64,000 nt of DNA from contig OX638345.1 in NCBI GenBank assembly GCA_951813535.1, forward strand, positions 2,105,158 to 2,169,157. The letters are read 5' to 3'. Below the pieces are notes generated by a model. It worked only from the letters and a program-made list of their open reading frames with translations, was not told the origin of the DNA and did no database searches. Numbering within the stretch: position 1 is the stretch's first letter; every line of letters starts with the position of its first letter. Below are positions 1-64,000 of this stretch, piece by piece. Made by a program: the position numbers and the translations under genes. The DNA is from an uncultured Dehalococcoidia bacterium. GTDB lineage: Bacteria > Chloroflexota > Dehalococcoidia > Lucifugimonadales > UBA3495.

Positions 1-1218
1 ATCAATCACCGACATCGCCATGATCTTCGCCGGATTGACCACCGCCTGCTGATAGTCCGTGATCAGGTACTCCAGGCTGTGCCCTGGCCCTTCCGCTCCA
101 GCGGTGTACGGGTGAATGGACGGGATGATATGGCTCAGGTCACCCATGTCGGTGGACCCGCCCCGGTTTCTCGTGGGCGGCATCATCAAAACGCGGTTTT
201 CCTGCAGCAGCTTCTGCGCGTTTCCTCGGAACGTGTCCATGAGCTGCTGGTCATGCCGCATGGGCAGGTACCCTGGAATGTTGGTGATCGACACCGACGC
301 TCCCACCGCCAGCGCTCCCGACCGGAAGCACCGATCCACGATGTCCGAATATCGCACCACGGCTTCCGGCGTGCCCGACCTCACGCGCCATTCCAGCCGC
401 ACGTCCGACGGCACGGAGTTCACGGCTTGCCCGCCGTACGTCATGATGCCGTGGATCCGGACGGTATCCGCCTCCCGGTAGAGCTCCCGGTTGGCGTTGA
501 TCGCCTGCAGCGCGAAGTTGGCCGCATTCAGGGCATTGATACCCAGGTGCGGCGACGACCCCGCATGGGCCGCCCGTCCGATGAAACGCACGTACTTGAC
601 CACGTGCCCGTTGCTGGTGCCGCCCATGGCGAACGAGTGTGATCCCATGTCGCTGGCGGTGTGGCACATCATTGCGATATCGACGTCGTCGAATTCGCCC
701 AGCTTGATGAGCTCCTGTTTTCCGCCCATGAATTCGATCTTGCCGGTCTCGCGCAAATCCAGCCGGCGCGCCACCTCGATGAATTCTTCGGCCGGCACCG
801 CGAACGGCACGATCTCCCCGTTCAACTCGGGCAACACTTCGGGCGCGGACAGTCCCATCACCGCCCCCAGCATCATGCCGATCTGGCAGTGGTGTCCGCA
901 GGCATGGGCCGCGTTGGTGGTTTCGGCCGCAAAGGGATGGCCGTCCACGATCAGGCTGTCCAGCTCACCGATGATCGCCACGCGCGGGCCGGGTCCCGCC
1001 CCGCCTTTCAAGGTTCCCTTGAGCCCGGTCAACGCCAGTCCCGCTCGGAATTGCACTCCAAGCTTGGCAAACTGTTCGGCCACGACCCGGGCCGTCCGAT
1101 ATTCGCTGTATCCCGGTTCCGGGTGTTCCAGGATGTCTTTTGCCACCGCGATCAAATCGTCGCTGTGCCGGTCGATTGCGGCGCATGCCGCCTGCTTCAG
1201 TTCTTCACGCGTGGCCAT
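1..1218 (-). CDS. M20-family amidohydrolase/peptidase, partial (3' end beyond window)
   Basis: This is a predicted zinc-dependent amide hydrolase of the M20 family (AbgB/aminoacylase type), probably cytoplasmic. The frame is open from ATG at 1218 to the window edge, 406 codons, so the C-terminus is missing. Metal-site motifs are visible: GELDS near residue 84-88, CGHHC at about 107-111 and PAEE near 145. A dimerisation-type segment with AAHAGSSPHLGINALNA follows. It is clearly paralogous to the next gene upstream (1311-2642), sharing the order of all these motifs and the N-terminus MxTxEELK. The pair lies head to tail on the same strand with about 90 nt between them, so a tandem duplication with divergence is likely. 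No substrate can be named; amide-conjugate hydrolysis is inferred from the family. Confidence 0.85.
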   Translation of the reverse strand, partial: MATREELKQAACAAIDRHSDDLIAVAKDILEHPEPGYSEYRTARVVAEQFAKLGVQFRAGLALTGLKGTLKGGAGPGPRVAIIGELDSLIVDGHPFAAETTNAAHACGHHCQIGMMLGAVMGLSAPEVLPELNGEIVPFAVPAEEFIEVARRLDLRETGKIEFMGGKQELIKLGEFDDVDIAMMCHTASDMGSHSFAMGGTSNGHVVKYVRFIGRAAHAGSSPHLGINALNAANFALQAINANRELYREADTVRIHGIMTYGGQAVNSVPSDVRLEWRVRSGTPEAVVRYSDIVDRCFRSGALAVGASVSITNIPGYLPMRHDQQLMDTFRGNAQKLLQENRVLMMPPTRNRGGSTDMGDLSHIIPSIHPYTAGAEGPGHSLEYLITDYQQAVVNPAKIMAMSVID

Positions 1219-1310
1219 TCAGTTCGTTCCGTTTTGAGAAGGTGATGCTCCGCTGCCGGTTAACGGTTCGGGCGCTCTGACGCCCTCTTCCGCCGCCCCG
1301 CCCGCGCTCG

Positions 1311-2642
1311 TCATCCCTCGGTGTAAGTTTCTTCCGCCGCCAGGCTCCGCATGAATTGCACGTATTCGCGCGACGTCATGTCCGCCCGATGGTTGGCCAC
1401 AACCTGGTTGGCCTCTTTTGCTCCATCCGCCATCAGGTCGATCACCGTCGATGCCATTGCCTTGGCTCCGGTAACCACGGCCATCTGGTAGTCCTGGATC
1501 ACGTAGTCCGCGCCGTGGCCGATGCCGGTGGCACCGCCCACGTAGGGATGCAGCACCGGCATCAGCGCGCTCACGTCGCCCATGTCGGTGCTTCCGGTCC
1601 TGTGCTCCGTCCGCCCTATGTTCTCGGCGCCCACCAGTTTCTCGGCGTTGGCGCGGAAAATCGCCTGCATCCGGTCGTCCTGCAGCATCGGCAGGTATCC
1701 CGGGATGGTCTGGATATTTACGGTGGCCCCCATCGCCATGGCCCCGGCGCGCAGGGCCCGGTCAACCTTGCGATTGGCGTCCTTGATGGCATCCAGTGTC
1801 TTGCCGCGCACGAACGTCTCCATCCGCACGTCCGCCGGCACCGCGCTCACCGCTTCGCCGCCCTTGGTGATGATGGGATGCACGCGAACCGTGTCGGTGT
1901 CCACGAATGTCTCGCGGTTGAAATGTATCGCGGACATCGCCAGCGTTGCCGCATTCAGCGCGTTGATCCCCAGGTGCGGCGACCCGCCGGCGTGGGCTCC
2001 CTTGCCCACGAACTGTATTTTCTTGGCGACGGTCCCGTTGTTGGTGCCGGTCAGGCACAGTTGCTTCTCGCTGGGCGCGCTTGTGGTGTGCATCATCATC
2101 GCCAGATGCACGTCATCGAACTCGCCCAGCCTGATGAACTCCGGTTTCCCGCCCAGGAATTCGATCCTGCCATCCCGGCGCAATTGGTCCCGGTATTCGA
2201 TCTCGATGTATTCCTCAGCCGGGACCGCCATGGACAATATGCGCCCACTCAGGTGGGGGAGAACATCGTCCCGCATCAGGGCCCTGGTGACTCCCAGCAT
2301 CATGGCGATCTGGCAGTGATGCCCGCAGGCGTGGGCGGCGCCCGTGTCCGAGTTCGCATGCGGATGCTCGTTCACGATCAGGCTGTCCAGTTCACCCATG
2401 ATCGCCATGCCGGGCCCTTCGCTGCCGCCGATGATTTCGCCGCGCAGTCCGGTCATTCCCAAGCCGGACCGGAATGGCACTCCCATGGCCGCGAACTGCT
2501 CGCCAACCAAGGCGGCGGTTTTGAACTCCCGAAATCCGGGCTCGGGGTTGGCCAGGATCTGTTGAGACAGGCCGATCAATTCCTCGGCGCGGGAGTCGAT
2601 CTCAGCGAATGCCCGCTCCTTCAACTCTTCTTTCGTCGGCAT
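1311..2642 (-). CDS. M20-family amidohydrolase/peptidase
   Basis: This is a full-length member of the M20 metallopeptidase/aminoacylase family, 443 residues, predicted to hydrolyse an amide bond in an N-acyl or peptide-like substrate. Visible motifs are GELDSL (about residue 83), ACGHHCQ (about 106), PAEEY (about 140), the lid-domain segment GKGAHAGGSPHLGINA (about 213) and a C-terminal GHGADY. There is no signal peptide. It lies directly upstream of a paralogue (1-1218) on the same strand and may be transcribed with it. The two differ mainly at the C-terminal end and in the segment after the metal site, which suggests distinct substrates. The exact substrate is unknown. Confidence 0.87.
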   Translation of the reverse strand: MPTKEELKERAFAEIDSRAEELIGLSQQILANPEPGFREFKTAALVGEQFAAMGVPFRSGLGMTGLRGEIIGGSEGPGMAIMGELDSLIVNEHPHANSDTGAAHACGHHCQIAMMLGVTRALMRDDVLPHLSGRILSMAVPAEEYIEIEYRDQLRRDGRIEFLGGKPEFIRLGEFDDVHLAMMMHTTSAPSEKQLCLTGTNNGTVAKKIQFVGKGAHAGGSPHLGINALNAATLAMSAIHFNRETFVDTDTVRVHPIITKGGEAVSAVPADVRMETFVRGKTLDAIKDANRKVDRALRAGAMAMGATVNIQTIPGYLPMLQDDRMQAIFRANAEKLVGAENIGRTEHRTGSTDMGDVSALMPVLHPYVGGATGIGHGADYVIQDYQMAVVTGAKAMASTVIDLMADGAKEANQVVANHRADMTSREYVQFMRSLAAEETYTEG

Positions 2643-2770
2643 TCAAAGCCCTCCGGGGCAATCTCAGGCCACCCTCGGCGACCGCCCGCGAATGGTAACA
2701 TAACCTGCCATCCCTGCCTATTCGGGCCGACCCATAGCCAGGGCAATCGCATTTGAACCTGAAGCTATTC

Positions 2771-2874
2771 CGTCATTCCCGCGAAAGCGGGAATCCAATG
2801 GTCGAAAGTGGTAGATTCTGTTTATCGGTGATTGCTTTTCGGCTTCTGGACTCCGGCTTTCGCCGGAGTGACGA
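2771..2874. repeat. Inverted pair of REP-like hairpin elements
   Basis: The first unit (2771-2796) contains the palindrome ATTCCCGCGAAAGCGGGAAT. The second (2848-2874) is the same kind of unit on the opposite strand, with the palindrome CTCCGGCTTTCGCCGGAG and the end GTGACGA mirroring CGTCA. The two units face each other across about 50 nt, as in BIME-type pairs. A third, decayed copy lies at 31505-31530. Such elements are commonly spread by REP-associated transposases; none is seen in this window. Confidence 0.7.
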
Positions 2875-2983
2875 ATGTGCAGATTTGAAATGCAATTGCC
2901 CTGACCCCATAGCATGTTTCGGTTTGGCTCATGATTGCGGGTCAGGCGCTCCGGTTGAGCCGGAGTTCGAATCGCCGCCAAGT

Positions 2984-2989
2984 TATAAT
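2984..2989 (+). promoter_or_regulatory. -10 element TATAAT, probably giving a leaderless mRNA
   Basis: TATAAT ends 6 nt before the ATG of the glycerate kinase gene at 2996. Transcription would start about 7 nt downstream of the -10 box, at or next to the A of ATG. No Shine-Dalgarno sequence is present. No good -35 is seen at 17 nt. Confidence 0.5.
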
Positions 2990-2995
2990 TCAAAC

Positions 2996-4141
2996 ATGGC
3001 ATTACGAATAGTCATCTCTCCCCAGGCGTTCAAGCACAGCATCGGAGCGAGGGAGGCCGCGCTGGCCATCCAACGTGGCATCCTGGCCGCCGCCCCCGAC
3101 GCTGAAACCATCTTGATCCCGGTGGCCGACGGCGGCGACGGGACGTTGGCAGCGCTCATCGATACCACTGGCGGCAGCTATCGTCAGGCCACGGTCACGG
3201 GCCCCCTCGGCGACCCGCTCGATGCCCAGTGGGGCATAATGGGCGACGGCGAAACCGCCGTTATCGAAATGGCCCTGGCCTCCGGACTGGCCCTGATTCC
3301 CGACGACCGCCGTGATCCGCGCCGCGCCACCACCTACGGTACGGGTGAATTGATCCGCGCCGCTCTGGACGACGGCTACCGGCGTGTCATTGTTGGGCTG
3401 GGTGGCAGCGCGACCAACGACGGCGGGACCGGAATGGCGTCCGCCCTGGGCGCTCGGTTCCTTGATGCGCAGGGCGCCCAGTTGCCTCCCGGAGGGGCCG
3501 CCCTGGCGGGTCTCGTTCGCATTGACGCCACCGGGTTGCACCCTGCTCTGTCGCAAACTACCCTGATCGGCGCTACGGATGTGACCAATCCTCTGTGCGG
3601 CGAAACGGGGGCGTCCGCGATCTTCGGGCCGCAGAAGGGGGCCACGCCCCAGATGGTTTCCGAGTTGGACGGTTGCCTGGCCAACTTGGCTCGCGTGGTT
3701 CGGTCTGATCTCGGCGCTGACGTGCTGTACACGCCTGGCTCCGGCGCGGCCGGCGGTTTGGGCGCCGGCCTGATCGCATTCACCGGGGCGGAATTGCGGT
3801 CGGGAATCGACATGGTCTGCGACGTGCTCGACTTCGACCGCCGCGTCCCCGGAGCCGACCTAGTGATAACCGGAGAAGGTCGGGCGGATCGTTCGACCGC
3901 GTTCGACAAGGCGCCGGTGGGCATCGCCCGCCGGGCCCGGCGGTTGGGTGTTCCCACGGTGCTGGTGGCCGGCAGCCTCGGCCCGGGCTACGAAACCCTG
4001 TACGACCACGGCATCGACGCTATCTTGCCCATCGCCGAGGAGCCTGTCGATCTCGACTCCAGCCTCCGGCGCGGGTCCGAACTCCTCGAACGGGCGGCAG
4101 AACGCGCCATCCGCCTCTACGGCTTGGGGCGCAACGGCTGA
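2996..4141 (+). CDS. Glycerate kinase (GlxK/GarK family)
   Basis: This is predicted to phosphorylate D-glycerate to 2-phosphoglycerate, feeding glyoxylate or sugar-acid breakdown into glycolysis. The 381-residue length is normal for the family. The N-terminus MALRIVISPQAFKHSI matches the family's A/SPxxFKxSl pattern, and VADGGDGT (about residue 43) is the diagnostic glycine-rich motif. GLGGSATNDGGTGMASALG (about 138) and PGSGAAGGLGAGL (about 249) are also family-typical. ATG at 2996 was chosen because the homology begins there and a TATAAT sits just before it. The stop overlaps the next gene's start (TGATG at 4139-4143), so translation is likely coupled. Confidence 0.92.
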   Translation: MALRIVISPQAFKHSIGAREAALAIQRGILAAAPDAETILIPVADGGDGTLAALIDTTGGSYRQATVTGPLGDPLDAQWGIMGDGETAVIEMALASGLALIPDDRRDPRRATTYGTGELIRAALDDGYRRVIVGLGGSATNDGGTGMASALGARFLDAQGAQLPPGGAALAGLVRIDATGLHPALSQTTLIGATDVTNPLCGETGASAIFGPQKGATPQMVSELDGCLANLARVVRSDLGADVLYTPGSGAAGGLGAGLIAFTGAELRSGIDMVCDVLDFDRRVPGADLVITGEGRADRSTAFDKAPVGIARRARRLGVPTVLVAGSLGPGYETLYDHGIDAILPIAEEPVDLDSSLRRGSELLERAAERAIRLYGLGRNG

Positions 4142-4587
4142 TGCCTGCGTTCACCCTGGACACCGAGCATTGGCTTCCCAGGCAGCCCGAGGACGTTTTC
4201 GATTTCTACGCCGACGCATTCAACCTCGAGCAGCTGACTCCGCCCTGGCTGCGGTTTGAGGTGGTCTCTGCGGCTCCGGTCACCATGCAGCCCGGTGTGG
4301 AAATCGATTACCGTTTGCGATTGCACGGCGTGACTTTGAAATGGCGCAGCCGCATCACCGTTTGGGATCCACCGCACCGCTTCGTCGACGAGCAGGTCCG
4401 GGGGCCGTACCAACAGTGGGTCCATGAGCATACCTTCACGGCCCACGAAGGCGGCACCCACGTTCGCGACCTCGTGCAATATGCCATGCTGGGCGGCTGG
4501 TTGGCTGACCGCCTGCTGGTCCGTCGCGACCTCAGGCGAATTTTCGCCTACCGCCAGCAACGCCTCGCCGAGATTTTCGGCGGGTAG
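4141..4587 (+). CDS. SRPBCC-family protein (START-like fold)
   Basis: This 148-residue protein looks like the polyketide-cyclase/coenzyme-Q-binding-like SRPBCC group that binds small hydrophobic ligands. Typical features are the opening PRQPEDVFDFYADAFNLEQLTPPWL, an early helix that pairs with the beta sheet, the strand RITVWDPPHRFVDEQVRGPYQQWVHEHTF split by turns, and the long C-terminal helix LRRIFAYRQQRLAEIF. It starts inside the stop codon of the glycerate kinase gene. No catalytic function can be stated, and the link to glycerate metabolism is positional only. Confidence 0.8.
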   Translation: MPAFTLDTEHWLPRQPEDVFDFYADAFNLEQLTPPWLRFEVVSAAPVTMQPGVEIDYRLRLHGVTLKWRSRITVWDPPHRFVDEQVRGPYQQWVHEHTFTAHEGGTHVRDLVQYAMLGGWLADRLLVRRDLRRIFAYRQQRLAEIFGG

Positions 4588-4629
4588 CGTGTTCCGCTGC
4601 GGCGGCTAGCCGGCGGATATAACGGCCGG

Positions 4630-5034
4630 TCAGCCGATGCGCGGAGAAACGAACTGCAGCACGATCCCCGCCAACTCCATCGCCCGCTCCGCATCCACGT
4701 CGTCGAACGCTTCGGAGGGTATCCCGCTGGGAAGGAATTCCGGATACCTGGTGATGTCGTAGTACTTGTCCAACTGCCGCGCGTCCGCTTTGATCGTGTC
4801 GAAGAACATCTCGAAGATCTTGGCGTCTTCGCAGAGGTCGATCAAGGAATTGCCCCACACGTCCTCCGCCCCGCGCTTGTACAGATAAGCCTTCACCGCC
4901 TTCTCCGCGGCCTGCTGGCTCAGGAAGCACGCGACGTTGTAACGCCCGCCTCCACGGTTGAAACCCGCGTCTTCAAGGTCTTGCTCCGCCTGTCGAAACC
5001 AGCGAGCGCCTTCCGCAGCGAAATCAGGCATCAA
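4630..5034 (-). CDS. HEPN-domain protein of an MNT/HEPN pair
   Basis: This is a 134-residue all-helical HEPN (PF05168-like) protein with the family core [17 protein letters not shown] and the late motif RYPEFLPSG with the helix following it. In active HEPN ribonucleases an R-x4-6-H motif is expected. Here the segment usually read as WGHS near residue 60 is WGNS, and no clean R-x4-6-H is seen, so RNase activity is doubtful. The start overlaps the end of the nucleotidyltransferase gene by about 10 nt; ATG codons at 5034 and 5031 are both possible. Such pairs act as toxin-antitoxin modules or nucleotide-binding partners; which role applies here is not clear. Confidence 0.82.
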
Positions 5035-5365
5035 AAATCACCCTTCCTTGCTTGCCGGCCTGGTACAACGCTGGCAGCGTGTCCTGCAACTCTTCGAACT
5101 CAGCCGGCGTGTAGACCTGTGCCCTCATGCCGACCTGAGAGCCAATATGATACGAGAAGAAGTCGGCGCGCCGCCCGAACGGTCGGTCGGTATCGTGAAC
5201 AAACAGCAGGTCGATGGTGCTGCTCGGCGAGTAATCGCCGCTCACCATGTCCCCGATCAGGATCGCCTTCTCGATCCCAAGCGTCGGCAGCACCCCCATG
5301 ATCTCTTCCAGTTGCTGTTCCATCATTTGCCGCCGGAACTGGATGAACCCTACTCGCATCGGCAT
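5024..5365 (-). CDS. Minimal nucleotidyltransferase-like (MNT) protein, catalytically degenerate
   Basis: This 113-residue partner of the HEPN protein has the polymerase-beta-like nucleotidyltransferase fold. The usual motif is G-S-x9-10-D-x-D. Here the segment reads [19 protein letters not shown]. The serine after glycine is Asp, and the first metal-binding Asp is Thr; only the second Asp remains. Catalytic AMP transfer is therefore unlikely without another arrangement. ATG at 5365 was chosen because AAGGAG lies 7 nt upstream and the start directly follows the lutC-like stop. The gene order lutA-lutB-lutC-MNT-HEPN on one strand suggests read-through from the lut operon. Confidence 0.78.
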
Positions 5366-5369
5366 TGCT

Positions 5370-6107
5370 CTACTCCTTGTCCAGCAGCACCATGTGGACC
5401 TCACGGGGGCCGTGCACACCCACCACGATAGTCTGCTCAATATCCGCGGTACGGCTGGGCCCGGTGATGAAATTCAGGTAACTGCCCATGTCGCCCCCGT
5501 TCCGTACGTGCTCCAGCCGGCGCAGCGCGAACAGGTCGTCCAGCGTGCCCAGAAGGTCCGACGGCCTCACAATCGCCAGATGGACCGGCGGCACCACCGA
5601 CACCAGGCGGCTCAGGCCTCGCCTGGGCAACACGACCACCGACCCTGTTTCCGCGATGGCGTAATCAGCTCCGGTGATGCCCATGTCCGATTCGGCCAGC
5701 CGTTGCCGCACCTCCGTCCGACTGGACGGTCCGTCGTACACCGCAGGCCAGCACAGGCCGCCGGCTCCGGCAACCGCAGCGTCCACCGGGACGGTTTCGA
5801 ACACCTCCTGTTCCGACCTCGCTACCGACGTCGCTCCCAGGCTGCGCGCCAGGGACGTTACATAATCCAGGGCTTCCTCCGCCCCGTCGCACCGTTGCAC
5901 GTTCCAGCCCCGAAGCGCTGCCGTCTCCGCCATTCGGTCCAGCAGTTCCGGCGTTTCCCGCGCAGCGCGTTCCCGCACGGCCTCAGCCCGCGCCTCCAGC
6001 GCCGGAAACTCCTCTGCCAGGACGTCATACGGTTCGGCGGGCGGTCCGCTTTGCCGGCCTAACGCCGCCCGAATGGTCTCCCGGAACTGTGCTGATGGGA
6101 TACCCAT
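5370..6107 (-). CDS. lutC: LUD-domain protein, LutC-like lactate utilisation subunit
   Basis: This is a LutC/YkgG-type protein of the LUD superfamily, part of the three-component LutABC system that oxidises L-lactate to pyruvate. The core region carries GITGADYAIAETGSVV, matching the LUD pattern also found in LutB, and PPVHLAIVRPSDL. ATG at 6107 has a GGAG about 8 nt upstream and gives 245 residues. An in-frame ATG at 6152 would add 15 residues but lacks a ribosome site. The two starts are preceded by nearly the same short sequence, so the N-terminus begins MGIP in both cases. It follows lutB by about 48 nt and shares its strand. Confidence 0.87.
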   Translation of the reverse strand: MGIPSAQFRETIRAALGRQSGPPAEPYDVLAEEFPALEARAEAVRERAARETPELLDRMAETAALRGWNVQRCDGAEEALDYVTSLARSLGATSVARSEQEVFETVPVDAAVAGAGGLCWPAVYDGPSSRTEVRQRLAESDMGITGADYAIAETGSVVVLPRRGLSRLVSVVPPVHLAIVRPSDLLGTLDDLFALRRLEHVRNGGDMGSYLNFITGPSRTADIEQTIVVGVHGPREVHMVLLDKE

Positions 6108-6155
6108 GAGATTGCGCTCCGGCGAGTTTCGGCGTTTGAATGGGATACCCATTGT

Positions 6156-7616
6156 TTATGCCCGTTTGCTGTCCGACCCGCTGTTTGATAGCTCGTCCCG
6201 CCATATTTCGGCGAACGATCTCGGCGGGGGGATGGGGAGATCCCGCGCGCGGGTCCAGCGCGACACCACGGGGAGCCGTGTCTGACCCAGCACGCCGCGG
6301 TTTGCCAGGGGCGCCAACAACCATCGGCCCATCTTTCGCCCCAGGTTCAATAACCGGGGACTCGACATAACGGCGGCAAATCCCCGAGCGAAGAGACTCT
6401 CGGTATCAGACCCGGTGCCCTGGTAGGATCCCTGCCCTTCCGCTGCGACGTGCCGCAGGTGCAGCAGCATCCGCGGGATGTTGATCTGCACCGGGCAGGC
6501 GTCTCGGCAAGCCCCGCACAATGTCGATGCGTTGGGCAGATCCTTGGCCTGTCCGAGCCCGACCAGCCCCGGCGTAACGATAGATCCAATGGGCCCGGGA
6601 TATACCCATCCGTAGGCGTGCCCTCCCACCCGTTGATACACGGGACACACGTTCAGGCACGCCCCGCAGCGGATGCAGTACAGCGATTCGCGCAGCGCGG
6701 GATCCGCCAACAGCCGGCTGCGCCCGTTGTCCACGATCACCAGGTGAAATTCCTCGGGTCCATCCTCGTCATCAGGCCGGCGAGGCCCGGTAACCATGCT
6801 CATGTACGAAGTGATGCGCTGGCCGGTGGCCGAGCGCGGCAGCAGCCTCAGAAATACGGCCAGGTCCTGGAGCGACGGGATCACCTTCTCCATGCCGGCC
6901 AGGCCCACGTGAACCCGGGGCGCCGAGGTGCACAACCGGCCGTTCCCCTCGTTGGTGATGATCACCAGCGAACCGGTTTCCGCCACCAGGAAGTTGGCCC
7001 CGCTGATGCCCATGTCGGCGTCGAGGAACTTCTGCCGCAGCACGACCCGAGCGATGCGGGCCATCTCCTCGATGTCCTCCGAATACGGCACCCCAAGTTG
7101 GTCCGCAAACAGTTGGGCGACCTGCCTCCGTGTCTTGTGCAGCGCCGGGGCCACCAGGTGCGAAGGCGTCTCATTGGCCAACTGTATGATGTACTCGCCC
7201 AGGTCGGTCTCGAATACGTCGATCCCCTGCGCCTCCAGCACGTGGTTGAGCCCGAGTTCTTCCGACACCATGGACTTGCTTTTGGTGACCGTGCGTACTC
7301 CGTTGTCGCGGGCGATTTGAGCAACGATCGCGTTGGCCTGCCCCGCGTCCGCGGCGAAATGGACCCGTCCGCCGGCCGCGGTCACATTCCGCTCCAGCAT
7401 CTCCAGGTAGTAGTCCAGGTGCCCGATGGTGTGTTCTTTGATCCGGCGCGCCTGTTCGCGCCATTCCTCCCACACCTCCGGAGTGACCTCGTGTATTGCC
7501 TCACGGCGGGTTCCGTCGAATCCGGTCCCCGCCCGACGCAGCGCCTGGCGCAGTTGTGTGTCCTTCACCGCCGCCTGGGTGGCGGACACGAAATCGCGAG
7601 TGACGACCTCCGCCAT
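6156..7616 (-). CDS. lutB: LutB-like iron-sulfur protein with LUD and ferredoxin domains
   Basis: This 486-residue LutB/YkgF homologue has an N-terminal LUD domain followed by two 4Fe-4S motifs: CIRCGACLNVCPV, then CGACRDACPVQINIPRM. The LUD core reads GISGANFLVAETGSLV. It is predicted to shuttle electrons in L-lactate oxidation with LutA and LutC. ATG at 7616 was chosen because the reading frame upstream lies inside the lutA gene in another frame and shows no homology. The lutA stop is at 7619-7621, so the two genes nearly touch and translation may be coupled. Confidence 0.93.
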   Translation of the reverse strand: MAEVVTRDFVSATQAAVKDTQLRQALRRAGTGFDGTRREAIHEVTPEVWEEWREQARRIKEHTIGHLDYYLEMLERNVTAAGGRVHFAADAGQANAIVAQIARDNGVRTVTKSKSMVSEELGLNHVLEAQGIDVFETDLGEYIIQLANETPSHLVAPALHKTRRQVAQLFADQLGVPYSEDIEEMARIARVVLRQKFLDADMGISGANFLVAETGSLVIITNEGNGRLCTSAPRVHVGLAGMEKVIPSLQDLAVFLRLLPRSATGQRITSYMSMVTGPRRPDDEDGPEEFHLVIVDNGRSRLLADPALRESLYCIRCGACLNVCPVYQRVGGHAYGWVYPGPIGSIVTPGLVGLGQAKDLPNASTLCGACRDACPVQINIPRMLLHLRHVAAEGQGSYQGTGSDTESLFARGFAAVMSSPRLLNLGRKMGRWLLAPLANRGVLGQTRLPVVSRWTRARDLPIPPPRSFAEIWRDELSNSGSDSKRA

Positions 7617-7618
7617 GG

Positions 7619-8371
7619 CTAGCCGGACTCTCCGTCCAGCAATTGGGCGATATGCCTCACCCGCAAGGGCAGTTTTTGGCGGCTGACCGCACCCCCGATG
7701 TGCATCAGGCACCCCATGTCGCACGCCGTCAGCGTGTCCGCGCCGCTGCCCGTGGCCGCCGCAACCTTGTCGGCCAGCATCTCTTCCGAGATGTGAGGAT
7801 ACTTGATCGCGAACGTCCCGCCGAACCCGCAGCATTGCTCCGCATCCGGCAGATCGACCCGTTCTATGCCCGGCGCAGCGTCCAACAGGCGTTGCGGAGC
7901 CCCCGTGACCTCCATCTCCCTCAGCAGGTGGCACGATGGGTGATAAGCAACCCTACAGCCGCGCTCCGGCTGGTCGCCTGTGGCTGGCTCGTATCCGACG
8001 ACGTCGACCAGGAACTCGGTGAATTCGTACACCCGCTGGCTCAGATCTCTGGCGCGCGCCTGCAGTTCCGGGTCGTCGGCGAACAGGTCGAGGTAAAACA
8101 CCCGCATCATCGCCCCGCACGAGCCCGAGGGCACGACCACGAACGCCCGGTCATCCAGGAGGTTCAGCGTGCGTTCCGCCAGTTTGCGCGCCTCCCCGGT
8201 GAATCCGGAGTTGTACAGTGGCTGACCGCAGCACGTCTGCCCTTCCGGGTAATCGACCTCCACGCCGGCCCGTCGTAGCACGCGCACGACGCTGACTCCA
8301 ACCTCGGGATAAAGCTGGTCAACGATGCAGGTGGTGAAAAGGGACGCCCGGATGGTGCGCGGCTGGCTCAA
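7619..8371 (-). CDS. lutA: LutA-like (Fe-S)-binding oxidoreductase subunit, CCG domains
   Basis: This 250-residue protein has two CCG (cysteine-rich) domains, as in LutA/YkgE and the GlpC/HdrB group. The first holds GQTCCGQPLYNSG and the second PDAEQCCGFGGTF with a CDMGC ending. Together with the LutB- and LutC-like genes downstream it predicts NAD-independent lactate oxidation. The start is TTG at 8371, because no ATG or GTG fits and homology begins at SQPRTIRASLF. GAGG lies about 7 nt upstream. The next gene upstream is divergent, so this is the first gene of the operon. Confidence 0.9.
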   Translation of the reverse strand: MSQPRTIRASLFTTCIVDQLYPEVGVSVVRVLRRAGVEVDYPEGQTCCGQPLYNSGFTGEARKLAERTLNLLDDRAFVVVPSGSCGAMMRVFYLDLFADDPELQARARDLSQRVYEFTEFLVDVVGYEPATGDQPERGCRVAYHPSCHLLREMEVTGAPQRLLDAAPGIERVDLPDAEQCCGFGGTFAIKYPHISEEMLADKVAAATGSGADTLTACDMGCLMHIGGAVSRQKLPLRVRHIAQLLDGESG

Positions 8372-8512
8372 ATCAAATCCTCGTTCGGCGGCGACGCAAG
8401 GTTAGCAGAGTGGTACCCATCGGACAAGGTAAGTCCGGTGCGCACTCTTGGTCTCAGCCCCGCCGCTGGGTATCATATTGCGGCCATCATCCTCTTGGAT
8501 AGGAGATCAAAC

Positions 8513-9208
8513 ATGGTGGAAGAACTTGGCCGAATCACACGCCCGGCGACCGCCAACTACCATGGGAAGCGCAAGCTGCTACTGGCCCCGCTGGTGAACC
8601 TTGCCATACCCGCCGACTCGATGCCGCCCGAAGGGGCCGAAATCCTCGCGCGCTATTGGGACCAGGTGGATGTCCAGGTCCGGGCCGTTCAGAACGCGTT
8701 GGGCAGCGTCACCCATGTCTACCACGAGAATTTGCCGGAGGGCGGGCCAGCCGCTCTCGGTTATCTGGAGGCAACTGCTCAGGGCAGCCACGCGTTGACC
8801 GCGAGTTTGGTCGAAGCGGGAGCAATTCTCGAAGCCACTGAATCCATGGAGATACTGGCTGAAACCCTGGACCTGCAGCGTTGCCTCATGCAACCGCTGA
8901 TGAGCCCTGCCGTAGCGGGCCGGCTTCAGGAATGGTTCGGCGAAGCCAATCACCGTCGCTACGAATTCGTCGCCGACGCCATCGACACCACCCTGGGCGA
9001 AGATGAAACCGGCCTGCTGTTCATCAACGAAAGACACCAGGTTCAATTCCCCGGCGACATCGAGGTGATCTATATCGCTCCGCCCGCCTTGGATGAATTC
9101 CGCCGCTGGCTCCAAAATTGGAGCGAACAACTCCAGCGGGAAATGGCCGAACCGCCCGCCGAGCCCGAAAATCCCGACGCCCCCGAACCCACCGACCCGT
9201 CCGCATGA
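8513..9208 (+). CDS. Conserved hypothetical protein, acidic C-terminus
   Basis: I do not recognise this family. ATG at 8513 is preceded by AGGAG about 8 nt away and by a TATCAT -10-like box near 8471, giving 231 residues. The protein is soluble, without a signal peptide. It has a helical middle (VEAGAILEATESMEIL and LSPA-type helices) and a C-terminal beta segment FINERHQVQFPGDIEVIYI. The tail is rich in Pro, Glu and Ala (AEPPAEPENPDAPEP). A strong terminator follows immediately, so it is a single-gene transcript. Confidence 0.75.
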   Translation: MVEELGRITRPATANYHGKRKLLLAPLVNLAIPADSMPPEGAEILARYWDQVDVQVRAVQNALGSVTHVYHENLPEGGPAALGYLEATAQGSHALTASLVEAGAILEATESMEILAETLDLQRCLMQPLMSPAVAGRLQEWFGEANHRRYEFVADAIDTTLGEDETGLLFINERHQVQFPGDIEVIYIAPPALDEFRRWLQNWSEQLQREMAEPPAEPENPDAPEPTDPSA

Positions 9209-9224
9209 CGCAGACAAAGAAACA

Positions 9225-9254
9225 ACCCCGAGGCGGAAGCCTCGGGGTCGTTTC
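9225..9254 (+). terminator. Rho-independent terminator
   Basis: A perfect 10-bp stem ACCCCGAGGC/GCCTCGGGGT with a GGAA loop is followed by a short T tract (CGTTTC). It lies 16 nt after the stop of the gene at 8513-9208. Confidence 0.85.
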
Positions 9255-9379
9255 TAATGACTGGGTTTTGGTTCAGCGGCGTTAGCGGCCCCAGACTTTG
9301 CTGGCGGGAGTGCGAGTGCTGGCATTTTCGGCAAATTACGCCCATATTGACTGCTCATTTTGAGTACCTTAGCGGGAGT

Positions 9380-9718
9380 TTAACCGCCCACGACTCCCCA
9401 AACCGACACTCCTATTGTGCATCCGGCCACAATCACGGCAAACCAGTTTGACCGTAGCCAAGTTAGGACCGGGTTGGCGGTTTCCCGCCGGTAGTAGTCC
9501 ATGCCCGCGAGAGTTATCAAACCTAACTTGTTGAGATGTCCAGCTTCCAATAATTGGGCGGCCGCGACGGACCGCAGGCTATAGGGAGGACTAAAGAAAC
9601 GGGGGTTCGGATACCGAACATCCAATACAAGCGTCGGGTTTGCAACCCGTTCTTTCAGCAACCGCATCATCTCGGCCCTTACCGCTTTATCCATCCGTTC
9701 CGATTCCTGCTTTGCCAT
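9380..9718 (-). CDS. Small hypothetical protein with C-terminal membrane helix
   Basis: This 112-residue protein begins MAKQESERMDKAVRAEMM. A helical N-terminal half is followed by a region with LLEAGHLNKLGLITLAGMDY. The C-terminus is one predicted membrane helix (WFAVIVAGCTIGVSVWGVV), which makes it a tail-anchored type. A purine-rich AAGGGG lies about 8 nt before the ATG. It sits downstream of the tRNA-Sec terminator on the same strand. Its function is unknown; the membrane segment and clean ribosome site favour a real gene. Confidence 0.6.
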   Translation of the reverse strand: MAKQESERMDKAVRAEMMRLLKERVANPTLVLDVRYPNPRFFSPPYSLRSVAAAQLLEAGHLNKLGLITLAGMDYYRRETANPVLTWLRSNWFAVIVAGCTIGVSVWGVVGG

Positions 9719-9778
9719 GCTTTACCCCTTTGCATTATCGAATTTCCAGCGTGTCCGGCGTGCGGCAGATTGGCAATC

Positions 9779-9808
9779 GAAAAGCCCCGACGTTGGATCG
9801 TCGGGGCT
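9779..9808 (-). terminator. Rho-independent terminator after tRNA-Sec
   Basis: On the minus strand AGCCCCGACG and CGTCGGGGCT form a perfect 10-bp stem with a 6-nt loop, followed by TTTTC. It lies about 40 nt downstream of the tRNA-Sec 3' end and ends the thioredoxin/tRNA-Sec transcript. Confidence 0.75.
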
Positions 9809-9848
9809 CATCAATCGGGGCGGCGGTTCAGGGAGCCGCAGTTTCAGT

Positions 9849-9945
9849 TGGCGGGAGTGCGAGGGAGTCGAACCCACCTACCCCGCTCGTCACGAGGCAT
9901 AACGGATTTGAAGTCCGCAAGAGCCACCGGGCCCCATCCACTCCC
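9849..9945 (-). tRNA. selC: tRNA-Sec (anticodon UCA)
   Basis: The minus strand reads GGGAGTGG at the 5' end, paired with GCACTCCC near the 3' end, then G and an encoded CCA (97 nt in all). The anticodon arm is GCGGA-CTTCAAA-TCCGT, giving anticodon TCA, and the loop sequence ACTTCAAATCC is identical to that of E. coli tRNA-Sec. A long variable arm (GCCTCGTGACGAGCGGGG region) and the T arm GGGTTCGACTCCC follow. It lies 12 nt behind the thioredoxin stop with no promoter between them, so it is probably cut from a thioredoxin/tRNA transcript. It shows that the genome reads UGA as selenocysteine in some mRNAs. Confidence 0.93.
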
Positions 9946-9957
9946 GCGAATCGGCGT

Positions 9958-10287
9958 TTAGCTCTCCAGCACCGCGTCGATCTTCCGCTTCAGCGCCGGC
10001 TTGGGCTGCGCGCCGACCACCTGGTCCACCGGCTGGCCGTTCTTGAAGAAGATCAGCGCCGGGATGCTGCGGATGCCGTACTGCGCCGCGATCTCCGGCG
10101 CGTTGTCCACGTCCAGCTTGGCCACGTTCAGCTTGCCTTCGTACTCCAGCGCCAGGTCATGCACGGCCGGAGCGATCATCTTGCAGGGCCCGCACCATTC
10201 CGCCCAGAAGTCCACCATTACCGGCAGATCCGAGTCCATCACGTTGCTTTGCCAGTTCTCTCCGTTCACTGCGATTGGTTCGGGCAT
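9958..10287 (-). CDS. trxA: Thioredoxin
   Basis: This is a standard 109-residue cytoplasmic thioredoxin with the active site WAEWCGPCK at about residues 28-36, the cis-proline segment RSIPALIFF and the conserved Asp in VMVDFWA. It reduces protein disulfides and is the expected partner of the FTR-like enzyme encoded at 14031-14456. ATG at 10287 is preceded by GGAGGA about 6 nt away. A TATAAT is present about 86 nt upstream on the minus strand. tRNA-Sec follows 12 nt after the stop, and a terminator lies after the tRNA, so the two form one transcription unit. Confidence 0.96.
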   Translation of the reverse strand: MPEPIAVNGENWQSNVMDSDLPVMVDFWAEWCGPCKMIAPAVHDLALEYEGKLNVAKLDVDNAPEIAAQYGIRSIPALIFFKNGQPVDQVVGAQPKPALKRKIDAVLES

Positions 10288-10372
10288 CTCTATTCCTCCA
10301 GGCTAGACAGTCATTGGCCGCGCGTGACGGGGACACTGATCGTCCGCGCTCGGCGACCGGGATGGTGTTCAC

Positions 10373-10399
10373 ATTATACAGGGGCGACAGACCGGTCAA
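10373..10399 (-). promoter_or_regulatory. Promoter of the thioredoxin/tRNA-Sec unit
   Basis: On the minus strand TTGACC (10399-10394) and TATAAT (10378-10373) are 15 nt apart. The start point would be near 10366, leaving a leader of about 80 nt before the thioredoxin ATG. The spacing is short for a sigma70 promoter, so confidence is moderate. Confidence 0.5.
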
Positions 10400-10470
10400 T
10401 CAACCCCGAACGCCCGCCGCGAACCGCCATCCCCACCACCGGCGCAAAACCCGTGCCGACCGTGCGGTGT

Positions 10471-10476
10471 TACTAT
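10471..10476 (+). promoter_or_regulatory. -10 element (TACTAT), probable leaderless start
   Basis: TACTAT ends 7 nt before the ATG at 10484, so transcription would begin at or beside the start codon. No ribosome site is visible. The arrangement resembles that before the glycerate kinase gene. Confidence 0.4.
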
Positions 10477-10483
10477 ATTCGCC

Positions 10484-12346
10484 ATGACTGCCGCAACCTC
10501 AGCGGAAACGAACTCGCACTTGCAGCGCGGCGACATCGTCGAGCTGGATCTTCATGCGTGGGGTCGCCTCGGCGAGGCCATGGCCTGGCACGCGGGTTCG
10601 GATGTTTTCGTTTTCGGCGGCATACCCGGAGAGCGGGTCGAAGCCGAAATCGTCGCCGTTCGCCGCAAGTACGTCGCTGCGCAGGTCACTCGCGTGATCA
10701 ATCCCTCTCCGGTGCGGGTCGAGCCGCCGTGCGAATACTTCGGCCAATGCACCGGCTGTCAATGGCAGCACGTTGGCTATGAGGCGCAGCTGGCAGCCAA
10801 AACCGAGATCGTGCGCGATGCGTTGGAGCGCATCGGGAATTTCCACGCGCCCGAGGTGCAACCCACCCTGGCGTCACCCCGCCAGCTTCATTACCGGAAC
10901 CACGCGCGGTTCAACATCTGGCGTGAGAGCGGGAGCCTGGGGTTTACCCACCGGGAGCGGCGCCGTTTCGTGCGCATCGACCGTTGCCTGCTCATGCACG
11001 ATGGCATCAACGATATCCTCGCCCAACTGCAGGGGCGTAGTGGCGAGACTTCGCAACTGGCCATCCGCTGCTCTCCCGATACCGGAGACTATCTGGTTCA
11101 GCCGACACTGAAAAACCCGGACGTCGCTATCCCGACCGGCCAGAAAACCTACCGTGAAACCGTCGCCGACCACGAATTCCAGGTAGCGTCACCGTCGTTT
11201 TTCCAGGTCAACGTATGGCAGGCGGCCCGATTGGCCGAGTTGGTCCGGGACGCCGTGCAACTGAAAGGCAATGAGACCGTGGTCGATGCCTATGCCGGCG
11301 TCGGGACTTTCGCCGTGTTGTTGGCGCCTTACGCTCGTCGCATCGTAGCCGTGGAAGAATCCACCGCTGCCATCAGCGACGCCATCGAGAACGCGTCGCA
11401 CCTCCCCAACGTTGAGTTGGTCACCGGCAAGGTCGAAGAGATTCTTCCGAACATCGACGTGACGCCCGACGCCGTGATCCTGGACCCGTCCCGTTCCGGA
11501 TGCCAGCCCGCCGTACTCGATACCCTGCTGGCGCTGTGCCCGGACCGCATCGCCTATGTGTCCTGCAACCCGGAATCGTTGGCCCGGGATTTACGCGCGT
11601 TGAGCCGTCGCTACCGGCTCGAGACCGTCCAGCCGGTTGATATGTTCCCTCAAACTCACCACGTGGAATGTGTCGCGACGTTGGTGGTTAAACCGCCAAC
11701 CGGGGAAATAGTGCTGGCGTCGGCGTCGCCCCGTCGCCGAGAGCTGCTGTCCGGACTGGGTATTGACTTTCGCGTCGCGCCCTCCGACATACCGGAAGAC
11801 CCGGAACCCGGCGAGAGCCCCGAGTTGATGGTGCGTCGGTTGTCGCGGGAGAAGGCTCTGGCCGTGGCCGTCGCAGAATCTGCACAGTCTGGATACTACG
11901 TCGGCGCGGACAGCACGGTCGTCCTCGATGGCGAGTCCATCGCCAAACCCGCGGACGCCGCCGAGGCTCGCTCCATGCTTCGTCGGCTGCGAGGCACCAC
12001 GCATCAGGTGATCACCGGCTTCACCGTTTACGACGCGTCCACCGGACGCTGCATCACGGACGCCAACGCCGCCGACGTGCAGATGCGGGAATTCTCGGAT
12101 GCGGAGATGGAGGAGTCCATCGCCAGCGGCACTCCCATGGACAAAGCCGGCGCATACGCGATTCAGGATCCGGATTTCAGACCGGCGTCGCTCCTTTCGG
12201 GCTGCTACTCCAACGTGATGGGATTGCCGGCCTGTCGGGTGGTCGAGACTCTGGCCGAGATGGGATGCCTGCTGCCTGACCGCGCGTCCATGGCGGCGCC
12301 GGCGGGATGCACCGTTTCCTGTCCCCTGGGCTCGGCGTCGCCCTGA
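10484..12346 (+). CDS. RlmD/TrmA-type RNA (uracil-5-)-methyltransferase fused to a Maf-like nucleotide pyrophosphatase
   Basis: This 620-residue protein joins two enzymes. Residues 1 to about 405 form an RNA m5U methyltransferase with an N-terminal TRAM-like region. Three Fe-S cysteines are C83, C89 and C92, with C168 a likely fourth ligand. The SAM motif is DAYAGVGTF (268-276), motif IV is DPSRSG (334-339), the catalytic Cys is in SCNP (C361) and the general base is in HHVEC (E395). Residues about 409 to 600 form a Maf/YhdE domain with LASASPRRRELL (411-422), GADSTVV (474-480) and an AGAYAIQD motif near 555-562. Maf enzymes hydrolyse non-canonical nucleoside triphosphates such as m5UTP and UTP/dTTP. 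The frame is continuous, with no stop or restart at the joint (VVKPPTGEIV). Confidence 0.92.
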   Translation: MTAATSAETNSHLQRGDIVELDLHAWGRLGEAMAWHAGSDVFVFGGIPGERVEAEIVAVRRKYVAAQVTRVINPSPVRVEPPCEYFGQCTGCQWQHVGYEAQLAAKTEIVRDALERIGNFHAPEVQPTLASPRQLHYRNHARFNIWRESGSLGFTHRERRRFVRIDRCLLMHDGINDILAQLQGRSGETSQLAIRCSPDTGDYLVQPTLKNPDVAIPTGQKTYRETVADHEFQVASPSFFQVNVWQAARLAELVRDAVQLKGNETVVDAYAGVGTFAVLLAPYARRIVAVEESTAAISDAIENASHLPNVELVTGKVEEILPNIDVTPDAVILDPSRSGCQPAVLDTLLALCPDRIAYVSCNPESLARDLRALSRRYRLETVQPVDMFPQTHHVECVATLVVKPPTGEIVLASASPRRRELLSGLGIDFRVAPSDIPEDPEPGESPELMVRRLSREKALAVAVAESAQSGYYVGADSTVVLDGESIAKPADAAEARSMLRRLRGTTHQVITGFTVYDASTGRCITDANAADVQMREFSDAEMEESIASGTPMDKAGAYAIQDPDFRPASLLSGCYSNVMGLPACRVVETLAEMGCLLPDRASMAAPAGCTVSCPLGSASP

Positions 12347-12365
12347 CCTTTTCGGACACCCGACC

Positions 12366-12695
12366 GTGAACTTTTTCGGCATTGGCACGCTGGAGTTGCT
12401 GGTTATCCTGGCGGTTGCGTTCATAGCCTTGGGTCCCGGCAAGACGGTTGAGGTCGCCCGCACCATCGGCAAGATGACCCGGGAGGCGCGGCGCACGTTC
12501 ACCGAGATCATGGACGCCGCTTCTCTGGAAGAGCGCGGGGGACGCGCCGGCAATAGCGCTGACCGGAACTCGCCGCCGTCCCCTCCCACTGATCCGATGC
12601 CCACGCCGTCCCATTTGTCGTCCCAGGCCACCCAATCCTCCGGCGAAGTCCCCGAAACGGGACCTTCCGATCCCAAGCCGCCAGACAGCCGATGA
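12366..12695 (+). CDS. Sec-independent translocase subunit TatA/TatB-like
   Basis: This 109-residue protein has one N-terminal membrane helix (LELLVILAVAFIALG), the hinge GPGK, then an amphipathic helix (TVEVARTIGKMTREARRTFTEIM). A long Pro/Ser-rich tail follows, as in TatB-like proteins. It inserts in the cytoplasmic membrane and works with TatC in exporting folded proteins. The stop overlaps the tatC start by 4 nt (ATGA), showing translational coupling. The TatA/TatB assignment is by tail length and gene pairing; sequence alone does not settle it. Confidence 0.88.
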   Translation: MNFFGIGTLELLVILAVAFIALGPGKTVEVARTIGKMTREARRTFTEIMDAASLEERGGRAGNSADRNSPPSPPTDPMPTPSHLSSQATQSSGEVPETGPSDPKPPDSR

Positions 12696-13534
12696 GCCAA
12701 TCGATGCCCTTGCGGGAGCATTTCCGCGAGTTGCGTTCCCGCGGGCTGGTCTGCACGATCGCCCTGCTCGTCGGCACTGCGGTCTGCTTCTATTTCTACC
12801 AGGAAATCTACGCGGTTCTGCTATGGCCGGCCCAGCATGCTGCAACCACGGACACCGTCAACCCCCTGCGCTTTTACCAGGATTTCAACCTGGGCGTGTT
12901 CCAGCCCGCCGAACCGACCGAGGCCGCGCCTGGGTTCAAGCCCGTTCGCACCGAGATCACCGAGTTTTTGAGCATCACCGTTCGGGTCTCGCTCCTGGGC
13001 GGTTTCGTATTGGCCCTACCCGTAATCCTCTACAACGCCATCCGCTTCGTCGCGCCCGGATTGACGCCCCGGGAGCGTAAGATCCTCTTTTCGTTCCTGC
13101 CCGCCGCGCTGTTGGCTTTTGCAGCGGGCATGGCTTTCGGCTATTTCGTGATGATACCGCCGGCCCTCAGCTTCCTCATTGGGTTCGGCAGCGAGATTGC
13201 GGACCCCCTCATTCGCATCAGCAACCTTGTGAACATAATGATCCGCCTGCTGTTCTGGCTGGGTTTGTCCTTCGAAACGCCCCTGATCATGTACGTGCTG
13301 GCTGTCCTCGGCGTGGTCAACGCCCGCAGCTTCGCCCGTTTTCGGAGGTTCTGGTTGGTGGCAGCGTTCGTAATAGCGGCCGCCATCACGCCCACCATTG
13401 ATCCGCTCAACCAGGCTATTGTCGCGGGTCCGCTGATTGTGCTGTACGAACTGGGCATCCTCCTTGCGCGATTGGCCGGACGTCGCCGCAACCGGGCGCA
13501 CTCGTCCCTGAACGCCGAGCCGGTCAGCGAGTAG
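12692..13534 (+). CDS. tatC: Sec-independent translocase subunit TatC
   Basis: This 280-residue polytopic membrane protein is the receptor of the twin-arginine translocase. Family hallmarks are the N-terminal LREHFRELRSR, the segment APGLTPRERK before helix 3, and LGLSFETPLIMYVL with the conserved Glu in the middle. Six membrane helices can be counted. A loop after helix 1 is longer than in E. coli TatC. The 4-nt overlap with the upstream TatA/B-like gene supports one transcript. Confidence 0.95.
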   Translation: MSQSMPLREHFRELRSRGLVCTIALLVGTAVCFYFYQEIYAVLLWPAQHAATTDTVNPLRFYQDFNLGVFQPAEPTEAAPGFKPVRTEITEFLSITVRVSLLGGFVLALPVILYNAIRFVAPGLTPRERKILFSFLPAALLAFAAGMAFGYFVMIPPALSFLIGFGSEIADPLIRISNLVNIMIRLLFWLGLSFETPLIMYVLAVLGVVNARSFARFRRFWLVAAFVIAAAITPTIDPLNQAIVAGPLIVLYELGILLARLAGRRRNRAHSSLNAEPVSE

Positions 13535-13546
13535 CGCACAAGAAAT

Positions 13547-13569
13547 CGGGCTCGCCATAGACGAGCCCG
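13547..13569. terminator. Hairpin terminator between convergent tat genes
   Basis: CGGGCTCG and CGAGCCCG form a perfect 8-bp stem with a 7-nt loop. The hairpin lies 12 nt after the tatC stop and 27 nt after the end of the opposing tatA gene, so it could serve both. T tracts are weak on either side. Confidence 0.6.
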
Positions 13570-13596
13570 CGAGTTCGGCCGGTTTTCCTTCGACGC

Positions 13597-13791
13597 TTAC
13601 GAGCGTTGCTCCTCCGAGGCGCTACGGTCCGCTGTCGGCTTGTCGTCCTCACCCGTCACCGAGGTCTTGAACGATCGTATCCCCTTGCCCAGCGCGGAGC
13701 CCACGCCCGGCAACCGGGAGGCGCCGAATATCAGCAGCACCACCAGTAGGATGATCAGTAGTTCAGTCAGGCCAAGTCCCGCAATGCGCAT
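13597..13791 (-). CDS. tatA: Sec-independent translocase subunit TatA
   Basis: This is a 64-residue TatA with a short N-terminal membrane helix (LTELLIILLVVLLIF), the FGASRLPGVGSALGKGIRSFK hinge-plus-amphipathic region and a short charged tail. It faces the TatA/B-TatC pair across a terminator, so it is expressed separately. Having a stand-alone short TatA besides the longer TatB-like protein fits a three-component Tat system. Confidence 0.92.
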   Translation of the reverse strand: MRIAGLGLTELLIILLVVLLIFGASRLPGVGSALGKGIRSFKTSVTGEDDKPTADRSASEEQRS

Positions 13792-14030
13792 GTTGCTCTG
13801 TCTCCACGGAGTTCCGTCTATTCTAACAGAACGCTAAACCACCCACCATTTTCTCGAACCGTCGTCGCCAGCGAACCGCGGCATCGTCGTCCAGCCCGGC
13901 CTGCCCGTGCCCCGGGCTCCCGCGTCCTGCATTGCAGAATTCAGTGGATAAGAATACCATTGAACCACAAACCATGCCGGCAATCCCAAATTTGGCCGCC
14001 GGAATGACCAGATATTTGAGGAGGAACCAA

Positions 14031-14456
<426 letters not shown>

Positions 14457-14547
14457 CCCGCCGCAAATACGTCTCACGCGGGCCCTGCCCGTGGCAGTCG
14501 GCCGTTCTCTGGACCCAGGGAGCGGCCGCTCTCAGTTTGGTCGCAAC

Positions 14548-14576
14548 TTGCCGCTGCCCAGCGCCGCCGCTATAAT
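14548..14576 (+). promoter_or_regulatory. Sigma70-type promoter of the 2-oxoacid dehydrogenase operon
   Basis: TTGCCG (14548-14553) and TATAAT (14571-14576) are exactly 17 nt apart. Transcription would start near 14583, about 84 nt before the ATG of the dihydrolipoyl dehydrogenase gene. Confidence 0.75.
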
Positions 14577-14666
14577 GCCACAGTCCAAGCGCAGCCCCCG
14601 CCGTACCGGCGCAAGCCCGACGCGAAGCGCGTTGCGCTCGAACAATCCACCTTTCCGGAAAGATTG

Positions 14667-16067
14667 ATGACGACCGTCTCGGAGTATGACGTAGCAGTAA
14701 TCGGCGGCGGGCCCGGCGGCTATGTGGCCGGAATACGTGCCGGCCAGTTGGGCTTGAAATCCTGCGTCATCGAGAAAGAAGCGTTGGGTGGTGTCTGCCT
14801 CAACTGGGGCTGCATTCCTTCGAAGGCCCTCCTGAAAAACGCCGAGATCGTCTCCTACGTCCATCGCGCGGACCAATTCGGCCTGCAGTTCGATGGCTTC
14901 CATGCCGACTATAGCGTTGCGATGAAGCGCAGCCGCCAGGTCGTCGACCGCATGACCCGGGGCGTCGACTTCCTGCTTCGCAAAAACGGTGTGGACAGCA
15001 TTTCGGGAACTGCGCGAATTGCTTCGCCCAACGCGGTCGACGTCGTCGGACCCGACGGACAGAACTCGCGAATCTCGGCCCGCAACATCATCATCGCCAC
15101 TGGTGCGCGACCCCGAAGCATCCCGCCTTTGCCTGTCGATGGCGAACGCATCATAACCAGCCGCGAGAGCATCGTTGCGGAAGACGTACCCGGTTCGATT
15201 GCCATCGTTGGCGGCGGCGCCATCGGCGTTGAGTTTGCCTACATCTACCGCATGTACGGAGCCGAAGTCACCGTCATTGAGCTGCTGCCTCATATTGTTC
15301 CCAACGAGGACGAGGAAATCAGCCAGCAGCTTGAGCGGGCGTTCAATCGTCACGGCATCAAGCTCGTCACCGGAGCCGGCGTTACCGACGCCCGGGCTGA
15401 CGCGAATGGTGTGACCCTGACCATCGACAAGGATGGCGTTACCGAGACCGCCCGGTTCGATAAGGTCCTGGTGGCCATTGGCGTCCTGCCCAACACCGAG
15501 AACCTGGGTCTGGAAACGGTTGGCATCGCCACTGAAAGAGGATACGTCGTTATCGACGACCGGATGGCCACCAACGTTCCCGGCATCTATGCTGTGGGTG
15601 ACGTTACCGGCAAGCTGGCTCTGGCCCATGTCGCGTCCGCCCAGGCTGTCGCCGCCGTGGAAACCATCGCCGGTGAAGAGACCCAGCCGCTGGACTACAC
15701 CTTCATGCCACGGGCCACCTACTGCCATCCCCAGGTCGCCTCCTTCGGTCTTACCGAGGCCCAGGCCATCGAACAGGGCTACGACGTCAAGATCGGCCGC
15801 TTCAGCGTTCAGGCCAGCGGCAAGGCCGTCGCTATGGGCGAAAATGACGGCATGGTCAAACTGGTCATCGAAGCCAACTACGGTGGAGTCCTTGGAGGCC
15901 ACATGTGCGGACCCGAGGTAACCGAGCTGTTGGCGGAGTTGCAGATGACCCACCTGCTGGAAGGCACCACGTTGGAACTCGGCTGGGCGGTCCATGCCCA
16001 CCCCAGCGTCGCCGAGATGGTGCACGAAGCCGCTCTCGACGCTGAGGGCCGCGCCCTGCATATGTAG
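14667..16067 (+). CDS. lpdA: Dihydrolipoyl dehydrogenase (E3)
   Basis: This 466-residue flavoprotein reoxidises dihydrolipoyl groups with NAD+. Visible features are the FAD fingerprint VIGGGPGGYVAG, the redox disulfide GGVCLNWGCIPSK (C44 and C49), the NAD-binding IVGGGAIGVEFAYIYRMYG, the second FAD motif GIYAVGDVTG, and the C-terminal HAHPSVAE with the catalytic His-Glu pair. ATG at 14667 follows GGAAAG; a TTG one codon upstream is less likely. It is the first gene of a four-gene operon with E1alpha, E1beta and E2, an order also used by acetoin and pyruvate dehydrogenase operons. Confidence 0.95.
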   Translation: MTTVSEYDVAVIGGGPGGYVAGIRAGQLGLKSCVIEKEALGGVCLNWGCIPSKALLKNAEIVSYVHRADQFGLQFDGFHADYSVAMKRSRQVVDRMTRGVDFLLRKNGVDSISGTARIASPNAVDVVGPDGQNSRISARNIIIATGARPRSIPPLPVDGERIITSRESIVAEDVPGSIAIVGGGAIGVEFAYIYRMYGAEVTVIELLPHIVPNEDEEISQQLERAFNRHGIKLVTGAGVTDARADANGVTLTIDKDGVTETARFDKVLVAIGVLPNTENLGLETVGIATERGYVVIDDRMATNVPGIYAVGDVTGKLALAHVASAQAVAAVETIAGEETQPLDYTFMPRATYCHPQVASFGLTEAQAIEQGYDVKIGRFSVQASGKAVAMGENDGMVKLVIEANYGGVLGGHMCGPEVTELLAELQMTHLLEGTTLELGWAVHAHPSVAEMVHEAALDAEGRALHM

Positions 16068-16129
16068 GCCGGCTCATAGGCTCCGCCCCGGTTCGGGCGG
16101 CGCCGCAAATCTGCCATTGAGGAAGGGAT

Positions 16130-17137
16130 ATGCTGAAAGCGGACGTCCCCGAACTTAACAAGTCCGACCTGCTCGGTTTCTACCGGCAGATGAAGCTCAT
16201 TCGCGAGTTTGAGCGAGAATCGGAACGGCAGTACACCCGAGGCAATATCAAGGGCTTCCTCCACGTCTACAACGGCGAGGAAGCCATCGCGGTCGGAGCC
16301 ATCAACACTCTGCGCCCCGACGACTACATCGTGACCCACTATCGGGACCACGGCCAGGCCCTGGCGCGTGGCATGACCAGCAACGAGGTCATGGCCGAGC
16401 TCATGGGCAAGGCCACCGGATGCAGCAAGGGCAAGGGCGGTTCCATGCACCTGTTCAGCTCCGACCTGAACTTCATGGGTGGTTACGCCATCGTCGGTGG
16501 GCAGCTTTGCATCGCCGCCGGCCTCGCCCTCGCCGTGCAATACCGCGGCGACGACCAGGTTGTCCTGTGCTTTTTCGGTGACGGCGCCGTCAACGAGGGC
16601 GAGTTCCACGAGGCGATGAACCTCGCGGCCATCTGGAACCTCCCCGTTATCTTCTTCTGCGAGCACAACCTCTACGGCATGGGCGCTTCTTCCAAGGAAA
16701 CGCTTGTCATGTGGGATTCCCTGCACGAAATGGCGGCGGCCTACGGCATGTCCCGCTACGAAGTGGACGGCAACGATGTCCTCGAAGTCCGCACGTTGAT
16801 GCAGAAGATCAACGCCGAAGTTCGCGCTGGCAGCGGCCCGGCATTCGTTGTTGCCCGCACCTACCGCCTGCGCGGCCATTCCGTGGCGGACCCGGCCGAC
16901 TATCGCCCTCAGGATGAGGTCAGCTATTGGGCCGGCCAGGACCCGATTCCCCGGTACCGCGATTGGCTGACTGACGAAGGCATCGCCACCGTGGAGGATT
17001 TCGAGGAGATCGACGCCAGCGTCGACGAAGAGGTCGTGGTCGCCGCCGAATTCGGCGAATCGTCCCCCTGGCCCGAGTCCGCTTCCCTTTACGACGACGT
17101 TTACACCGACCGACCGACTGAAGGTATCCCCGCGTAA
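16130..17137 (+). CDS. pdhA: 2-oxoacid (pyruvate/acetoin) dehydrogenase E1 alpha subunit
   Basis: This 335-residue ThDP-dependent alpha chain decarboxylates a 2-oxoacid or cleaves acetoin together with the beta chain. Hallmarks are HYRDHGQALARG, the phosphate-loop-like GCSKGKGGSMHL, and the ThDP motif GDGAVNEGEFHEAMNLAAIWNLP (start near residue 148). RTYRLRGHSVADPADYR near residue 245 is also typical. It is 62 nt downstream of the E3 gene and 30 nt upstream of the beta gene. Pyruvate is the default substrate; acetoin cannot be excluded from sequence alone. Confidence 0.92.
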   Translation: MLKADVPELNKSDLLGFYRQMKLIREFERESERQYTRGNIKGFLHVYNGEEAIAVGAINTLRPDDYIVTHYRDHGQALARGMTSNEVMAELMGKATGCSKGKGGSMHLFSSDLNFMGGYAIVGGQLCIAAGLALAVQYRGDDQVVLCFFGDGAVNEGEFHEAMNLAAIWNLPVIFFCEHNLYGMGASSKETLVMWDSLHEMAAAYGMSRYEVDGNDVLEVRTLMQKINAEVRAGSGPAFVVARTYRLRGHSVADPADYRPQDEVSYWAGQDPIPRYRDWLTDEGIATVEDFEEIDASVDEEVVVAAEFGESSPWPESASLYDDVYTDRPTEGIPA

Positions 17138-17167
17138 CGCTACCCGCTCCCGGCGAGAGGAACCACC

Positions 17168-18151
17168 ATGTCGGTCATCACATATCGCGACGCCGTTTCG
17201 TCAGTCCTGCGCGAAGCCCTCGATGAGGATGAACGAGTCTTCCTGATGGGCGAAGACATCGGGCCCTACGGTGGCGCTTTCGCTGTCACCAAGGGCTTTT
17301 GGGAGAAATACGGCCAGCGCCGCATCAAGGACTCCCCGTTGGCCGAATCGGTCATCGTCGGCGCCGGCGTAGGCGCTGCCATGGCCGGCCTGCGACCCGT
17401 CGTCGAGTTGATGACCATCAACTTCAGCCTCCTGGCCATGGACCAGATCGTCAACCACGCCGCCAAGATCCGGTACATGTCCGGCGGCCAGTTCTCGATC
17501 CCGTTGATCATCCGCACCGTCACCGGCGCCGGCGCGTCGGTCGGCGCGACCCACTCGCAGTCCTTCGAGGGATGGTACGCCTCCGTGCCCGGCCTGACCG
17601 TCGTCACCCCGTCCACCCCCCGGGACGTTATCGGCCTGTTCCGCTCCTGCCGGGAGTTGAACGACCCGGTCATGTTCGTCGAGCACATTCTGCTCTACGG
17701 CACCCGCGGAGAGGCCCCGGATAGCGGCGATTTCCGCATCCCCATCGGCCAGGCCGACCTTCGGCGCACCGGGGGCGACATCACCCTCTGCGGCTATTCC
17801 CGCATGGCGTTGGTTGCCGAGCAGGCGGCCGAGATACTCGCCCGGGAAGGCATCGAAGCCGACGTGATCGACCTCCGTTGCCTGCGTCCGCTGGATATGG
17901 ATACGGTCGTCGCATCGGTCAAGAAAACCCACCGCGCCCTCATGGTCGAGGAAACCACCCGCCTGGGTGGGTTCGCCGGGGAGTTGGTGTCCCAGGTGCA
18001 GGAAGAGGCATTCGAGTATCTCGATGCCCCCGTGGGCCGCGTTGCCGGCGCGGAAGTTCCCATGCCGTATTCTTTTCCTCTCGAACAGCTTGCGATCCCA
18101 AGCGCGGAATCGGTCGCGGCCGCCGCGCGCAAGTTGGTCAACGGCGTCTGA
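17168..18151 (+). CDS. pdhB: 2-oxoacid (pyruvate/acetoin) dehydrogenase E1 beta subunit
   Basis: This 327-residue transketolase-like beta chain has the N-terminal segment VFLMGEDIGPYGGAF, the central DSPLAESVIVGAGVGAAM and the C-terminal domain with ALMVEETTRLGGFAGE. It forms the heterotetramer with the preceding alpha chain. The start ATG at 17168 follows GAGAGGA, a good ribosome site. Codon usage is strongly C-ending, as in its neighbours. Confidence 0.93.
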   Translation: MSVITYRDAVSSVLREALDEDERVFLMGEDIGPYGGAFAVTKGFWEKYGQRRIKDSPLAESVIVGAGVGAAMAGLRPVVELMTINFSLLAMDQIVNHAAKIRYMSGGQFSIPLIIRTVTGAGASVGATHSQSFEGWYASVPGLTVVTPSTPRDVIGLFRSCRELNDPVMFVEHILLYGTRGEAPDSGDFRIPIGQADLRRTGGDITLCGYSRMALVAEQAAEILAREGIEADVIDLRCLRPLDMDTVVASVKKTHRALMVEETTRLGGFAGELVSQVQEEAFEYLDAPVGRVAGAEVPMPYSFPLEQLAIPSAESVAAAARKLVNGV

Positions 18152-18215
18152 TCCCTGGCGGCTTCCTCCTCCATACGCCAGATCCCTCCACACTCGGAAA
18201 CCTCAGGAGAACATT

Positions 18216-19439
18216 GTGGCTACCAACGTCGTCATGCCCCAGATGGGATACGATATGCGGGAAGGCACCGTCGTCCGCTGGTACAAGCAGGAGGGCGAGA
18301 CTGTCGACCGCGGCGAGGTGATTGCTGACATCGAGACCGACAAGGCCACGGTCGAATTCGAGGCCTACACCGGTGGAGTGCTGGGCCGCATCGTCGCCGA
18401 GGCGGGCGTCGCTGTCCCGGTCGGTCAGTTGATCGCCATCATCACCGAGCCTGGCGAATCTGTGCCGGAAGTCGCTGCCCCCGCAGCTAGCCCGGCCCCC
18501 GCGCCGCCTTCCGCTCCTGCTCCCGCCCCTGCGGCGCCCGCACCCGAGCGGGCGGCGGCCCCTGCTTCGGACGGCGGAGTGCGGGCGTCTCCCATTGCCA
18601 GGCGTTTGGCACGCGAGCGCGGCATCGACCTGTCGTTGGTGACCGGTAGCGGTCCCAATGGGCGCATCACCGAGCGGGATGTGGAAAACTTCCAGGCTCC
18701 GGCGGCAGTTCCGGAACCGGCGGCTGCTCCGGCGGCCGAACCTGCGCCAACTCCCGCCGACTCACGCATCGAACTCAGCCGCATGCGTCAGACCATCGCC
18801 CGGGTGACTGCCGATAGCAAGTCCACCGCGCCCCACTTCTACGTCACAGCCGAAATTGACATGGGCAAGGCCATGTCCCTGCGCCGCGACGTGAACGATG
18901 AGTCTGACCCCGAAAACCGCGTCAGCGTCAACGACCTGATGGTCAAGGCATCTGCCCTGGCCCTAGCGAGGCACCCCAAGTTCAATTCATTCTTCCGCGG
19001 CGACCATCTGGAAGTTCATGGCGCCATGAACATCGGCATCGCCATCGCATTGGAATCTGGCCTGATCTTGCCCGGCGTGAGCAACTGCGAGAGCAAGAGC
19101 CTGCTTCAGATTGCCGCCGCCACCAAGGACCTGATCGCCCGTGCCAACAGCGGCACCCTCCGCAACGAGGAGTACAGCAGCACGACGTTCAGCATCAGCA
19201 ACATGGGCATGTTTGATGTCGAGAGTTTCACCGCCATCATCTACCCTCCCCACGCCGCGATCCTGGCCGTGGGCAGCGTCAAGCAGCAGCCCGTGGTGCG
19301 CGACGGCGAATTGGCGGTAGGCACGATGATGAAGGCTACCCTCTCCACCGATCATCGCGTCGCCGATGGCGCCGAAGCCGGCCAATTCCTCATGGAAATC
19401 AAGCGGGTCCTCGAAAACCCGGTCAGCCTGCTGCTGTAA
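18216..19439 (+). CDS. pdhC: Dihydrolipoamide acyltransferase (E2)
   Basis: This 407-residue E2 has one N-terminal lipoyl domain with the lipoylation site ETDKATVEFE (about residue 40), a long Pro/Ala linker and a peripheral-subunit-binding domain (ASPIARRLARERGIDL to GRITERDVE). A second linker and the catalytic domain follow, ending with TDHRVADGAEAGQFL (HxxxDG active site). The start is GTG at 18216 with AGGAG 6 nt upstream; no ATG fits. It completes the E3-E1alpha-E1beta-E2 complex. Binding one lipoyl domain per chain is typical of non-enterobacterial complexes. Confidence 0.94.
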   Translation: MATNVVMPQMGYDMREGTVVRWYKQEGETVDRGEVIADIETDKATVEFEAYTGGVLGRIVAEAGVAVPVGQLIAIITEPGESVPEVAAPAASPAPAPPSAPAPAPAAPAPERAAAPASDGGVRASPIARRLARERGIDLSLVTGSGPNGRITERDVENFQAPAAVPEPAAAPAAEPAPTPADSRIELSRMRQTIARVTADSKSTAPHFYVTAEIDMGKAMSLRRDVNDESDPENRVSVNDLMVKASALALARHPKFNSFFRGDHLEVHGAMNIGIAIALESGLILPGVSNCESKSLLQIAAATKDLIARANSGTLRNEEYSSTTFSISNMGMFDVESFTAIIYPPHAAILAVGSVKQQPVVRDGELAVGTMMKATLSTDHRVADGAEAGQFLMEIKRVLENPVSLLL

Positions 19440-19467
19440 ACTCCAACCAAGCCACGGAGCCCCCACC

Positions 19468-21108
19468 ATGCCCCAGATGACCGGCGGCCAGGCAGTGGTC
19501 GCATCCCTGCACGCCCAGGGTGTCGACACCGTATTTGGCATCATATCCGTTCACACTCTCGACCTGTTCGATGCGCTGTTCGACCGCCAGGACGACGTGC
19601 GGTTCATCGGCGGACGCCTCGAGTTGGGCTGCGGTTATATGGCCGACGGGTACTGTCGCGCCACCGGCCGACCCGGGGTAATCCTGACCAGCACCGGCCC
19701 CGGCGCCGCCGACTCCGTTGGCGCCATGGGCGAGGCCTATTTCTCCGCCTCGTCGATCCTTCAGGTAACCACCAACGTGGAGTCCGAGTTCGTCGGCAGC
19801 GGCAAAATGGCGACGCACGAGACCAAGGACCAGTTGGGCATGTTCGCTGCCGTGACCGACTGGAATGCCCGCATCGATCAGATCGAATCCATACCCGATC
19901 ACTTTGTCGAGGCCTTCGTGCGGTTCCGGGAGCGACGGCCCCGGCCCATCGAGTTGGAAGTACCCACCGACCTCCTGGGCCAGCACGCCGAAGTTGAGGT
20001 GCTCCAGCCTCGTCAACCCGATGTCCCACCGGGCGATCCGGTCCAGGTCGAACGTGCCTGGAACCTGCTGCGCAACGCCAAGCGGCCCGTCATCTTTCTC
20101 GGAGAGGAGATCCATACCACCGGCGGCGCGGATGACATAATCCGCCTGGCCGAACAAATCGGCGCTCCGGTGGTCACCGGTGACGGCGCCAAGGGCACCT
20201 TCCCGGAGAGCCACCCGCTATCTCTGGGAATGGCCCTCGGCAACCGCATCTGGGGCCAGAACCCGGTCCTGGACTGGATGGGTGATTGCGACGTTGCGCT
20301 GGTTTTGGGCAGCAACCTTCCCTACCGCTCGACCTCCGGGGTCGGGGTCAAACTGCCCGAAAAGATTATCCACGTCCTCCTTGACGGCGATTACATCGGC
20401 AGGAACTACGATACCGAGGTCGCCATCGCCGCCAACAGCGGCGCCGTCGTCCGCCAGTTCCTGAGCGCAGCCGGCGGAACCGACCTCGGGACTGGCGGCG
20501 ATTACCGCAAGGAAATCGCGGAACTGAAGTCCAATATCTACTCCGGCTTGCAGGAGCAGTGGGGCCCTGAACTCAAGGCATGGGAGGCCGTCCGGTCCGT
20601 CATTCCCGACGACACCATCTTCTCCCTCGACGCCACCGTCCCGGCCAACCGGGCGGTGCGCTGCCTTCAGATGGATCGCCCCCGCAGCTACATGTATCCC
20701 CACGGCTGGGCTGGCCTTGGTTTCGGCTTTCCCGCCGCTATGGGAGCCAAGGTGGGCCGTCCCGATTGCCCGGTGATCTGTGTCACTGGCGACGGCGGAT
20801 TCCAGTACAACGCTCAGGAGTTGGGCACTGCGGTTCAGTACGGGATCAATCCCATCGTCATGGTGTTCAACGATTCGGCCTGGGGCGTGCTCAAGGGCTA
20901 TCAGCAGGATCGTGGCGGCCGCCGTATGGCCACTGACCTGGTGAACCCCGATTTCGTTAAGCTGTTCGACTCCTACGGCATCGGCGGCACCCGGGTGCAC
21001 AACGTGTCTGAAATGACCGGCGCCGTGCAGGACGCCGTTGCTGCCGACCGCATCCATCTTATCGAAGTCGTCATGCCCGATGGTTTCCCCGCCTTCTGTC
21101 GGAGCTAG
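19468..21108 (+). CDS. ThDP-binding acetolactate-synthase-like enzyme
   Basis: This 546-residue member of the IlvB/benzoylformate-decarboxylase superfamily has three domains. The N-terminal pyrimidine-binding domain contains GGRLELGCGYMADGYCRATG, with Glu in the ThDP-activating position. The central domain has PVIFLGEEIHTTGGADD, and the C-terminal domain has the ThDP motif GDGGFQYNAQELGTAVQYGIN. ATG at 19468 begins 28 nt after the E2 stop, so the gene extends the dehydrogenase operon. No IlvN small subunit is near, so a catabolic carboligase or decarboxylase is more likely than branched-chain synthesis. The substrate is unknown. Confidence 0.88.
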   Translation: MPQMTGGQAVVASLHAQGVDTVFGIISVHTLDLFDALFDRQDDVRFIGGRLELGCGYMADGYCRATGRPGVILTSTGPGAADSVGAMGEAYFSASSILQVTTNVESEFVGSGKMATHETKDQLGMFAAVTDWNARIDQIESIPDHFVEAFVRFRERRPRPIELEVPTDLLGQHAEVEVLQPRQPDVPPGDPVQVERAWNLLRNAKRPVIFLGEEIHTTGGADDIIRLAEQIGAPVVTGDGAKGTFPESHPLSLGMALGNRIWGQNPVLDWMGDCDVALVLGSNLPYRSTSGVGVKLPEKIIHVLLDGDYIGRNYDTEVAIAANSGAVVRQFLSAAGGTDLGTGGDYRKEIAELKSNIYSGLQEQWGPELKAWEAVRSVIPDDTIFSLDATVPANRAVRCLQMDRPRSYMYPHGWAGLGFGFPAAMGAKVGRPDCPVICVTGDGGFQYNAQELGTAVQYGINPIVMVFNDSAWGVLKGYQQDRGGRRMATDLVNPDFVKLFDSYGIGGTRVHNVSEMTGAVQDAVAADRIHLIEVVMPDGFPAFCRS

Positions 21109-21906
21109 CCCACGTCCACCGGCGAGAACCGTCATACCGATACTGTCCGCGAACAGTTTCGCATCCAGTCAGCCGAATTCGAACGCCAGATTGGTGGCCA
21201 GGGAAACCGCGCCATCGGCTCCTGGATCATTGACAACCTGCGTCTCAACGGCACGGAAAGCGTGCTGGACGTCGCCACCGGGACCGGCCTGATGGCGCGG
21301 GAGATGGCTCCCCACGTCGCCCATGTCAACGGCATCGACGTGACCCCCGAGATGCTGGCCCAGGCGCGCCAGATCGCCGCCGACTCCGGTATCGCTAATC
21401 TGACCTTCGACGACGGCGACGCCACCAACCTGCCGTACGCTGACGATCGGTTCGACATTGTCATCAGCCGTATCGCGGTCCATCACTTCGACAAACCAGA
21501 GGTCGAACTTCGCGAAATGCGCCGCGTGTGCAAGCCACATGGCCGGGTCGTAATCGTTGACATTACGGCGTCCGACGACCCATCCATCGCCGATGCTCAC
21601 AACCGCCTGGAACGGATGCGTGACCCTTCACACACCGCCGCTTTCTGCCTGTCTGACCTCCGCGCATTGGCGCAACGCTCGGGGCTAAATGTCATACACA
21701 CCAGCGAAAACGATGCTGTTCATGACCTCGGCGAATGGATGGACCTTACCGGCGCTCCCGATAACGTTCGCGCCGCTATACGTCAGGCGTTCGAAGATGA
21801 AATCGCTGGCGGCTCACCCACCGGGATGGGCGCTCACCGCGACGATGGTCGCTTCAAGTTTGTGCATCACTGGGCCGTTCTTGCCTGTGACCTGCCCCCA
21901 GGGTGA
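21109..21906 (+). CDS. Class I SAM-dependent methyltransferase without a normal start codon
   Basis: The frame encodes a UbiE/Methyltransf_11-type protein with SVLDVATGTGLMAREM (motif I), a VNGIDVTPEML acidic loop, FDIVISRIAVHHF and a late VHHWAVLAC. Coding sequence extends upstream of GTG 21262 through TVREQFRIQSAEFERQIGG and the helix IGSWIIDNLRL, right back to the TAG of the ThDP gene at 21106-21108, in the same frame. No ATG, GTG or TTG occurs in that stretch. The start given here is the 5' limit of the open frame. A rare start codon (such as ACG or CTG), read-through of the TAG, or a sequence error could explain it. The substrate is unknown. Confidence 0.75.
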   Translation, partial: PTSTGENRHTDTVREQFRIQSAEFERQIGGQGNRAIGSWIIDNLRLNGTESVLDVATGTGLMAREMAPHVAHVNGIDVTPEMLAQARQIAADSGIANLTFDDGDATNLPYADDRFDIVISRIAVHHFDKPEVELREMRRVCKPHGRVVIVDITASDDPSIADAHNRLERMRDPSHTAAFCLSDLRALAQRSGLNVIHTSENDAVHDLGEWMDLTGAPDNVRAAIRQAFEDEIAGGSPTGMGAHRDDGRFKFVHHWAVLACDLPPG

Positions 21907-21939
21907 CGATGGTGCGCCAATCGGACTGCCTGACTTCGT

Positions 21940-21969
21940 AGGGGCGAATAGTCATTCGCCCCTGTTTTT
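21940..21969 (+). terminator. Rho-independent terminator
   Basis: AGGGGCGAAT and ATTCGCCCCT form a perfect 10-bp stem with an AGTC loop followed by GTTTTTC. It ends the long operon starting at the promoter near 14548. Confidence 0.88.
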
Positions 21970-22147
21970 CTGCTGAGCGCCCGGGCCAGGTGCGCCAGCT
22001 GAGACGTGGCGGCGTTCCCGGTCAGTGCCGGCGTCCTATTGCCTGAGATCTGTGCCGCGCCGCTCTGGCGATATTCAGTCGCTTTTCATTAGCATCAAGC
22101 CACTTGATTCCAATTCGTATCCCACGCGACAAGACCGAAACGCCCCA

Positions 22148-23548
22148 ATGGCAAACCTCCGCCGCATCTACCCGTTGTCTCCCCGTGACCTGACCGAGGA
22201 GCAGATCGCCGTCATCTTTGCCATGACCTCCCGGCGACCAGAGCCATTCGACGAAATCGCCCTCCAGGTCTCCGCCGAACGCGCCGCCGATTTCAACGAA
22301 AGGTGGGTCGTCGGATACGGACACGCCTCCGTGGCCGAGCATGCCATCGTCCATCTGGCCGTGGAGAACATCTCTCGCCTGGCGTGCGACAACCTCGAAG
22401 ACAACCGCCTCGCGTCGTATACCGAAAAGTCCTCCCGCTACCAGGTAATCGACCCTGATAGTTTCCACGTACCCGAAGAACTCGACAGCAACCCTGGCCT
22501 GCGATCTCGATACGTCGCGGTTTGCCGGTCTCTTTTCGTGGCCTACGCTCGGCTGATTCAGGGCGTAACCGCCCATCTCGAAACTTATCAACCGCAGCGC
22601 GAAAACGAGGGCAACGGGGCATACGCCCTCCGTATCCGCCGCCAGGCCACCGACGCATGCCGCGCCGTCCTGCCTGCCGCCACGCTGACCAACGTGGGCG
22701 TTACCGCCAACGCCCGAACCCTGGAACACGCCATCAGCAAACTGATGTCTTCGCCGTTGGCTGAGGAACGTTCAATCGGCTCCGAACTGCGCGAACAGGG
22801 TCGGTCCATCACGCCTACCCTGGTCAAATACGCCGATTACAACCCCTATCTGGCCGAGGCCGGTAGCAGTGCGTTTGGAAAGTCCCGGCAGCTCCAAGCC
22901 GAGCCGACTTGGTCCGTCCGCCTGCTGGAGTTCGACGGAAACGCGCTACGCAAGTTGTGCGCTGCTATGCTGTTCCGACGGGGCGACGGCTACAGCGATG
23001 CCTTGACCAATGCCATGAGCATGTCGCATGCAGAGTGCGTGGCGGTCGTCAATGAGTCCGTCTGCAATATCGGCCCCCACGACTCGCCGCCACGCGAATT
23101 CGAGCTCGTCGACTTCACCTTCGAGTTTATCTTCGACTACGGCGCGCTCCGCGAGTTCCGCCGTCACCGTATGCAGACCTATCTCTCCCAGCCCCTGACC
23201 GTGCTGAACGGCCATGCAACGCCGGCTCTTGTCGAAGAATCCGGTATGTCCGGAGTTTTCCAGGCGGCGATTGCCGAAGCCGATGGACTATTCGGATCGC
23301 TCGCCAAAGAAAATCCCGCGTTGGCCCAGTACGCGGTGACCCACGCTCACCGTCAGCGCGTGCTTTCTAAAATGAACCTGCGGGAGTGCTACCACCTGTT
23401 CAAACTGAGAAGTTCCCGCCAGGCTCATCCGGCCATTCGTCAACCGGTCCTGGAAGCCATGCGCCTTGCGGTCGAGGCGCAGCCGGAACTCTTCAGGCAC
23501 CTGCCCTTGCGCAACGCCCCGCCCTGGTGGCCGTTCGCGCCGGCATAA
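22148..23548 (+). CDS. Tandem ThyX-like (flavin-dependent thymidylate synthase family) protein
   Basis: This 466-residue protein contains two ThyX-like halves. The first (about 1-200) has GYGHASVAEHAIVHLAVEN and a substrate-loop segment NRLASYTEKSSRY (86-98); the usual RHR is EDNR. The second (about 260-440) has REFRRHRMQTYLSQPL with RHR at 339-341, but the following NE-x-S-x-RY loop is changed. ThyX makes dTMP from dUMP using FAD, NADPH and methylene-THF, with sites at subunit contacts. The complementary losses suggest one composite site per pair of halves, or a changed reaction. ATG at 22148 was chosen from the homology start. The upstream 180 nt has no gene. Confidence 0.8.
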   Translation: MANLRRIYPLSPRDLTEEQIAVIFAMTSRRPEPFDEIALQVSAERAADFNERWVVGYGHASVAEHAIVHLAVENISRLACDNLEDNRLASYTEKSSRYQVIDPDSFHVPEELDSNPGLRSRYVAVCRSLFVAYARLIQGVTAHLETYQPQRENEGNGAYALRIRRQATDACRAVLPAATLTNVGVTANARTLEHAISKLMSSPLAEERSIGSELREQGRSITPTLVKYADYNPYLAEAGSSAFGKSRQLQAEPTWSVRLLEFDGNALRKLCAAMLFRRGDGYSDALTNAMSMSHAECVAVVNESVCNIGPHDSPPREFELVDFTFEFIFDYGALREFRRHRMQTYLSQPLTVLNGHATPALVEESGMSGVFQAAIAEADGLFGSLAKENPALAQYAVTHAHRQRVLSKMNLRECYHLFKLRSSRQAHPAIRQPVLEAMRLAVEAQPELFRHLPLRNAPPWWPFAPA

Positions 23549-23560
23549 TCGGGACGGTCT

Positions 23561-23713
23561 CTACGGGTCGGAACAGTCCCTGGTGAACCCGCAGTTCCGG
23601 CAGATTATCTTGCAACTGCGTTCGTGCATCCGGTTCCCGCAGATCTCGCAATCCAGCCCGTCGTCACGCTTGGGAATTGGCGGAGTTTGCGGCCCGGTTC
23701 GTTGGGTGGTCAT
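23561..23713 (-). CDS. Small zinc-ribbon protein
   Basis: This 50-residue protein is too short for most gene callers. It carries two CxxC knuckles: CEICGNRM and, 10 residues later, CRNCGF, a typical zinc ribbon. The N-terminus is polar (MTTQRTGPQTPPIPKRDD) and it ends RDCSDP. The ATG at 23713 is preceded by GGAGGTGA about 7 nt away, a near-perfect ribosome site that overlaps the stop of the anti-sigma gene. It is therefore the third gene of the sigma/anti-sigma operon. Its role is unknown; a regulatory or RNA-binding part is possible. Confidence 0.75.
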   Translation of the reverse strand: MTTQRTGPQTPPIPKRDDGLDCEICGNRMHERSCKIICRNCGFTRDCSDP

Positions 23714-23719
23714 GTCGCA

Positions 23720-24820
23720 TCACCTCCCTCTCCAGATCGACGGTGGCACTGGCGGCCCGGCGATGATGCGCGCGCTCAGGAACTTCTCGCCGGTGGGCAC
23801 CGTCGGCCCGTGCCTTTCATCCGGTAGCAGCGCCACTTCATGGAACCCGAACACCGATTGGTCCAGCTCCAGGTCCTTGACGCCGCTTCCGTCGTTTTCG
23901 TTCACCACAATCCGGTCGATCAGAATCCGCTCGTCGTTTTTCACCAACCAAATTTGGTAGGTGTCCGCCGGCATGCCGGACACCATCAGGAACCCTTGCT
24001 TTCCTGACGGATGGAGCATCAACAGACCGCGGGCCGTCGGTTCCGTGCCCATTGGTGAAGTCATCTGCAACTTTTCCGTCTCGGGCTGCGCCGAAAGAAC
24101 GGTGGCTTGCACCATATCCGATACTTCTTTCTTCACCAGGTCCACGGACTCCGTGCCTTCTCCGGCCTGTATTTCGACCCGAGACGAATCCGCCACTCGG
24201 CCGTTATTGAGGTCCAGGTTCGGGGCGTCGCTCGTCCGACCTATCCGAACCGCGTGCTCGTCGACCACCGGCGATTGCGTGATCGTTGCCGGAGCCTCCT
24301 CCCGCCCGGTTGGCGCGACAGCCGGCGACATCGCCGCGACCGCCGCGCTCGCCGACGCCAGCGCAACCGTCTCATGCCGCGCTGTCATCACCTCTTGCTC
24401 GATTGCCAGGTTGCTGATTTCCTGGTGCTGGGAGATCATGAAACTCACCGAGGCGGCCAGCAGCAGGCTCAACGTTCCAACCGCCACCGGAGCGAGCCAG
24501 CGGCGCAATCGCTTCACCGACCAGCGAGGGTCAGAGCCGATACGTCGGGCGACACCCGGGCGATCCGTCCGGCCTGTGGAGTTGGCCAGCACGCGCTTTT
24601 TCAGACCCGCCGGGAGTTGGGCCTCCGGGGCAGAGGCCGTGAGCCTGGCCGCGGTGTCCTGGAACCCCAGCAGCACCTCTTGACAGTGCGGGCACCGGAT
24701 CACGTGGTGGAACACCGCCTGGAACTCGGCGTCGTCCAGCGCATTCAGCGCAAAGGCTGCCAGTTCCCCTTCGGGATGCTCCGATGCGGCGTATATTTCG
24801 CCGGGATCGTCAGACCACAT
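23720..24820 (-). CDS. Anti-sigma factor with zinc-finger and RskA-like domain
   Basis: This 366-residue membrane protein has an N-terminal anti-sigma zinc motif (H-x3-C-x2-C in HHVIRCPHCQEV, about residues 38-49). One membrane helix follows (APVAVGTLSLLLAASVSFMI, about 108-128). The extracytoplasmic C-terminal domain contains GFLMVSGMPADTYQIWLV, as in RskA-type proteins. It should hold the ECF sigma factor at the membrane until a signal triggers release. The start overlaps the sigma gene by 11 nt, which supports coupled synthesis. The extracytoplasmic domain carries a long variable linker rich in Ala, Thr and Ser. Confidence 0.88.
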   Translation of the reverse strand: MWSDDPGEIYAASEHPEGELAAFALNALDDAEFQAVFHHVIRCPHCQEVLLGFQDTAARLTASAPEAQLPAGLKKRVLANSTGRTDRPGVARRIGSDPRWSVKRLRRWLAPVAVGTLSLLLAASVSFMISQHQEISNLAIEQEVMTARHETVALASASAAVAAMSPAVAPTGREEAPATITQSPVVDEHAVRIGRTSDAPNLDLNNGRVADSSRVEIQAGEGTESVDLVKKEVSDMVQATVLSAQPETEKLQMTSPMGTEPTARGLLMLHPSGKQGFLMVSGMPADTYQIWLVKNDERILIDRIVVNENDGSGVKDLELDQSVFGFHEVALLPDERHGPTVPTGEKFLSARIIAGPPVPPSIWRGR

Positions 24821-25385
24821 GTGCTTCCAACGCCGCCTTGAGTTTTTGCATTCCCAGTCGCATCCGAGTTTTGACCGTTCCCAGCGGTATCCCCAGCATC
24901 TGGGAAATCTCCGATTGGCTGTAACCGTGCCAGGCCGAAAGGTATAGCGGTCGGCTCTGATCCTCGGGAAGGGTCATCAAGGCCTCGCGTACCAGTCTGG
25001 CGTCAAATCCGCGCTCCACTTGCCGCTCGACGCTCATCTTTGCATCGGGGATCCTTTGCAGCGCGTCCATCTCGGGATAAACCGTGTGATCCGAGGTCCG
25101 CCTTCGTGATCGGTACATGTCCACGACCTTATGGTGCGCCACGGACATGATCCAGGTACTCGGCGCCGCCATCTCCGGCCGGTAGCTCTTCGCTTTCAGC
25201 CAGACGTTGGAGAACACCTCTTGGACGGCGTCTTCGGCTAACGCTTCGTCTTTCAGGATAGAGACCGCCAGGGAGAAAACCCGTTGGGCGTAGCGATCAT
25301 AGATCTCCTCCAGGGCTCTCTCGTCTCCCGAGCCGACTGCGGATATGCGCTGGGCATCTTCACTATGTGGATTGTCTGGCACCAC
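24810..25385 (-). CDS. ECF-type RNA polymerase sigma factor
   Basis: This 191-residue sigma factor has region 2 (ALEEIYDRYAQRVFSLAVSIL and TWIMSVAHHKVVDMYRSRRR) and region 4 (LPEDQSRPLYLSAWHGYSQ then EISQMLGIPLGTVKTRM). It is of the SigK/RskA-paired group by its partner. The frame begins with two GTG codons (25385, 25382) just after GGAGGG, and the second gives better spacing. The operon order sigma, anti-sigma, zinc-ribbon lies between the ThyX-like gene and MmgE/PrpD. Autoregulation is usual for such pairs, but no matching promoter was identified. Confidence 0.92.
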   Translation of the reverse strand: MVPDNPHSEDAQRISAVGSGDERALEEIYDRYAQRVFSLAVSILKDEALAEDAVQEVFSNVWLKAKSYRPEMAAPSTWIMSVAHHKVVDMYRSRRRTSDHTVYPEMDALQRIPDAKMSVERQVERGFDARLVREALMTLPEDQSRPLYLSAWHGYSQSEISQMLGIPLGTVKTRMRLGMQKLKAALEAHVV

Positions 25386-25505
25386 CCCTCCAGAGTTATC
25401 AGGGGTTCAATATTGCCTGGTTATCATATATACGGATCGAGCGCCCGGCCGGATTGCTCCGACCCAACATCGCCCCGCGATCTCGCGAAAACAGGAAAGC
25501 CGGCG

Positions 25506-26858
25506 TCAGACCACCAGGCTGTCGAATATCCCCTGTATATTCGGAAGGTTCTCCAGCGACCAGATCAGTTCCAGCGCCAGTTCGCATTGCTGGTCCGTAA
25601 TGGTGGGGCAGGCCAGCCGTCGGAACTTGGCATCCACGTCGGCGTCGCTCAACGGGTTTTTGCCGTGCCCCTTGGGGAAACTGGTCTCTGCAACCTCGGT
25701 CTGGCCGTTGTTTTTGATCACCTCGATCCGGCAGTTGTACTCCGCGGGGTACCTTTCCGTGAAACCCCCGTTTTCGTCTATCCGCATCTTGCCGATGATC
25801 TCGCGGAGCCCGGGGTCTGCGATACGGTCCGGGGCAAATGTGGCCGGGGTTACCTCTCCATCCCTGAGCCCCACCGCCGCCAGGAATGGGATGCTGTGGT
25901 CGGCTGTTTCCCGGGTCTGGGGGTCCCATTTCTCGGGCTCGGTGGAGGCGCTGCTCACCGCCGACCGGTAGGACTGGATCTTGATCGACGCGATGTCGTC
26001 GACATGCACCCGGTCGTGCAGTTGGATGGCCAAGTCGATCGGCGCCTGCGTATGTATCTGCGACGGGTAGAACTTGAAGATCGTGTCCGTGATCCGGAAC
26101 GGGGCATCGTCCCCACCCATGGCGTCGATCTCAATGGGATAGCCGATCGCCTGCTCCCACAATCCCTTGCGCCCCTCGAAGGGCTCGAACGGGCCGGTCA
26201 TTCCCTCGGCCGCCAGTTGGGCCGCGAAGATCCCGGCCCGCGTCGCCGCCGCCGCGGCGCAGCCCTTCCACATGGAAAGCTCGCCCATCCGGGTCACGCG
26301 CAGGGGTACGTTCGGCACCACTGCCAGCGATATCGCGTGGCCCATTTGTTCCTCGTCCAGTCCCAGGACCTTGCCGGCCGCGCAGGCGGCCCCGATCACG
26401 CTCAGGACTCCCTGGTCCCATTGGTTGTCCGGCACGTGGTCGGCAATGCGGCAGAAAGCCTCGTAGGCCAGCGCAATCGCCGTTATGAGCGTCCGCCCGT
26501 CAGCCTCGACGCTATCCCCCACCGCCAGCGCCGCCGGGATCATGTCGCTGGGATGCCCGCCGCCGGGCGAGAAGTACGAGTCATTGCAGTCCAGGTATCT
26601 CACCATGACCCCGTTGGCGAACCCGGCCATATCCAGCGACGACCGGTCGTAGGTTCCCAGGATCCTGGCGGAGGTCTTGCTGGACACGTCTCCCGCCAAC
26701 TTGCGCGCGACCTTGGCCGGTTCGCTCAGGTAGCCCCCAACGGCGCACCCCAGGGTGTCGGCAACGGTGCGTTTGACTTGATGCACCACCTCAGGCGGCA
26801 GGTCCTCGTAGGTGAGATTGCAAGCGTAGGAGCTCAGCAGCTCGGTGGTGCGGTCCAT
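25506..26858 (-). CDS. MmgE/PrpD-family protein
   Basis: This 450-residue protein resembles 2-methylcitrate dehydratase (PrpD)/MmgE and related aconitate-type dehydratases. Typical elements are VKRTVADTLGCAVGGY near the start, GYLSEPAK, SPGGGHPSDMIPAALAVG in the first third, and the C-terminal lid domain. ATG at 26858 fits the family start (DRTTELLSSYACNL) and follows a GAGG. No methylcitrate synthase or lyase is near, so a role outside the methylcitrate cycle is likely. SAR202-type genomes often carry many such genes. The neighbouring LLM gene has the same orientation. Confidence 0.87.
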   Translation of the reverse strand: MDRTTELLSSYACNLTYEDLPPEVVHQVKRTVADTLGCAVGGYLSEPAKVARKLAGDVSSKTSARILGTYDRSSLDMAGFANGVMVRYLDCNDSYFSPGGGHPSDMIPAALAVGDSVEADGRTLITAIALAYEAFCRIADHVPDNQWDQGVLSVIGAACAAGKVLGLDEEQMGHAISLAVVPNVPLRVTRMGELSMWKGCAAAAATRAGIFAAQLAAEGMTGPFEPFEGRKGLWEQAIGYPIEIDAMGGDDAPFRITDTIFKFYPSQIHTQAPIDLAIQLHDRVHVDDIASIKIQSYRSAVSSASTEPEKWDPQTRETADHSIPFLAAVGLRDGEVTPATFAPDRIADPGLREIIGKMRIDENGGFTERYPAEYNCRIEVIKNNGQTEVAETSFPKGHGKNPLSDADVDAKFRRLACPTITDQQCELALELIWSLENLPNIQGIFDSLVV

Positions 26859-26950
26859 ATGCCTCGTTACCTCTCTTCTTTGCGTACGCCGGCACACCCG
26901 GCGTGAACCATTCTACAGTCCGCCGGCGCCTGTTCTCGCTTGCCCGCGGA

Positions 26951-27793
26951 TCAGCGAATCACCGCTTCCGCGATGCGTTCCATCTGTGCCGACATCTCAT
27001 CTTCGGTTTCGCAGTGCTCCGGACGCACCACCACGCGATCCGCGCCCGCGTTCAGGAAGTCCTGCACCAGTTGACCATCCGGAGCCTGGCCGTAAACCGA
27101 GATGGTCAGTGACTTGGGATCACGCCCCCTGGCTTCCGCCAACTCGTCCAGTCGTTTCCGGCTTTCTTCCACCTCGGCCGGCGTGATGCGGTTGGGCAGC
27201 CAGCCGTCGCCCCAGGTGGCAACGCGCTGCAGAACCCTCCGCGCCAGCCCGCCCAGTATCACCGGCGGGTGAGGCTGCTGTATCGGCTTCGGGTTCGACT
27301 TCACGGGCGCAAAATCGTAATACGTGCCGTGGAACTCTGCTTCGTCTTTGGTCCACAGTTCTTTCATCACGTCCACGGCTTCCCGTGTTTGCGTCCACCG
27401 ATGGTCGAAGTCGCCACCGAAAATCTCCGTTTCCTCGCGGTTCCATCCGGCGCCGATGCCAAACAGGAACCTCCCGCCGCTCACCCGGTCCAGCGTGGCA
27501 ATCTCTTTGGCGAGCATCAGCGGGTTGCGCTCCGGCACCAACGTGATGCCAGTTCCCAGCTTGATCGTGCTCGTCGCGCCGGACGCGCGAGCCAGCGCTA
27601 TGTACGGATCTGCGAAGTGGGCGTAGGTCCACGGGATCTCGCCGCCCGAAGGGAACTGGCTCGCGCTCTGCACCGGTAGGATCGGGTGCTCGGCGTACCA
27701 GATCGACTCAAACCCCAGCGACTCCGCGGTGCGGGCCATGAACGCCGGATCCAGCGTGTAGGCCGGCAGAGGTATGGAAGTTCCAACAGACAT
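26951..27793 (-). CDS. LLM-class flavin-dependent oxidoreductase
   Basis: This 280-residue TIM-barrel protein of the luciferase-like monooxygenase superfamily probably uses F420 or FMN. Recognisable segments are ESLGFESIWYAEHPILP, KLGTGITLVPERNPLMLAKEIATLD split by turns, GGRFLFGIGAGWN, and PPVILGGLARRVLQRVATWGDGWLP. ATG at 27793 has GGAG about 8 nt upstream. It is transcribed toward MmgE/PrpD and may share its transcript. The substrate is unknown; the subgroup is common in actinobacteria and Chloroflexota. Confidence 0.9.
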   Translation of the reverse strand: MSVGTSIPLPAYTLDPAFMARTAESLGFESIWYAEHPILPVQSASQFPSGGEIPWTYAHFADPYIALARASGATSTIKLGTGITLVPERNPLMLAKEIATLDRVSGGRFLFGIGAGWNREETEIFGGDFDHRWTQTREAVDVMKELWTKDEAEFHGTYYDFAPVKSNPKPIQQPHPPVILGGLARRVLQRVATWGDGWLPNRITPAEVEESRKRLDELAEARGRDPKSLTISVYGQAPDGQLVQDFLNAGADRVVVRPEHCETEDEMSAQMERIAEAVIR

Positions 27794-27817
27794 AACGTAG
27801 CTCCTTGGGTAGTTGGT

Positions 27818-28216
27818 TCAGCGCGTGGCCGGGAAACGGTCAAGTCGGTGCGGCCAACTCAGGATCGGGCCGTCGCTGGTAATGAGGATGTGGCCTTCGA
27901 GGGCAGTGGCGATAATGATACGGTCAGCCGGGTCACCATGAATATCTTCCAAACCTCCAGCGCGCGCAGCGATGCGACCGGTAACGGGAATTTCGTCGAA
28001 TCCTTCAGCGAGCAGCCATTCGTGCCATTGCGACGCGGTCATATCATTGCCAATGCGTCCTTTCTGCTGCAACATGCCGATCTCCCAGATTGAGATGGCG
28101 GAAAACACGCCTTGGCCGTCCAGAATGGCTTGCGCGATTCTATCGCGTGCTTCTCGGCCCAACCTGCGGCTCGCGACAAGATACCAGACGATAGCTTGAG
28201 TATCTCCGAGTATCAA
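27818..28216 (-). CDS. PIN-domain protein, VapC-like toxin
   Basis: This 132-residue PIN domain is a predicted Mg2+-dependent ribonuclease. Acidic positions are visible in LGDTQAIVWYL (first Asp), SIWEIGML (Glu) and GDPADRIIIATAL (two Asp near residue 95-98). The end of the domain reads HILITSDGPILSW. The start is TTG at 28216, overlapping the antitoxin stop by 4 nt, so translation is coupled. It forms a toxin-antitoxin pair with the upstream gene. Confidence 0.88.
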   Translation of the reverse strand: MILGDTQAIVWYLVASRRLGREARDRIAQAILDGQGVFSAISIWEIGMLQQKGRIGNDMTASQWHEWLLAEGFDEIPVTGRIAARAGGLEDIHGDPADRIIIATALEGHILITSDGPILSWPHRLDRFPATR

Positions 28217-28785
28217 AGAACCTCTTCCTGTTCGATTGATTCGTGGCCCGCACCGGGTATCCGTTGGAACCGCTTTATCTGAACCAGAGGCTTTTCATCG
28301 TCAAATACGGCCACCTTGCCGTCTTCGCTCTCCGAAACGGCAGCGATAATCTCGATCAGTTGCTCCGTAAATTCATCGGTGTTGACCGTCAGGAACTTGT
28401 GCCGATGCAAGATCGACACGTCAACCTTCTCAGGCATACGGTACTCCCGAGACTTGACCTCATCTGGTTCAATAAACCAGGACGCCGGCATCGGCCCCGA
28501 GATGTCCCAGTCGTCATCCGTGAGGACATTAGGATCCGTGTACCATTCGACAGGCATGGGCCCCTCAATGTCGCCGAGGATTTCAACCTTGCCCTTGAGA
28601 CTGCCGTATCCACCAAGCGGAGGTTGTACGTAGCGCGTAATTTCCACCGCCGGCCCGTCGCCGTCCGCGACAATCAGCGCTCCCCCATCCTGGTAGATTT
28701 CGGCAATCAGTTCCAGGCACCGCCCTTTGAATTCACCGATACCGAGTGCTTGGCAAACGGGCTGTTTCTTGTGCTGCTCGTCCAT
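28213..28785 (-). CDS. Probable antitoxin with two Phd-like halves
   Basis: This 190-residue protein is longer than the usual 70-90-residue antitoxin. Two similar halves can be seen: FKGRCLELIAEIYQDGGALIVADGDGPAVEI split after a turn (about 20-55), and FTEQLIEIIAAVSESEDGKVAV followed by DEKPLVQI (about 135-170). Each resembles the Phd/YefM core. The middle holds two GPMP-type segments, GPMPVEWYTDP and GPMPASWFIEP, like the toxin-wrapping tails of Phd antitoxins. It lies directly upstream of, and overlaps, the PIN gene. No function is proven; a fused double antitoxin is the best reading. Confidence 0.65.
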   Translation of the reverse strand: MDEQHKKQPVCQALGIGEFKGRCLELIAEIYQDGGALIVADGDGPAVEITRYVQPPLGGYGSLKGKVEILGDIEGPMPVEWYTDPNVLTDDDWDISGPMPASWFIEPDEVKSREYRMPEKVDVSILHRHKFLTVNTDEFTEQLIEIIAAVSESEDGKVAVFDDEKPLVQIKRFQRIPGAGHESIEQEEVL

Positions 28786-28788
28786 TGA

Positions 28789-29325
28789 CTACCACCACCT
28801 GTCTTTATCCAGCCACGAGTTAAGGCACTGAGCCATTTCCCGCATATTGGCGCTGCGTTCACCAGCAACATCCATGATGGTGCCATCTACGACTTCGAAC
28901 GTAGTGGCATGCCTTTCGGAGAAGTTCCCTCTCTTCCTGAGGTTGTAGATGCGCCAGCTGACCCCGTCAGTCAGCACACCTATTCCAGATCGCAAATGCG
29001 CGGTATATCCTTCCAATTGTGCTTCATGGTTGGCTAGATTGCGACCTCGGTATTTGGCTTCGATAACAATCACAGGCCGTTCCATGCGGTTGAACAGGAC
29101 ATAATCAGCTTTACGAACATTTTGGCCGCTTGGCATGGGCCATTCAACCGCCGATTGATCGAAATCGTTCATGTCCCAATCTAGGGCACGGATAATTGCA
29201 TCGATAAGCAGATAACGAGTGGCCAGCTCTGAGTACATGTACCCGTACTCACTACTGGTTGAGGGGTACTTTTCCAACTGTTTGCGGACTTGCCGAATGG
29301 CGTCCTCGATTTTTGCAATTGTCAT
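28789..29325 (-). CDS. PD-(D/E)XK nuclease-like protein (HsdR N-terminal-like domain)
   Basis: This 178-residue protein resembles the nuclease domain of type I restriction R subunits (HSDR_N). ADYVLFNRMERPVIVIEAK gives the Asp and Glu-x-Lys of a PD-(D/E)XK site, followed by GIGVLTDGVSWRIYNL. No helicase domain, specificity subunit or methyltransferase is beside it, so it is an orphan domain. It ends 3 nt before the antitoxin start and is on the same strand, so it could belong to the same transcript. The biological role is unknown; defence-related nuclease is an inference. Confidence 0.78.
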   Translation of the reverse strand: MTIAKIEDAIRQVRKQLEKYPSTSSEYGYMYSELATRYLLIDAIIRALDWDMNDFDQSAVEWPMPSGQNVRKADYVLFNRMERPVIVIEAKYRGRNLANHEAQLEGYTAHLRSGIGVLTDGVSWRIYNLRKRGNFSERHATTFEVVDGTIMDVAGERSANMREMAQCLNSWLDKDRWW

Positions 29326-29363
29326 AGCTTGCGATCTCTGGCAGTCGTTGATTGGTCGGTGTT

Positions 29364-31361
29364 TCAGTCATCCGCCGCAACCGCTTCCCGCACGCCGACA
29401 ATCGCGTCATACACCTCCGCTCCTTGCCCAACAACCACGTCCACGTCCTCGGTGAGCAGATAGCCCTGCTCCACCAGCGTTTCGGCGGACTCGCGCACCC
29501 GCGCCAGGTATTCGTCTCGCGACCCGTAGCACTCTTCAATTGAAGCGCGCGGGTCGCCTGACGCCATCCGATCAGCCCGGCTGACCGGGAAAGGAATTGC
29601 TCCGCCCACAACGGTCCCGCCCGGTGAGAGCACCTGGCCCGGTCCGCCGATGTCCGCGTGCCGGACGTTCCAGCCGGTATACGTGGCCAGAGGCACCGCG
29701 ATGGCCGGCAGCCGGATGCCTCCCACCTCGTTCCCGTCGGCATCTACAGCCGACACCAGGGACGGATACGCATCACCCACTTCCGGTGGTATCACGGTCG
29801 GCACGGCACGGTCGGGTCCAAAGTCCAAACGACGCATGATCTTGTGATGCTCCGGGAACTCGACGCCGGGCAATGCTCGAAAGCGGTCGGCCAACTCCCC
29901 GGCGTCGACAATCGTATTACCTGCATATGTAGGATACCCATTTTCGGGCGGGAGTTCATTATGGGTAACCCAATTGTCCAAATGCACGAGCGACGCGCGC
30001 ATGACCGGACGGTAGTCGACGTAGTTCAGGGCCTGTGTGCCCCGGGCTCCCGAATCCGGATTGGTATCAGAGATCGGCAGGTTGGCCGGACCGTGCTGCG
30101 TTCCGCAGAACAGCCAGGAACGCACGTTTTCGGGCAGCGTCGCGTCCGCTTTGCCGTCGGCAGTTACGTGGGCCAACGCTCCATGCCCGCCCCAATACTC
30201 GGACGAGGTGTTGGTGTAAATCACCTTGGGAGCCACTCCGCGACGTGTCACCTCCGCCAGGACGCCTTCCTCGCCGCCCGGTTCCAGATCCAGGAACGGG
30301 GGCAGGTTGTTCACGCTCCGATTGGATAGGCTCGACGGCTGCCCGAACCGGACGTTGAACTCGCCCATCTTGCCGCCGGCCACGTTGGGCAGCATTCCCT
30401 CGAACACGATCCTGCCCTCTTCGTCGCGGTTCAGTCCCAGGTGCAGCATCTGCCTCAGGAAACGGCCGCTCTGGCTGCGACCATAGGCATAGGCCCGTCC
30501 GAGCGCGCCGGCCAGCGGATTGGCGGTTCCCTCCGAATCCGTCTTCCCGTGCCGCAGCCAGGCCACGATGTCCCGTGTCGCCAATAAACCCAGCCCGACC
30601 ACCGGAGCGTGCGAGGTCTCGTATACCACCCGATACACCTTGCCGGCCTCAAATCCGCCGTCCATAGTCACACGCGCTGCATCCGGTATCCGCCTTCCGC
30701 CGTCCAAACGGGCGAAGGCCCATTTGTCACGCGGAATGACAGTCTCCGGCGCGTCCTCGTGTTCCTGGACGGTTAGAACGGAATCCCAACTCTCCAGGTG
30801 GTTGGTGGGATACGGCTTGTGGTCGCGGTCGGACAGGAACTGGGTGTCGACGTGTGTCAGCGGTTGAAAAGACACCACTATTTTACCGGAAACCGGCGAA
30901 CCGTCCGGGTTCATTGCGTTCGGCACGTCGCACTGGAACAGGCCCGGCGCGTCCGGCACGTCGTGTTGCCACCCGCACCAAACCAGGCTGTACCCGTGCC
31001 GCATCAGGAACCCGTTGCCGGGATGCGGGTCCGCGTCCGGTGGCCCGTCCGGTGCGCTGTTCAGGTTTTTCAGCGCCAGTTCCTTGCCCCGATTCACCAC
31101 GTCAAGCAACAGCCGACCGTTGCCGTGGTCATTGTCGACCGGCTTGATGATTCGAAAATCGGCGCTGAATTCCACCAGTCCATCGGCGTTTCGCTGCGCC
31201 AGCGCCATGTCCGCGATGACGGTGTTGTCCGGATGTGACGGATCCACGGCGAAACGCGCCAATCCGTCGATCTGCTCGTAACCACCCGCGGCGCCGAAGG
31301 CTTGGCCCTCGGCGAACGGCTTCCTCGTTGTGATTTCCAGTCTGACCAGCGCCATCTCCAT
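29364..31361 (-). CDS. Alpha/beta-hydrolase-domain protein (Abhydrolase_10-like)
   Basis: This 665-residue protein matches a large, poorly studied group of alpha/beta-hydrolase-like proteins. The predicted nucleophile elbow is AYGRSQSGRFLR near residue 290, with G-x-S-x-S-G spacing. Other segments are PVDNDHGNGRLLLDVVNRG (about 74) and LRHGYSLVWCGWQ-like text near 120. ATG codons at 31361 and 31355 are both possible; GAGGTGA favours the second. There is no clear signal peptide. The substrate is unknown; relatives are annotated as hypothetical or as hydrolases. Confidence 0.85.
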   Translation of the reverse strand: MEMALVRLEITTRKPFAEGQAFGAAGGYEQIDGLARFAVDPSHPDNTVIADMALAQRNADGLVEFSADFRIIKPVDNDHGNGRLLLDVVNRGKELALKNLNSAPDGPPDADPHPGNGFLMRHGYSLVWCGWQHDVPDAPGLFQCDVPNAMNPDGSPVSGKIVVSFQPLTHVDTQFLSDRDHKPYPTNHLESWDSVLTVQEHEDAPETVIPRDKWAFARLDGGRRIPDAARVTMDGGFEAGKVYRVVYETSHAPVVGLGLLATRDIVAWLRHGKTDSEGTANPLAGALGRAYAYGRSQSGRFLRQMLHLGLNRDEEGRIVFEGMLPNVAGGKMGEFNVRFGQPSSLSNRSVNNLPPFLDLEPGGEEGVLAEVTRRGVAPKVIYTNTSSEYWGGHGALAHVTADGKADATLPENVRSWLFCGTQHGPANLPISDTNPDSGARGTQALNYVDYRPVMRASLVHLDNWVTHNELPPENGYPTYAGNTIVDAGELADRFRALPGVEFPEHHKIMRRLDFGPDRAVPTVIPPEVGDAYPSLVSAVDADGNEVGGIRLPAIAVPLATYTGWNVRHADIGGPGQVLSPGGTVVGGAIPFPVSRADRMASGDPRASIEECYGSRDEYLARVRESAETLVEQGYLLTEDVDVVVGQGAEVYDAIVGVREAVAADD

Positions 31362-31427
31362 TCACCTCGTTTCGCCGTGGGTAGTTCCTCGATCTCGCCT
31401 TCCGCTAGTAACTACACCCGCACGTTC

Positions 31428-31527
31428 ATGCCGGCAAACCAACCGTCATGCTCGCAAACCAGCCGCCATCGCTGCCAGCCAACCGTAATGCCCGCAGATC
31501 AACCGTCATTCCTGCGAAAGCAGGAAA
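31428..31527. repeat. Five tandem 20-bp units, degenerate
   Basis: Five consecutive 20-nt units can be aligned without gaps. Their starts are at 31428, 31448, 31468, 31488 and 31508. The first four follow ATGCCSGCAAACCAACCGTC with changes. The last is ATTCCTGCGAAAGCAGGAAA, a copy of the REP-like hairpin seen at 2771. The array fills much of the 283-nt gap between the hydrolase and CHAT genes. There are no unique spacers, so it is not CRISPR. Confidence 0.7.
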
Positions 31528-31607
31528 CCACTCGCCCTTCGGGCTCACGTCTATCCCGTCAGAACGCCCTTCAGCGTCCCTCCGGTTTGCGGAAGCCAGC
31601 CGCCTCT

Positions 31608-31636
31608 CAATCCCGTTAATCCCGTTCATCCATGCC
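31608..31636. repeat. Short interspersed 9-nt-periodic repeat
   Basis: AATCCCGTTAATCCCGTTCATCC repeats a roughly 9-nt motif (ATCCYGTTY). Related copies lie at 38968-38998 and 49142-49168. It is noncoding and found between genes only. Confidence 0.5.
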
Positions 31637-31644
31637 ATTCCCCG

Positions 31645-34600
31645 TCAGAAGACTTCGCTCGCGTCTACATCGAGATCGGTCGGAGGCTCGACGCCGGTGT
31701 TGTCCCGCCACCACTGGGCGAAGGGTTCGTCACCCATCTGTTCCTTGAGCCGGGCCAAATGCGCTTTGACCTGCACCATCATCGGCAGTTGGTGGTCTGC
31801 CGCCAGCTGGTACGTCCGCGCGACCCATTCCAGGGCGTCGGGAAGATTGCCGCGCTGCTCCTCGACCATTCCCAATTGGCCGTAGGTGCGTGCCGCCCGG
31901 AGCACGTCGCGCACGTTCTCAAAAGCGATGCGGGCCTGGTCGTACCAATGATAGGCCTGATCCAGATCCCCCTGCTCGTGGTGGACGACTCCCAACTGCC
32001 GCGCTTCCACACCCATACCTCGCAGGTCGCCCATCTCCTCCCGGTACTCCATCGCCACGCGCAGCCACTCGTCCGCCTCATCGGGAATGCCCCTGGCCTG
32101 CGCCAGCGTTCCCAGGTGATGAAACTCGACGATCATCTGCTCGGTCATGCTCAGGCGGTCGGCGAGGCCCAACGCCTGTTGGTACCAGGATTGCGCGTCC
32201 TCGAACAGGTATTCCGAGTGGTCCACTGTTCCCAGCGCATGGAAAATGTAGACCGCTGTTTCCTCGTCGCGGTTGTCTTCCACCAGTTCCCGCGCGCGGT
32301 GGTACCAGCTCCGCGCCTCGTCGTACTCGAACCGCAGGTGGCACGCCGAGCCCAGGGCGCGGAAGTCGTTGACCATTTCCTCGTAGTCGGGTAGCCGTTG
32401 GTGGATATCCAGCGCCCGCGAGTACCACTCCTTGGCGGCGCTGTACTGGCGTTGGTAGTGTCGCACCTGCCCGATCGCGAAGCATGTGTCGGCGATCGAC
32501 TCCTGGTCCTCGCCGCCGTCGATGATTTCCAGCCCTTGCTCCAGCCACTCGGAGGCCGTGTCGTATTGCCCCCGCCGCGTGGCGATCAGGCCGTTCTGAT
32601 GATAGACGGCCGCGGTGCGTGGGTCCGTTTCCCCGTCCGGTTGCTCCAGCAGGTAGTCCAGTAGTTGCCGGTTGAACAGATCGGCCCTTTCCAGGTCCAT
32701 CCGTTCCACCGATTCCATCGAGTCCGTTCCCAGCAGGTATTGCCAGAACTCGATGGCTCCGTGTCCTTGCGCTTCGCTGGCGGTGTGCCCAATCGTATCC
32801 AGCAGCTGCCCGCGTAACCTGCGCAACTCGGGGAACCGTTTTTGCATCCGGTATACCTGCGCCAACGGTTGAAACAATACCTGGGCGTTGTCCCATTGCC
32901 GGTATTCGAGGGCCAGCCCCAGCGCCTGCGTCAGGTTGCCCTCTTCCGCCAGAACGGCGGTGACTCCGGTGTCCTGGTTCTCGTAGAGGCTTTCCATAAA
33001 GTAGTCAGCGGTATCGGCATAGATCCGGACGAATTCCGTTTCCAGCTGCCGTATGCCGTTACCCGACACCTGACGGCCCAATTTCCGTCCCAGGAACCAG
33101 GGCAGCGACGGATTGATCTGGTAGACGCTGGGCGAAATCGACTCCAGGAACCCCGCCGCGTGCGCTGACCGCAACATGGTCCGGCACGCCGCGTACGAGC
33201 GGCCGGTGGACTGCATCCCGCCTTCCGGAGACAGCAGGCTCCGCGACGCCCCCGCGGTGAGGTCGTCTCCCACGATCTGCGCGTATTCCCGCTCTTCCGT
33301 CATGTGCGATAACACGTCCAGCATGACCCTTCGCTGGAATAGCGAAAGGAACGGCAGATGCGTTCGGTTCCGGCGCGACATCCGCGAGAACGAATATTCC
33401 ATGGCTGCCGTTAACACCGCTTCGCGCCCCGGTTCGCCTCCCTCCGGCTCACTGTCGATCAGCCTGGCCATCTCGCTGACCGCAGCCGCCGCCGGAACGT
33501 CCTTTACCGGCGGGATTGCGATCTGCATTGCCAACGGGTGTCCATCCAAAAGGTCCATCAAGGCCACAAAATCCGCATCGACCCGAGTCGCCGGTACGTC
33601 TGCCTGCTGCATGATCTGGGCCGCCAACGCCAACCGGTCAGCGCTTGCCAGCCCGCCCAGCGTCAGGGATGCGTGGGGGAACGAAACCCATTCTTCGGTT
33701 GCCCGCCGGCCCAACAGCAACGCGCTCGTCCCAACCGGCCCGGTGGTCACTTCGCCGAGGAACGCCGCCAGATCCGGCAACTCCTCTTCGTTCAGCAGGC
33801 CGGGAGCCCCGTCCGGGAAGCCGGCAACATTTTCCAGGTTGTCCCACACCAGTAGCGAAGCGTTTTCTTGCAGGTAAGCCGTTACCCACCGCCGCTGCTG
33901 CTCCGCCGGCATGTCCGCAAAATCCAGCCCCGACACCGCCGTGCCGATCTCGTGGACCACCCGCTCCAATCCGGCCGGCTGCGACGTTTCAAACGCCGCG
34001 TAGAATACGCCGCCAGGGTAGGCCACTCGGGCCGGCTTCAGGAACCACCGACACAGCGCCAGGGCCAGTTCCGTCTTGCCCACTCCGGTGTCGCCCGACA
34101 GGTGTACCACCGAGTGCGTTTTCAACGCCCTTTCCAATTGCCGCAGTTCTGCTTGGCGACCGACCAATCCGTACTGGCCGGCCACCGGAATCTGCAGGTC
34201 TTCGGTGGGCGCTTCCTCCGGGTGGATTACCGGCGGCGCCAGCGGGTCCGGCTGATGCTGCGCTATCACCGGCGGCTGGTGGTTCCGCGACTGGTAAACG
34301 CATGGTAGCTGCCAGTCCCAAAACACCCGCCGGCCGTACAGCGTGGTCCGCTCCGGCGTGTCCATCAGCCCGCGCCGGACGGCGGAAACCGCCTCCGCCA
34401 CCGTGTTGCCCTGCGCGATCCGGCGGTAAAACGCTGCCACCGCTCCGTCTCCGGCCTCCGGATGCATCGGAGCCGGCAGAACCGCAACCTGGGCGACACC
34501 CGCATCCGCCAGTGCCATCGCTGCCCGGGCCCATCTCGTCGAAGGTGGGTACTCTTCCTGCACTCCTGCGGTTATCAAAACCACATTGACTCCGCCGGCA

Positions 34601-35400
34601 GCCAGGGTTTCCCCTAGCTCGCCAACGGCAACGGGATTCGGGCTGCCGTCGTCCTGCTCCAGCATGATCGTGCCGTCATCACCCAGGGTCGCGCTATCGA
34701 TGTGGGCGACGTGGTAATGGTTCGGGTTGCGGACCAGCAGGTCCCCCATCGCGCTCAGCGTGGCCGGCCTCGGGTTGTCCAACGATACCTGTACGTTCAG
34801 CCCCTCCAGCGCGGCAACGGTCGCGTCGGCCAGGCTCCCTCCCGCCGTCACCGGTTCCGACAGCAGCGGCCCCGCACTCGGAACCTGCTGAAGCAGCGGA
34901 CTCGTCGAAAGCATCAACACGTGCAGTGTGTCTTCCTCTGCCTGCTCCCCGCCATCCACCGGCGCCTGAGCCGCGGACTGCCGAACCACTCCGACCAGCC
35001 CGTTGATGAAATATCCGAGCGACGGGTCGTTCATCAGCTCCCACGGCAGGGACATGAATTCTGGCCGGGACGACACAATCGTCAGGACGCCTCGCTCCTC
35101 CCTTCCCATCACCTCGTCCAGCATCGCCCGGCCGCCGCTCTCCACGCCAAACGCCGATTCGAAAATCAATCGGCCCAAGTTGCGCATGACGAGTTCCACC
35201 GCTTCAACCTGGGCGATGCCTCCCGGAGACCCGCGCTGGTATTCCGTGTGGTAGCGGTCCAGCGCTCCACGTTCCTCATCCGAGAGGTCTACGCCAAAGG
35301 TCACCGGCGCTGTTTCGCGTGTCTCTCCCGACGCTTCGACCAGTCGTATCTGTAGCTGTCCCACGTCGTTCAGATCGTGGATTTCCAAACTAGCGGCCAT
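31645..35400 (-). CDS. CHAT-like/STAND-ATPase/TPR protein with apparently inactive CHAT
   Basis: This is a large multi-domain protein (1,251 residues from ATG 35400; a TTG at 35472 would add 24). The N-terminal 370 residues look like a CHAT caspase-like domain, ending VAAFYRRIAQGNTVAEAVSAVRR. Its usual catalytic HxxGHG is VAHIDSAT here, and the LxACxS cysteine region is LITAGVQE, so both dyad residues seem lost. Next is an NB-ARC/STAND ATPase with a P-loop GDTGVGKTE near residue 435 and Walker B LLVWDNLEN near 525. The last 350 residues are about seven TPR repeats (such as YSAAKEWYSRALDIHQRL). The architecture fits a sensor switch: TPRs bind a ligand, the ATPase oligomerises. It might be defence or signalling. 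Confidence 0.85.
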   Translation of the reverse strand: MAASLEIHDLNDVGQLQIRLVEASGETRETAPVTFGVDLSDEERGALDRYHTEYQRGSPGGIAQVEAVELVMRNLGRLIFESAFGVESGGRAMLDEVMGREERGVLTIVSSRPEFMSLPWELMNDPSLGYFINGLVGVVRQSAAQAPVDGGEQAEEDTLHVLMLSTSPLLQQVPSAGPLLSEPVTAGGSLADATVAALEGLNVQVSLDNPRPATLSAMGDLLVRNPNHYHVAHIDSATLGDDGTIMLEQDDGSPNPVAVGELGETLAAGGVNVVLITAGVQEEYPPSTRWARAAMALADAGVAQVAVLPAPMHPEAGDGAVAAFYRRIAQGNTVAEAVSAVRRGLMDTPERTTLYGRRVFWDWQLPCVYQSRNHQPPVIAQHQPDPLAPPVIHPEEAPTEDLQIPVAGQYGLVGRQAELRQLERALKTHSVVHLSGDTGVGKTELALALCRWFLKPARVAYPGGVFYAAFETSQPAGLERVVHEIGTAVSGLDFADMPAEQQRRWVTAYLQENASLLVWDNLENVAGFPDGAPGLLNEEELPDLAAFLGEVTTGPVGTSALLLGRRATEEWVSFPHASLTLGGLASADRLALAAQIMQQADVPATRVDADFVALMDLLDGHPLAMQIAIPPVKDVPAAAAVSEMARLIDSEPEGGEPGREAVLTAAMEYSFSRMSRRNRTHLPFLSLFQRRVMLDVLSHMTEEREYAQIVGDDLTAGASRSLLSPEGGMQSTGRSYAACRTMLRSAHAAGFLESISPSVYQINPSLPWFLGRKLGRQVSGNGIRQLETEFVRIYADTADYFMESLYENQDTGVTAVLAEEGNLTQALGLALEYRQWDNAQVLFQPLAQVYRMQKRFPELRRLRGQLLDTIGHTASEAQGHGAIEFWQYLLGTDSMESVERMDLERADLFNRQLLDYLLEQPDGETDPRTAAVYHQNGLIATRRGQYDTASEWLEQGLEIIDGGEDQESIADTCFAIGQVRHYQRQYSAAKEWYSRALDIHQRLPDYEEMVNDFRALGSACHLRFEYDEARSWYHRARELVEDNRDEETAVYIFHALGTVDHSEYLFEDAQSWYQQALGLADRLSMTEQMIVEFHHLGTLAQARGIPDEADEWLRVAMEYREEMGDLRGMGVEARQLGVVHHEQGDLDQAYHWYDQARIAFENVRDVLRAARTYGQLGMVEEQRGNLPDALEWVARTYQLAADHQLPMMVQVKAHLARLKEQMGDEPFAQWWRDNTGVEPPTDLDVDASEVF

Positions 35401-35670
35401 TTTGGAGATTTGCTCCTGTAAGTCCTGCAACGGATAACGGTTCGGATCCCGTGGACCGGACGCGCCGGGCAAGCATCGGGATCGGGCTTCCTTTTCGAGG
35501 AATTTTGAGGCGCGTGCGATACAAAACAGTGCCGATGATGGTAGTTAGCGTTTAACAAGAGCCGTTGTCGCGCAATCAAATGACCGCGTTTCGGCAGACG
35601 TCTGGTGGCCATTCAAGGCTATTCCTGCCCACGGAGGGCGAGAATAGTTATATGAAGCTGCTCATGTTGT

Positions 35671-35709
35671 TGACCGGTTCAGACATGTCATGACCCGGTT
35701 CGGCCATGT
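35671..35709 (+). promoter_or_regulatory. Direct repeat, probable activator site
   Basis: CCGGTTC-AGACATGT (from 35674) and CCGGTTC-GGCCATGT (from 35695) are similar 15-mers whose starts are 21 bp apart, two helical turns. Each is preceded by TGAC. They end directly at the -35 box of the promoter at 35709, the place where a class II activator or a repressor would bind. Confidence 0.5.
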
Positions 35710-35737
35710 TGCCACACCATGCGAACTAAATTATAAT
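35709..35737 (+). promoter_or_regulatory. Sigma70-type promoter of the CitE-like operon
   Basis: TTGCCA (35709-35714) and TATAAT (35732-35737) are 17 nt apart. The start point would be near 35744, giving a leader of about 95 nt that includes the hairpin at 35780-35806. Confidence 0.75.
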
Positions 35738-35779
35738 TCACCGCACTTTTCGGGCAAACCTACTGACCTGTATCGCATC

Positions 35780-35809
35780 GGCGGCATTATACAACATAAT
35801 GCCGCCTTT
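35780..35809 (+). terminator. Leader hairpin, possible attenuator
   Basis: GGCGGCATTAT and ATAATGCCGCC form a perfect 11-bp stem with a 5-nt loop, followed by TTTC. It lies between the promoter and the first codon (35839), so it may regulate read-through into the operon. No matching antiterminator was found. Confidence 0.5.
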
Positions 35810-35838
35810 CATTCCCCAATGACGCACGGATACCCTCC

Positions 35839-36780
35839 ATGACTATCCCGGCCAAAGTTCGGCGTTCTTGGTTAGTCACCCCAGTTTCGCAACCCGAACG
35901 CGTGTCGGCAGCCCCCTCGGCTGGCGCTGACGTGATCGTCCTGGATCTGGCGGAATTCGTAGCCGAATCCGACAAGCCCGCGGCTCGGGAGTCCCTGCGC
36001 GATTGCCTGTTTCCGGCCAAATCCACCGGAGCGGAGGTCTTCGTTCAGATCGACCCCGAACTGATGCTTGCGGACCTCAGCGCGGCGGTGTGGCCTGGGC
36101 TGGATGGCATTGTCGTGACCCGCGCCGAAACCGCGGAACAAATCATGGCCGTGGACGCCATCATCTCTGATCTGGAGAGTCGACGCGGCCTGTCGCCCGG
36201 CAGTGTCGCGTTGGCCCTCAACCTGGAAACCGCCCTGGGCAACCACAACGGTTTCGAGGTCTCCACCGCCAGTTCGCGTACCTGCTGTCTCTCGCTGGGT
36301 CGCGCTGATCTGGTGATGGACCTGCGGCCGGAACCCTCGGGCGAAATCCATCTGATGCAGTATCTCATGCAGCGTCTGGTGACCTTGGCGTCGGCCACTG
36401 GAACCGTCCCTCTGGGCGCTTGGTGGCGGTTCCCCGATCGCGGCCTTCACGCTACCCCTGAGAACACCCTGGAGGCCGCCCTGCGCGGGCGCGCCATCGG
36501 TTTCAAGGGTTCCTTCTGTGTTCTGGACAATCAGGTGCGCCCCTTGAACGAAGGCTTCACCCCTTCGGAATCCGAGGTTGCGGCCGCTCACGGTCTGTGC
36601 GAGGCATACGCCTCGGCCACCGCTTCGGGTACTTTCACCGTGCTGTGCGTGGATGACCGCGTGCTCACGCCTGATATTGCCCGCCAGGCCGCCAATACGG
36701 TCGCTTTCTCCGAAGCTTGCTCAACCCGCGACCGATTCAAGATCGCCGCCGTCGACGGCGTACCTATTCCTGTTCCCTAG
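35839..36780 (+). CDS. HpcH/HpaI aldolase/citrate-lyase-family protein 1
   Basis: This 313-residue TIM-barrel protein is a CitE-like CoA-ester lyase homologue. It has the N-terminal RRSWLVTPVSQPERVSAAPSAGADVIVLDL pattern (with a turn), ending in an Asp that replaces the usual DLED motif, VFVQIDPE, and LNLETALG for the conserved Glu that binds Mg2+. The usual arginine after the second strand (RVN) is here QID, which sets it apart from its two neighbours. It starts the operon 102 nt after the promoter. The substrate is unknown; the first paralogue may be structural or have a changed function. Confidence 0.83.
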   Translation: MTIPAKVRRSWLVTPVSQPERVSAAPSAGADVIVLDLAEFVAESDKPAARESLRDCLFPAKSTGAEVFVQIDPELMLADLSAAVWPGLDGIVVTRAETAEQIMAVDAIISDLESRRGLSPGSVALALNLETALGNHNGFEVSTASSRTCCLSLGRADLVMDLRPEPSGEIHLMQYLMQRLVTLASATGTVPLGAWWRFPDRGLHATPENTLEAALRGRAIGFKGSFCVLDNQVRPLNEGFTPSESEVAAAHGLCEAYASATASGTFTVLCVDDRVLTPDIARQAANTVAFSEACSTRDRFKIAAVDGVPIPVP

Positions 36781-36789
36781 GAGTTCCCC

Positions 36790-37800
36790 ATGGCCAGCAC
36801 ACCGCGGCGATTGAAGCGGTCCGGCCTGACGATGCCCATCGTCACCCCGCGCTTCATCAACAACGCCTGGCATCGCGGCTGCGACTTCATCAACATGGAC
36901 CTGGAGGACTCGGTTCCTCCGAACCTCAAGGACGTTGCCCGCAACCTGGTACGCGAATCCATCCCCGTGGTGAACAAGGGAGGCTCGGACGCGGTTTGCC
37001 GCATCAACCACGATTTGATGGAAGCGGACCTCAACGCTGCCATTTGGCCGGGCATTACGCAGGTCAACTACCCCAAGGCTGAGTACGGCCACGAAATCGA
37101 GCGAATGGACGAGATCATCACCCGCCTGGAGGCCGAACGTGGCATCCGGCCCGGCACCGTGGAAATTGGCGCCAACATCGAGACCGCAGTCGGAGTCGCC
37201 AACGCCTACGAGATCGTCACCGCGAGCGCCAGGGTGATGGATTTCGGAGGCGCCGCCGGATACGACATGTCCCGTGACCTCGGCGTCGAGATGTTCGTGA
37301 GTTTTGACCAGTTCGTCTACGGTAAGGGCGAAGTCGAACTCGCCGCCCGCGCCGCCGGTCGTGAACCCCATGCCGCGCCGTTCACGCCTAACATAACCGG
37401 CAGCGTCAGCGATCCCGACCGCGCTTTCGCGGAGGCGGACGCGGCGCGAAAGTGCGGCTTCCGTATCGGCGGCGGCCTCCACCCCGCCGTGGTGGAACCT
37501 CAAATTCGCGGCTTTGCGTCATCGGACGACGAGATTTCCGATGCCCAGTGGGTACTCCAGGAATACCGCAAGTTGGCCCGTACGGGAACGACTTGGGTCC
37601 AAATCGACGTTTCGACCGTGGACCGGGAAGGCTCTCCGCGACCCATGGGGGCTGACTCCTACCTGGGTCGCCATCGTGTGATCGATCGTTACGAGGCTTC
37701 TCGCGCTGAGGAATTGCTGCAATGGCGCGATCTGTGCCGCGAGCGCGACGAGGAAAAGGCTGAGGCCGTTGCCCGCGTCCGGGCGAGCGAAGCCGAATAG
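36790..37800 (+). CDS. HpcH/HpaI aldolase/citrate-lyase-family protein 2
   Basis: This 336-residue CitE-type protein has the classical FINMDLEDSVPPNLKD (catalytic DLED, about residue 36), VCRINHDLMEADL (substrate Arg), ANIETAVG (metal Glu) and a conserved GAAGYDMSRDLGV segment. These suggest a Mg2+-dependent C-C lyase for malyl-CoA- or citramalyl-CoA-like substrates. It starts 9 nt after its predecessor, so they are translated together. The C-terminal tail (EEKAEAVARVRASEAE) is charged. Its exact substrate cannot be set by sequence alone. Confidence 0.88.
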   Translation: MASTPRRLKRSGLTMPIVTPRFINNAWHRGCDFINMDLEDSVPPNLKDVARNLVRESIPVVNKGGSDAVCRINHDLMEADLNAAIWPGITQVNYPKAEYGHEIERMDEIITRLEAERGIRPGTVEIGANIETAVGVANAYEIVTASARVMDFGGAAGYDMSRDLGVEMFVSFDQFVYGKGEVELAARAAGREPHAAPFTPNITGSVSDPDRAFAEADAARKCGFRIGGGLHPAVVEPQIRGFASSDDEISDAQWVLQEYRKLARTGTTWVQIDVSTVDREGSPRPMGADSYLGRHRVIDRYEASRAEELLQWRDLCRERDEEKAEAVARVRASEAE

Positions 37801-37828
37801 TTCCCACGGCCATCCGGAGCTGCCCGCT

Positions 37829-38779
37829 ATGTCCATACTTGTCCGACGCTCCAACCTCATCGTTCCCGCCGTTCAGGAGCGGATGATCCGCTGGAGCTGG
37901 CAACGCGACGCCGACGCTGTCACCATCGACTTGCAGGATGGTACCCCGGCCGCCGAGATCTCGCGTATCCGCAAAACGCTGCGCCAATCGGTCGCCTTGG
38001 CCGGCAAGGCTGGAGCCCAGGTTTTCGTGCGGGTCAACGCTGAGTACGTATATGCGGATAGCGCCGCCGCTGCCGGACCGGGTCTGGCCGGCATAGTCCT
38101 TCCTGGCGCCGAGTGTGCCGATCATGTCGCCGATGCCAGTGCAATCCTTGACGACCTCGAAAGAACGCATGGCATCGCCCCGAACTCCCTGGAAATCACT
38201 CCGTCCATTGAGACCGGAGCCGGAGTTTGGCACGTCCGCGAAACTATCACCGCAACCCCCCGCGTGAAGCAGGTGGTCATCGACGAAGCTGCTCTGGCGG
38301 CTTCCCTGGGCATCACGCAATCCGCGGATCACGACCCCTTGGTTTACGCGCGAGGACGGCTGTGTATTGAGGCCACCGCCGCCGGCGTGCAGCCCATCGC
38401 CGTTGCCGACCCCATGGGGACACAGACCGGCCAGGTCTCACGCGACGAAATGATCCAAATCGCCACCGACTCGCGTAACCTCGGGTTCAAGGGCATGGTT
38501 TGCGGGCACCCCAGTTGGATCGACGCGGTCAATGAAGCTTACACGCCGGCGGAGTCCCTGGTCGATTACTACACCCAGGTGCGTGAGGTCTTTGCCCAGG
38601 CGCTCGCCGCCGGCACCGCCGCCGCCCCCTTCGCCGGACGCATGATCGACGTGCCAGTGGACGAGTGGGCCAAGGACGTCCTCGCCATGAGCGCCGCCTG
38701 CGCCGCTCGGGACGCTGAAAAACAGGCTGCTCGTCAGGCTACGGATGTGTGGCTGGATGCCCACCCGTGGGACCAGTAG
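37829..38779 (+). CDS. HpcH/HpaI aldolase/citrate-lyase-family protein 3
   Basis: This 316-residue member of the same family has DADAVTIDLQDGTP (DLQD for DLED), VFVRVNAEYVYAD, PSIETGAGVW and a C-terminal half with QVSRDEMIQIA and GMVCGHPSWIDAVNEAYTP, typical of CitE. ATG at 37829 was chosen because GGAG lies about 9 nt upstream and homology begins there. The three paralogues lie head to tail with gaps of 9 and 28 nt, so a heteromeric enzyme or sequential lyases are possible. The three differ in the DLED and RVN motifs. Confidence 0.87.
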   Translation: MSILVRRSNLIVPAVQERMIRWSWQRDADAVTIDLQDGTPAAEISRIRKTLRQSVALAGKAGAQVFVRVNAEYVYADSAAAAGPGLAGIVLPGAECADHVADASAILDDLERTHGIAPNSLEITPSIETGAGVWHVRETITATPRVKQVVIDEAALAASLGITQSADHDPLVYARGRLCIEATAAGVQPIAVADPMGTQTGQVSRDEMIQIATDSRNLGFKGMVCGHPSWIDAVNEAYTPAESLVDYYTQVREVFAQALAAGTAAAPFAGRMIDVPVDEWAKDVLAMSAACAARDAEKQAARQATDVWLDAHPWDQ

Positions 38780-38967
38780 CATTTTCACCCGCCGTTGCAG
38801 TGTAAGCCTCCCCGTCCGGGCCGGGATGTCCCCGCGCCCGACCTCCGGTAGAACCTTTTCAAAGCTACTCCGCGCTTCCGGCGCAAGAATAGTCGGCCCC
38901 GTGCCACGATACGGGGTCACCGCGTGCTTGGTACGGGGCCGGAATCCAAACGTCCCTGATCAGCAAT

Positions 38968-38998
38968 ATCCTGTTCATCCTGTATATCCTGTCCATCC
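38968..38998. repeat. Short interspersed 9-nt-periodic repeat
   Basis: ATCCTGTTC-ATCCTGTAT-ATCCTGTCC-ATCC is a run of three 9-nt units. It sits in the 285-nt gap between the CitE-like operon and the gene at 39065. The rest of that gap shows no gene. Confidence 0.6.
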
Positions 38999-39064
38999 CG
39001 GTAAAATAGTGTCCTCAATTGCAAGGATTTGAGGAGGCCCTGGAGCCAGATTACGGAGAACCCA

Positions 39065-39481
39065 ATGATCTACATCGACGACGAACTCCGCCGCCGTATC
39101 GACAACGCCCTGGCGGACCGCTGCCCCATGTTCATCGCCACCGTCTCGCCCGATGGGGAACCGCAGATCAGTATGCGTGGCAGCGTTCTGGTTTTTGATC
39201 GCGAGACCCTCGCCTTCTGGGAGCGCGGTTGGCGAAACTCCGCCGCTAACATCGAGAACGGCTCAAAGGTTGTGCTCTTTTATCGGCACCCCACCGAGCG
39301 CGTTAATCTGCGTTTCTACGGTACCGCCACCATGTACCGCGAAGGCGCCATCCGCGACAATGTCATGTCCCGCACGGTCCAGGGCGAACTCGACCGCGAC
39401 CCCGACCGCACCGGCGCCGCCGTCCTCGTTCACCTCTACCGCATCAACCAACTCTCAGGAGAAGTCCTCCAGGAACGATGA
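39065..39481 (+). CDS. Pyridoxamine 5'-phosphate oxidase-family flavin-binding protein
   Basis: This 138-residue split-barrel protein binds FMN or F420 and is of unknown specificity. Typical segments are CPMFIATVSPDGEPQISMRGSV at 21-42 and WRNSAANIENGSKVVLFYRHP. ATG at 39065 matches the family start. It overlaps a tiny membrane-protein gene by 4 nt. Related proteins act on oxidised amines, heme or F420; no substrate can be named. Confidence 0.86.
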   Translation: MIYIDDELRRRIDNALADRCPMFIATVSPDGEPQISMRGSVLVFDRETLAFWERGWRNSAANIENGSKVVLFYRHPTERVNLRFYGTATMYREGAIRDNVMSRTVQGELDRDPDRTGAAVLVHLYRINQLSGEVLQER

Positions 39482-39738
39482 ACCATATTCTTTCCGTTTC
39501 CATCGCGCGATTTACGGCCTCCGCCCTCCACACCGAGGAGGGTAGGCCGTGGTATACAAACCTTTTGGCCAGTTCGATTTTGGGTGGCCTCGTTGTTGGC
39601 GGTTCTGCCGGCCTCGCGATCGCCGTCATGTCGCTTCTGACCGGTTGGGACGCGGTATCCCTCGCGGCCACGCCGACCTTCTGCATCGCTTCCCTGTTGT
39701 GCGCCACGGTGATTGCAGTCAAGACCTGGTCGCGTTGA
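39478..39738 (+). CDS. Small predicted membrane protein
   Basis: This 86-residue protein has two predicted membrane helices (LASSILGGLVVGGSAGLAIAV with a short continuation, and ATPTFCIASLLCATVIAV). It begins inside the stop of the flavin-binding gene (ATGA overlap), which favours a real, co-translated gene. No family is recognised. Confidence 0.55.
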   Translation: MNHILSVSIARFTASALHTEEGRPWYTNLLASSILGGLVVGGSAGLAIAVMSLLTGWDAVSLAATPTFCIASLLCATVIAVKTWSR

Positions 39739-39841
39739 TCGCCGCTCCGCCGGCGCCGTTTCGGCGCTGGTCTTGGCGTGCGCGCCCGCACAGCGGGTAT
39801 AAGGAACCGGCTTCACTCAGGAGGAGCCCTAAATCCCTGTG

Positions 39842-40957
39842 TCAAGGCTGTTCCTGCTCAAAAGATACTCTTGCAAGGGTATCCCATGCGAGCCATTTGC
39901 CGTGCACCTGCCTCCGCGCCCTTAGCAGCGTCGTCGCCGTCCCCCTGACAATCCTGTGTAACGAGACACGTTGCCCCTCCGACGGAATGTGATACACAGT
40001 CCGTCCCATCGACACGTCTCGCAAAACGCTATTGAACCTCTCTCGCGCCTCGACGGAAAACTGGTTCAGCGCGTGGCAGTGAAACACGCACAACGCCGCT
40101 TCCTTCGGTACCTCCGCCAGTGCGTCTGGCAACAGTTCCACGGCATCGCCCTGCAAAACGGTAGGCCGCGTTTGTAGCCAGACTACTCTGGCCGCCGACA
40201 ACAGCCTGCTCCGATCACCGTGCTCCGGCCAAATCAACGCCTGCATCCACCGGTATTCCTCATCGTCGCTCAGGTCCACCGGCTCCAGGTCGATCCCGAT
40301 CTTGAAACTTACTTGGGGCAAGGCCGTGGGCAATTCCGGCAGCCCGTTCCTGGCGTCGCACTCGATCACGACTTTGGAATCGTCCGGCCCGAATTCGTCG
40401 CCGCTGGAGTACCGATACCGGTATTGGTCCCAGTTCAGGTTCAGACCGGCGCTAGCTCCCACGTCCAACAACGCCAGCGGGTGGCTCGGGTTCTCCGCCG
40501 CAATAGTGAGAAAGCCCGGCAACAGGTAGGCGCATCGACCGACTTCGTTGGTCTGCACCATGCGCGTTTCCAGGTAGCTGACGATCTGAGCCCGATGCGC
40601 TACCGCAAATTCGGTAAAGGCCCGACCCAAATCAGGCGCCGGCCGGTCACCTGCTTGAGCGCGAAAATAATGTGAGGCCAATTCGGAGCCGGGGAAAGAC
40701 GCCACCGTCCGTTTGACCGCCGCAAAAAACAGGTTGGGGATCGGTTGGCCAACCCGACACCCGCGCGCCAAGTCGAGCAACGCGGGATTGTCGGCCACCG
40801 TTGCGCATAGAACCTCGTAGGTTCGGGAGCCGGCGCCCTCGTCCGATTCCGCCGAACACTCCTCTACGGCAAACCGCCTGAACCGTTCGGCCAGCTCTCG
40901 GTCCGACCGTCGTGCCGGCCCAAGATGTTCGATCTCCCCGTTGCCGGTCGCCGCCAA
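39842..40957 (-). CDS. DUF2332-family protein
   Basis: This 371-residue protein belongs to DUF2332. Family segments are RCAYLLPGFLTIAAE, HPLALLDVGASAGLNLNWDQYRY, and FHCHALNQFSVEARE. The glycine-rich VGASAGLNL recalls a SAM-binding loop, and a methyltransferase-like fold has been suggested for such sequences; this is inference. The start is TTG at 40957, 5 nt before the stop of the upstream acyl-CoA synthetase gene on the same strand. Base composition is lower in GC than the neighbour. Its function is unknown. Confidence 0.83.
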   Translation of the reverse strand: MAATGNGEIEHLGPARRSDRELAERFRRFAVEECSAESDEGAGSRTYEVLCATVADNPALLDLARGCRVGQPIPNLFFAAVKRTVASFPGSELASHYFRAQAGDRPAPDLGRAFTEFAVAHRAQIVSYLETRMVQTNEVGRCAYLLPGFLTIAAENPSHPLALLDVGASAGLNLNWDQYRYRYSSGDEFGPDDSKVVIECDARNGLPELPTALPQVSFKIGIDLEPVDLSDDEEYRWMQALIWPEHGDRSRLLSAARVVWLQTRPTVLQGDAVELLPDALAEVPKEAALCVFHCHALNQFSVEARERFNSVLRDVSMGRTVYHIPSEGQRVSLHRIVRGTATTLLRARRQVHGKWLAWDTLARVSFEQEQP

Positions 40958-40961
40958 TGCG

Positions 40962-43085
40962 CTATCCAGCGCTCACCACCAGCGCGTCCGCCGCCTTCAC
41001 TCCCTGGCCAACCGGCAGAACCATGAGCGGGTTGATGTCCAGCTCGCCCAGGGAACCCTCCAGTTGCGCCGCCATTCGCGAGACGCTCACCAGCACGTCG
41101 GCCAGCGCGTCCACGTCCGCCGCCGGCGCTCCCCTGAACCCGCGCAACAGCCGCGCTCCCTTCACCTCGTCGATCATCTCCAGGGCGTCGTCCCGTGTGA
41201 TCGGGCACAGCCGCAGCGCAACGTCGTTGTACACCTCAACCATCACGCCGCCCGTCCCAAACAGCAGTATCGGCCCCAACTGCGCGTCGTAGGACACGCC
41301 CACGATGGTCTCCACACCGCCGGACACCATCTCCTGCACCACCGCGCCGTCGATCCTCGCGTTGGCGTCATATCCACGCGCATTGGCGGTCACATCGTCA
41401 AATGCACTGCGAACCGCACCGGCGTCGCGCAATCCCAACCGTATCGCGCCCGCCTCCGTCTTGTGCAGGATGTCCGCCGAGTTCACCTTCAGGGCCACCG
41501 GATACCCGATCCGCTCCGCTGCTGCCACCGCCGCCTCGGCATCCGCAGCAAGCTCTTCGCGCGTGGTCGCCACGCCGAACGCGCGGATCAACCCCTTGCT
41601 GTCATACTCCGACAGCGCCCCGCCGCCCGACAGCGCTTTGCTCGCTTCGGCCTGTTCGCTGGTCATCTCGCCAGCCTGCGCGAAACCCCGGGCCAGACGT
41701 CTTTCCCGCCAGTCGTGGTAGTCGTTCAGGTACCGCACACCCGCCGCCAGCTTGTCCGGCACGTAGAACACCGGCACCCCCGCCTGCCGCAGCATCGGCA
41801 GACCCGACTGCGCGCCCCGCGTGCCCGTCCACAGGAACGCCACGGGCATCCCGCTGGCGTCCCGCTGCGCGATCACCTGTGTCGCCTGCGGATCCGCCCC
41901 CGCCGATGCCACCACCAGCGTGCCGATGCCCTCGTCCTCCGCCATGTACGACATGATCGCTGGGAAGTCGTCGCTGTTGGCGAACCCGGTCACGTCCGAC
42001 GGGTTGGCGGCCCACCCAAACCCCTTCAGGATGTCGTTGATCCCGTCCCGCGCCCGGTCCGATAGCGGCGGCAGGTCCAGGCCCGCCTGCCCGAACATAT
42101 CCGCGGTCAGGCTGCTGATCCCGCCCGAGTGCGAAACCACGGCAACCCCCCGCGTCGAAGGGCGTGGGCACCTTGCCATCATGTTCGACACCTGCAGCAG
42201 GTCGTCGTAGTCCTGCACCCGTATGACGCCGTACTGTGCGAACGCCGCCTCGTAGACCTCGTCCACGCCGGTCAGCGCCGCCGTGTGTGACCCGGCCGCC
42301 CGCGAGCCCAGGTCGGAACGCCCGATCTTGATCAGCACGATGGGTTTCCCGCGCTCCGCCGCCATTCGCGCCACTTCCAGGAACTTGCGGCCGTCCTTGA
42401 AACCCTCCACAAAGCCGGCGATGACCCGCGTGTCGTCGTCGTCCAGCAGGTACCGCGCAAAGTCGCAGAAGTCCAGATCCGCCTCGTTGCCCGTCGACAC
42501 GATGTAGGTGAATCCGATGCCTTCGTCCACCGCCCGTGTCAGGAAGGGCCCGAACGCCGACGCCCCGCTCTGGCACACCAGCCCGATCGGCCCGCTCAGT
42601 CCTCCCGCTCCACGCGAGCCTGCGCTGGCCCAGATGTCGTCCTTCAGGTTCGCCAGCCCCAGGCAGTTCGGCCCGCTCACCCGCATACCCGACTCCCGCG
42701 CGAACCGACCCAGTTCGGCCTGCAGGTCCCGCCGGTCATCGACGGCTCGTTCGGAGAACCCGGCCGAGATCACGATGGCGGACTTCGCGCCCTTCTCGTG
42801 GCTCTCCCGCAGCGTGTCCAGCACCGCGTGGTACGGCACTACCACGCCCACCACGTCCGGCGCCTCCGGCAACGCCGACACCGACGGATAGCACTGCAAC
42901 CCCTGCACCTCTTCGTAGCGCGGGTTCACCGGATACACGTTGACCCCATTCTCCATCGCGCCCATCGCGGACGCCACGAACCGCCCGCCGTACTGCATCC
43001 GCGGCGTCGCCCCCACCACCGCAATTGATCGCGGGTTCAGCATCCGGTCAATCGAAGCCAGCTGCGTATCATTCCAGAAATCCAT
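40962..43085 (-). CDS. ADP-forming acyl-CoA synthetase (acetate-CoA-ligase family), fused subunits
   Basis: This 707-residue protein carries the alpha part (CoA-binding SIAVVGATPRMQYGG, then ligase domain with GPNCLGL and the phospho-His segment SHTAALTG near residue 256) and a C-terminal ATP-grasp beta part (GYPVALKVNSADILHKTEAGAI split by turns, and LGELDINPLMV). Family members make an acyl-CoA from an acid, ATP and CoA, or the reverse. The ATG at 43085 starts MDFWNDTQLASIDRML, matching the family. Strong C-ending codon use is seen. The acid is unknown. DUF2332 follows directly downstream. Confidence 0.9.
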   Translation of the reverse strand: MDFWNDTQLASIDRMLNPRSIAVVGATPRMQYGGRFVASAMGAMENGVNVYPVNPRYEEVQGLQCYPSVSALPEAPDVVGVVVPYHAVLDTLRESHEKGAKSAIVISAGFSERAVDDRRDLQAELGRFARESGMRVSGPNCLGLANLKDDIWASAGSRGAGGLSGPIGLVCQSGASAFGPFLTRAVDEGIGFTYIVSTGNEADLDFCDFARYLLDDDDTRVIAGFVEGFKDGRKFLEVARMAAERGKPIVLIKIGRSDLGSRAAGSHTAALTGVDEVYEAAFAQYGVIRVQDYDDLLQVSNMMARCPRPSTRGVAVVSHSGGISSLTADMFGQAGLDLPPLSDRARDGINDILKGFGWAANPSDVTGFANSDDFPAIMSYMAEDEGIGTLVVASAGADPQATQVIAQRDASGMPVAFLWTGTRGAQSGLPMLRQAGVPVFYVPDKLAAGVRYLNDYHDWRERRLARGFAQAGEMTSEQAEASKALSGGGALSEYDSKGLIRAFGVATTREELAADAEAAVAAAERIGYPVALKVNSADILHKTEAGAIRLGLRDAGAVRSAFDDVTANARGYDANARIDGAVVQEMVSGGVETIVGVSYDAQLGPILLFGTGGVMVEVYNDVALRLCPITRDDALEMIDEVKGARLLRGFRGAPAADVDALADVLVSVSRMAAQLEGSLGELDINPLMVLPVGQGVKAADALVVSAG

Positions 43086-43416
43086 CGGTGTACTCCAAAG
43101 GCTTTGTTTTGTGATGTAGGTCGTTGGCATTCTCAGCCGTACGCTAGCACTTCGCTGTATCGAAACGGAGATCAAGTTTCCCGGTAGTCGGCCTCAAGAC
43201 CAGTGCATAATCCCGCTCTGGCTTCGACGGACTTTTCCGACCCGAAGACGATGTCGTCCGTTATGGGACCCTCTCTGCTAGCAATTTCAGCCAAGACTTG
43301 CTCGGATACTCCAAACACACCAGCATGGTTCTTGGTTGTCATCGGCCACGGTTTTTGGGTTCTCTGCCAAGTGTTCCCTGGTGGTATCGGCAAGTCCAAA
43401 AACGAGGCGTGGCTTG
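43086..43416. other. Intergenic gap with only a doubtful short reading frame
   Basis: This 331-nt gap has one minus-strand frame of about 56 codons (ATG at 43342, stop at 43172) reading MTTKNHAGVFGVSEQVLAEI and beyond. It lacks a clear ribosome site and a recognised family, so it is not called as a gene. GC content falls here compared with the flanking synthetase gene. Confidence 0.4.
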
Positions 43417-44424
43417 TCAGTCAGCAAATGCGCCGGGGTACAGGACCTTGGTCGCCTCTAGTATCGAAGCCCAGGCTTTTTCTTGGGCTGTGTCTGGCGA
43501 ACTTGGCATATCGTCGCTCACGGCGAAGTCCCGCTCCATCTGGGCTTCTATGAGTTGGTGGCTGCTGAAGCGTTGCGACAGCAGAGAACCTATTATTTCG
43601 ATTGCGCGTTCAGTTCCATTATCCATGCAGGATGCCACGTTTATCGCAGCTTTCAGCCTAATTTCTTCTTCCTCGCATTCGACGGCGACGGACAACAGAG
43701 CTTCGCTCGCCATTTCCCAGTCGCCCAACTCGACCACCTTTAGAGCAGCATCTAGCCTTTGTTGATCTTCCGCGTTGACATCGTCGTCAACTGCCAGTGA
43801 TAAAAACGCTTTAGCTGCGGCAGCACTGTCGCCGACTGCGGAGAGCGTACAGGCTGCATTCCAACGATCCATGCGACTGTACTTGTCATCCTCTGGCCAC
43901 ACGCCCTTTTCAGTGATTACCTTCAATACTTCGACAGCGTCCGCGATTTTGCCCGCTTTAGCCATTCTTTCGGCTGCTAACATGCGATGCTCCGCTTCGT
44001 CGCCCATGTCAACGTCGCCTTCGTTAGCGAAGTAGAGTACCGCTTTGTAGCCGGATACACCCGCCACGGTGTCGCCCATCCTGAGGATTTCCTGTGCTGC
44101 CTCTTCGCGGTCTTCCGTCCCAAAATCGTCATTCTCACATATTGCGGCAAGTATGCCGACGGCTGCCTCCTCACATCCTAGATTTGCGACTTCCCGCGCA
44201 ATCTTGAGGTGGTGCGCGCCTTCGTCGCTCGTGTACGAGCCCAGAGTGAGGCTTTCGTCCAGCTCAACGAGGGCAGCAACTGCAACTGCAGCCCCCCCGA
44301 GATTGGCGGTAATCAAGGCCGCTTGGATTCTGCGCTCGACGGCAAATTCGGCGTCGCTGTCGTTGACCATCTCAAGCAGGAATTTGATAGCTTCTTCGAC
44401 CTCGTTGGAGCGTTGTTGGCCCAT
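43417..44424 (-). CDS. Helical-repeat protein (HEAT/TPR-like), unknown function
   Basis: This 335-residue soluble protein is made of repeated helix pairs of about 35-40 residues, such as RIQAALITANLGGAAVAVAAL, then LKIAREVANLGCEEAAVGIL, then RMAKAGKIADAVEVLKVI. Such repeats bind peptides or form scaffolds. ATG at 44424 is preceded by GGAGGAG about 4 nt away. Base composition is lower in GC than in the genes on both sides. No catalytic motif is present. Its role is unknown. Confidence 0.78.
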   Translation of the reverse strand: MGQQRSNEVEEAIKFLLEMVNDSDAEFAVERRIQAALITANLGGAAVAVAALVELDESLTLGSYTSDEGAHHLKIAREVANLGCEEAAVGILAAICENDDFGTEDREEAAQEILRMGDTVAGVSGYKAVLYFANEGDVDMGDEAEHRMLAAERMAKAGKIADAVEVLKVITEKGVWPEDDKYSRMDRWNAACTLSAVGDSAAAAKAFLSLAVDDDVNAEDQQRLDAALKVVELGDWEMASEALLSVAVECEEEEIRLKAAINVASCMDNGTERAIEIIGSLLSQRFSSHQLIEAQMERDFAVSDDMPSSPDTAQEKAWASILEATKVLYPGAFAD

Positions 44425-44472
44425 AACTCCTCCGTTCCATGGCTGGCGATTGCGCGCCGCATGGTACAACCC

Positions 44473-46191
44473 CTATGTCTCCCCCGACCGCCGCGCGTCC
44501 GCCCGCCAGTCGTCCGGACTCGGCCCTCGGTCGATCAGCACGTCCACCACCGCCGGCAGACCCGACGCCCGCGCGTCCCGCAGCGCGTCGGCCAGGTTCC
44601 TCGAGTCCGCCACCTGAACGCCGAAGCACCCGAACCCCCGCGCCACCGCCGCGTTGTCCGTCTCTGCGAACTCCGACGCGATGTACTGCCCCGGCGCCTG
44701 GTGGTGCCGCACCATCCCCAGCGCGCCGTCGTTGAACACCACGCAGACGATCGGCAGGTTGTACTGCATCGCCGTCGACAGCGCGTTCACCGTCATCATG
44801 TACCCGCCGTCTCCCGTCACCGACACCACCTGCCGCCCGGGATACGCGATCTGGAGCCCCACCGACGCCGGCAGTCCCCAGCCCATGCCGGCCGTGCCGC
44901 CCGGGCAGAAGAACGTGTGCGCCTGCTGCGACTGGAACAAGTGCGCCATCCACGTCCGGTTGTTCCCCGCGTCCAGCGCGTACACCGTGTCCGCCGGCAT
45001 CGTCTCCTGCAGGACTCGCACCACCCGCTGCGGCAGCACCGGCGACGAATCGGTGTACAGCCCGGCGTCCTCGTAGAACCCGGCGTCCCTCTTCCGTCCC
45101 GGCAGCGCTCCGGCCCACTCGCTCCGGTCGCCGGCCGTGGATGCCGATGCATCCGCCGACGCGTCCACCAGTTGCCCCAGGATGCTCCCCGCGTCGCCGA
45201 TCAGCCCCAGCTCCACCGGGAAGGTCCAGCCGGCGTTCCGGTCATCGATGTCGATCTGGATGATCCGCTGTCCCCGCGGGTTGAACGTGTTGGGCCGCTC
45301 CCGCACCGTGTCCTGCGGGCTCAGCTTCGCCCCCACGATCACCACCGTGTCGGCGTCGCCCACCGCCCGGTTCGCCGCCTCCTGCCCGTAGACCCCGACC
45401 ATGCCCACCGACAGCGGGTGCGTCTCCGCGATGGCCGACTTCCCCTTGTAGCTGGTCGCAACCGGCGCGTTCCACTGCTCTGCCAGTTGCTCCAGCAGAT
45501 CGTGTGCCCCCGCCATGTGCACCCCGTTCCCCGCCACTATCACCGGCCGCCGCGATTGCGACAGAATTTCGACCGCTTTCTCGATGTCCGCCGGCGCCGC
45601 CTGCGGCTTGGCCGTGTTCAGGTACCCCGCCGTGTCGTGGATGAACGGCGGCGACTCCAGGTCAACCTCGCCTCCGATGGACGCCGAACGCATCAGCAGG
45701 CACGCCGGACCCGGCCGCCCGCTCATCGAGTGCTTGATCGCCAGCTGCGCCCCCAGCGCCGCTTCCTTGGGCGAGGTCGCCAGCGTCGTGTACTTCGTCA
45801 TCGACCGGAAGATGTTGTGCAGGTCGATGCTCCCGTACTCGCCGGCCCCCGACTGGTTCGCCGGATGCTGCCCCACGCCGCCATCCGACGTGTCCGTCAG
45901 CACCAGCATCGGGCTGCTGCTCAGCATTGCTTCCATGATGCCGAACGCGGCGTTCGACCCCATGAACAGCCCCTGCCCCATGATCACCGCCGGCTTTCCC
46001 GTGGCCCGCGCGTAGGCGTCGGCCATGATCGCCGCGGTCTGCTCGTGCCGCGTCAGGTACGTGTTGATGGCAGGTTCCTTCCCCACCAGGTTGGTGAAAA
46101 TCTGCCCCGTCCCGCCGCCCGGTATCCCGAACACGGCATCAATCCCCGCCTCCTCCAGAAACTGCACAATCAACTCATGAGCCTGCGGCAT
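44473..46191 (-). CDS. ThDP-binding acetolactate-synthase-like enzyme
   Basis: This 572-residue IlvB-superfamily enzyme begins MPQAHELIVQFLEEAGIDAV. It has the Glu-containing ThDP segment YLTRHEQTAAIMADAYARATG (about 45-65), a central domain with RRPVIVAGNGVHMAGAHDL, and a C-terminal GDGGYMMTVNALSTAMQYNLP. ATG at 46191 has AGGAG 7 nt upstream; a longer frame upstream is not coding. No small subunit is near. The upstream neighbour is a divergent restriction-modification pair. The substrate is unknown; sequence distance to the other two ThDP enzymes in the window suggests separate reactions. Confidence 0.9.
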   Translation of the reverse strand: MPQAHELIVQFLEEAGIDAVFGIPGGGTGQIFTNLVGKEPAINTYLTRHEQTAAIMADAYARATGKPAVIMGQGLFMGSNAAFGIMEAMLSSSPMLVLTDTSDGGVGQHPANQSGAGEYGSIDLHNIFRSMTKYTTLATSPKEAALGAQLAIKHSMSGRPGPACLLMRSASIGGEVDLESPPFIHDTAGYLNTAKPQAAPADIEKAVEILSQSRRPVIVAGNGVHMAGAHDLLEQLAEQWNAPVATSYKGKSAIAETHPLSVGMVGVYGQEAANRAVGDADTVVIVGAKLSPQDTVRERPNTFNPRGQRIIQIDIDDRNAGWTFPVELGLIGDAGSILGQLVDASADASASTAGDRSEWAGALPGRKRDAGFYEDAGLYTDSSPVLPQRVVRVLQETMPADTVYALDAGNNRTWMAHLFQSQQAHTFFCPGGTAGMGWGLPASVGLQIAYPGRQVVSVTGDGGYMMTVNALSTAMQYNLPIVCVVFNDGALGMVRHHQAPGQYIASEFAETDNAAVARGFGCFGVQVADSRNLADALRDARASGLPAVVDVLIDRGPSPDDWRADARRSGET

Positions 46192-46462
46192 GGTGGTCTC
46201 CTGAAATGCGTTACATAAAATCGGCAAGCAACCCGCCCGCCAAGTAGCGCCGATGATACCCACACCCCGCCGGCCGGTCAACAAACCACGCCTCACCGAG
46301 ACAGCCCGAAGTTGACCCACAATACTTTCATCACTAGGATTCAAACAGTTCCACCGTTGTACGCGGAACTGGGTGCGGCATTGAATGGTCTGCCGCATCC
46401 GGGTTTGATCGAGCAAGCGAATGACCTACGCTCCCCGGTGGCCCGTCAGTGCATGTCTAGTA

Positions 46463-46491
46463 TTGATTGGTGGTTTAGATAATGCTATTAT
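46463..46491 (+). promoter_or_regulatory. Promoter of the restriction-modification genes
   Basis: TTGATT (46463-46468) and TATTAT (46486-46491) are 17 nt apart. Transcription would start near 46498, giving a leader of about 70 nt to the ATG at 46568. This argues against starting the methyltransferase at the earlier ATG 46421. Confidence 0.6.
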
Positions 46492-46567
46492 CGGCACATG
46501 CGTACTAAAATGCGATCCCGTTGAGTCGCCCCGGGCTTTCTACAAATCGGACCTAGATTTTCGCGTT

Positions 46568-47515
46568 ATGAGTTTTCAGACTACAGACCTGCCTGGTGCA
46601 ATCGCGGAACCGCGGAGCACCGCCAGTTTCGCGTACCAACGACCTTTGGTTCCGGATCGACCCTGTCGCTATCGTGTCGTGAAGGACCAGCAATCGTTGA
46701 TCGCCTGCGAAGATGCGCTTTCCTTTACCCAAAACATCGCCGACGGCAGCGTCAAGCTCGTCGTCACTTCGCCTCCATATAACCTCGGTAAATCGTACGA
46801 ACGGCGAAGGACGATCGACGAATATCTGGCAGAGCAAGAACTGGTTATCGAAGAGTGCGTGCGCGCCTTGCACCCCTCAGGGTCGATATGCTGGCAAGTA
46901 GGTAACTACGTCGACAACGGAGAGATCATCCCGCTGGATACCATTTTCTATCCGATCTTCAGGGATCTGGGATTGAAATTGCGCAATCGCATCGTGTGGC
47001 ATTTCGGGCACGGGCTGCACAGTACCAAACGCCTGTCCGGACGCTATGAGACGATCAATTGGTGGACGAAGTCCAACAAATACACTTGGAATCTGGATCC
47101 GATCAGAGTTCCGTCCAAATATCCCAATAAGCGCCATTTCAAGGGACCAAATGCCGGTCAGTTATCGGGCAATCCGAAGGGCAAGAATCCCAGCGATGTC
47201 TGGGAGTTTCCCAATGTCAAGCACAACCATCCTGAAAAAACCGTGCATCCTTGCCAATTTCCCGTTGAGTTAGTGGAACGGCTCGTTTTGTCGATGACTG
47301 ACCCCGGGGATCGCGTTTATGACCCATATATGGGTGTAGGTTCGTCCGTTGTTGCAGCGTTGATGCACGACCGTATCGGTTATGGTTGTGACAATGTCAT
47401 GGAATACGTGGATATCGCAGCCGAGCGAGTACGACAACTGCGCTTGGGACGATTGCGCACGCGACCGATGGGTAAACCGATTTACGATCCTAACCAGCGC
47501 AACGGCGGGCATTGA
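46568..47515 (+). CDS. Type II DNA methyltransferase (N4-cytosine or N6-adenine)
   Basis: This 315-residue amino-DNA methyltransferase has the catalytic motif TSPPYNLGKSY (about residue 66) before the SAM-binding motif RVYDPYMGVGSSVVAAL (about 255), the beta-type order. SPPY is common in N4-cytosine enzymes, including those paired with BglII-like nucleases. ATG at 46568 fits the promoter and the conserved region. It overlaps the nuclease gene by 1 nt (TGATG). Codons and GC content are lower than in the neighbours, suggesting acquisition by transfer. Confidence 0.86.
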   Translation: MSFQTTDLPGAIAEPRSTASFAYQRPLVPDRPCRYRVVKDQQSLIACEDALSFTQNIADGSVKLVVTSPPYNLGKSYERRRTIDEYLAEQELVIEECVRALHPSGSICWQVGNYVDNGEIIPLDTIFYPIFRDLGLKLRNRIVWHFGHGLHSTKRLSGRYETINWWTKSNKYTWNLDPIRVPSKYPNKRHFKGPNAGQLSGNPKGKNPSDVWEFPNVKHNHPEKTVHPCQFPVELVERLVLSMTDPGDRVYDPYMGVGSSVVAALMHDRIGYGCDNVMEYVDIAAERVRQLRLGRLRTRPMGKPIYDPNQRNGGH

Positions 47516-48126
47516 TGCAGATCAAATCCATATACTCGCACCTTAACGGGGAAGAATTCTTGTTGGTTCATCATCGCGATCTTTGGGACGAAGTTAAACA
47601 CGTCATCTTCTCGGTGGATGCTGAGGCGTGCCGAACCAAAGTTTCTCGCGAACGGACGATGCCCGGCAAGCTGCTGTACTCGCCCAAGGATATGAATGAT
47701 GCGTTCAAGGCGGAGTTCAAATCCAAGGGTTGGGGAGAACGCCGGAATTCATTCTATGTCGCTCCAGACGAGAGATTGCTTCGTGGCATCTACGATCTCA
47801 CGGATGACGAACAAAGGAACCGCATTGAAGCCGCTGGCTATGATCCCATCTTGTCCTACAACCAAACCGACTACCTGAAGGACCGCGTGGCCATCGAAAT
47901 TCAGTTCGGGAAGTACGCCTTCGTTGCCCACGACCTTTTTGTTAAGCACTTAAGCTTCTACGTTGCGGAAATCATTGATGTGGGGATCGAAATTCTTCCC
48001 ATGAAGGAGCTCGAACGAGAGATGTCCTCGGGGGTGCCGTATTTCGAGCGTGACCTAATGAATGTTGTTCGCCAGGGTAGGGGCGTCCCCTCCGTTCCGC
48101 TCGTATTGGTCGGTGTGGCGCCATAG
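47515..48126 (+). CDS. BglII/BstYI-family type II restriction endonuclease
   Basis: This 203-residue nuclease resembles the BglII/BstYI group (AGATCT / RGATCY cutters). The active-site segment reads NQTDYLKDRVAIEIQFGKYAF, giving Asp, Glu, and Gln in the D-x9-E-x-Q pattern of that family. A conserved C-terminal run includes IDVGIEILPMKELEREMSSG and RQGRGVPSVPLVLVGVAP. It is coupled to the methyltransferase by the TGATG overlap, so they form one type II system. The GATC-core target is an inference. Confidence 0.85.
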   Translation: MQIKSIYSHLNGEEFLLVHHRDLWDEVKHVIFSVDAEACRTKVSRERTMPGKLLYSPKDMNDAFKAEFKSKGWGERRNSFYVAPDERLLRGIYDLTDDEQRNRIEAAGYDPILSYNQTDYLKDRVAIEIQFGKYAFVAHDLFVKHLSFYVAEIIDVGIEILPMKELEREMSSGVPYFERDLMNVVRQGRGVPSVPLVLVGVAP

Positions 48127-49299
48127 CGACGCCACATCACCACCCGTTTCGACACTCTGTTCATTGGCACCGCTTCGGAGCGTTAGCTTGGCGCCGTCGA
48201 CCGACACTCGAAGCGTGGTGCATCGGTTACCTGAGGGCGCCCTCGCGGCCTATTGGGCGCGTCGCCATCTTTTCACAGCAAATGGTTTACCGAACTCCCA
48301 TCCACGGCGGCGAGACCCGACCTGAGTCCGCCAGGCTGTCGGTCGGGTTTTCGAGGTAATCCGGATGCCTTGATCGTGCGTATTCCGAGGCCAAAACAGA
48401 TCGCCGGCAGATAAACCCATATGGCAACCCGCGAGATTGAAAACCGGCATACCGGTTCGTCACGTATCGGCAGCCGAACTGCCAACGTTTGTCGCATCCA
48501 CCCGACAAAAGGTGGCGCACTACGCAGAGCGCGACGAGTTGGCCAGTGACATGATGGCCGCGCTTGTCGACCGCGAGGCGATAGTGCCCACCCTCCACGT
48601 CATCAATTGGCACCACCCCTTTTCCAGACTGAAATGCCTCCTCGACGTTAACTCCACAGTTGGACTTGCTGAGGCAGATGGAGCCAGATAGCCCAAAACT
48701 CGCCTCGATGATTATCTGTCGCCCCCGCCCTTATCAAAACCCGAACGCCTGTGCTATCATAGCCGTGCAGGCGAAAAGTACCGGTTCCGACCAGGTTCCG
48801 AGCGTTCACGGCCAATCAGCACCAAGTCGCTGCCGGCTTGGGAGATTGTCTCTGATCGCATTAATCAGGGTAGTCGCCCCGGCCACCGGGCCCGCCACAG
48901 CCCGCCATGCCGTGGGTATGGACAATGAGAGCAAAAAACCCCAGCGCACCACCTCCGGCCGTAGGGCTGATACCGCTCGGAACCTGGTCACCAACCGCAA
49001 ATCCATCGCCTGCACCATCAAACACCTGGAGGCATACCATCGCAACATCGGTTTGAGTTCCCGCGTCGGCAGCGTTATCGCCTGTGTCCTGCCGGCGCCA
49101 GATCATTACGGAGCACGCGGTTGACATAACTGATCCGTATAAATCCCGTGCATCCTGTCCATCCATGCCATGATCCCCGGTTGACCCCGTCCCCGCGCTG
49201 CCCTATCATCCCGGCCATCACACAAGAGTCCCTTCTCCCGCATCGGGAGAGGGCTGGGTTGAGGGTACAACCTCGCCCGCCGCCAGGAGAGGTGCAGCC
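48127..49299. other. Long intergenic region with no convincing gene
   Basis: This 1,173-nt stretch follows the restriction-modification pair. Open frames on both strands overlap each other, lack ribosome sites and show no family motifs. It holds an isolated TATCAT box at 48755, inside the inverted end CGCCTG...CAGGCG, a 9-nt-periodic repeat (49142-49168), and the palindrome-like CTTCTCCC...GGGAGAGGG at 49232-49254. It may be decayed accessory DNA. Confidence 0.55.
49142..49168. repeat. Short interspersed 9-nt-periodic repeat
   Basis: AATCCCGTGC-ATCCTGTCC-ATCC belongs to the same family as the copies at 31608 and 38968. Confidence 0.5.
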
Positions 49300-50982
49300 A
49301 TGCGTGGATCCGAAGCCGTTGTCAGGGCCCTCGAACAGGAAGGAATACGTTACATATCAGGGTTCGCCGGCGGCGGACTCAATCCCCTCTGGGGCCCGTT
49401 GCGCGCCTCCTCGATCCGGCCCTTCGCCGCCCGCAACGAGCGCCTTGGCGTCGAGATTGCCGACGGCTACGCACGTGCCACCGGTGAGGTCGGCGTCGCC
49501 ATGACCGGCACCGGGCCCGGGGCCACCAACTGCCTGACCGGCATCGCCGGCTGCTACGCCGACAACGTCCCCGTGCTGCTCCTGATGGGCCAGCACCCCA
49601 TGCGGAACCTCGGCCAGGAGTGGCAGCAGGAGGTCTCCGCCAGCATCTTCGATGGCCTATGCAAGTGGCGCGGCTCGTTCACTCGCGTCCAGGACATACC
49701 CCAAGTGATGCGCCGCGCCTTCACCGCCCTGCGCTCCGGCTCGCCCGGCCCGGTGGTTCTGGAAATGCACCAGGACGTCCTCACCGCCGAGGCCGACGAA
49801 TCCGTTCTCGCGTACACACCGGTTGGCACCCCCGGCAAGTCCGGGCCCTCCGACGCTGAGGTCCAACGCGCTGCCGATATGTTGGTCAACGCCAGCCTGC
49901 CCGTCCTCAACGCCGGGGGCGGGGCCATGAGCGCCGGCGCTGCCGACGAGGTCCGCGAGCTCGCCGAGATGCTCTCCATGCCCGTGGCGACCACCATCAT
50001 GGGGAAGGGCATCTTCCCCGAAAATCACCCGCTGTCCCTCGGTGGCGGCGTCTACCCCCGCAGCCGCTACGCCTCCGCGGCGGCCATCCAGATCAACCGC
50101 CGGGCCGATGTGGTCCTCGCCGTGGGCAACTCCTTCCGCCAGCCCAACGGCACCGACGGCCGCCCCATTCCAGCCGGGGTCAGCATCATCCACGTCAACG
50201 CCGATCCCGCCGATCTCAACAAGACCTACCAGGTCGACCTGCCCATGCTCGCCGACGCCAAGCTGGCCCTCCGCGCCATCATCGACGCAGTCCGCCAGCG
50301 CATCGGCCCCGGCGGGGGCGGCATGAAGCAGGATATCGTCGATGAGATCCGCGCCTGCCACGAGAAATCCGAGGCCGAGTGGATGCCACGCTTCACCGAC
50401 CCGGAGACCCCGACCAACGGGTACCGCGTCGTCCACGAGCTCCAGCAGCTCATCGACCCCGACCGCACGATCGCCCTCCACGACGCCGGCGGCAGCCGCG
50501 GCTACGTGGTTCCCTTCTGGCAGACCACCCTGCCCCGCAACTTTGTCGCAATGGGTGGCATGGCCGCCATGGGTTGGTCCGTCGGCGCCGCCATCGGCAC
50601 CAAGCTCGGCCGCCCCGACCACCTGGTTGTCCACGTCCTCGGCGACGCCTCCTTCGGCATGACCGGCATGGACCTCGAGACCGCGTCCCGCATGGGCCTG
50701 CCCATCCTCACCGTCGTCATCAATAACGGCGGCACCGGCGGCGGCATGATGGGCATGGAAGACCCCAATGGCACGCCCCCGGAGATGGCTGTGCTCGGCG
50801 GCAACTTCAGCGTCGTCGCCGATGGCCTCGGCTGCTGGTCCGAGCGGGTCGAGCATCCCGAGGACATCCGCCCGGCCTTCCAGCGCGCCATCCGCGCCAC
50901 CGAGGAGGGCCAGTCCGCCCTCGTCGAGGTCATGATCCGCCCGCTGCCCACTCCCGAAATCCCCGACGACTGGTCCCTCTAG
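49300..50982 (+). CDS. ThDP-binding acetolactate-synthase-like enzyme
   Basis: This 560-residue IlvB-superfamily protein has ThDP-activating Glu in AARNERLGVEIADGYARATG (about 43-62), a central domain with LPVLNAGGGAMSAGAADE and a C-terminal cofactor motif GDASFGMTGMDLETASRMGLP. It contains an unusual Gly/Met-rich run GGTGGGMMGMEDPNGTPPE near residue 477. A GGAGAGG precedes the ATG by about 7 nt. The downstream formamidase-like gene is separated by two hairpins, so they are probably not one operon. The substrate is unknown. Confidence 0.9.
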   Translation: MRGSEAVVRALEQEGIRYISGFAGGGLNPLWGPLRASSIRPFAARNERLGVEIADGYARATGEVGVAMTGTGPGATNCLTGIAGCYADNVPVLLLMGQHPMRNLGQEWQQEVSASIFDGLCKWRGSFTRVQDIPQVMRRAFTALRSGSPGPVVLEMHQDVLTAEADESVLAYTPVGTPGKSGPSDAEVQRAADMLVNASLPVLNAGGGAMSAGAADEVRELAEMLSMPVATTIMGKGIFPENHPLSLGGGVYPRSRYASAAAIQINRRADVVLAVGNSFRQPNGTDGRPIPAGVSIIHVNADPADLNKTYQVDLPMLADAKLALRAIIDAVRQRIGPGGGGMKQDIVDEIRACHEKSEAEWMPRFTDPETPTNGYRVVHELQQLIDPDRTIALHDAGGSRGYVVPFWQTTLPRNFVAMGGMAAMGWSVGAAIGTKLGRPDHLVVHVLGDASFGMTGMDLETASRMGLPILTVVINNGGTGGGMMGMEDPNGTPPEMAVLGGNFSVVADGLGCWSERVEHPEDIRPAFQRAIRATEEGQSALVEVMIRPLPTPEIPDDWSL

Positions 50983-51007
50983 CGCGGCCGCGTCCTGTAG
51001 TCCCAGC

Positions 51008-51028
51008 GGGGCGGAAATGCTTCGCCCC
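51008..51028 (+). terminator. Weak hairpin terminator
   Basis: GGGGCG and CGCCCC enclose a 9-nt segment, followed by TTCCTT. It lies 25 nt after the ThDP gene stop. Confidence 0.5.
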
Positions 51029-51048
51029 TTCCTTACCTAGCAACTATT

Positions 51049-51077
51049 GCCGGGGCGGGTGGCCAACCCGCCCCGGC
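51049..51077 (+). terminator. Strong hairpin, probable terminator
   Basis: GCCGGGGCGGGT and ACCCGCCCCGGC form a perfect 12-bp stem with a GGCCA loop. The T tract after it is short (TGCTATTC). It separates the ThDP gene from the formamidase-like gene. Confidence 0.55.
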
Positions 51078-51114
51078 TGCTATTCTGACCCCAACCACGC
51101 CAGGAGGGACCCCC

Positions 51115-52227
51115 ATGCAAACCGTAACCATCGACCGCGCCAAGCGCCTCAGGGAAGAACCGCAGTTCGGCCACAACCGCTGGCACCCGGACATCCCTCC
51201 CATCGTCGAGGTCGACCCGGGCGAGGAGGTCGTGCTCGAAACACGTGACGCCTCCGACTCCCAGATCCAACCCCACATGACGGAAGCGGATATGGCCGGC
51301 CTAGATGCCAAGGTTGCCCACCCGCTCACCGGTCCGGTCTACGTGAAAGGCGCCGAGCCCGGTGACCTCCTCGAAATCGAGTACCTTGACATAACCGCCC
51401 AGCCGCGCGGCTGGACCCGCAGCCGCCCCGGTTCCGGCTTCCTCCGCGACGTGTTCACGGACCCGTACCTCGTCCACTGGGACATCGCCGACGGTTGGGC
51501 CACTTCCGCCCGTCTCCCCGGCGTCCGCATCCCCGACGGCTCATTCATGGGTACCGCCGGCCTCGCTCCATCCCACGCCCAGGTCGAAGCCTGGGCGGCC
51601 CGCGAGGCCGATTGGGTCAACCGTGGTGGCGCCGCCGCTCCGCCGGACCCGGAGGACGCCGTTCCCCCCGGCGGCCAGATCGCCAACGAAGGCCTGCGCA
51701 CCCTCCCTCCCCGCGAGAACTGCGGCAACGTCGACGCCAAGCAGCTCACCACCGGGTCCCGTCTCTTCATCCCGGTCGCCGTCCCTGGCGGCCTCTACTC
51801 CGCAGGTGACGGTCATTTTGCCCAGGGCGACGGCGAGGTCTGCATAACCGCCATCGAGATGGGCGCAACCGCGGCCGTCCGCTTCGCGATCCACAAGGGC
51901 GAGGCAGCGCGGCATAACATAATCTTCCCGCGCTACTCCCATCCCGGATACTTCCTGCCACCCGAGTGGGCGGCGCCCCGTAATTTCACCGCCACTATCG
52001 GCTATCCCATCCGTGCCGATGGTACCCAGGAAGGGGAGGGTAGCCTCACGTTGGCTGCTCGCAACGCCCTCTTGAACATGATCGGGTTGCTGCAGGAGCG
52101 CGGCTGGTCGGCTGAACAGGCCTACATAATCTGCAGCGTCGCGGTCGATCTGCGCGTCAGCAACATCGTGGACCTGCCCAACGTCACCGTGTCCGCTTTC
52201 CTACCCGAGGACATTTTCAACGGATAG
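51115..52227 (+). CDS. Acetamidase/formamidase-family amidohydrolase
   Basis: This 370-residue protein resembles FmdA-type amidases that release ammonia from formamide, acetamide or related small amides. Family elements are HNRWHPDIPPIVEVDPGEEV with a turn, LTGPVYVKGAEPGDLLEIEYLD, a long insertion rich in Gly/Pro, ENCGNVDAKQLTTGSRLFIPV (conserved metal-site region) and GDGHFAQGDGEVCITAIEM. An AGGAGG precedes the ATG at 51115. A strong terminator follows, so it is a single-gene unit. Substrate range is unknown. Confidence 0.9.
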   Translation: MQTVTIDRAKRLREEPQFGHNRWHPDIPPIVEVDPGEEVVLETRDASDSQIQPHMTEADMAGLDAKVAHPLTGPVYVKGAEPGDLLEIEYLDITAQPRGWTRSRPGSGFLRDVFTDPYLVHWDIADGWATSARLPGVRIPDGSFMGTAGLAPSHAQVEAWAAREADWVNRGGAAAPPDPEDAVPPGGQIANEGLRTLPPRENCGNVDAKQLTTGSRLFIPVAVPGGLYSAGDGHFAQGDGEVCITAIEMGATAAVRFAIHKGEAARHNIIFPRYSHPGYFLPPEWAAPRNFTATIGYPIRADGTQEGEGSLTLAARNALLNMIGLLQERGWSAEQAYIICSVAVDLRVSNIVDLPNVTVSAFLPEDIFNG

Positions 52228-52254
52228 TTCCCCGGCTGGCATTCGGCATGAGCG

Positions 52255-52281
52255 AGGCGCCCCGTTTGGGGCGCCTTTTTT
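52255..52281 (+). terminator. Rho-independent terminator
   Basis: AGGCGCCCC and GGGGCGCCT form a 9-bp stem with a GTTT loop and a tract of six T residues. It lies 27 nt after the formamidase-like stop. Confidence 0.9.
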
Positions 52282-52504
52282 CGTGCCCGATATTGCCAAC
52301 GCCAACCGGGTCCGGGCTACTACGGTAGGTTGCTGACCTGAGCGGGCAGCAAAACGCCCCGACCATTTGCCACCGGCCGGGGAGTTCCGCTGTCCCTCGC
52401 TCGCACGAGAAACCGGTGCGCCGCCCGACCCGCTCGCCTTTGGGTCGTCGACGTGTCACCTGCGTCGCGGGTGGCCGAGGGCACACACCGCGACGTGGTT
52501 GCAA

Positions 52505-52729
52505 TTAATTGGTGCGCTTGACTTCCAGGATTTCGCCAGGCGCCAACGCGACCCGCTTTACGTTGATGCCCATCTTGAGCATCCAGTAGCCCAACGTGGC
52601 CTTGCTGACGCCCAGGGTGTCGGCCGTCGCCGTCAGCCCCTGATCATTGACCAGTTCCGGGAGCAGTCGCTCCAAGGGCTGGTCGAATTCCTTTTCTACG
52701 CGAAGCATCAATTTGGTTTTGCGTGCCAT
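52505..52729 (-). CDS. Small HTH-domain protein
   Basis: This 74-residue protein has a helix-turn-helix core (GLTATADTLGVSKATLGYWMLKMG) preceded by RVEKEFDQPLERLLPELV. It resembles small transcription-regulator-like DNA-binding proteins. ATG at 52729 follows GGAGGTG by 5 nt, a strong ribosome site. Two GTGTAC motifs lie 16 and 28 nt before its start, within a larger GTAC-rich region, so autoregulation is possible. No function is known. Confidence 0.75.
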   Translation of the reverse strand: MARKTKLMLRVEKEFDQPLERLLPELVNDQGLTATADTLGVSKATLGYWMLKMGINVKRVALAPGEILEVKRTN

Positions 52730-52744
52730 GATGCACCTCCGGCG

Positions 52745-53477
52745 GTGTACCTGTTGGTGTACATTCGATTGTCTGCAGTGCAGGTACCCTGATCTCTCAT
52801 TACCGATGTCGATTTGGCGCTACACTACCGATGGATTTTACGAATGTCAAGCGCGGCCAAAGAACAATCCTAAAAGATTTTTATATTCTTTTAGAACGTC
52901 TCTGGTTACGTGCTTATTTTGACACACGGCGACCCTGGACGCTAGGAAGGAGAAAACCAAATCCGGGCAATTTCCGCGAATTTGGCCCAGTTCGGAGTTT
53001 CCAAATCTGATCGAGGAACCGGGTACGGAGAGAGCGAGGACCTGAACGATGGCGCAGGGGAACATCGGCCCCTGGGGTTTGGCTATGTGAGCTGGAGCGC
53101 CAGCATTGCTGCCGGTGTACTGCGCACGCCGAGGTTTCCTACCACGCGTTGGCCGTCCCTTCATGGGTGGTGCGTGTACCAACAGTGAGTACACGTGTAG
53201 TACCGAGCATTGCGGTTCCAGGGAATATCGACTTCTGACCATCAGTGTACTGAATTTCCGATGATGTACTGATGGACCATCATTGCACGACATCCAAACG
53301 TCTACACTGCTCGGACAGTGAAGTACATGATCACAGCGTGGAGAATAAGTGCAGTGGTGCAATCAAGTTCTCAGTACACGACAGACAAGTCCGCGTCCAT
53401 TGCCTGGGGTGTACTACCATGCTATGGCATGGGCGTTACATTCGTAGAATGTAACGAACGCCGATCCGATTGCGTAC
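52745..53477. promoter_or_regulatory. Cluster of GTAC-core sites
   Basis: GTAC occurs 14 times in about 730 nt: 52747, 52759, 52784, 53023, 53117, 53176, 53189, 53200, 53247, 53266, 53323, 53374, 53411 and 53474. About three are expected by chance. At least nine are TGTAC or GTACA, and several extend to CAGTGTACTGA-like sequence. The HTH gene at 52505 reads away from the cluster, with two sites next to its start. Confidence 0.6.
53434..53456. promoter_or_regulatory. Perfect 23-bp palindrome, operator-like
   Basis: CGTTACATTC and GAATGTAACG are exact inverted repeats of 10 bp around GTA. The sequence lies 155 nt before the threonine-dehydratase-like start. It has no T tract and is too short for a typical terminator, so a dimeric regulator site is more likely. 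Confidence 0.55.
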
Positions 53478-53610
53478 GATCCGCTAAAGACGGACAAGCG
53501 TCCCGACGTGCTGGCTCGCGTAAGCCCTCAGGTTGACACGTCCTGACGGCCTGCATAGTCTTGCCGTCGACCCTGCCCGGCCGCTCCGGCGGTCACCACG
53601 GAGATTGACC

Positions 53611-54579
53611 TTGAACATCCCAACCTTGCGCGACGTGTACCGCGCTCGCGCCACCATCAGCCCTTACTTCCCGCGCACGCCGCTGACTTACTCCGCCGGC
53701 CTGAGCCAGGCGTTGGACGCAGAGGTCTACCTGAAGCACGAGGAGCACCTGCCCCTGGGCGCATTCAAGGCCCGGGGCGGGATCAATCTGCTGGCCAACA
53801 TGGATACGTCGGATCGGCAGCGGGGCGTGATCACCGCTAGTAGCGGCAATCACGGTCAGTCGATTGCCAGCGCCTGCCGGGCATTCGGAGCGCGCGCCTT
53901 GATCGGGCTGCCCGTAGATGCGAACCCAAATAAGGTTGCATCAATGGAAGCTTTGGGGGCTGAATTGATCTTCCACGGCGCAAACTTTGATGAAGCTCGC
54001 CGGTACTGCGAACGACTGGCTGCGGAAGAGGGCTACCGATATGTGCACCCGGTTAACGAGCCGGAACTCATCGCCGGTGTCGCCACCGCCAGTCTGGAAA
54101 TCATCGAAGACTTGCCCGACGTCGACGTGATGTTCCTTCCCATCGGTGGGGGAAGCGGCGTTGCGGGGGCCTGCATCGTCGCACCAGCGCTAAACCCCGA
54201 GATTCGCGTGGTCGCGGTGCAGTCTGAGGCCGCTCCCGCCGCCTACTTGTCCTGGAAGCAGGGGCAATTAGTGCAGGCGCCCATGCGCACGTGGGTGGAG
54301 GGCACGGCGACAGCCGAAGGCTATGAACTGCCGCAGCAAATAGTGCGACACCGCTTGCACGATTTCGTGCTGGTGAGCGACGACGAAATCCGCCGTGCCG
54401 TGGCGATGCTGATTGAAAAAGCGCACACCCTGGCCGAGGGTGCCGGGGCAACCGCGCTGGCCGGGGCCGTGCGCCGGGCGGACTTGGTTCGCGGCCGGAA
54501 AATATCGATCACGGTCAGCGGCGGCAACATTACGCTGGCGCAGCTGCGCGATTGCATCGATCTCTATCTGAGAGAATGA
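53611..54579 (+). CDS. Threonine/serine dehydratase-like PLP enzyme
   Basis: This 322-residue fold-type II PLP enzyme deaminates threonine or serine, or racemises them. It has the PLP-lysine segment LPLGAFKARGGINLL (near residue 51), SSGNHGQSIA (ring stacking), IGGGSGVAG (phosphate loop) and a C-terminal SGGNI. TTG at 53611 has GGAG about 7 nt upstream; no ATG fits. It lacks the C-terminal regulatory domain of biosynthetic IlvA, so a catabolic role is likely. The stop overlaps the convergent AIR-synthase-like gene by 16 nt. Confidence 0.88.
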   Translation: MNIPTLRDVYRARATISPYFPRTPLTYSAGLSQALDAEVYLKHEEHLPLGAFKARGGINLLANMDTSDRQRGVITASSGNHGQSIASACRAFGARALIGLPVDANPNKVASMEALGAELIFHGANFDEARRYCERLAAEEGYRYVHPVNEPELIAGVATASLEIIEDLPDVDVMFLPIGGGSGVAGACIVAPALNPEIRVVAVQSEAAPAAYLSWKQGQLVQAPMRTWVEGTATAEGYELPQQIVRHRLHDFVLVSDDEIRRAVAMLIEKAHTLAEGAGATALAGAVRRADLVRGRKISITVSGGNITLAQLRDCIDLYLRE

Positions 54580-55589
54580 CTGCTTTCTTCCAGGTAACGG
54601 GCCAGTTCATCACGTCGGAATTCGGGTAACGTCCGTTCGCCGCCTCTGTCGATCAGCCAAAGGCCGTCGGATGCCTCAATCATCTGTCCGATTTCCCAAC
54701 CGCTGACTCCCACCCGGTCCAGGGCGCGCAGGGCGGCCGGAACGTCTCCGGCCGACATGGTCGCGATGAGCGCGCCCGATCCCAGCAAGCCCAGCGGGTC
54801 CAGTTCCAGCGCCTCGCAGATGGCTGCGCACTCGGGAAGCAACGGCACGCTTTCCGCCTCCGCAACCAATCCGAGGTTCGAAGCCGCGGCAATTTCCCTG
54901 AGCGCGGTGATCAATCCACCTTCGGTTACGTCGTGCATGCTGTGTACGGCGCCGGTGTCGAATAGCGCCCGCGCCGCCGGCAATACGCTGATCCCCGGGA
55001 CCTGCAGGTAGTGGGCGGCCGTGTCCAAGGCGTGGTCGTCCAGGCCCCGCGCTCGAAGTTCAACTACGTGTTCTCGCGCCAGTATCGCGGAGCCTTCGAT
55101 GGCTACGCCGGTGGTGACGACAATGCTGTCGCCGTCCCGAGCTCCTGCCGTGGACACCAATCGGGAAGGATCCTCGAGCTCACCCAGCATCGTGCCGGCA
55201 ATGATCGGCCTCGGCACCCCTTCCGTCACTTCGGTATGTCCCCCGATGATCGCCACTCCAATCTGCCGACACGCGTCAGCGATGTCCGCGAAGATGCTCC
55301 GCACGTCGTCGGTTGTGGAACTGGTTGGCAACAATAACGTGGGCATGAACCAACGTGGCACGCCGCCCGTGCAAGCCACGTCGTTCGCGTTGACCTGCAC
55401 CACGTACCAGCCCATTTTTTCAACCGCGAAAGTTATCGGGTCGGATTTCGCAATCAGGACTCGATCACCCATGTCCACGACCGCGCAGTCCTCGCCCACC
55501 TCCGGACCCACCAACACCCGCGGGTCGGCAACGCCCAGATTTGACAGCAATTCCTTCAGGACATCTGGCGGCAGTTTTCCCGTTTCCAT
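54564..55589 (-). CDS. AIR-synthase-related (HypE/ThiL-like) protein
   Basis: This 341-residue PurM-superfamily protein has the N-terminal ATP-binding GEDCAVVDMG, the segment NANDVACTGGVPRWF, then GGHTEVTEGVPRP and MHDVTEGGLITALREIA. These are shared by HypE, ThiL, SelD and PurM. The N-terminal Gly-Cys/Sec loop of SelD and the C-terminal cysteine of HypE are both absent, so it is neither by this evidence, though the genome has tRNA-Sec. The order PurM-N then PurM-C with ATP binding suggests an ATP-dependent kinase or synthetase. The substrate is unknown. Confidence 0.82.
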   Translation of the reverse strand: METGKLPPDVLKELLSNLGVADPRVLVGPEVGEDCAVVDMGDRVLIAKSDPITFAVEKMGWYVVQVNANDVACTGGVPRWFMPTLLLPTSSTTDDVRSIFADIADACRQIGVAIIGGHTEVTEGVPRPIIAGTMLGELEDPSRLVSTAGARDGDSIVVTTGVAIEGSAILAREHVVELRARGLDDHALDTAAHYLQVPGISVLPAARALFDTGAVHSMHDVTEGGLITALREIAAASNLGLVAEAESVPLLPECAAICEALELDPLGLLGSGALIATMSAGDVPAALRALDRVGVSGWEIGQMIEASDGLWLIDRGGERTLPEFRRDELARYLEESSHSLR

Positions 55590-56047
55590 TTCCCTTACCT
55601 ATCGCACTTGTAGTTGGTTCGCGTCCGCACCGTGCCATTGAAGTGCTCAATCGCCAATTGGTGGAGAGCATCGATCCGCACGAGCCGGTTCCCGCGAAGC
55701 GGTCACATCTTCTCGTTGCAGAACCGGTTCACCTGACTTGTCATAATCCCGGGGGACAATCTCCGAAGGTGCGGCAATAACCTCGGTCGCGGGATTCGAT
55801 AGCCGCTATCGACCGTGTTGTGATCGAACTCAGCCCGCCGGACCGGGTTTCGGCGCTTCGACAGCCGAGCGGGACATTGCGGCGGAACAAATATCGACGT
55901 GGGCGCCCTGCAAGGATACAACAGGACGTACCGCCGGATCGTGCGCCGACCGCCACAGGTTCCACGTCTGGTCGGTTCGGTTGCGAGGCGTTTCTACGTG
56001 CTATAATTTGCCTACATTCCGATTGGGCCGCCAATCGGGCTCAGTCT
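55590..56047. other. Intergenic region before tRNA-Glu
   Basis: This 458-nt region has several overlapping frames but none with a ribosome site or family motif. It carries the tRNA-Glu promoter: TTGCGA at 55981 and TATAAT at 56002, 15 nt apart. Confidence 0.55.
55981..56007 (+). promoter_or_regulatory. Promoter of tRNA-Glu
   Basis: TTGCGA and TATAAT (56002-56007) precede tRNA-Glu, with 40 nt between the -10 box and the mature 5' end. The 15-nt spacing is short. Confidence 0.5.
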
Positions 56048-56124
56048 GGCGCATTCGTCTAGCGGCCCAGGACACCGCCCTCTCAAGGCGGAGATCAGGG
56101 GTTCGAATCCCCTATGCGCCACCA
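56048..56124 (+). tRNA. tRNA-Glu (anticodon CUC)
   Basis: The cloverleaf has acceptor GGCGCAT paired with ATGCGCC, D arm TCGTCTAGCGGCCCAGGAC and anticodon arm CCGCC-CTCTCAA-GGCGG, giving CTC. The T arm is GGGGTTCGAATCCCC, and A plus an encoded CCA follow. Confidence 0.95.
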
Positions 56125-56194
56125 GTTGCAATTTGCGCCGACGCCATTCTCTGGGCGTCGGCGATTTGGTTTCAGCCGGAGCTGGGGTGACGCT

Positions 56195-57079
56195 ATGCTG
56201 GACTCAGCGACCCTGCTGGCGCTGGTTCTCGTGCTGGCATCGGCCTTTGCTCACGCCACCTGGAACCTGTTACTCAAAAGGGCTCAAAACCAGGAAGTTT
56301 TCGTCTGGTGGTTGTCGGCCGCGGGCGCCGTTGGTGCTGCCCCAGTCGCAGTTGTTCTCGCATTCACCACCGAGTTCGAGCCGGTCGGGCTTTGGTTCAT
56401 CATTGCATCGGCCCTCGTTCACATCTTGTATTTTCTCAGCCTGGGACGCAGCCTCGCCCGCGCGGATCTATCCGTGGCCTATCCGATTGCGCGAGGGTTT
56501 GGCCCTGGGTTGGTCCCAGTCCTCGCGGTGTTCGCTCTGGGGGAAACGGTTACTGCGGTGGCCTGGGCAGGCATCGGCGTCATCGTGCTGGGAATTTACA
56601 CCATGGCCTGGTGGGGCCAGGTACGCAGCATTGCGGCCGGACGACTCACCGTAAACCGATCGGGGATCGCCTATGCACTGATGACCGGCTTGTGTATCGC
56701 CCTGTACACGCTGATCGACAAACAGGGCGTATCCTACGTGAGCCCGTTCCTGTACCTCTATCTGACTACGTGCGGGGTGGCCACCGGCATGTTGCCTTAC
56801 ATTCTGCGTGCTCACGGCGCAACTGCGATCGGCCGGGAATGGCGTTCGGCTGCGTGGGCGATCGCAGTCGCTGCCGGTCTCGTGTTCCTGGCATACGGCC
56901 TGGTGCTCACCGCGATGCGTTTGACCGACGTCAGCTACGTCGCACCGGCTCGGGAGGTCGGCCTGTTATTTGGAATGTTGCTCGGCTACATTGTGCTGAG
57001 GGAGCGGATAACCCCCGGGCGGTTGGTCGGCGCGGCGATGATAGTCGTCGGGTTGGTGCTGATCACCGCGTTCCGGTAA
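56195..57079 (+). CDS. EamA/DMT-family transporter
   Basis: This 294-residue protein has about ten membrane helices in two EamA repeats. The first begins LLALVLVLASAFAHATWNLLLKRA (split by a turn) and the second SGIAYALMTGLCIALYTLID. The conserved end of each repeat reads GIGVIVLGIY and GAAMIVVGLVLI. It exports or imports small metabolites at the cytoplasmic membrane; the substrate is unknown. ATG at 56195 follows GGGGTGA. It lies 70 nt behind tRNA-Glu and may be read through from its promoter. Confidence 0.88.
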   Translation: MLDSATLLALVLVLASAFAHATWNLLLKRAQNQEVFVWWLSAAGAVGAAPVAVVLAFTTEFEPVGLWFIIASALVHILYFLSLGRSLARADLSVAYPIARGFGPGLVPVLAVFALGETVTAVAWAGIGVIVLGIYTMAWWGQVRSIAAGRLTVNRSGIAYALMTGLCIALYTLIDKQGVSYVSPFLYLYLTTCGVATGMLPYILRAHGATAIGREWRSAAWAIAVAAGLVFLAYGLVLTAMRLTDVSYVAPAREVGLLFGMLLGYIVLRERITPGRLVGAAMIVVGLVLITAFR

Positions 57080-57097
57080 TTCTCCTCAGGCACCGGC

Positions 57098-57103
57098 TAT
57101 AAT
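57098..57103 (+). promoter_or_regulatory. -10 element of the nitroreductase gene
   Basis: TATAAT lies 39 nt before the ATG at 57143, which is preceded by GGAGGA. The -35 region is not clear. Confidence 0.5.
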
Positions 57104-57142
57104 GCCCCCGACGCTATCCAACACCGCCGCTGGAGGACTGCA

Positions 57143-57778
57143 ATGGCTGATCAATTCGACCTGTTTGAGGCAATCTACAGTCAGCGCCAGATCACCCGCT
57201 ACAAACCGGACCCGGTTCCACAATCCGAAATCCAGAAGCTGATCGACGCCGCGGTGCGCGCACCAAATGGTGGAAATACTCAGCCTTGGGAATTTGTCGT
57301 AGTGAACGACCCGGACACCGTGAAAGCCCTGGGGGAGCTGTATAAGAACACTTGGCTGGACGCCATGGGCTGGGAGCCATCGCCCTCCGAGTCTCGCGTT
57401 TACCGCCATGCCCGGTATCTGGCGCATCACATGCCCGAAGTTCCCGCGATGATCGTGGTGTGTGCCGATCATTCGCGGGGCAGTGGGTTCGAACCGGGCC
57501 AGCCCATCGAGCCTGGCAGACACGCCGCTTCGGTTTGGCCGGCGATCCAAAACCTATTTTTGGCCGGACGGGCGTTGGGGATTGGCACGCGAATCACTAC
57601 GGTCCTGAACCGCAAGGAGGACGAGGTCCGCGAGATCCTTGGACTTCCGGAGTACGCGGAAATGATTTGCTTGACCCCGGTGGGCTATCCGCGTGGGAGT
57701 TTTGGACCCACAAACCGTCGCCCGCCGGCAGAGGTAACCTCGTTCAATCGCTGGGGTTTCCGTGACTGGTCCAACTAG
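57143..57778 (+). CDS. Nitroreductase-family FMN oxidoreductase
   Basis: This 211-residue FMN-dependent nitroreductase-like protein has SQRQITRYKPDPVPQSEIQKLIDAAVRAPNGGN (split by turns), the usual R-x3-R FMN phosphate contact, and a C-terminal GLPEYAEMICLTPVGYPRG. Such enzymes reduce nitro groups, flavins or quinones, or perform dehalogenation; no substrate can be chosen. GGAGGA lies 6 nt before the ATG. An amidohydrolase follows 15 nt downstream on the same strand, so they are likely co-transcribed. Confidence 0.92.
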   Translation: MADQFDLFEAIYSQRQITRYKPDPVPQSEIQKLIDAAVRAPNGGNTQPWEFVVVNDPDTVKALGELYKNTWLDAMGWEPSPSESRVYRHARYLAHHMPEVPAMIVVCADHSRGSGFEPGQPIEPGRHAASVWPAIQNLFLAGRALGIGTRITTVLNRKEDEVREILGLPEYAEMICLTPVGYPRGSFGPTNRRPPAEVTSFNRWGFRDWSN

Positions 57779-57793
57779 CTGCCAGGAGTTCCC

Positions 57794-59176
57794 ATGACCG
57801 AAGCCCCAACTCTCAAGATCGACGGTGTGCGCTACATCGTCACTATGGACTCGGATCGTCGCATCGTGGCCGACGGGTCGGTTGTCATAACGGGAAACCG
57901 GATCAGCCAGGTCGGTAAGGCTGCTGACCTGGCCTCGGTTGCGCCCAACCGGACGATTGACGGGTCCGGCATGGTGTTGACCCCGGGGTTCGTGAACGGC
58001 CACATGCACATCAGCTACGCCCACGCGGCGCGCGGCCTGTTTCCGGATGATCTGGGCGGCGAATACCTGCCCAACGTGTTTCGACTCCAGCAGGCGATGA
58101 CCGCTGATGACGAATACGCGACGTCGATGCTTGCCATAACCGAGCTGTTGAAATACGGGACCACCACCTTTATAGACCCAGGAACGACGACGCATCTCGA
58201 CCAATGCCTGGCTGCCTACGATCAGGCCGGTTGCCGCATAGTGATCGGCCGCAACGTCCAGGATCGCCCCAACCCGCTGAACTTGCCGGTGTACGGGACT
58301 GATGAGGCGATCCAGGCCGCGGAGGAGGCGGTTGCCCTGGCCGAAAGCGCCAATAGCGATCTGGTAACCGGGTGGGCGATGCCGTTCGCGGCGGAATTCT
58401 GCACGCCGGAACTGCTAGCCGCATGCGACCGGATTGCTTCCGACCATGAAACCAGATCAACGTTGCACTTCACGAACGGACCGCGATGGATCGAAGAGTG
58501 CCGGCGAACCCATGGCTGTTCGCCCACGGAATACCTCGATCGATGCGGCGTTCTGAATCCGCGAATGACCCTGGCCCATTGCTTGGGAATCGACGCGGAA
58601 GAAGCCCGACTCATCGCGGACCGAGGCTCGGCGGTGGTGATGTGCCCCACGGCCGCGGTCAAAGGCGGCGCGGGAACTTCCGCCAACGGTTTGCTTCCGG
58701 AACTGCTGGAATTCGGGGCGACCGTGGGACTGGGTACCGACGCCGGAAATAATTCCAACCTGCTTGAGACCCTGCGTTCGGTCTACCTGGCCGCCGTATT
58801 GTACAAAGATGGCCGCCGGGACGTGGGGATGATCCCTGCCGAAACGGCGCTGGAGTTGGGAACTATCGGCGGCGCTGCTGCCCTGGGCATGGACCACCTG
58901 ATAGGTTCAATCGAGCCCGGCAAGGCGGCGGACCTGGTGCTGTTCGATACGCGCCGGGCCGAATGGGGCGCGCTCCACAATCCAGTCAACAGCTTGGTTT
59001 ACAACGCCGATGGACGCAGTGTGCACACGGTAATCGTGAACGGGAAGGTCGTCGTCGCAGATCACCGACCGCTGTTCGTGGACGAGGCGTCGTTGGTGGA
59101 AGAGGTGCAAGGCCGGGGCGAGGCGTTGTTAAAAAGAACCAGCGTGGAGTTTCCACCACGCTGGCCAATTGTGTGA
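57794..59176 (+). CDS. Amidohydrolase (TRZ/ATZ, cytosine-deaminase-like)
   Basis: This 460-residue metal-dependent hydrolase has the first metal site FVNGHMHISYAH (about residue 70), a His in STLHFTNGP, LAHCLGI (about 257) and GLGTDAGNNSN (about 316), in the usual order. The C-terminal beta domain reads GSIEPGKAADLVLFDTR. It resembles enzymes deaminating or dechlorinating N-rich heterocycles and S-adenosylhomocysteine deaminase; the substrate is unknown. It is 15 nt behind the nitroreductase gene and ends 17 nt before a convergent PAC2 gene. Confidence 0.92.
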   Translation: MTEAPTLKIDGVRYIVTMDSDRRIVADGSVVITGNRISQVGKAADLASVAPNRTIDGSGMVLTPGFVNGHMHISYAHAARGLFPDDLGGEYLPNVFRLQQAMTADDEYATSMLAITELLKYGTTTFIDPGTTTHLDQCLAAYDQAGCRIVIGRNVQDRPNPLNLPVYGTDEAIQAAEEAVALAESANSDLVTGWAMPFAAEFCTPELLAACDRIASDHETRSTLHFTNGPRWIEECRRTHGCSPTEYLDRCGVLNPRMTLAHCLGIDAEEARLIADRGSAVVMCPTAAVKGGAGTSANGLLPELLEFGATVGLGTDAGNNSNLLETLRSVYLAAVLYKDGRRDVGMIPAETALELGTIGGAAALGMDHLIGSIEPGKAADLVLFDTRRAEWGALHNPVNSLVYNADGRSVHTVIVNGKVVVADHRPLFVDEASLVEEVQGRGEALLKRTSVEFPPRWPIV

Positions 59177-59193
59177 TCCGACAGACTCGGGGG

Positions 59194-60144
59194 TCAGGTT
59201 TCCTGGCCTGGCTCCCCGATGTCCCGGAGAATATTTTCCAGTGCCTGATCCAGGGCCGGGTCCAGATCCACCGGTTCGACGTACGGCGTGTACTGATAGT
59301 CGAGGCGCACCTGGTCGATGATCTGCTTGGCTTCGCTGTTGGTGCGACCCAGCCGCTCGAGGTTGTCCAGAAGTTCCTGCGATTCCTGATTCCCCATCTG
59401 CTCCAGCTCCGATAGGTCCATCTCGATCTTGAAGATCGACCTTAGCCGGCGCAGTATGTCGTAGTAGGCCCGGTGGTCCTGGGTGATGCCCAGCTGGTTG
59501 TTGTTGCTGGTCATGAAGGGGTACATGGGAGCCATGGCGCCCATGCGGAACATCTGGACCTCCGGATACTGGTAGTGGGCGGCGGATACCAGAGCCATGC
59601 CGATGGTTGGTCCCTGCCGGCCACGACTGCCGTAGCTGCTGAACTGGACGCCGTGGCGTTCCAGCTGTTCGCGCATCTCGGCGCGAGAATACACGCAGGT
59701 GATACGCCGTTCCAAATCCGGTGGAGCGGGTCCGTTGACGCCTTCGACTGCAACGGTCTGTTGAACGCCCAATTCCTTGATTGCCGAGAAAAAGGCTTCC
59801 GCGTAGATATCCAGGCGATACCAGGGTTCCTCGCCCAGGAAGACCACCAGGCCGCTCCCGATTTCGTAGAAGGAGTTCTGTCGCGACATTGCGACACTGG
59901 GCAATCCCTCGTTGAACGCCGCTGAGGGCCGAAACGCATCGTGGGTACCGGCGACCTGGAACGGATAACACATCCGGTTCACATATTCGCTGAATTGACC
60001 GACCTGCCGCCCGCTGTTTTTGTCGATCAGGTAGCGCGGCAAACCGCTGGAGATGCGGCCGCCATTGGACCACTGGCGCCGCCAACCGGCCAGCATATAG
60101 TTGGCTTCCGGTTTGTCGGTGAAGGTGAATAGATCCTCTGGCAT
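59194..60144 (-). CDS. PAC2-family protein
   Basis: This 316-residue protein matches the PAC2 group, which in bacteria is of unknown role. Segments are GSGLVVFLGEEPWYRLDIYA, TVAVEGVNGPAPPDLER with a following strand, YGSRGRQGPTIGMALVSAA, and the helix-rich C-terminus MDLSELEQMGNQESQELLD. ATG at 60144 (MPEDLFTFTDKP) was chosen as a better start than 60198 by family length. It faces the amidohydrolase gene. No partner is evident, and bacterial proteasome genes are absent from the window. Confidence 0.82.
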   Translation of the reverse strand: MPEDLFTFTDKPEANYMLAGWRRQWSNGGRISSGLPRYLIDKNSGRQVGQFSEYVNRMCYPFQVAGTHDAFRPSAAFNEGLPSVAMSRQNSFYEIGSGLVVFLGEEPWYRLDIYAEAFFSAIKELGVQQTVAVEGVNGPAPPDLERRITCVYSRAEMREQLERHGVQFSSYGSRGRQGPTIGMALVSAAHYQYPEVQMFRMGAMAPMYPFMTSNNNQLGITQDHRAYYDILRRLRSIFKIEMDLSELEQMGNQESQELLDNLERLGRTNSEAKQIIDQVRLDYQYTPYVEPVDLDPALDQALENILRDIGEPGQET

Positions 60145-60265
60145 AGTTGACCGCCTCCCTGCCCGGCTACCGCGCTGAGGTTTGGCCCAATATATCACAT
60201 CGACCGGAAGCGACCCGTAACGGGACAGAGGCGGCGCGCAGCGCGGAGAAAATTATCGGCTCGAC

Positions 60266-60580
60266 CTAGTTGCGTGAAAAACCGGCGCCGCCACCGATAC
60301 CACGGGTTTGCTCGTTGACCAGAAAGGTAGCGGTGTCGCGGCCATGGACGGTTTCCAATTCGGCGTCAAACCTCTGGCCGCCAAACTCGCCCAGCATCTC
60401 AAAGCGGCGTTCAGTGTAGACGCGACCCTCGTATCCTTCGGCAAGGATATCGCGTTCCGGTTCGCCGGAAAGGTACATCTCGACCGCGGTGGTCATGAGG
60501 GAATCCCGGTCCTCACCGCTGAGAATGCTCGGGGCACGCAGGAAGACGTACCCCCAGCGAATGCCCTGGTGCTCCATCAT
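60266..60580 (-). CDS. Hypothetical protein
   Basis: I do not recognise this 104-residue protein. It has two Met codons at its start (MMEHQGIRWGYVFLRAP), a central helix (DRDSLMTTAVEMYLSG) and ends GGGAGFSRN. No ribosome site is clear, and TATAGCGCC lies just before the ATG, so a leaderless start is possible. It is 30 nt downstream of the gene at 60611-61342 on the same strand and might be in its operon. Confidence 0.5.
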   Translation of the reverse strand: MMEHQGIRWGYVFLRAPSILSGEDRDSLMTTAVEMYLSGEPERDILAEGYEGRVYTERRFEMLGEFGGQRFDAELETVHGRDTATFLVNEQTRGIGGGAGFSRN

Positions 60581-60610
60581 GGCGCTATAAACCTGAAAAA
60601 CGTCATGGTG

Positions 60611-61342
60611 TCAGGAAAACAGGCGGTTGAGCGTCTGGATTCTGCGGGCAGCGTGGGGCATCGGCAACTGGATTGTGGGTTCTTTCAGGCTGCGCAGGTA
60701 ACTAGACACTGAGAAAACCCAGAGATGGTCGAACTCTCCGCTTTTCGTCCAGGATGATGGCCAGTCGAACGGAAAGTCATAAGTAACCGGGACGCTGAAC
60801 AAGTGCTTTTTGACATGCTCTTTGGGGCCGAGGGCCTCCCAAAATATAACCAATGGCTTCACCTGCAATTGCGCATAGCCGTCCAGCTTGTTCATTGGCA
60901 CCAGGACCTTAGCAGTATGAGGATGTTTTAGAGTTCCGCGCTCGGAGTCCCACTGGCGCTCCCACCGCCGTTGCTTATAATCGTTCACGTCCTGCTCACA
61001 GGCTTTCACCGCGAGTGTCTCTCCACCTATGGCAGAGGCAGAGTAGTTCTTGATTTCGGTCTGATAGAGAGATTCTTGCTCGTTGCCCCATTGAACTTCT
61101 ATCCATCGGTCCAGCCGGGGCCCTCTTTGTCTGCCGGTGGTGACAGGGTCCTCGAGCACGGTCGCACGGCCGGACTTGCATTCAACATAATGCCGGAAAC
61201 AAGCTGCATTCAAATCTTCGCCAGCGACGGCGACGATGCCCGTAGCGTCTCCCTTCGATGCTCCATCTTTTACATCGAAGAACTTGAGTAGTTCTATCCG
61301 GTCCACCTTCAGCATTCCGGCCGTCGCCGCGTCGAGCATCAT
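60611..61342 (-). CDS. Hypothetical protein, possible PD-(D/E)XK nuclease-like fold
   Basis: This 243-residue protein is not recognised. Two segments resemble nuclease E-x-K signatures: HYVECKSGRAT near residue 51-61, and SLYQTEIKNYSASAIG near 90-105, the latter following DRWIEVQWGN. A PD-(D/E)XK relation is a guess. It stands just upstream of the tRNA-Val 3' end on the same strand, between the tRNA cluster and the PAC2 gene, a place where accessory DNA often inserts. Confidence 0.6.
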   Translation of the reverse strand: MMLDAATAGMLKVDRIELLKFFDVKDGASKGDATGIVAVAGEDLNAACFRHYVECKSGRATVLEDPVTTGRQRGPRLDRWIEVQWGNEQESLYQTEIKNYSASAIGGETLAVKACEQDVNDYKQRRWERQWDSERGTLKHPHTAKVLVPMNKLDGYAQLQVKPLVIFWEALGPKEHVKKHLFSVPVTYDFPFDWPSSWTKSGEFDHLWVFSVSSYLRSLKEPTIQLPMPHAARRIQTLNRLFS

Positions 61343-61366
61343 GGATATGCTCCGGCAGCGGGGAAG

Positions 61367-61443
61367 TGGTGGGCGGTGAGGGACTCGAACCCCCGGCCTT
61401 CTGCGTGTAAAGCAGACGCTCTAACCATCTGAGCTAACCGCCC
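61367..61443 (-). tRNA. tRNA-Val (anticodon UAC)
   Basis: Acceptor GGGCGGT pairs with ACCGCCC; the anticodon arm TCTGC-TTTACAC-GCAGA gives TAC. The T arm is GGGGGTTCGAGTCCC, with discriminator A and encoded CCA. Confidence 0.95.
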
Positions 61444-61470
61444 GGGAGCAGGTGTAGGTAGGCAAGAAAA

Positions 61471-61546
61471 TGGCGCGCTTGGCGAGATTCGAACTCACGA
61501 CCTCTGCCTCCGCAGGGCAGCGCTCTATCCACTGAGCTACAAGCGC
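61471..61546 (-). tRNA. tRNA-Arg (anticodon GCG)
   Basis: Acceptor GCGCTTG pairs with CAAGCGC; the anticodon arm CTGCC-CTGCGGA-GGCAG gives GCG, rather than the more common ACG. T arm GTGAGTTCGAATCTCGC, discriminator G and encoded CCA follow. Confidence 0.9.
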
Positions 61547-61557
61547 GCGTCGGAAAA

Positions 61558-61643
61558 TGGTGCCGAGGGAGGGATTTGAACCCACACGTCCTAAAGGACA
61601 CTGCGCCCTGAACGCAGCGCGTCTGCCGTTTCGCCACCTCGGC
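61558..61643 (-). tRNA. tRNA-Leu (anticodon CAG)
   Basis: Acceptor GCCGAGG pairs with CCTCGGC; the anticodon arm CTGCG-TTCAGGG-CGCAG gives CAG. The long variable arm TGTCCTTTAGGACGT is typical of Leu, with discriminator A and encoded CCA. Confidence 0.94.
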
Positions 61644-61682
61644 AAGGTGGTTTCCGTTTTTTGGGTCCCGCTGCGGTCGGTT

Positions 61683-61758
61683 TGGTGGGCGATGGAGGAT
61701 TTGAACCTCCGACCTCCTCGGTGTGAACGAGGCGCTCTAACCGCTGAGCTAACCGCCC
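61683..61758 (-). tRNA. tRNA-Val (anticodon CAC)
   Basis: Acceptor GGGCGGT pairs with ATCGCCC through one G-U pair; the anticodon arm CCTCG-TTCACAC-CGAGG gives CAC. T arm GGAGGTTCAAATCCTCC, discriminator A and encoded CCA follow. It is first in the cluster after the promoter. Confidence 0.94.
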
Positions 61759-61779
61759 GAGCGTGACCAGATGCGATTC

Positions 61780-61808
61780 ATTATAGCCCTGGTATATCGA
61801 CACGGCAA
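61780..61808 (-). promoter_or_regulatory. Promoter of the four-tRNA cluster
   Basis: On the minus strand TTGCCG (61808-61803) and TATAAT (61785-61780) are exactly 17 nt apart, the same boxes as before the dehydrogenase operon. The start would be near 61773, about 15 nt before tRNA-Val. Confidence 0.78.
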
Positions 61809-61844
61809 CCGGGTGCGGATTGGACGAACGGCCCGAAAACAGGA

Positions 61845-61870
61845 GACCCGGCGCGAAGCCGCGCCGGGTC
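61845..61870 (-). terminator. Hairpin terminator after the CoA-transferase gene
   Basis: GACCCGGCGCG and CGCGCCGGGTC form a perfect 11-bp stem with a 4-nt loop. On the minus strand it is followed by TCCTGTTTTC. It separates the CoA-transferase gene from the tRNA promoter. Confidence 0.7.
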
Positions 61871-61951
61871 GTTAAGGCGGACGTTATGTAAAAAAGAGGC
61901 CGAAATCGTGCTTGGCATCTACATAACGTGCGTTGTGCGAACCAACCGTAG

Positions 61952-63175
61952 TCAGTGCGCGCCCACCCCGCTGATCTCTTTGCCAGGTTCTCCAACGGCT
62001 CCCGATTCCCTGAGCTTGGCAAACGCTTCCGAGTCGTAACCCAGTTCCGCCAGCACTTCCTCGTTGTGTTCTCCCAACAGCGGAGGAGCCAATCGAAGTT
62101 GGGACGGAGTCCCACGTAGCTTTATTGGCGAATTGGGAACCCGGAGGTCCGGCACGTGGGGGTGGTCGATTTCCAGGAACATTTCCCTGGCTTTGACTTG
62201 TTCGTCAGCCACCACGTCCGATGTCTTGTTGATCGGTCCCACGGGAACTCCAGCGTCATCGATCACCTTTACCCAGTGCGCCACGGTGTTGGCGGAGAAA
62301 ATTCCGTTCAAAAGATCAACCATCTCGCCGCGGTGCGCTACTCGATCTGGATTCGTGGCAAACTTCGGGTCGTCCTTCAAGTCGGGATGCCCGATTGCGT
62401 TGCAGAATCGCTCCCAAAGGTTCGGGTTGGCGACCCCCAGAATGAAAAAGCCATCTGAGGCTTGGAAACTCTGGTAGGGGACAAGGCTCGGGTGGCCGGA
62501 GCCGAGGCGATGCGGCTCGATACCGGTGCCGATAAACCCGGTGGCGTGGTAGCTCATGGCGGCCACCTGCCCGTCCAACAGGGCCGTGTCGATAAGCTGG
62601 CCTTCGCCGGTCTTGTCGCGGTGGTAAAGGGCGGTGACGATGGACCCGTAGGCGAGCATGCCGGTGAACAGGTCCACCAAGGAGAACCCCACGCGCTGGG
62701 GAGGGCCGTTTGGATCGCCGGTCAAGTGCATCAATCCGCTGTAGGCCTGGATGATCAGGTCGTAACCGGGTTTGTTGGCCATGGGACCGGTGCGACCGTA
62801 GCCGGAGATGGTGCAATAAACGATGTCGGGATTGATGTCCTTGATGTCCTCGTAGCCCAGGCCCATGCGGGCCAGGGTGCCGGCACGGAAGCTTTCGATC
62901 ATCACGTCGGCTTCCGTCGCCAGCTTTTTCACGATGTCCAGCCCTTCATCGGACTTGAGGTTGACGGACAGGCTGCGTTTGTTCCGGTTGAACGACATGA
63001 ACTGGGTGCTCTCGCCGTTCCAGATGGGTGGCCACTTGCGGGTTTCGTCGCCGTCGTTGGGCTCTTCGATCTTGACGACATCGGCCCCCATATCGGCGAG
63101 ATTCTGAGTGCAAAACGGCCCCGCAAGGGTACGGGTCAGGTCGACGACCTTGATGTTTTCCAGAGGCTGAGACAT
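61952..63175 (-). CDS. CaiB/BaiF-type (family III) CoA-transferase
   Basis: This 407-residue enzyme moves CoA between organic acids. Family segments are KVVDLTRTLAGPFCTQNLADMGADVVKIE (with turns), SFNRNKRSLSVNLK, YCTISGYGRTGPMANKPGYD, and LIDTALLDGQVAAM, which places the catalytic Asp near residue 196. Its C-terminal part has LRGTPSQLRLAPPLLGEHNEEVL. TATAAT (63213-63208) lies about 33 nt before the ATG. The substrate acid is unknown; formyl-CoA:oxalate, carnitine and benzylsuccinate enzymes belong to this family. Confidence 0.93.
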   Translation of the reverse strand: MSQPLENIKVVDLTRTLAGPFCTQNLADMGADVVKIEEPNDGDETRKWPPIWNGESTQFMSFNRNKRSLSVNLKSDEGLDIVKKLATEADVMIESFRAGTLARMGLGYEDIKDINPDIVYCTISGYGRTGPMANKPGYDLIIQAYSGLMHLTGDPNGPPQRVGFSLVDLFTGMLAYGSIVTALYHRDKTGEGQLIDTALLDGQVAAMSYHATGFIGTGIEPHRLGSGHPSLVPYQSFQASDGFFILGVANPNLWERFCNAIGHPDLKDDPKFATNPDRVAHRGEMVDLLNGIFSANTVAHWVKVIDDAGVPVGPINKTSDVVADEQVKAREMFLEIDHPHVPDLRVPNSPIKLRGTPSQLRLAPPLLGEHNEEVLAELGYDSEAFAKLRESGAVGEPGKEISGVGAH

Positions 63176-63207
63176 CGTTCGGGTCCTCGCTTTTTCAGGT
63201 TTGGCGG

Positions 63208-63213
63208 ATTATA
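63208..63213 (-). promoter_or_regulatory. -10 element of the CoA-transferase gene
   Basis: On the minus strand TATAAT lies about 33 nt before the ATG at 63175. A matching -35 box is weak (TCAACG). Confidence 0.45.
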
Positions 63214-63291
63214 GCATGGGGGTAATCCCACGTTGACGCGTGCCAAGTCAGGTGTTAGCGTGAGCCCGAATTTTCGTTATGTCAGGTTTAG

Positions 63292-64000
63292 ATGACGCGT
63301 GAACGCGGTGGCCGCCCGCTGATCCTGTCCCTGGGTGGCATCAACATGGATCTGGTCACATTCTCGCATCGCCTGCCGGCGGACGGTGAGACAGTGGTGG
63401 GCGACCGGTTCGTGACGTATCCAGGGGGGAAGGGAGCCAACCAGGCAGTAGCGGCGGCGCGGATGGGCGCCCGCTCGGCGATGGTCGGGCGGGTTGGCGA
63501 CGATATGTTCGGACCTCAACTCACCGATTTGTTGCGGTCGGCGGATGTGGAGACGGACGCAGTCGGGGTGACTGCGGGTACTAATTCCGGTATTGCGGTT
63601 ATCAGCGTGGGGGAAAGCGGCGAGAACCGGATCGTGCAAGTACTCGGGGCAAACGACACGTGCGGCGATGCTGAATACGATGCCATCGCGGCGCTGCTCC
63701 CCCAGGCGTCGGCGCTGATGCTGCAGTTGGAAGTGTCGATTGACCTGTCGATCAAGGTGGCCGCGCTGGCGGCATCGCAGGGCGTCGCGGTAATCCTCGA
63801 TCCCGGTCCCGTGCGATCGGTGCCTGACGAGTTTTATCGCCATGTCTCCGTGATCACACCCAACGAGACCGAGGCGCAGGCCCTGGTGGGGTATCCAGTG
63901 ACGGATATGCGGACCGCGGCCCCTGCAGCGGCTGAGTTGTTGGCAAGAGGAGTCGGCTCGACGGTGATCAAGTTGGGCGCTCGAGGGGCATATTGGGCCG
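63292..64000 (+). CDS. rbsK: Ribokinase-like sugar kinase, partial
   Basis: This PfkB-family kinase is cut by the window edge after 236 codons. It has SLGGINMDLVTFSHRLPADGE (split by a turn), the substrate motif YPGGKGANQAVAAARMGA near residue 43, VILDPGPVR near 165 and the ADP-loop approach TVIKLGARGA. The C-terminal GAGD base motif is beyond the window. ATG at 63292 is close behind the divergent CoA-transferase gene. Ribose is the default substrate, but other pentoses or nucleosides are possible. Confidence 0.9.
   Translation, partial: MTRERGGRPLILSLGGINMDLVTFSHRLPADGETVVGDRFVTYPGGKGANQAVAAARMGARSAMVGRVGDDMFGPQLTDLLRSADVETDAVGVTAGTNSGIAVISVGESGENRIVQVLGANDTCGDAEYDAIAALLPQASALMLQLEVSIDLSIKVAALAASQGVAVILDPGPVRSVPDEFYRHVSVITPNETEAQALVGYPVTDMRTAAPAAAELLARGVGSTVIKLGARGAYWA

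Follow-up and report, generated by a model that had tools for sequence, protein, structure and literature searches.

The locus described here raises the question of why a gene for selenocysteine tRNA (tRNA-Sec, selC) directly follows a thioredoxin gene, and what keeps the two together. The window, a stretch of 64,000 nucleotides from an uncultured Dehalococcoidia bacterium, carries both genes on the minus strand. The tRNA-Sec gene (9849-9945) was identified by ARAGORN, which assigned the anticodon UCA, and by the Rfam covariance model RF01852, where its score of 66.4 bits against a gathering cut-off of 47 places it among bacterial tRNA-Sec genes. In the whole genome, a single contig of 4.38 Mb, no other RF01852 match exceeds the cut-off. 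Upstream of it, trxA (9958-10287) encodes a thioredoxin of 109 amino acids with the active-site motif WCGPC. Its product reaches 114.8 bits with Pfam PF00085 and 129 bits with NCBIfam TIGR01068 (cut-off 96.8), which identifies it as a classical thioredoxin TrxA. No other full-length classical thioredoxin match was found in the genome, which also encodes three thioredoxin-reductase-like flavoproteins. The intergenic gap (9946-9957, minus strand, ACGCCGATTCGC) agrees with the first-pass annotation, which had placed tRNA-Sec 12 nt past the thioredoxin stop on the same strand.

The genome contains a complete Sec machinery, with selA, selB and selD all present. Each of these genes lies far from tRNA-Sec (chromosome position 2115010; selA at 2351605, selB at 705707), and tRNA-Sec does not adjoin selA and selB as it does in a selABC operon. 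The selD gene (G000:C1:1105770-1106690, L329) has one in-frame TGA, and SelD of this genome is probably itself a selenoprotein.

The sequence around the pair was aligned across 11 genomes of the genus. Well upstream of trxA, amid unconserved sequence, the only conserved block is TTGACC-N15-TATAAT, a promoter with its -35 element at 10394-10399 and its -10 element at 10373-10378 on the minus strand. TTGACC is kept in 10 of the 11 genomes, the contig of the eleventh (G182) ending before the site, and TATAAT in all 11; the ribosome-binding site before trxA is also conserved. A simple sigma-70 scan missed this promoter because its spacer is 15 nt. Downstream of tRNA-Sec, an intrinsic terminator (9780-9808, minus strand) consists of a 10 bp stem (9783-9792/9799-9808, GCCCCGACG/CGTCGGGGC) followed by TTTT, and the minus-strand segment 9760-9845 folds with -38 kcal/mol (z -5.7). 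A promoter before thioredoxin and a terminator after the tRNA had both been proposed in the first-pass annotation, and both are borne out. The gap between the genes measures 11-26 nt across the 11 genomes, and scanning of these gaps, including that of the window, detected neither a terminator nor a promoter. With a promoter before trxA, none detected before the tRNA and a terminator after it, a single transcript of trxA and tRNA-Sec is likely in this genus. The earlier proposal of one transcription unit is thus supported for the genus by footprinting of promoter, gap and terminator in sequence alignments, and the pair has the layout of a mixed mRNA/tRNA operon, with a shared promoter and nothing detected between the genes.

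Scans across the order give a similar picture. Promoter-like sites precede trxA in 55 of 91 order genomes (mean of 11.6 and at most 16 in shuffled sequence). Within 75 nt upstream of short-gap tRNA-Sec genes, such sites occur in 4 of 42 cases, no excess over shuffled sequence (2.4), and an order-wide scan for a -10 element before tRNA-Sec performed no better than shuffled, although a tRNA promoter of non-consensus type would escape the scans used. The terminator search, which used loose loop and tail settings to admit hairpins whose A-T pairs extend into the T tract, returned 0 of 42 in the short gaps; downstream of tRNA-Sec, 17 of 41 short-gap genomes have a terminator-like site (shuffled 0).

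The linkage itself extends well beyond the genus. RF01852 matches over the cut-off were found in 216 of 250 order genomes. Neighbourhoods with 1.4 kb or more of upstream sequence were compared from 98 genomes of 25 families; they were taken in part from the tRNA matches with the best scores and do not form a random sample. In 89 of these genomes, representing 23 of the families, trxA lies upstream of tRNA-Sec on the same strand within 1.5 kb; in 9 genomes it is absent from that place. The pairing is not a local accident; it is the rule in the order. The survey of relatives proposed in the first-pass annotation thus shows that the alternative considered there, genes unlinked in all relatives, is false. 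Other neighbours are not retained to the same degree: the next neighbour, rlmD-maf, is kept in 2 of 25 families and tatC in 1. In the window, rlmD-maf is the divergent neighbour of trxA, about 200 nt away on the side opposite tRNA-Sec; it is a 620-aa ORF (10484-12346) fusing a TrmA/RlmD-like uracil methyltransferase with a Maf domain.

The transcriptional link is less uniform. A clear intrinsic terminator lies between trxA and tRNA-Sec in 12 genomes from three families (parts of f1, f27 and f33; shuffled 0.2), and some members of the class have a TATACT-like box 6-9 nt before tRNA-Sec. Where either element intervenes, the two genes look like separate units, and their transcriptional link appears sometimes to be undone. 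These lineages indicate that adjacency is more conserved than co-transcription.

Among 71 genomes sampled from other orders of the class, 15 have trxA-trxB-tRNA-Sec, 7 trxA-tRNA-Sec and 2 trxB-tRNA-Sec; the identity of trxB is backed by NCBIfam TIGR01292 (364.6 bits; cut-off 343). In 21 of the 71, selA, selB or selD is near tRNA-Sec. Five loci of other class families (L109, L110, L125, L126 and L133) show tRNA-Sec followed by selD-selA-selB in one direction. Outside the class, the link was seen in 1 of about 40 informative loci. An exact-pattern scan of 84,980 species, combining WCGPC codons, a short gap and the tRNA-Sec anticodon arm, returned 38 places, all 38 being true trxA and tRNA-Sec pairs; the pattern recovers about one third of known linked loci and bounds the short-gap form only. 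Nearly all of these matches are titled Chloroflexota/Chloroflexi, Dehalococcoidia or SAR202, and the remaining titles are Thermoflexus, Bacterium HR23 and one Dormibacterota.

These observations are probably best explained by a small mixed mRNA/tRNA operon that yields one transcript, holds the tRNA locked behind trxA and has been inherited within the class. A housekeeping promoter upstream of trxA would drive a single transcript covering trxA and tRNA-Sec up to the terminator, and RNase P and 3' trimming would then release tRNA-Sec from it. Lacking a promoter of its own, tRNA-Sec would depend on that of trxA and would thereby be locked behind it, which may be why the pair has persisted when every other neighbour has changed. 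Its origin would lie in an ancestor within the class, probably as a thioredoxin-system unit, trxA(-trxB)-tRNA-Sec.

A different link had been suggested by a gene for the catalytic chain of ferredoxin-thioredoxin reductase (FTR; 13932-14456, plus strand; PF02943, 77.7 bits), which lies outside the conserved unit. The first-pass annotation had noted a Sec-FTR gene about 4 kb away, and this is correct. An in-frame TGA at 14286-14288 replaces the last Cys of the CHC motif (CHU versus CHC), and relatives L299-L305 and L307 have Cys at this place, as expected for a selenoprotein FTR. After the UGA, a hairpin with apical GCAGGUCUGC has a consensus energy of -11.9 kcal/mol over five near-identical sequences, with a single-sequence z of only -1.3; we take it to resemble the SECIS of E. 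coli fdhF. The nearby FTR is accordingly presented here as a real selenoprotein candidate. Also widespread in the order is a distinct FTR-like family whose genes have two in-frame TGA codons (CPU...CPC...CIU; L308-L315, L317-L326 and L328), so that both redox-active Cys are predicted to be Sec. A Sec-containing FTR was reported in 2008 from the Global Ocean Sampling survey, and one double-Sec FTR read is also reported there (PMC2398784). As in the window, the catalytic chain there has Sec at a redox-active Cys; in contrast to the present locus, a link to tRNA-Sec or thioredoxin genes is not reported in the available part of that paper.

In the coupling proposed by the first-pass annotation, FTR reduces thioredoxin, itself needs Sec and is encoded nearby, such that tRNA-Sec supply would follow redox demand. 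The UGA at a catalytic Cys and the SECIS-like hairpin agree with this, and in two loci from another order of the class, L116 and L143, trxA and tRNA-Sec have a Sec-FTR gene of opposite orientation between them. However, in the window other genes separate FTR from the pair and its strand is the opposite one. Within the family, 3 of 24 genomes have FTR less than 7 kb upstream, and none of 8 other genomes of the order does. An FTR-type gene was matched in 33 of 108 order genomes and not in the other 75, yet the trxA-tRNA-Sec linkage is the rule. A gene that is rarely nearby, and was not matched in most of these genomes, cannot explain the linkage; FTR was rejected as the driver of the pairing, and the coupling itself is highly improbable. 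Plain inertia, in which nothing has parted the neighbours and tRNA-Sec has a weak promoter of its own inside the trxA 3' end, is unlikely. Adjacency does persist even across a separating terminator. However, in 23 of the 25 families rlmD-maf, about 200 nt from trxA in the window, does not appear at this place, and the trxA 3' end, searched for the separate tRNA promoter that the first-pass annotation had raised, shows no promoter excess. Four-fold-site identity at this end is 0.68, compared with 0.58-0.72 elsewhere in the gene; this absence of extra synonymous constraint does not suggest a hidden promoter, and a separate promoter there was rejected on both the scans and the four-fold sites.

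A functional selenium operon would add a reason to the mixed-operon explanation and does not exclude it. Thioredoxin would reduce selenite and pass selenium towards SelD, and co-expression with tRNA-Sec (and TrxB) would balance selenium supply and acceptor; we regard this as quite possible, while leaning against it. According to PMC8538045, TrxA with thioredoxin reductase reduces selenite, and full selenoprotein activity in E. coli needs TrxA; this direct role makes a better functional link than FTR. The class-wide partners of tRNA-Sec are trxA and trxB, the linked trxA is the only full-length classical thioredoxin match found in its genome, and the Sec gene set is complete, with a TGA-containing selD. 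However, selA, selB and selD are far away, and lineages with an in-gap terminator seem to live uncoupled. Rather doubtful is the proposal that trxA(-trxB)-tRNA-Sec is a thioredoxin-system operon coupling selenium reduction and delivery to the acceptor tRNA, ancestral in Dehalococcoidia and selected as a regulated selenium-assimilation unit. The data fit both a functional selenium reason, with some benefit of joint expression, and a single ancestral event followed by promoter lock-in, which accounts for the same data and is the simplest account.

Both mixed protein/tRNA operons and selA/selB-tRNA-Sec operons are already known. In mixed mRNA/tRNA operons of the type of E. coli thrU-tufB, a tRNA and a protein gene have a common promoter and the tRNA is cut from the transcript, as predicted here; in contrast, the protein gene comes first in the present pair and the tRNA is tRNA-Sec. 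Operons of tRNA-Sec with selA and selB have been described, with few exceptions, for genomes with unusual tRNAs (PMC5330540). These selABC operons likewise combine tRNA-Sec and protein genes in a single unit, whereas here the partner is thioredoxin, or thioredoxin with its reductase, and selA, selB and selD are dispersed. In thioredoxin-dependent selenite assimilation, TrxA acts upstream of Sec-tRNA-Sec formation; genetic linkage with tRNA-Sec is not described in the available part of the source (PMC8538045). A literature search on tRNA-Sec/selC with trxA/thioredoxin found no description of the linkage, which is not proof of novelty as most subscription papers fell outside the search. A search on SAR202 and selenoprotein found no paper.

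Through this pairing, the use of selenium is linked to a protein that is known to prepare selenium in other organisms. The TrxA-SeO step of selenium handover to SelD is called open in PMC8538045, and the deep pairing with tRNA-Sec, which reaches sister orders and includes trxB, provides independent genomic evidence pointing to the thioredoxin system in selenium reduction and handover. The host group, marine SAR202-type Chloroflexota, is abundant and mostly uncultured, and in its genomes the pairing can serve as a practical tRNA-Sec marker. The pair may also exemplify a tRNA gene locked in behind the promoter of another gene.

The tRNA-Sec gene also looks like an integration site. In L091, a phage-type integrase ORF (PF00589) lies at the tRNA, 43-955 nt after the tRNA-Sec start, and in six loci (L042, L055, L057, L101, L139 and L167) 22-40 nt of the tRNA-Sec 3' end recur nearby. 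In several cases the contig ends just past tRNA-Sec. About 11 loci of the order carry the tRNA-Sec anticodon loop CUUCAAC in place of CUUCAAA.
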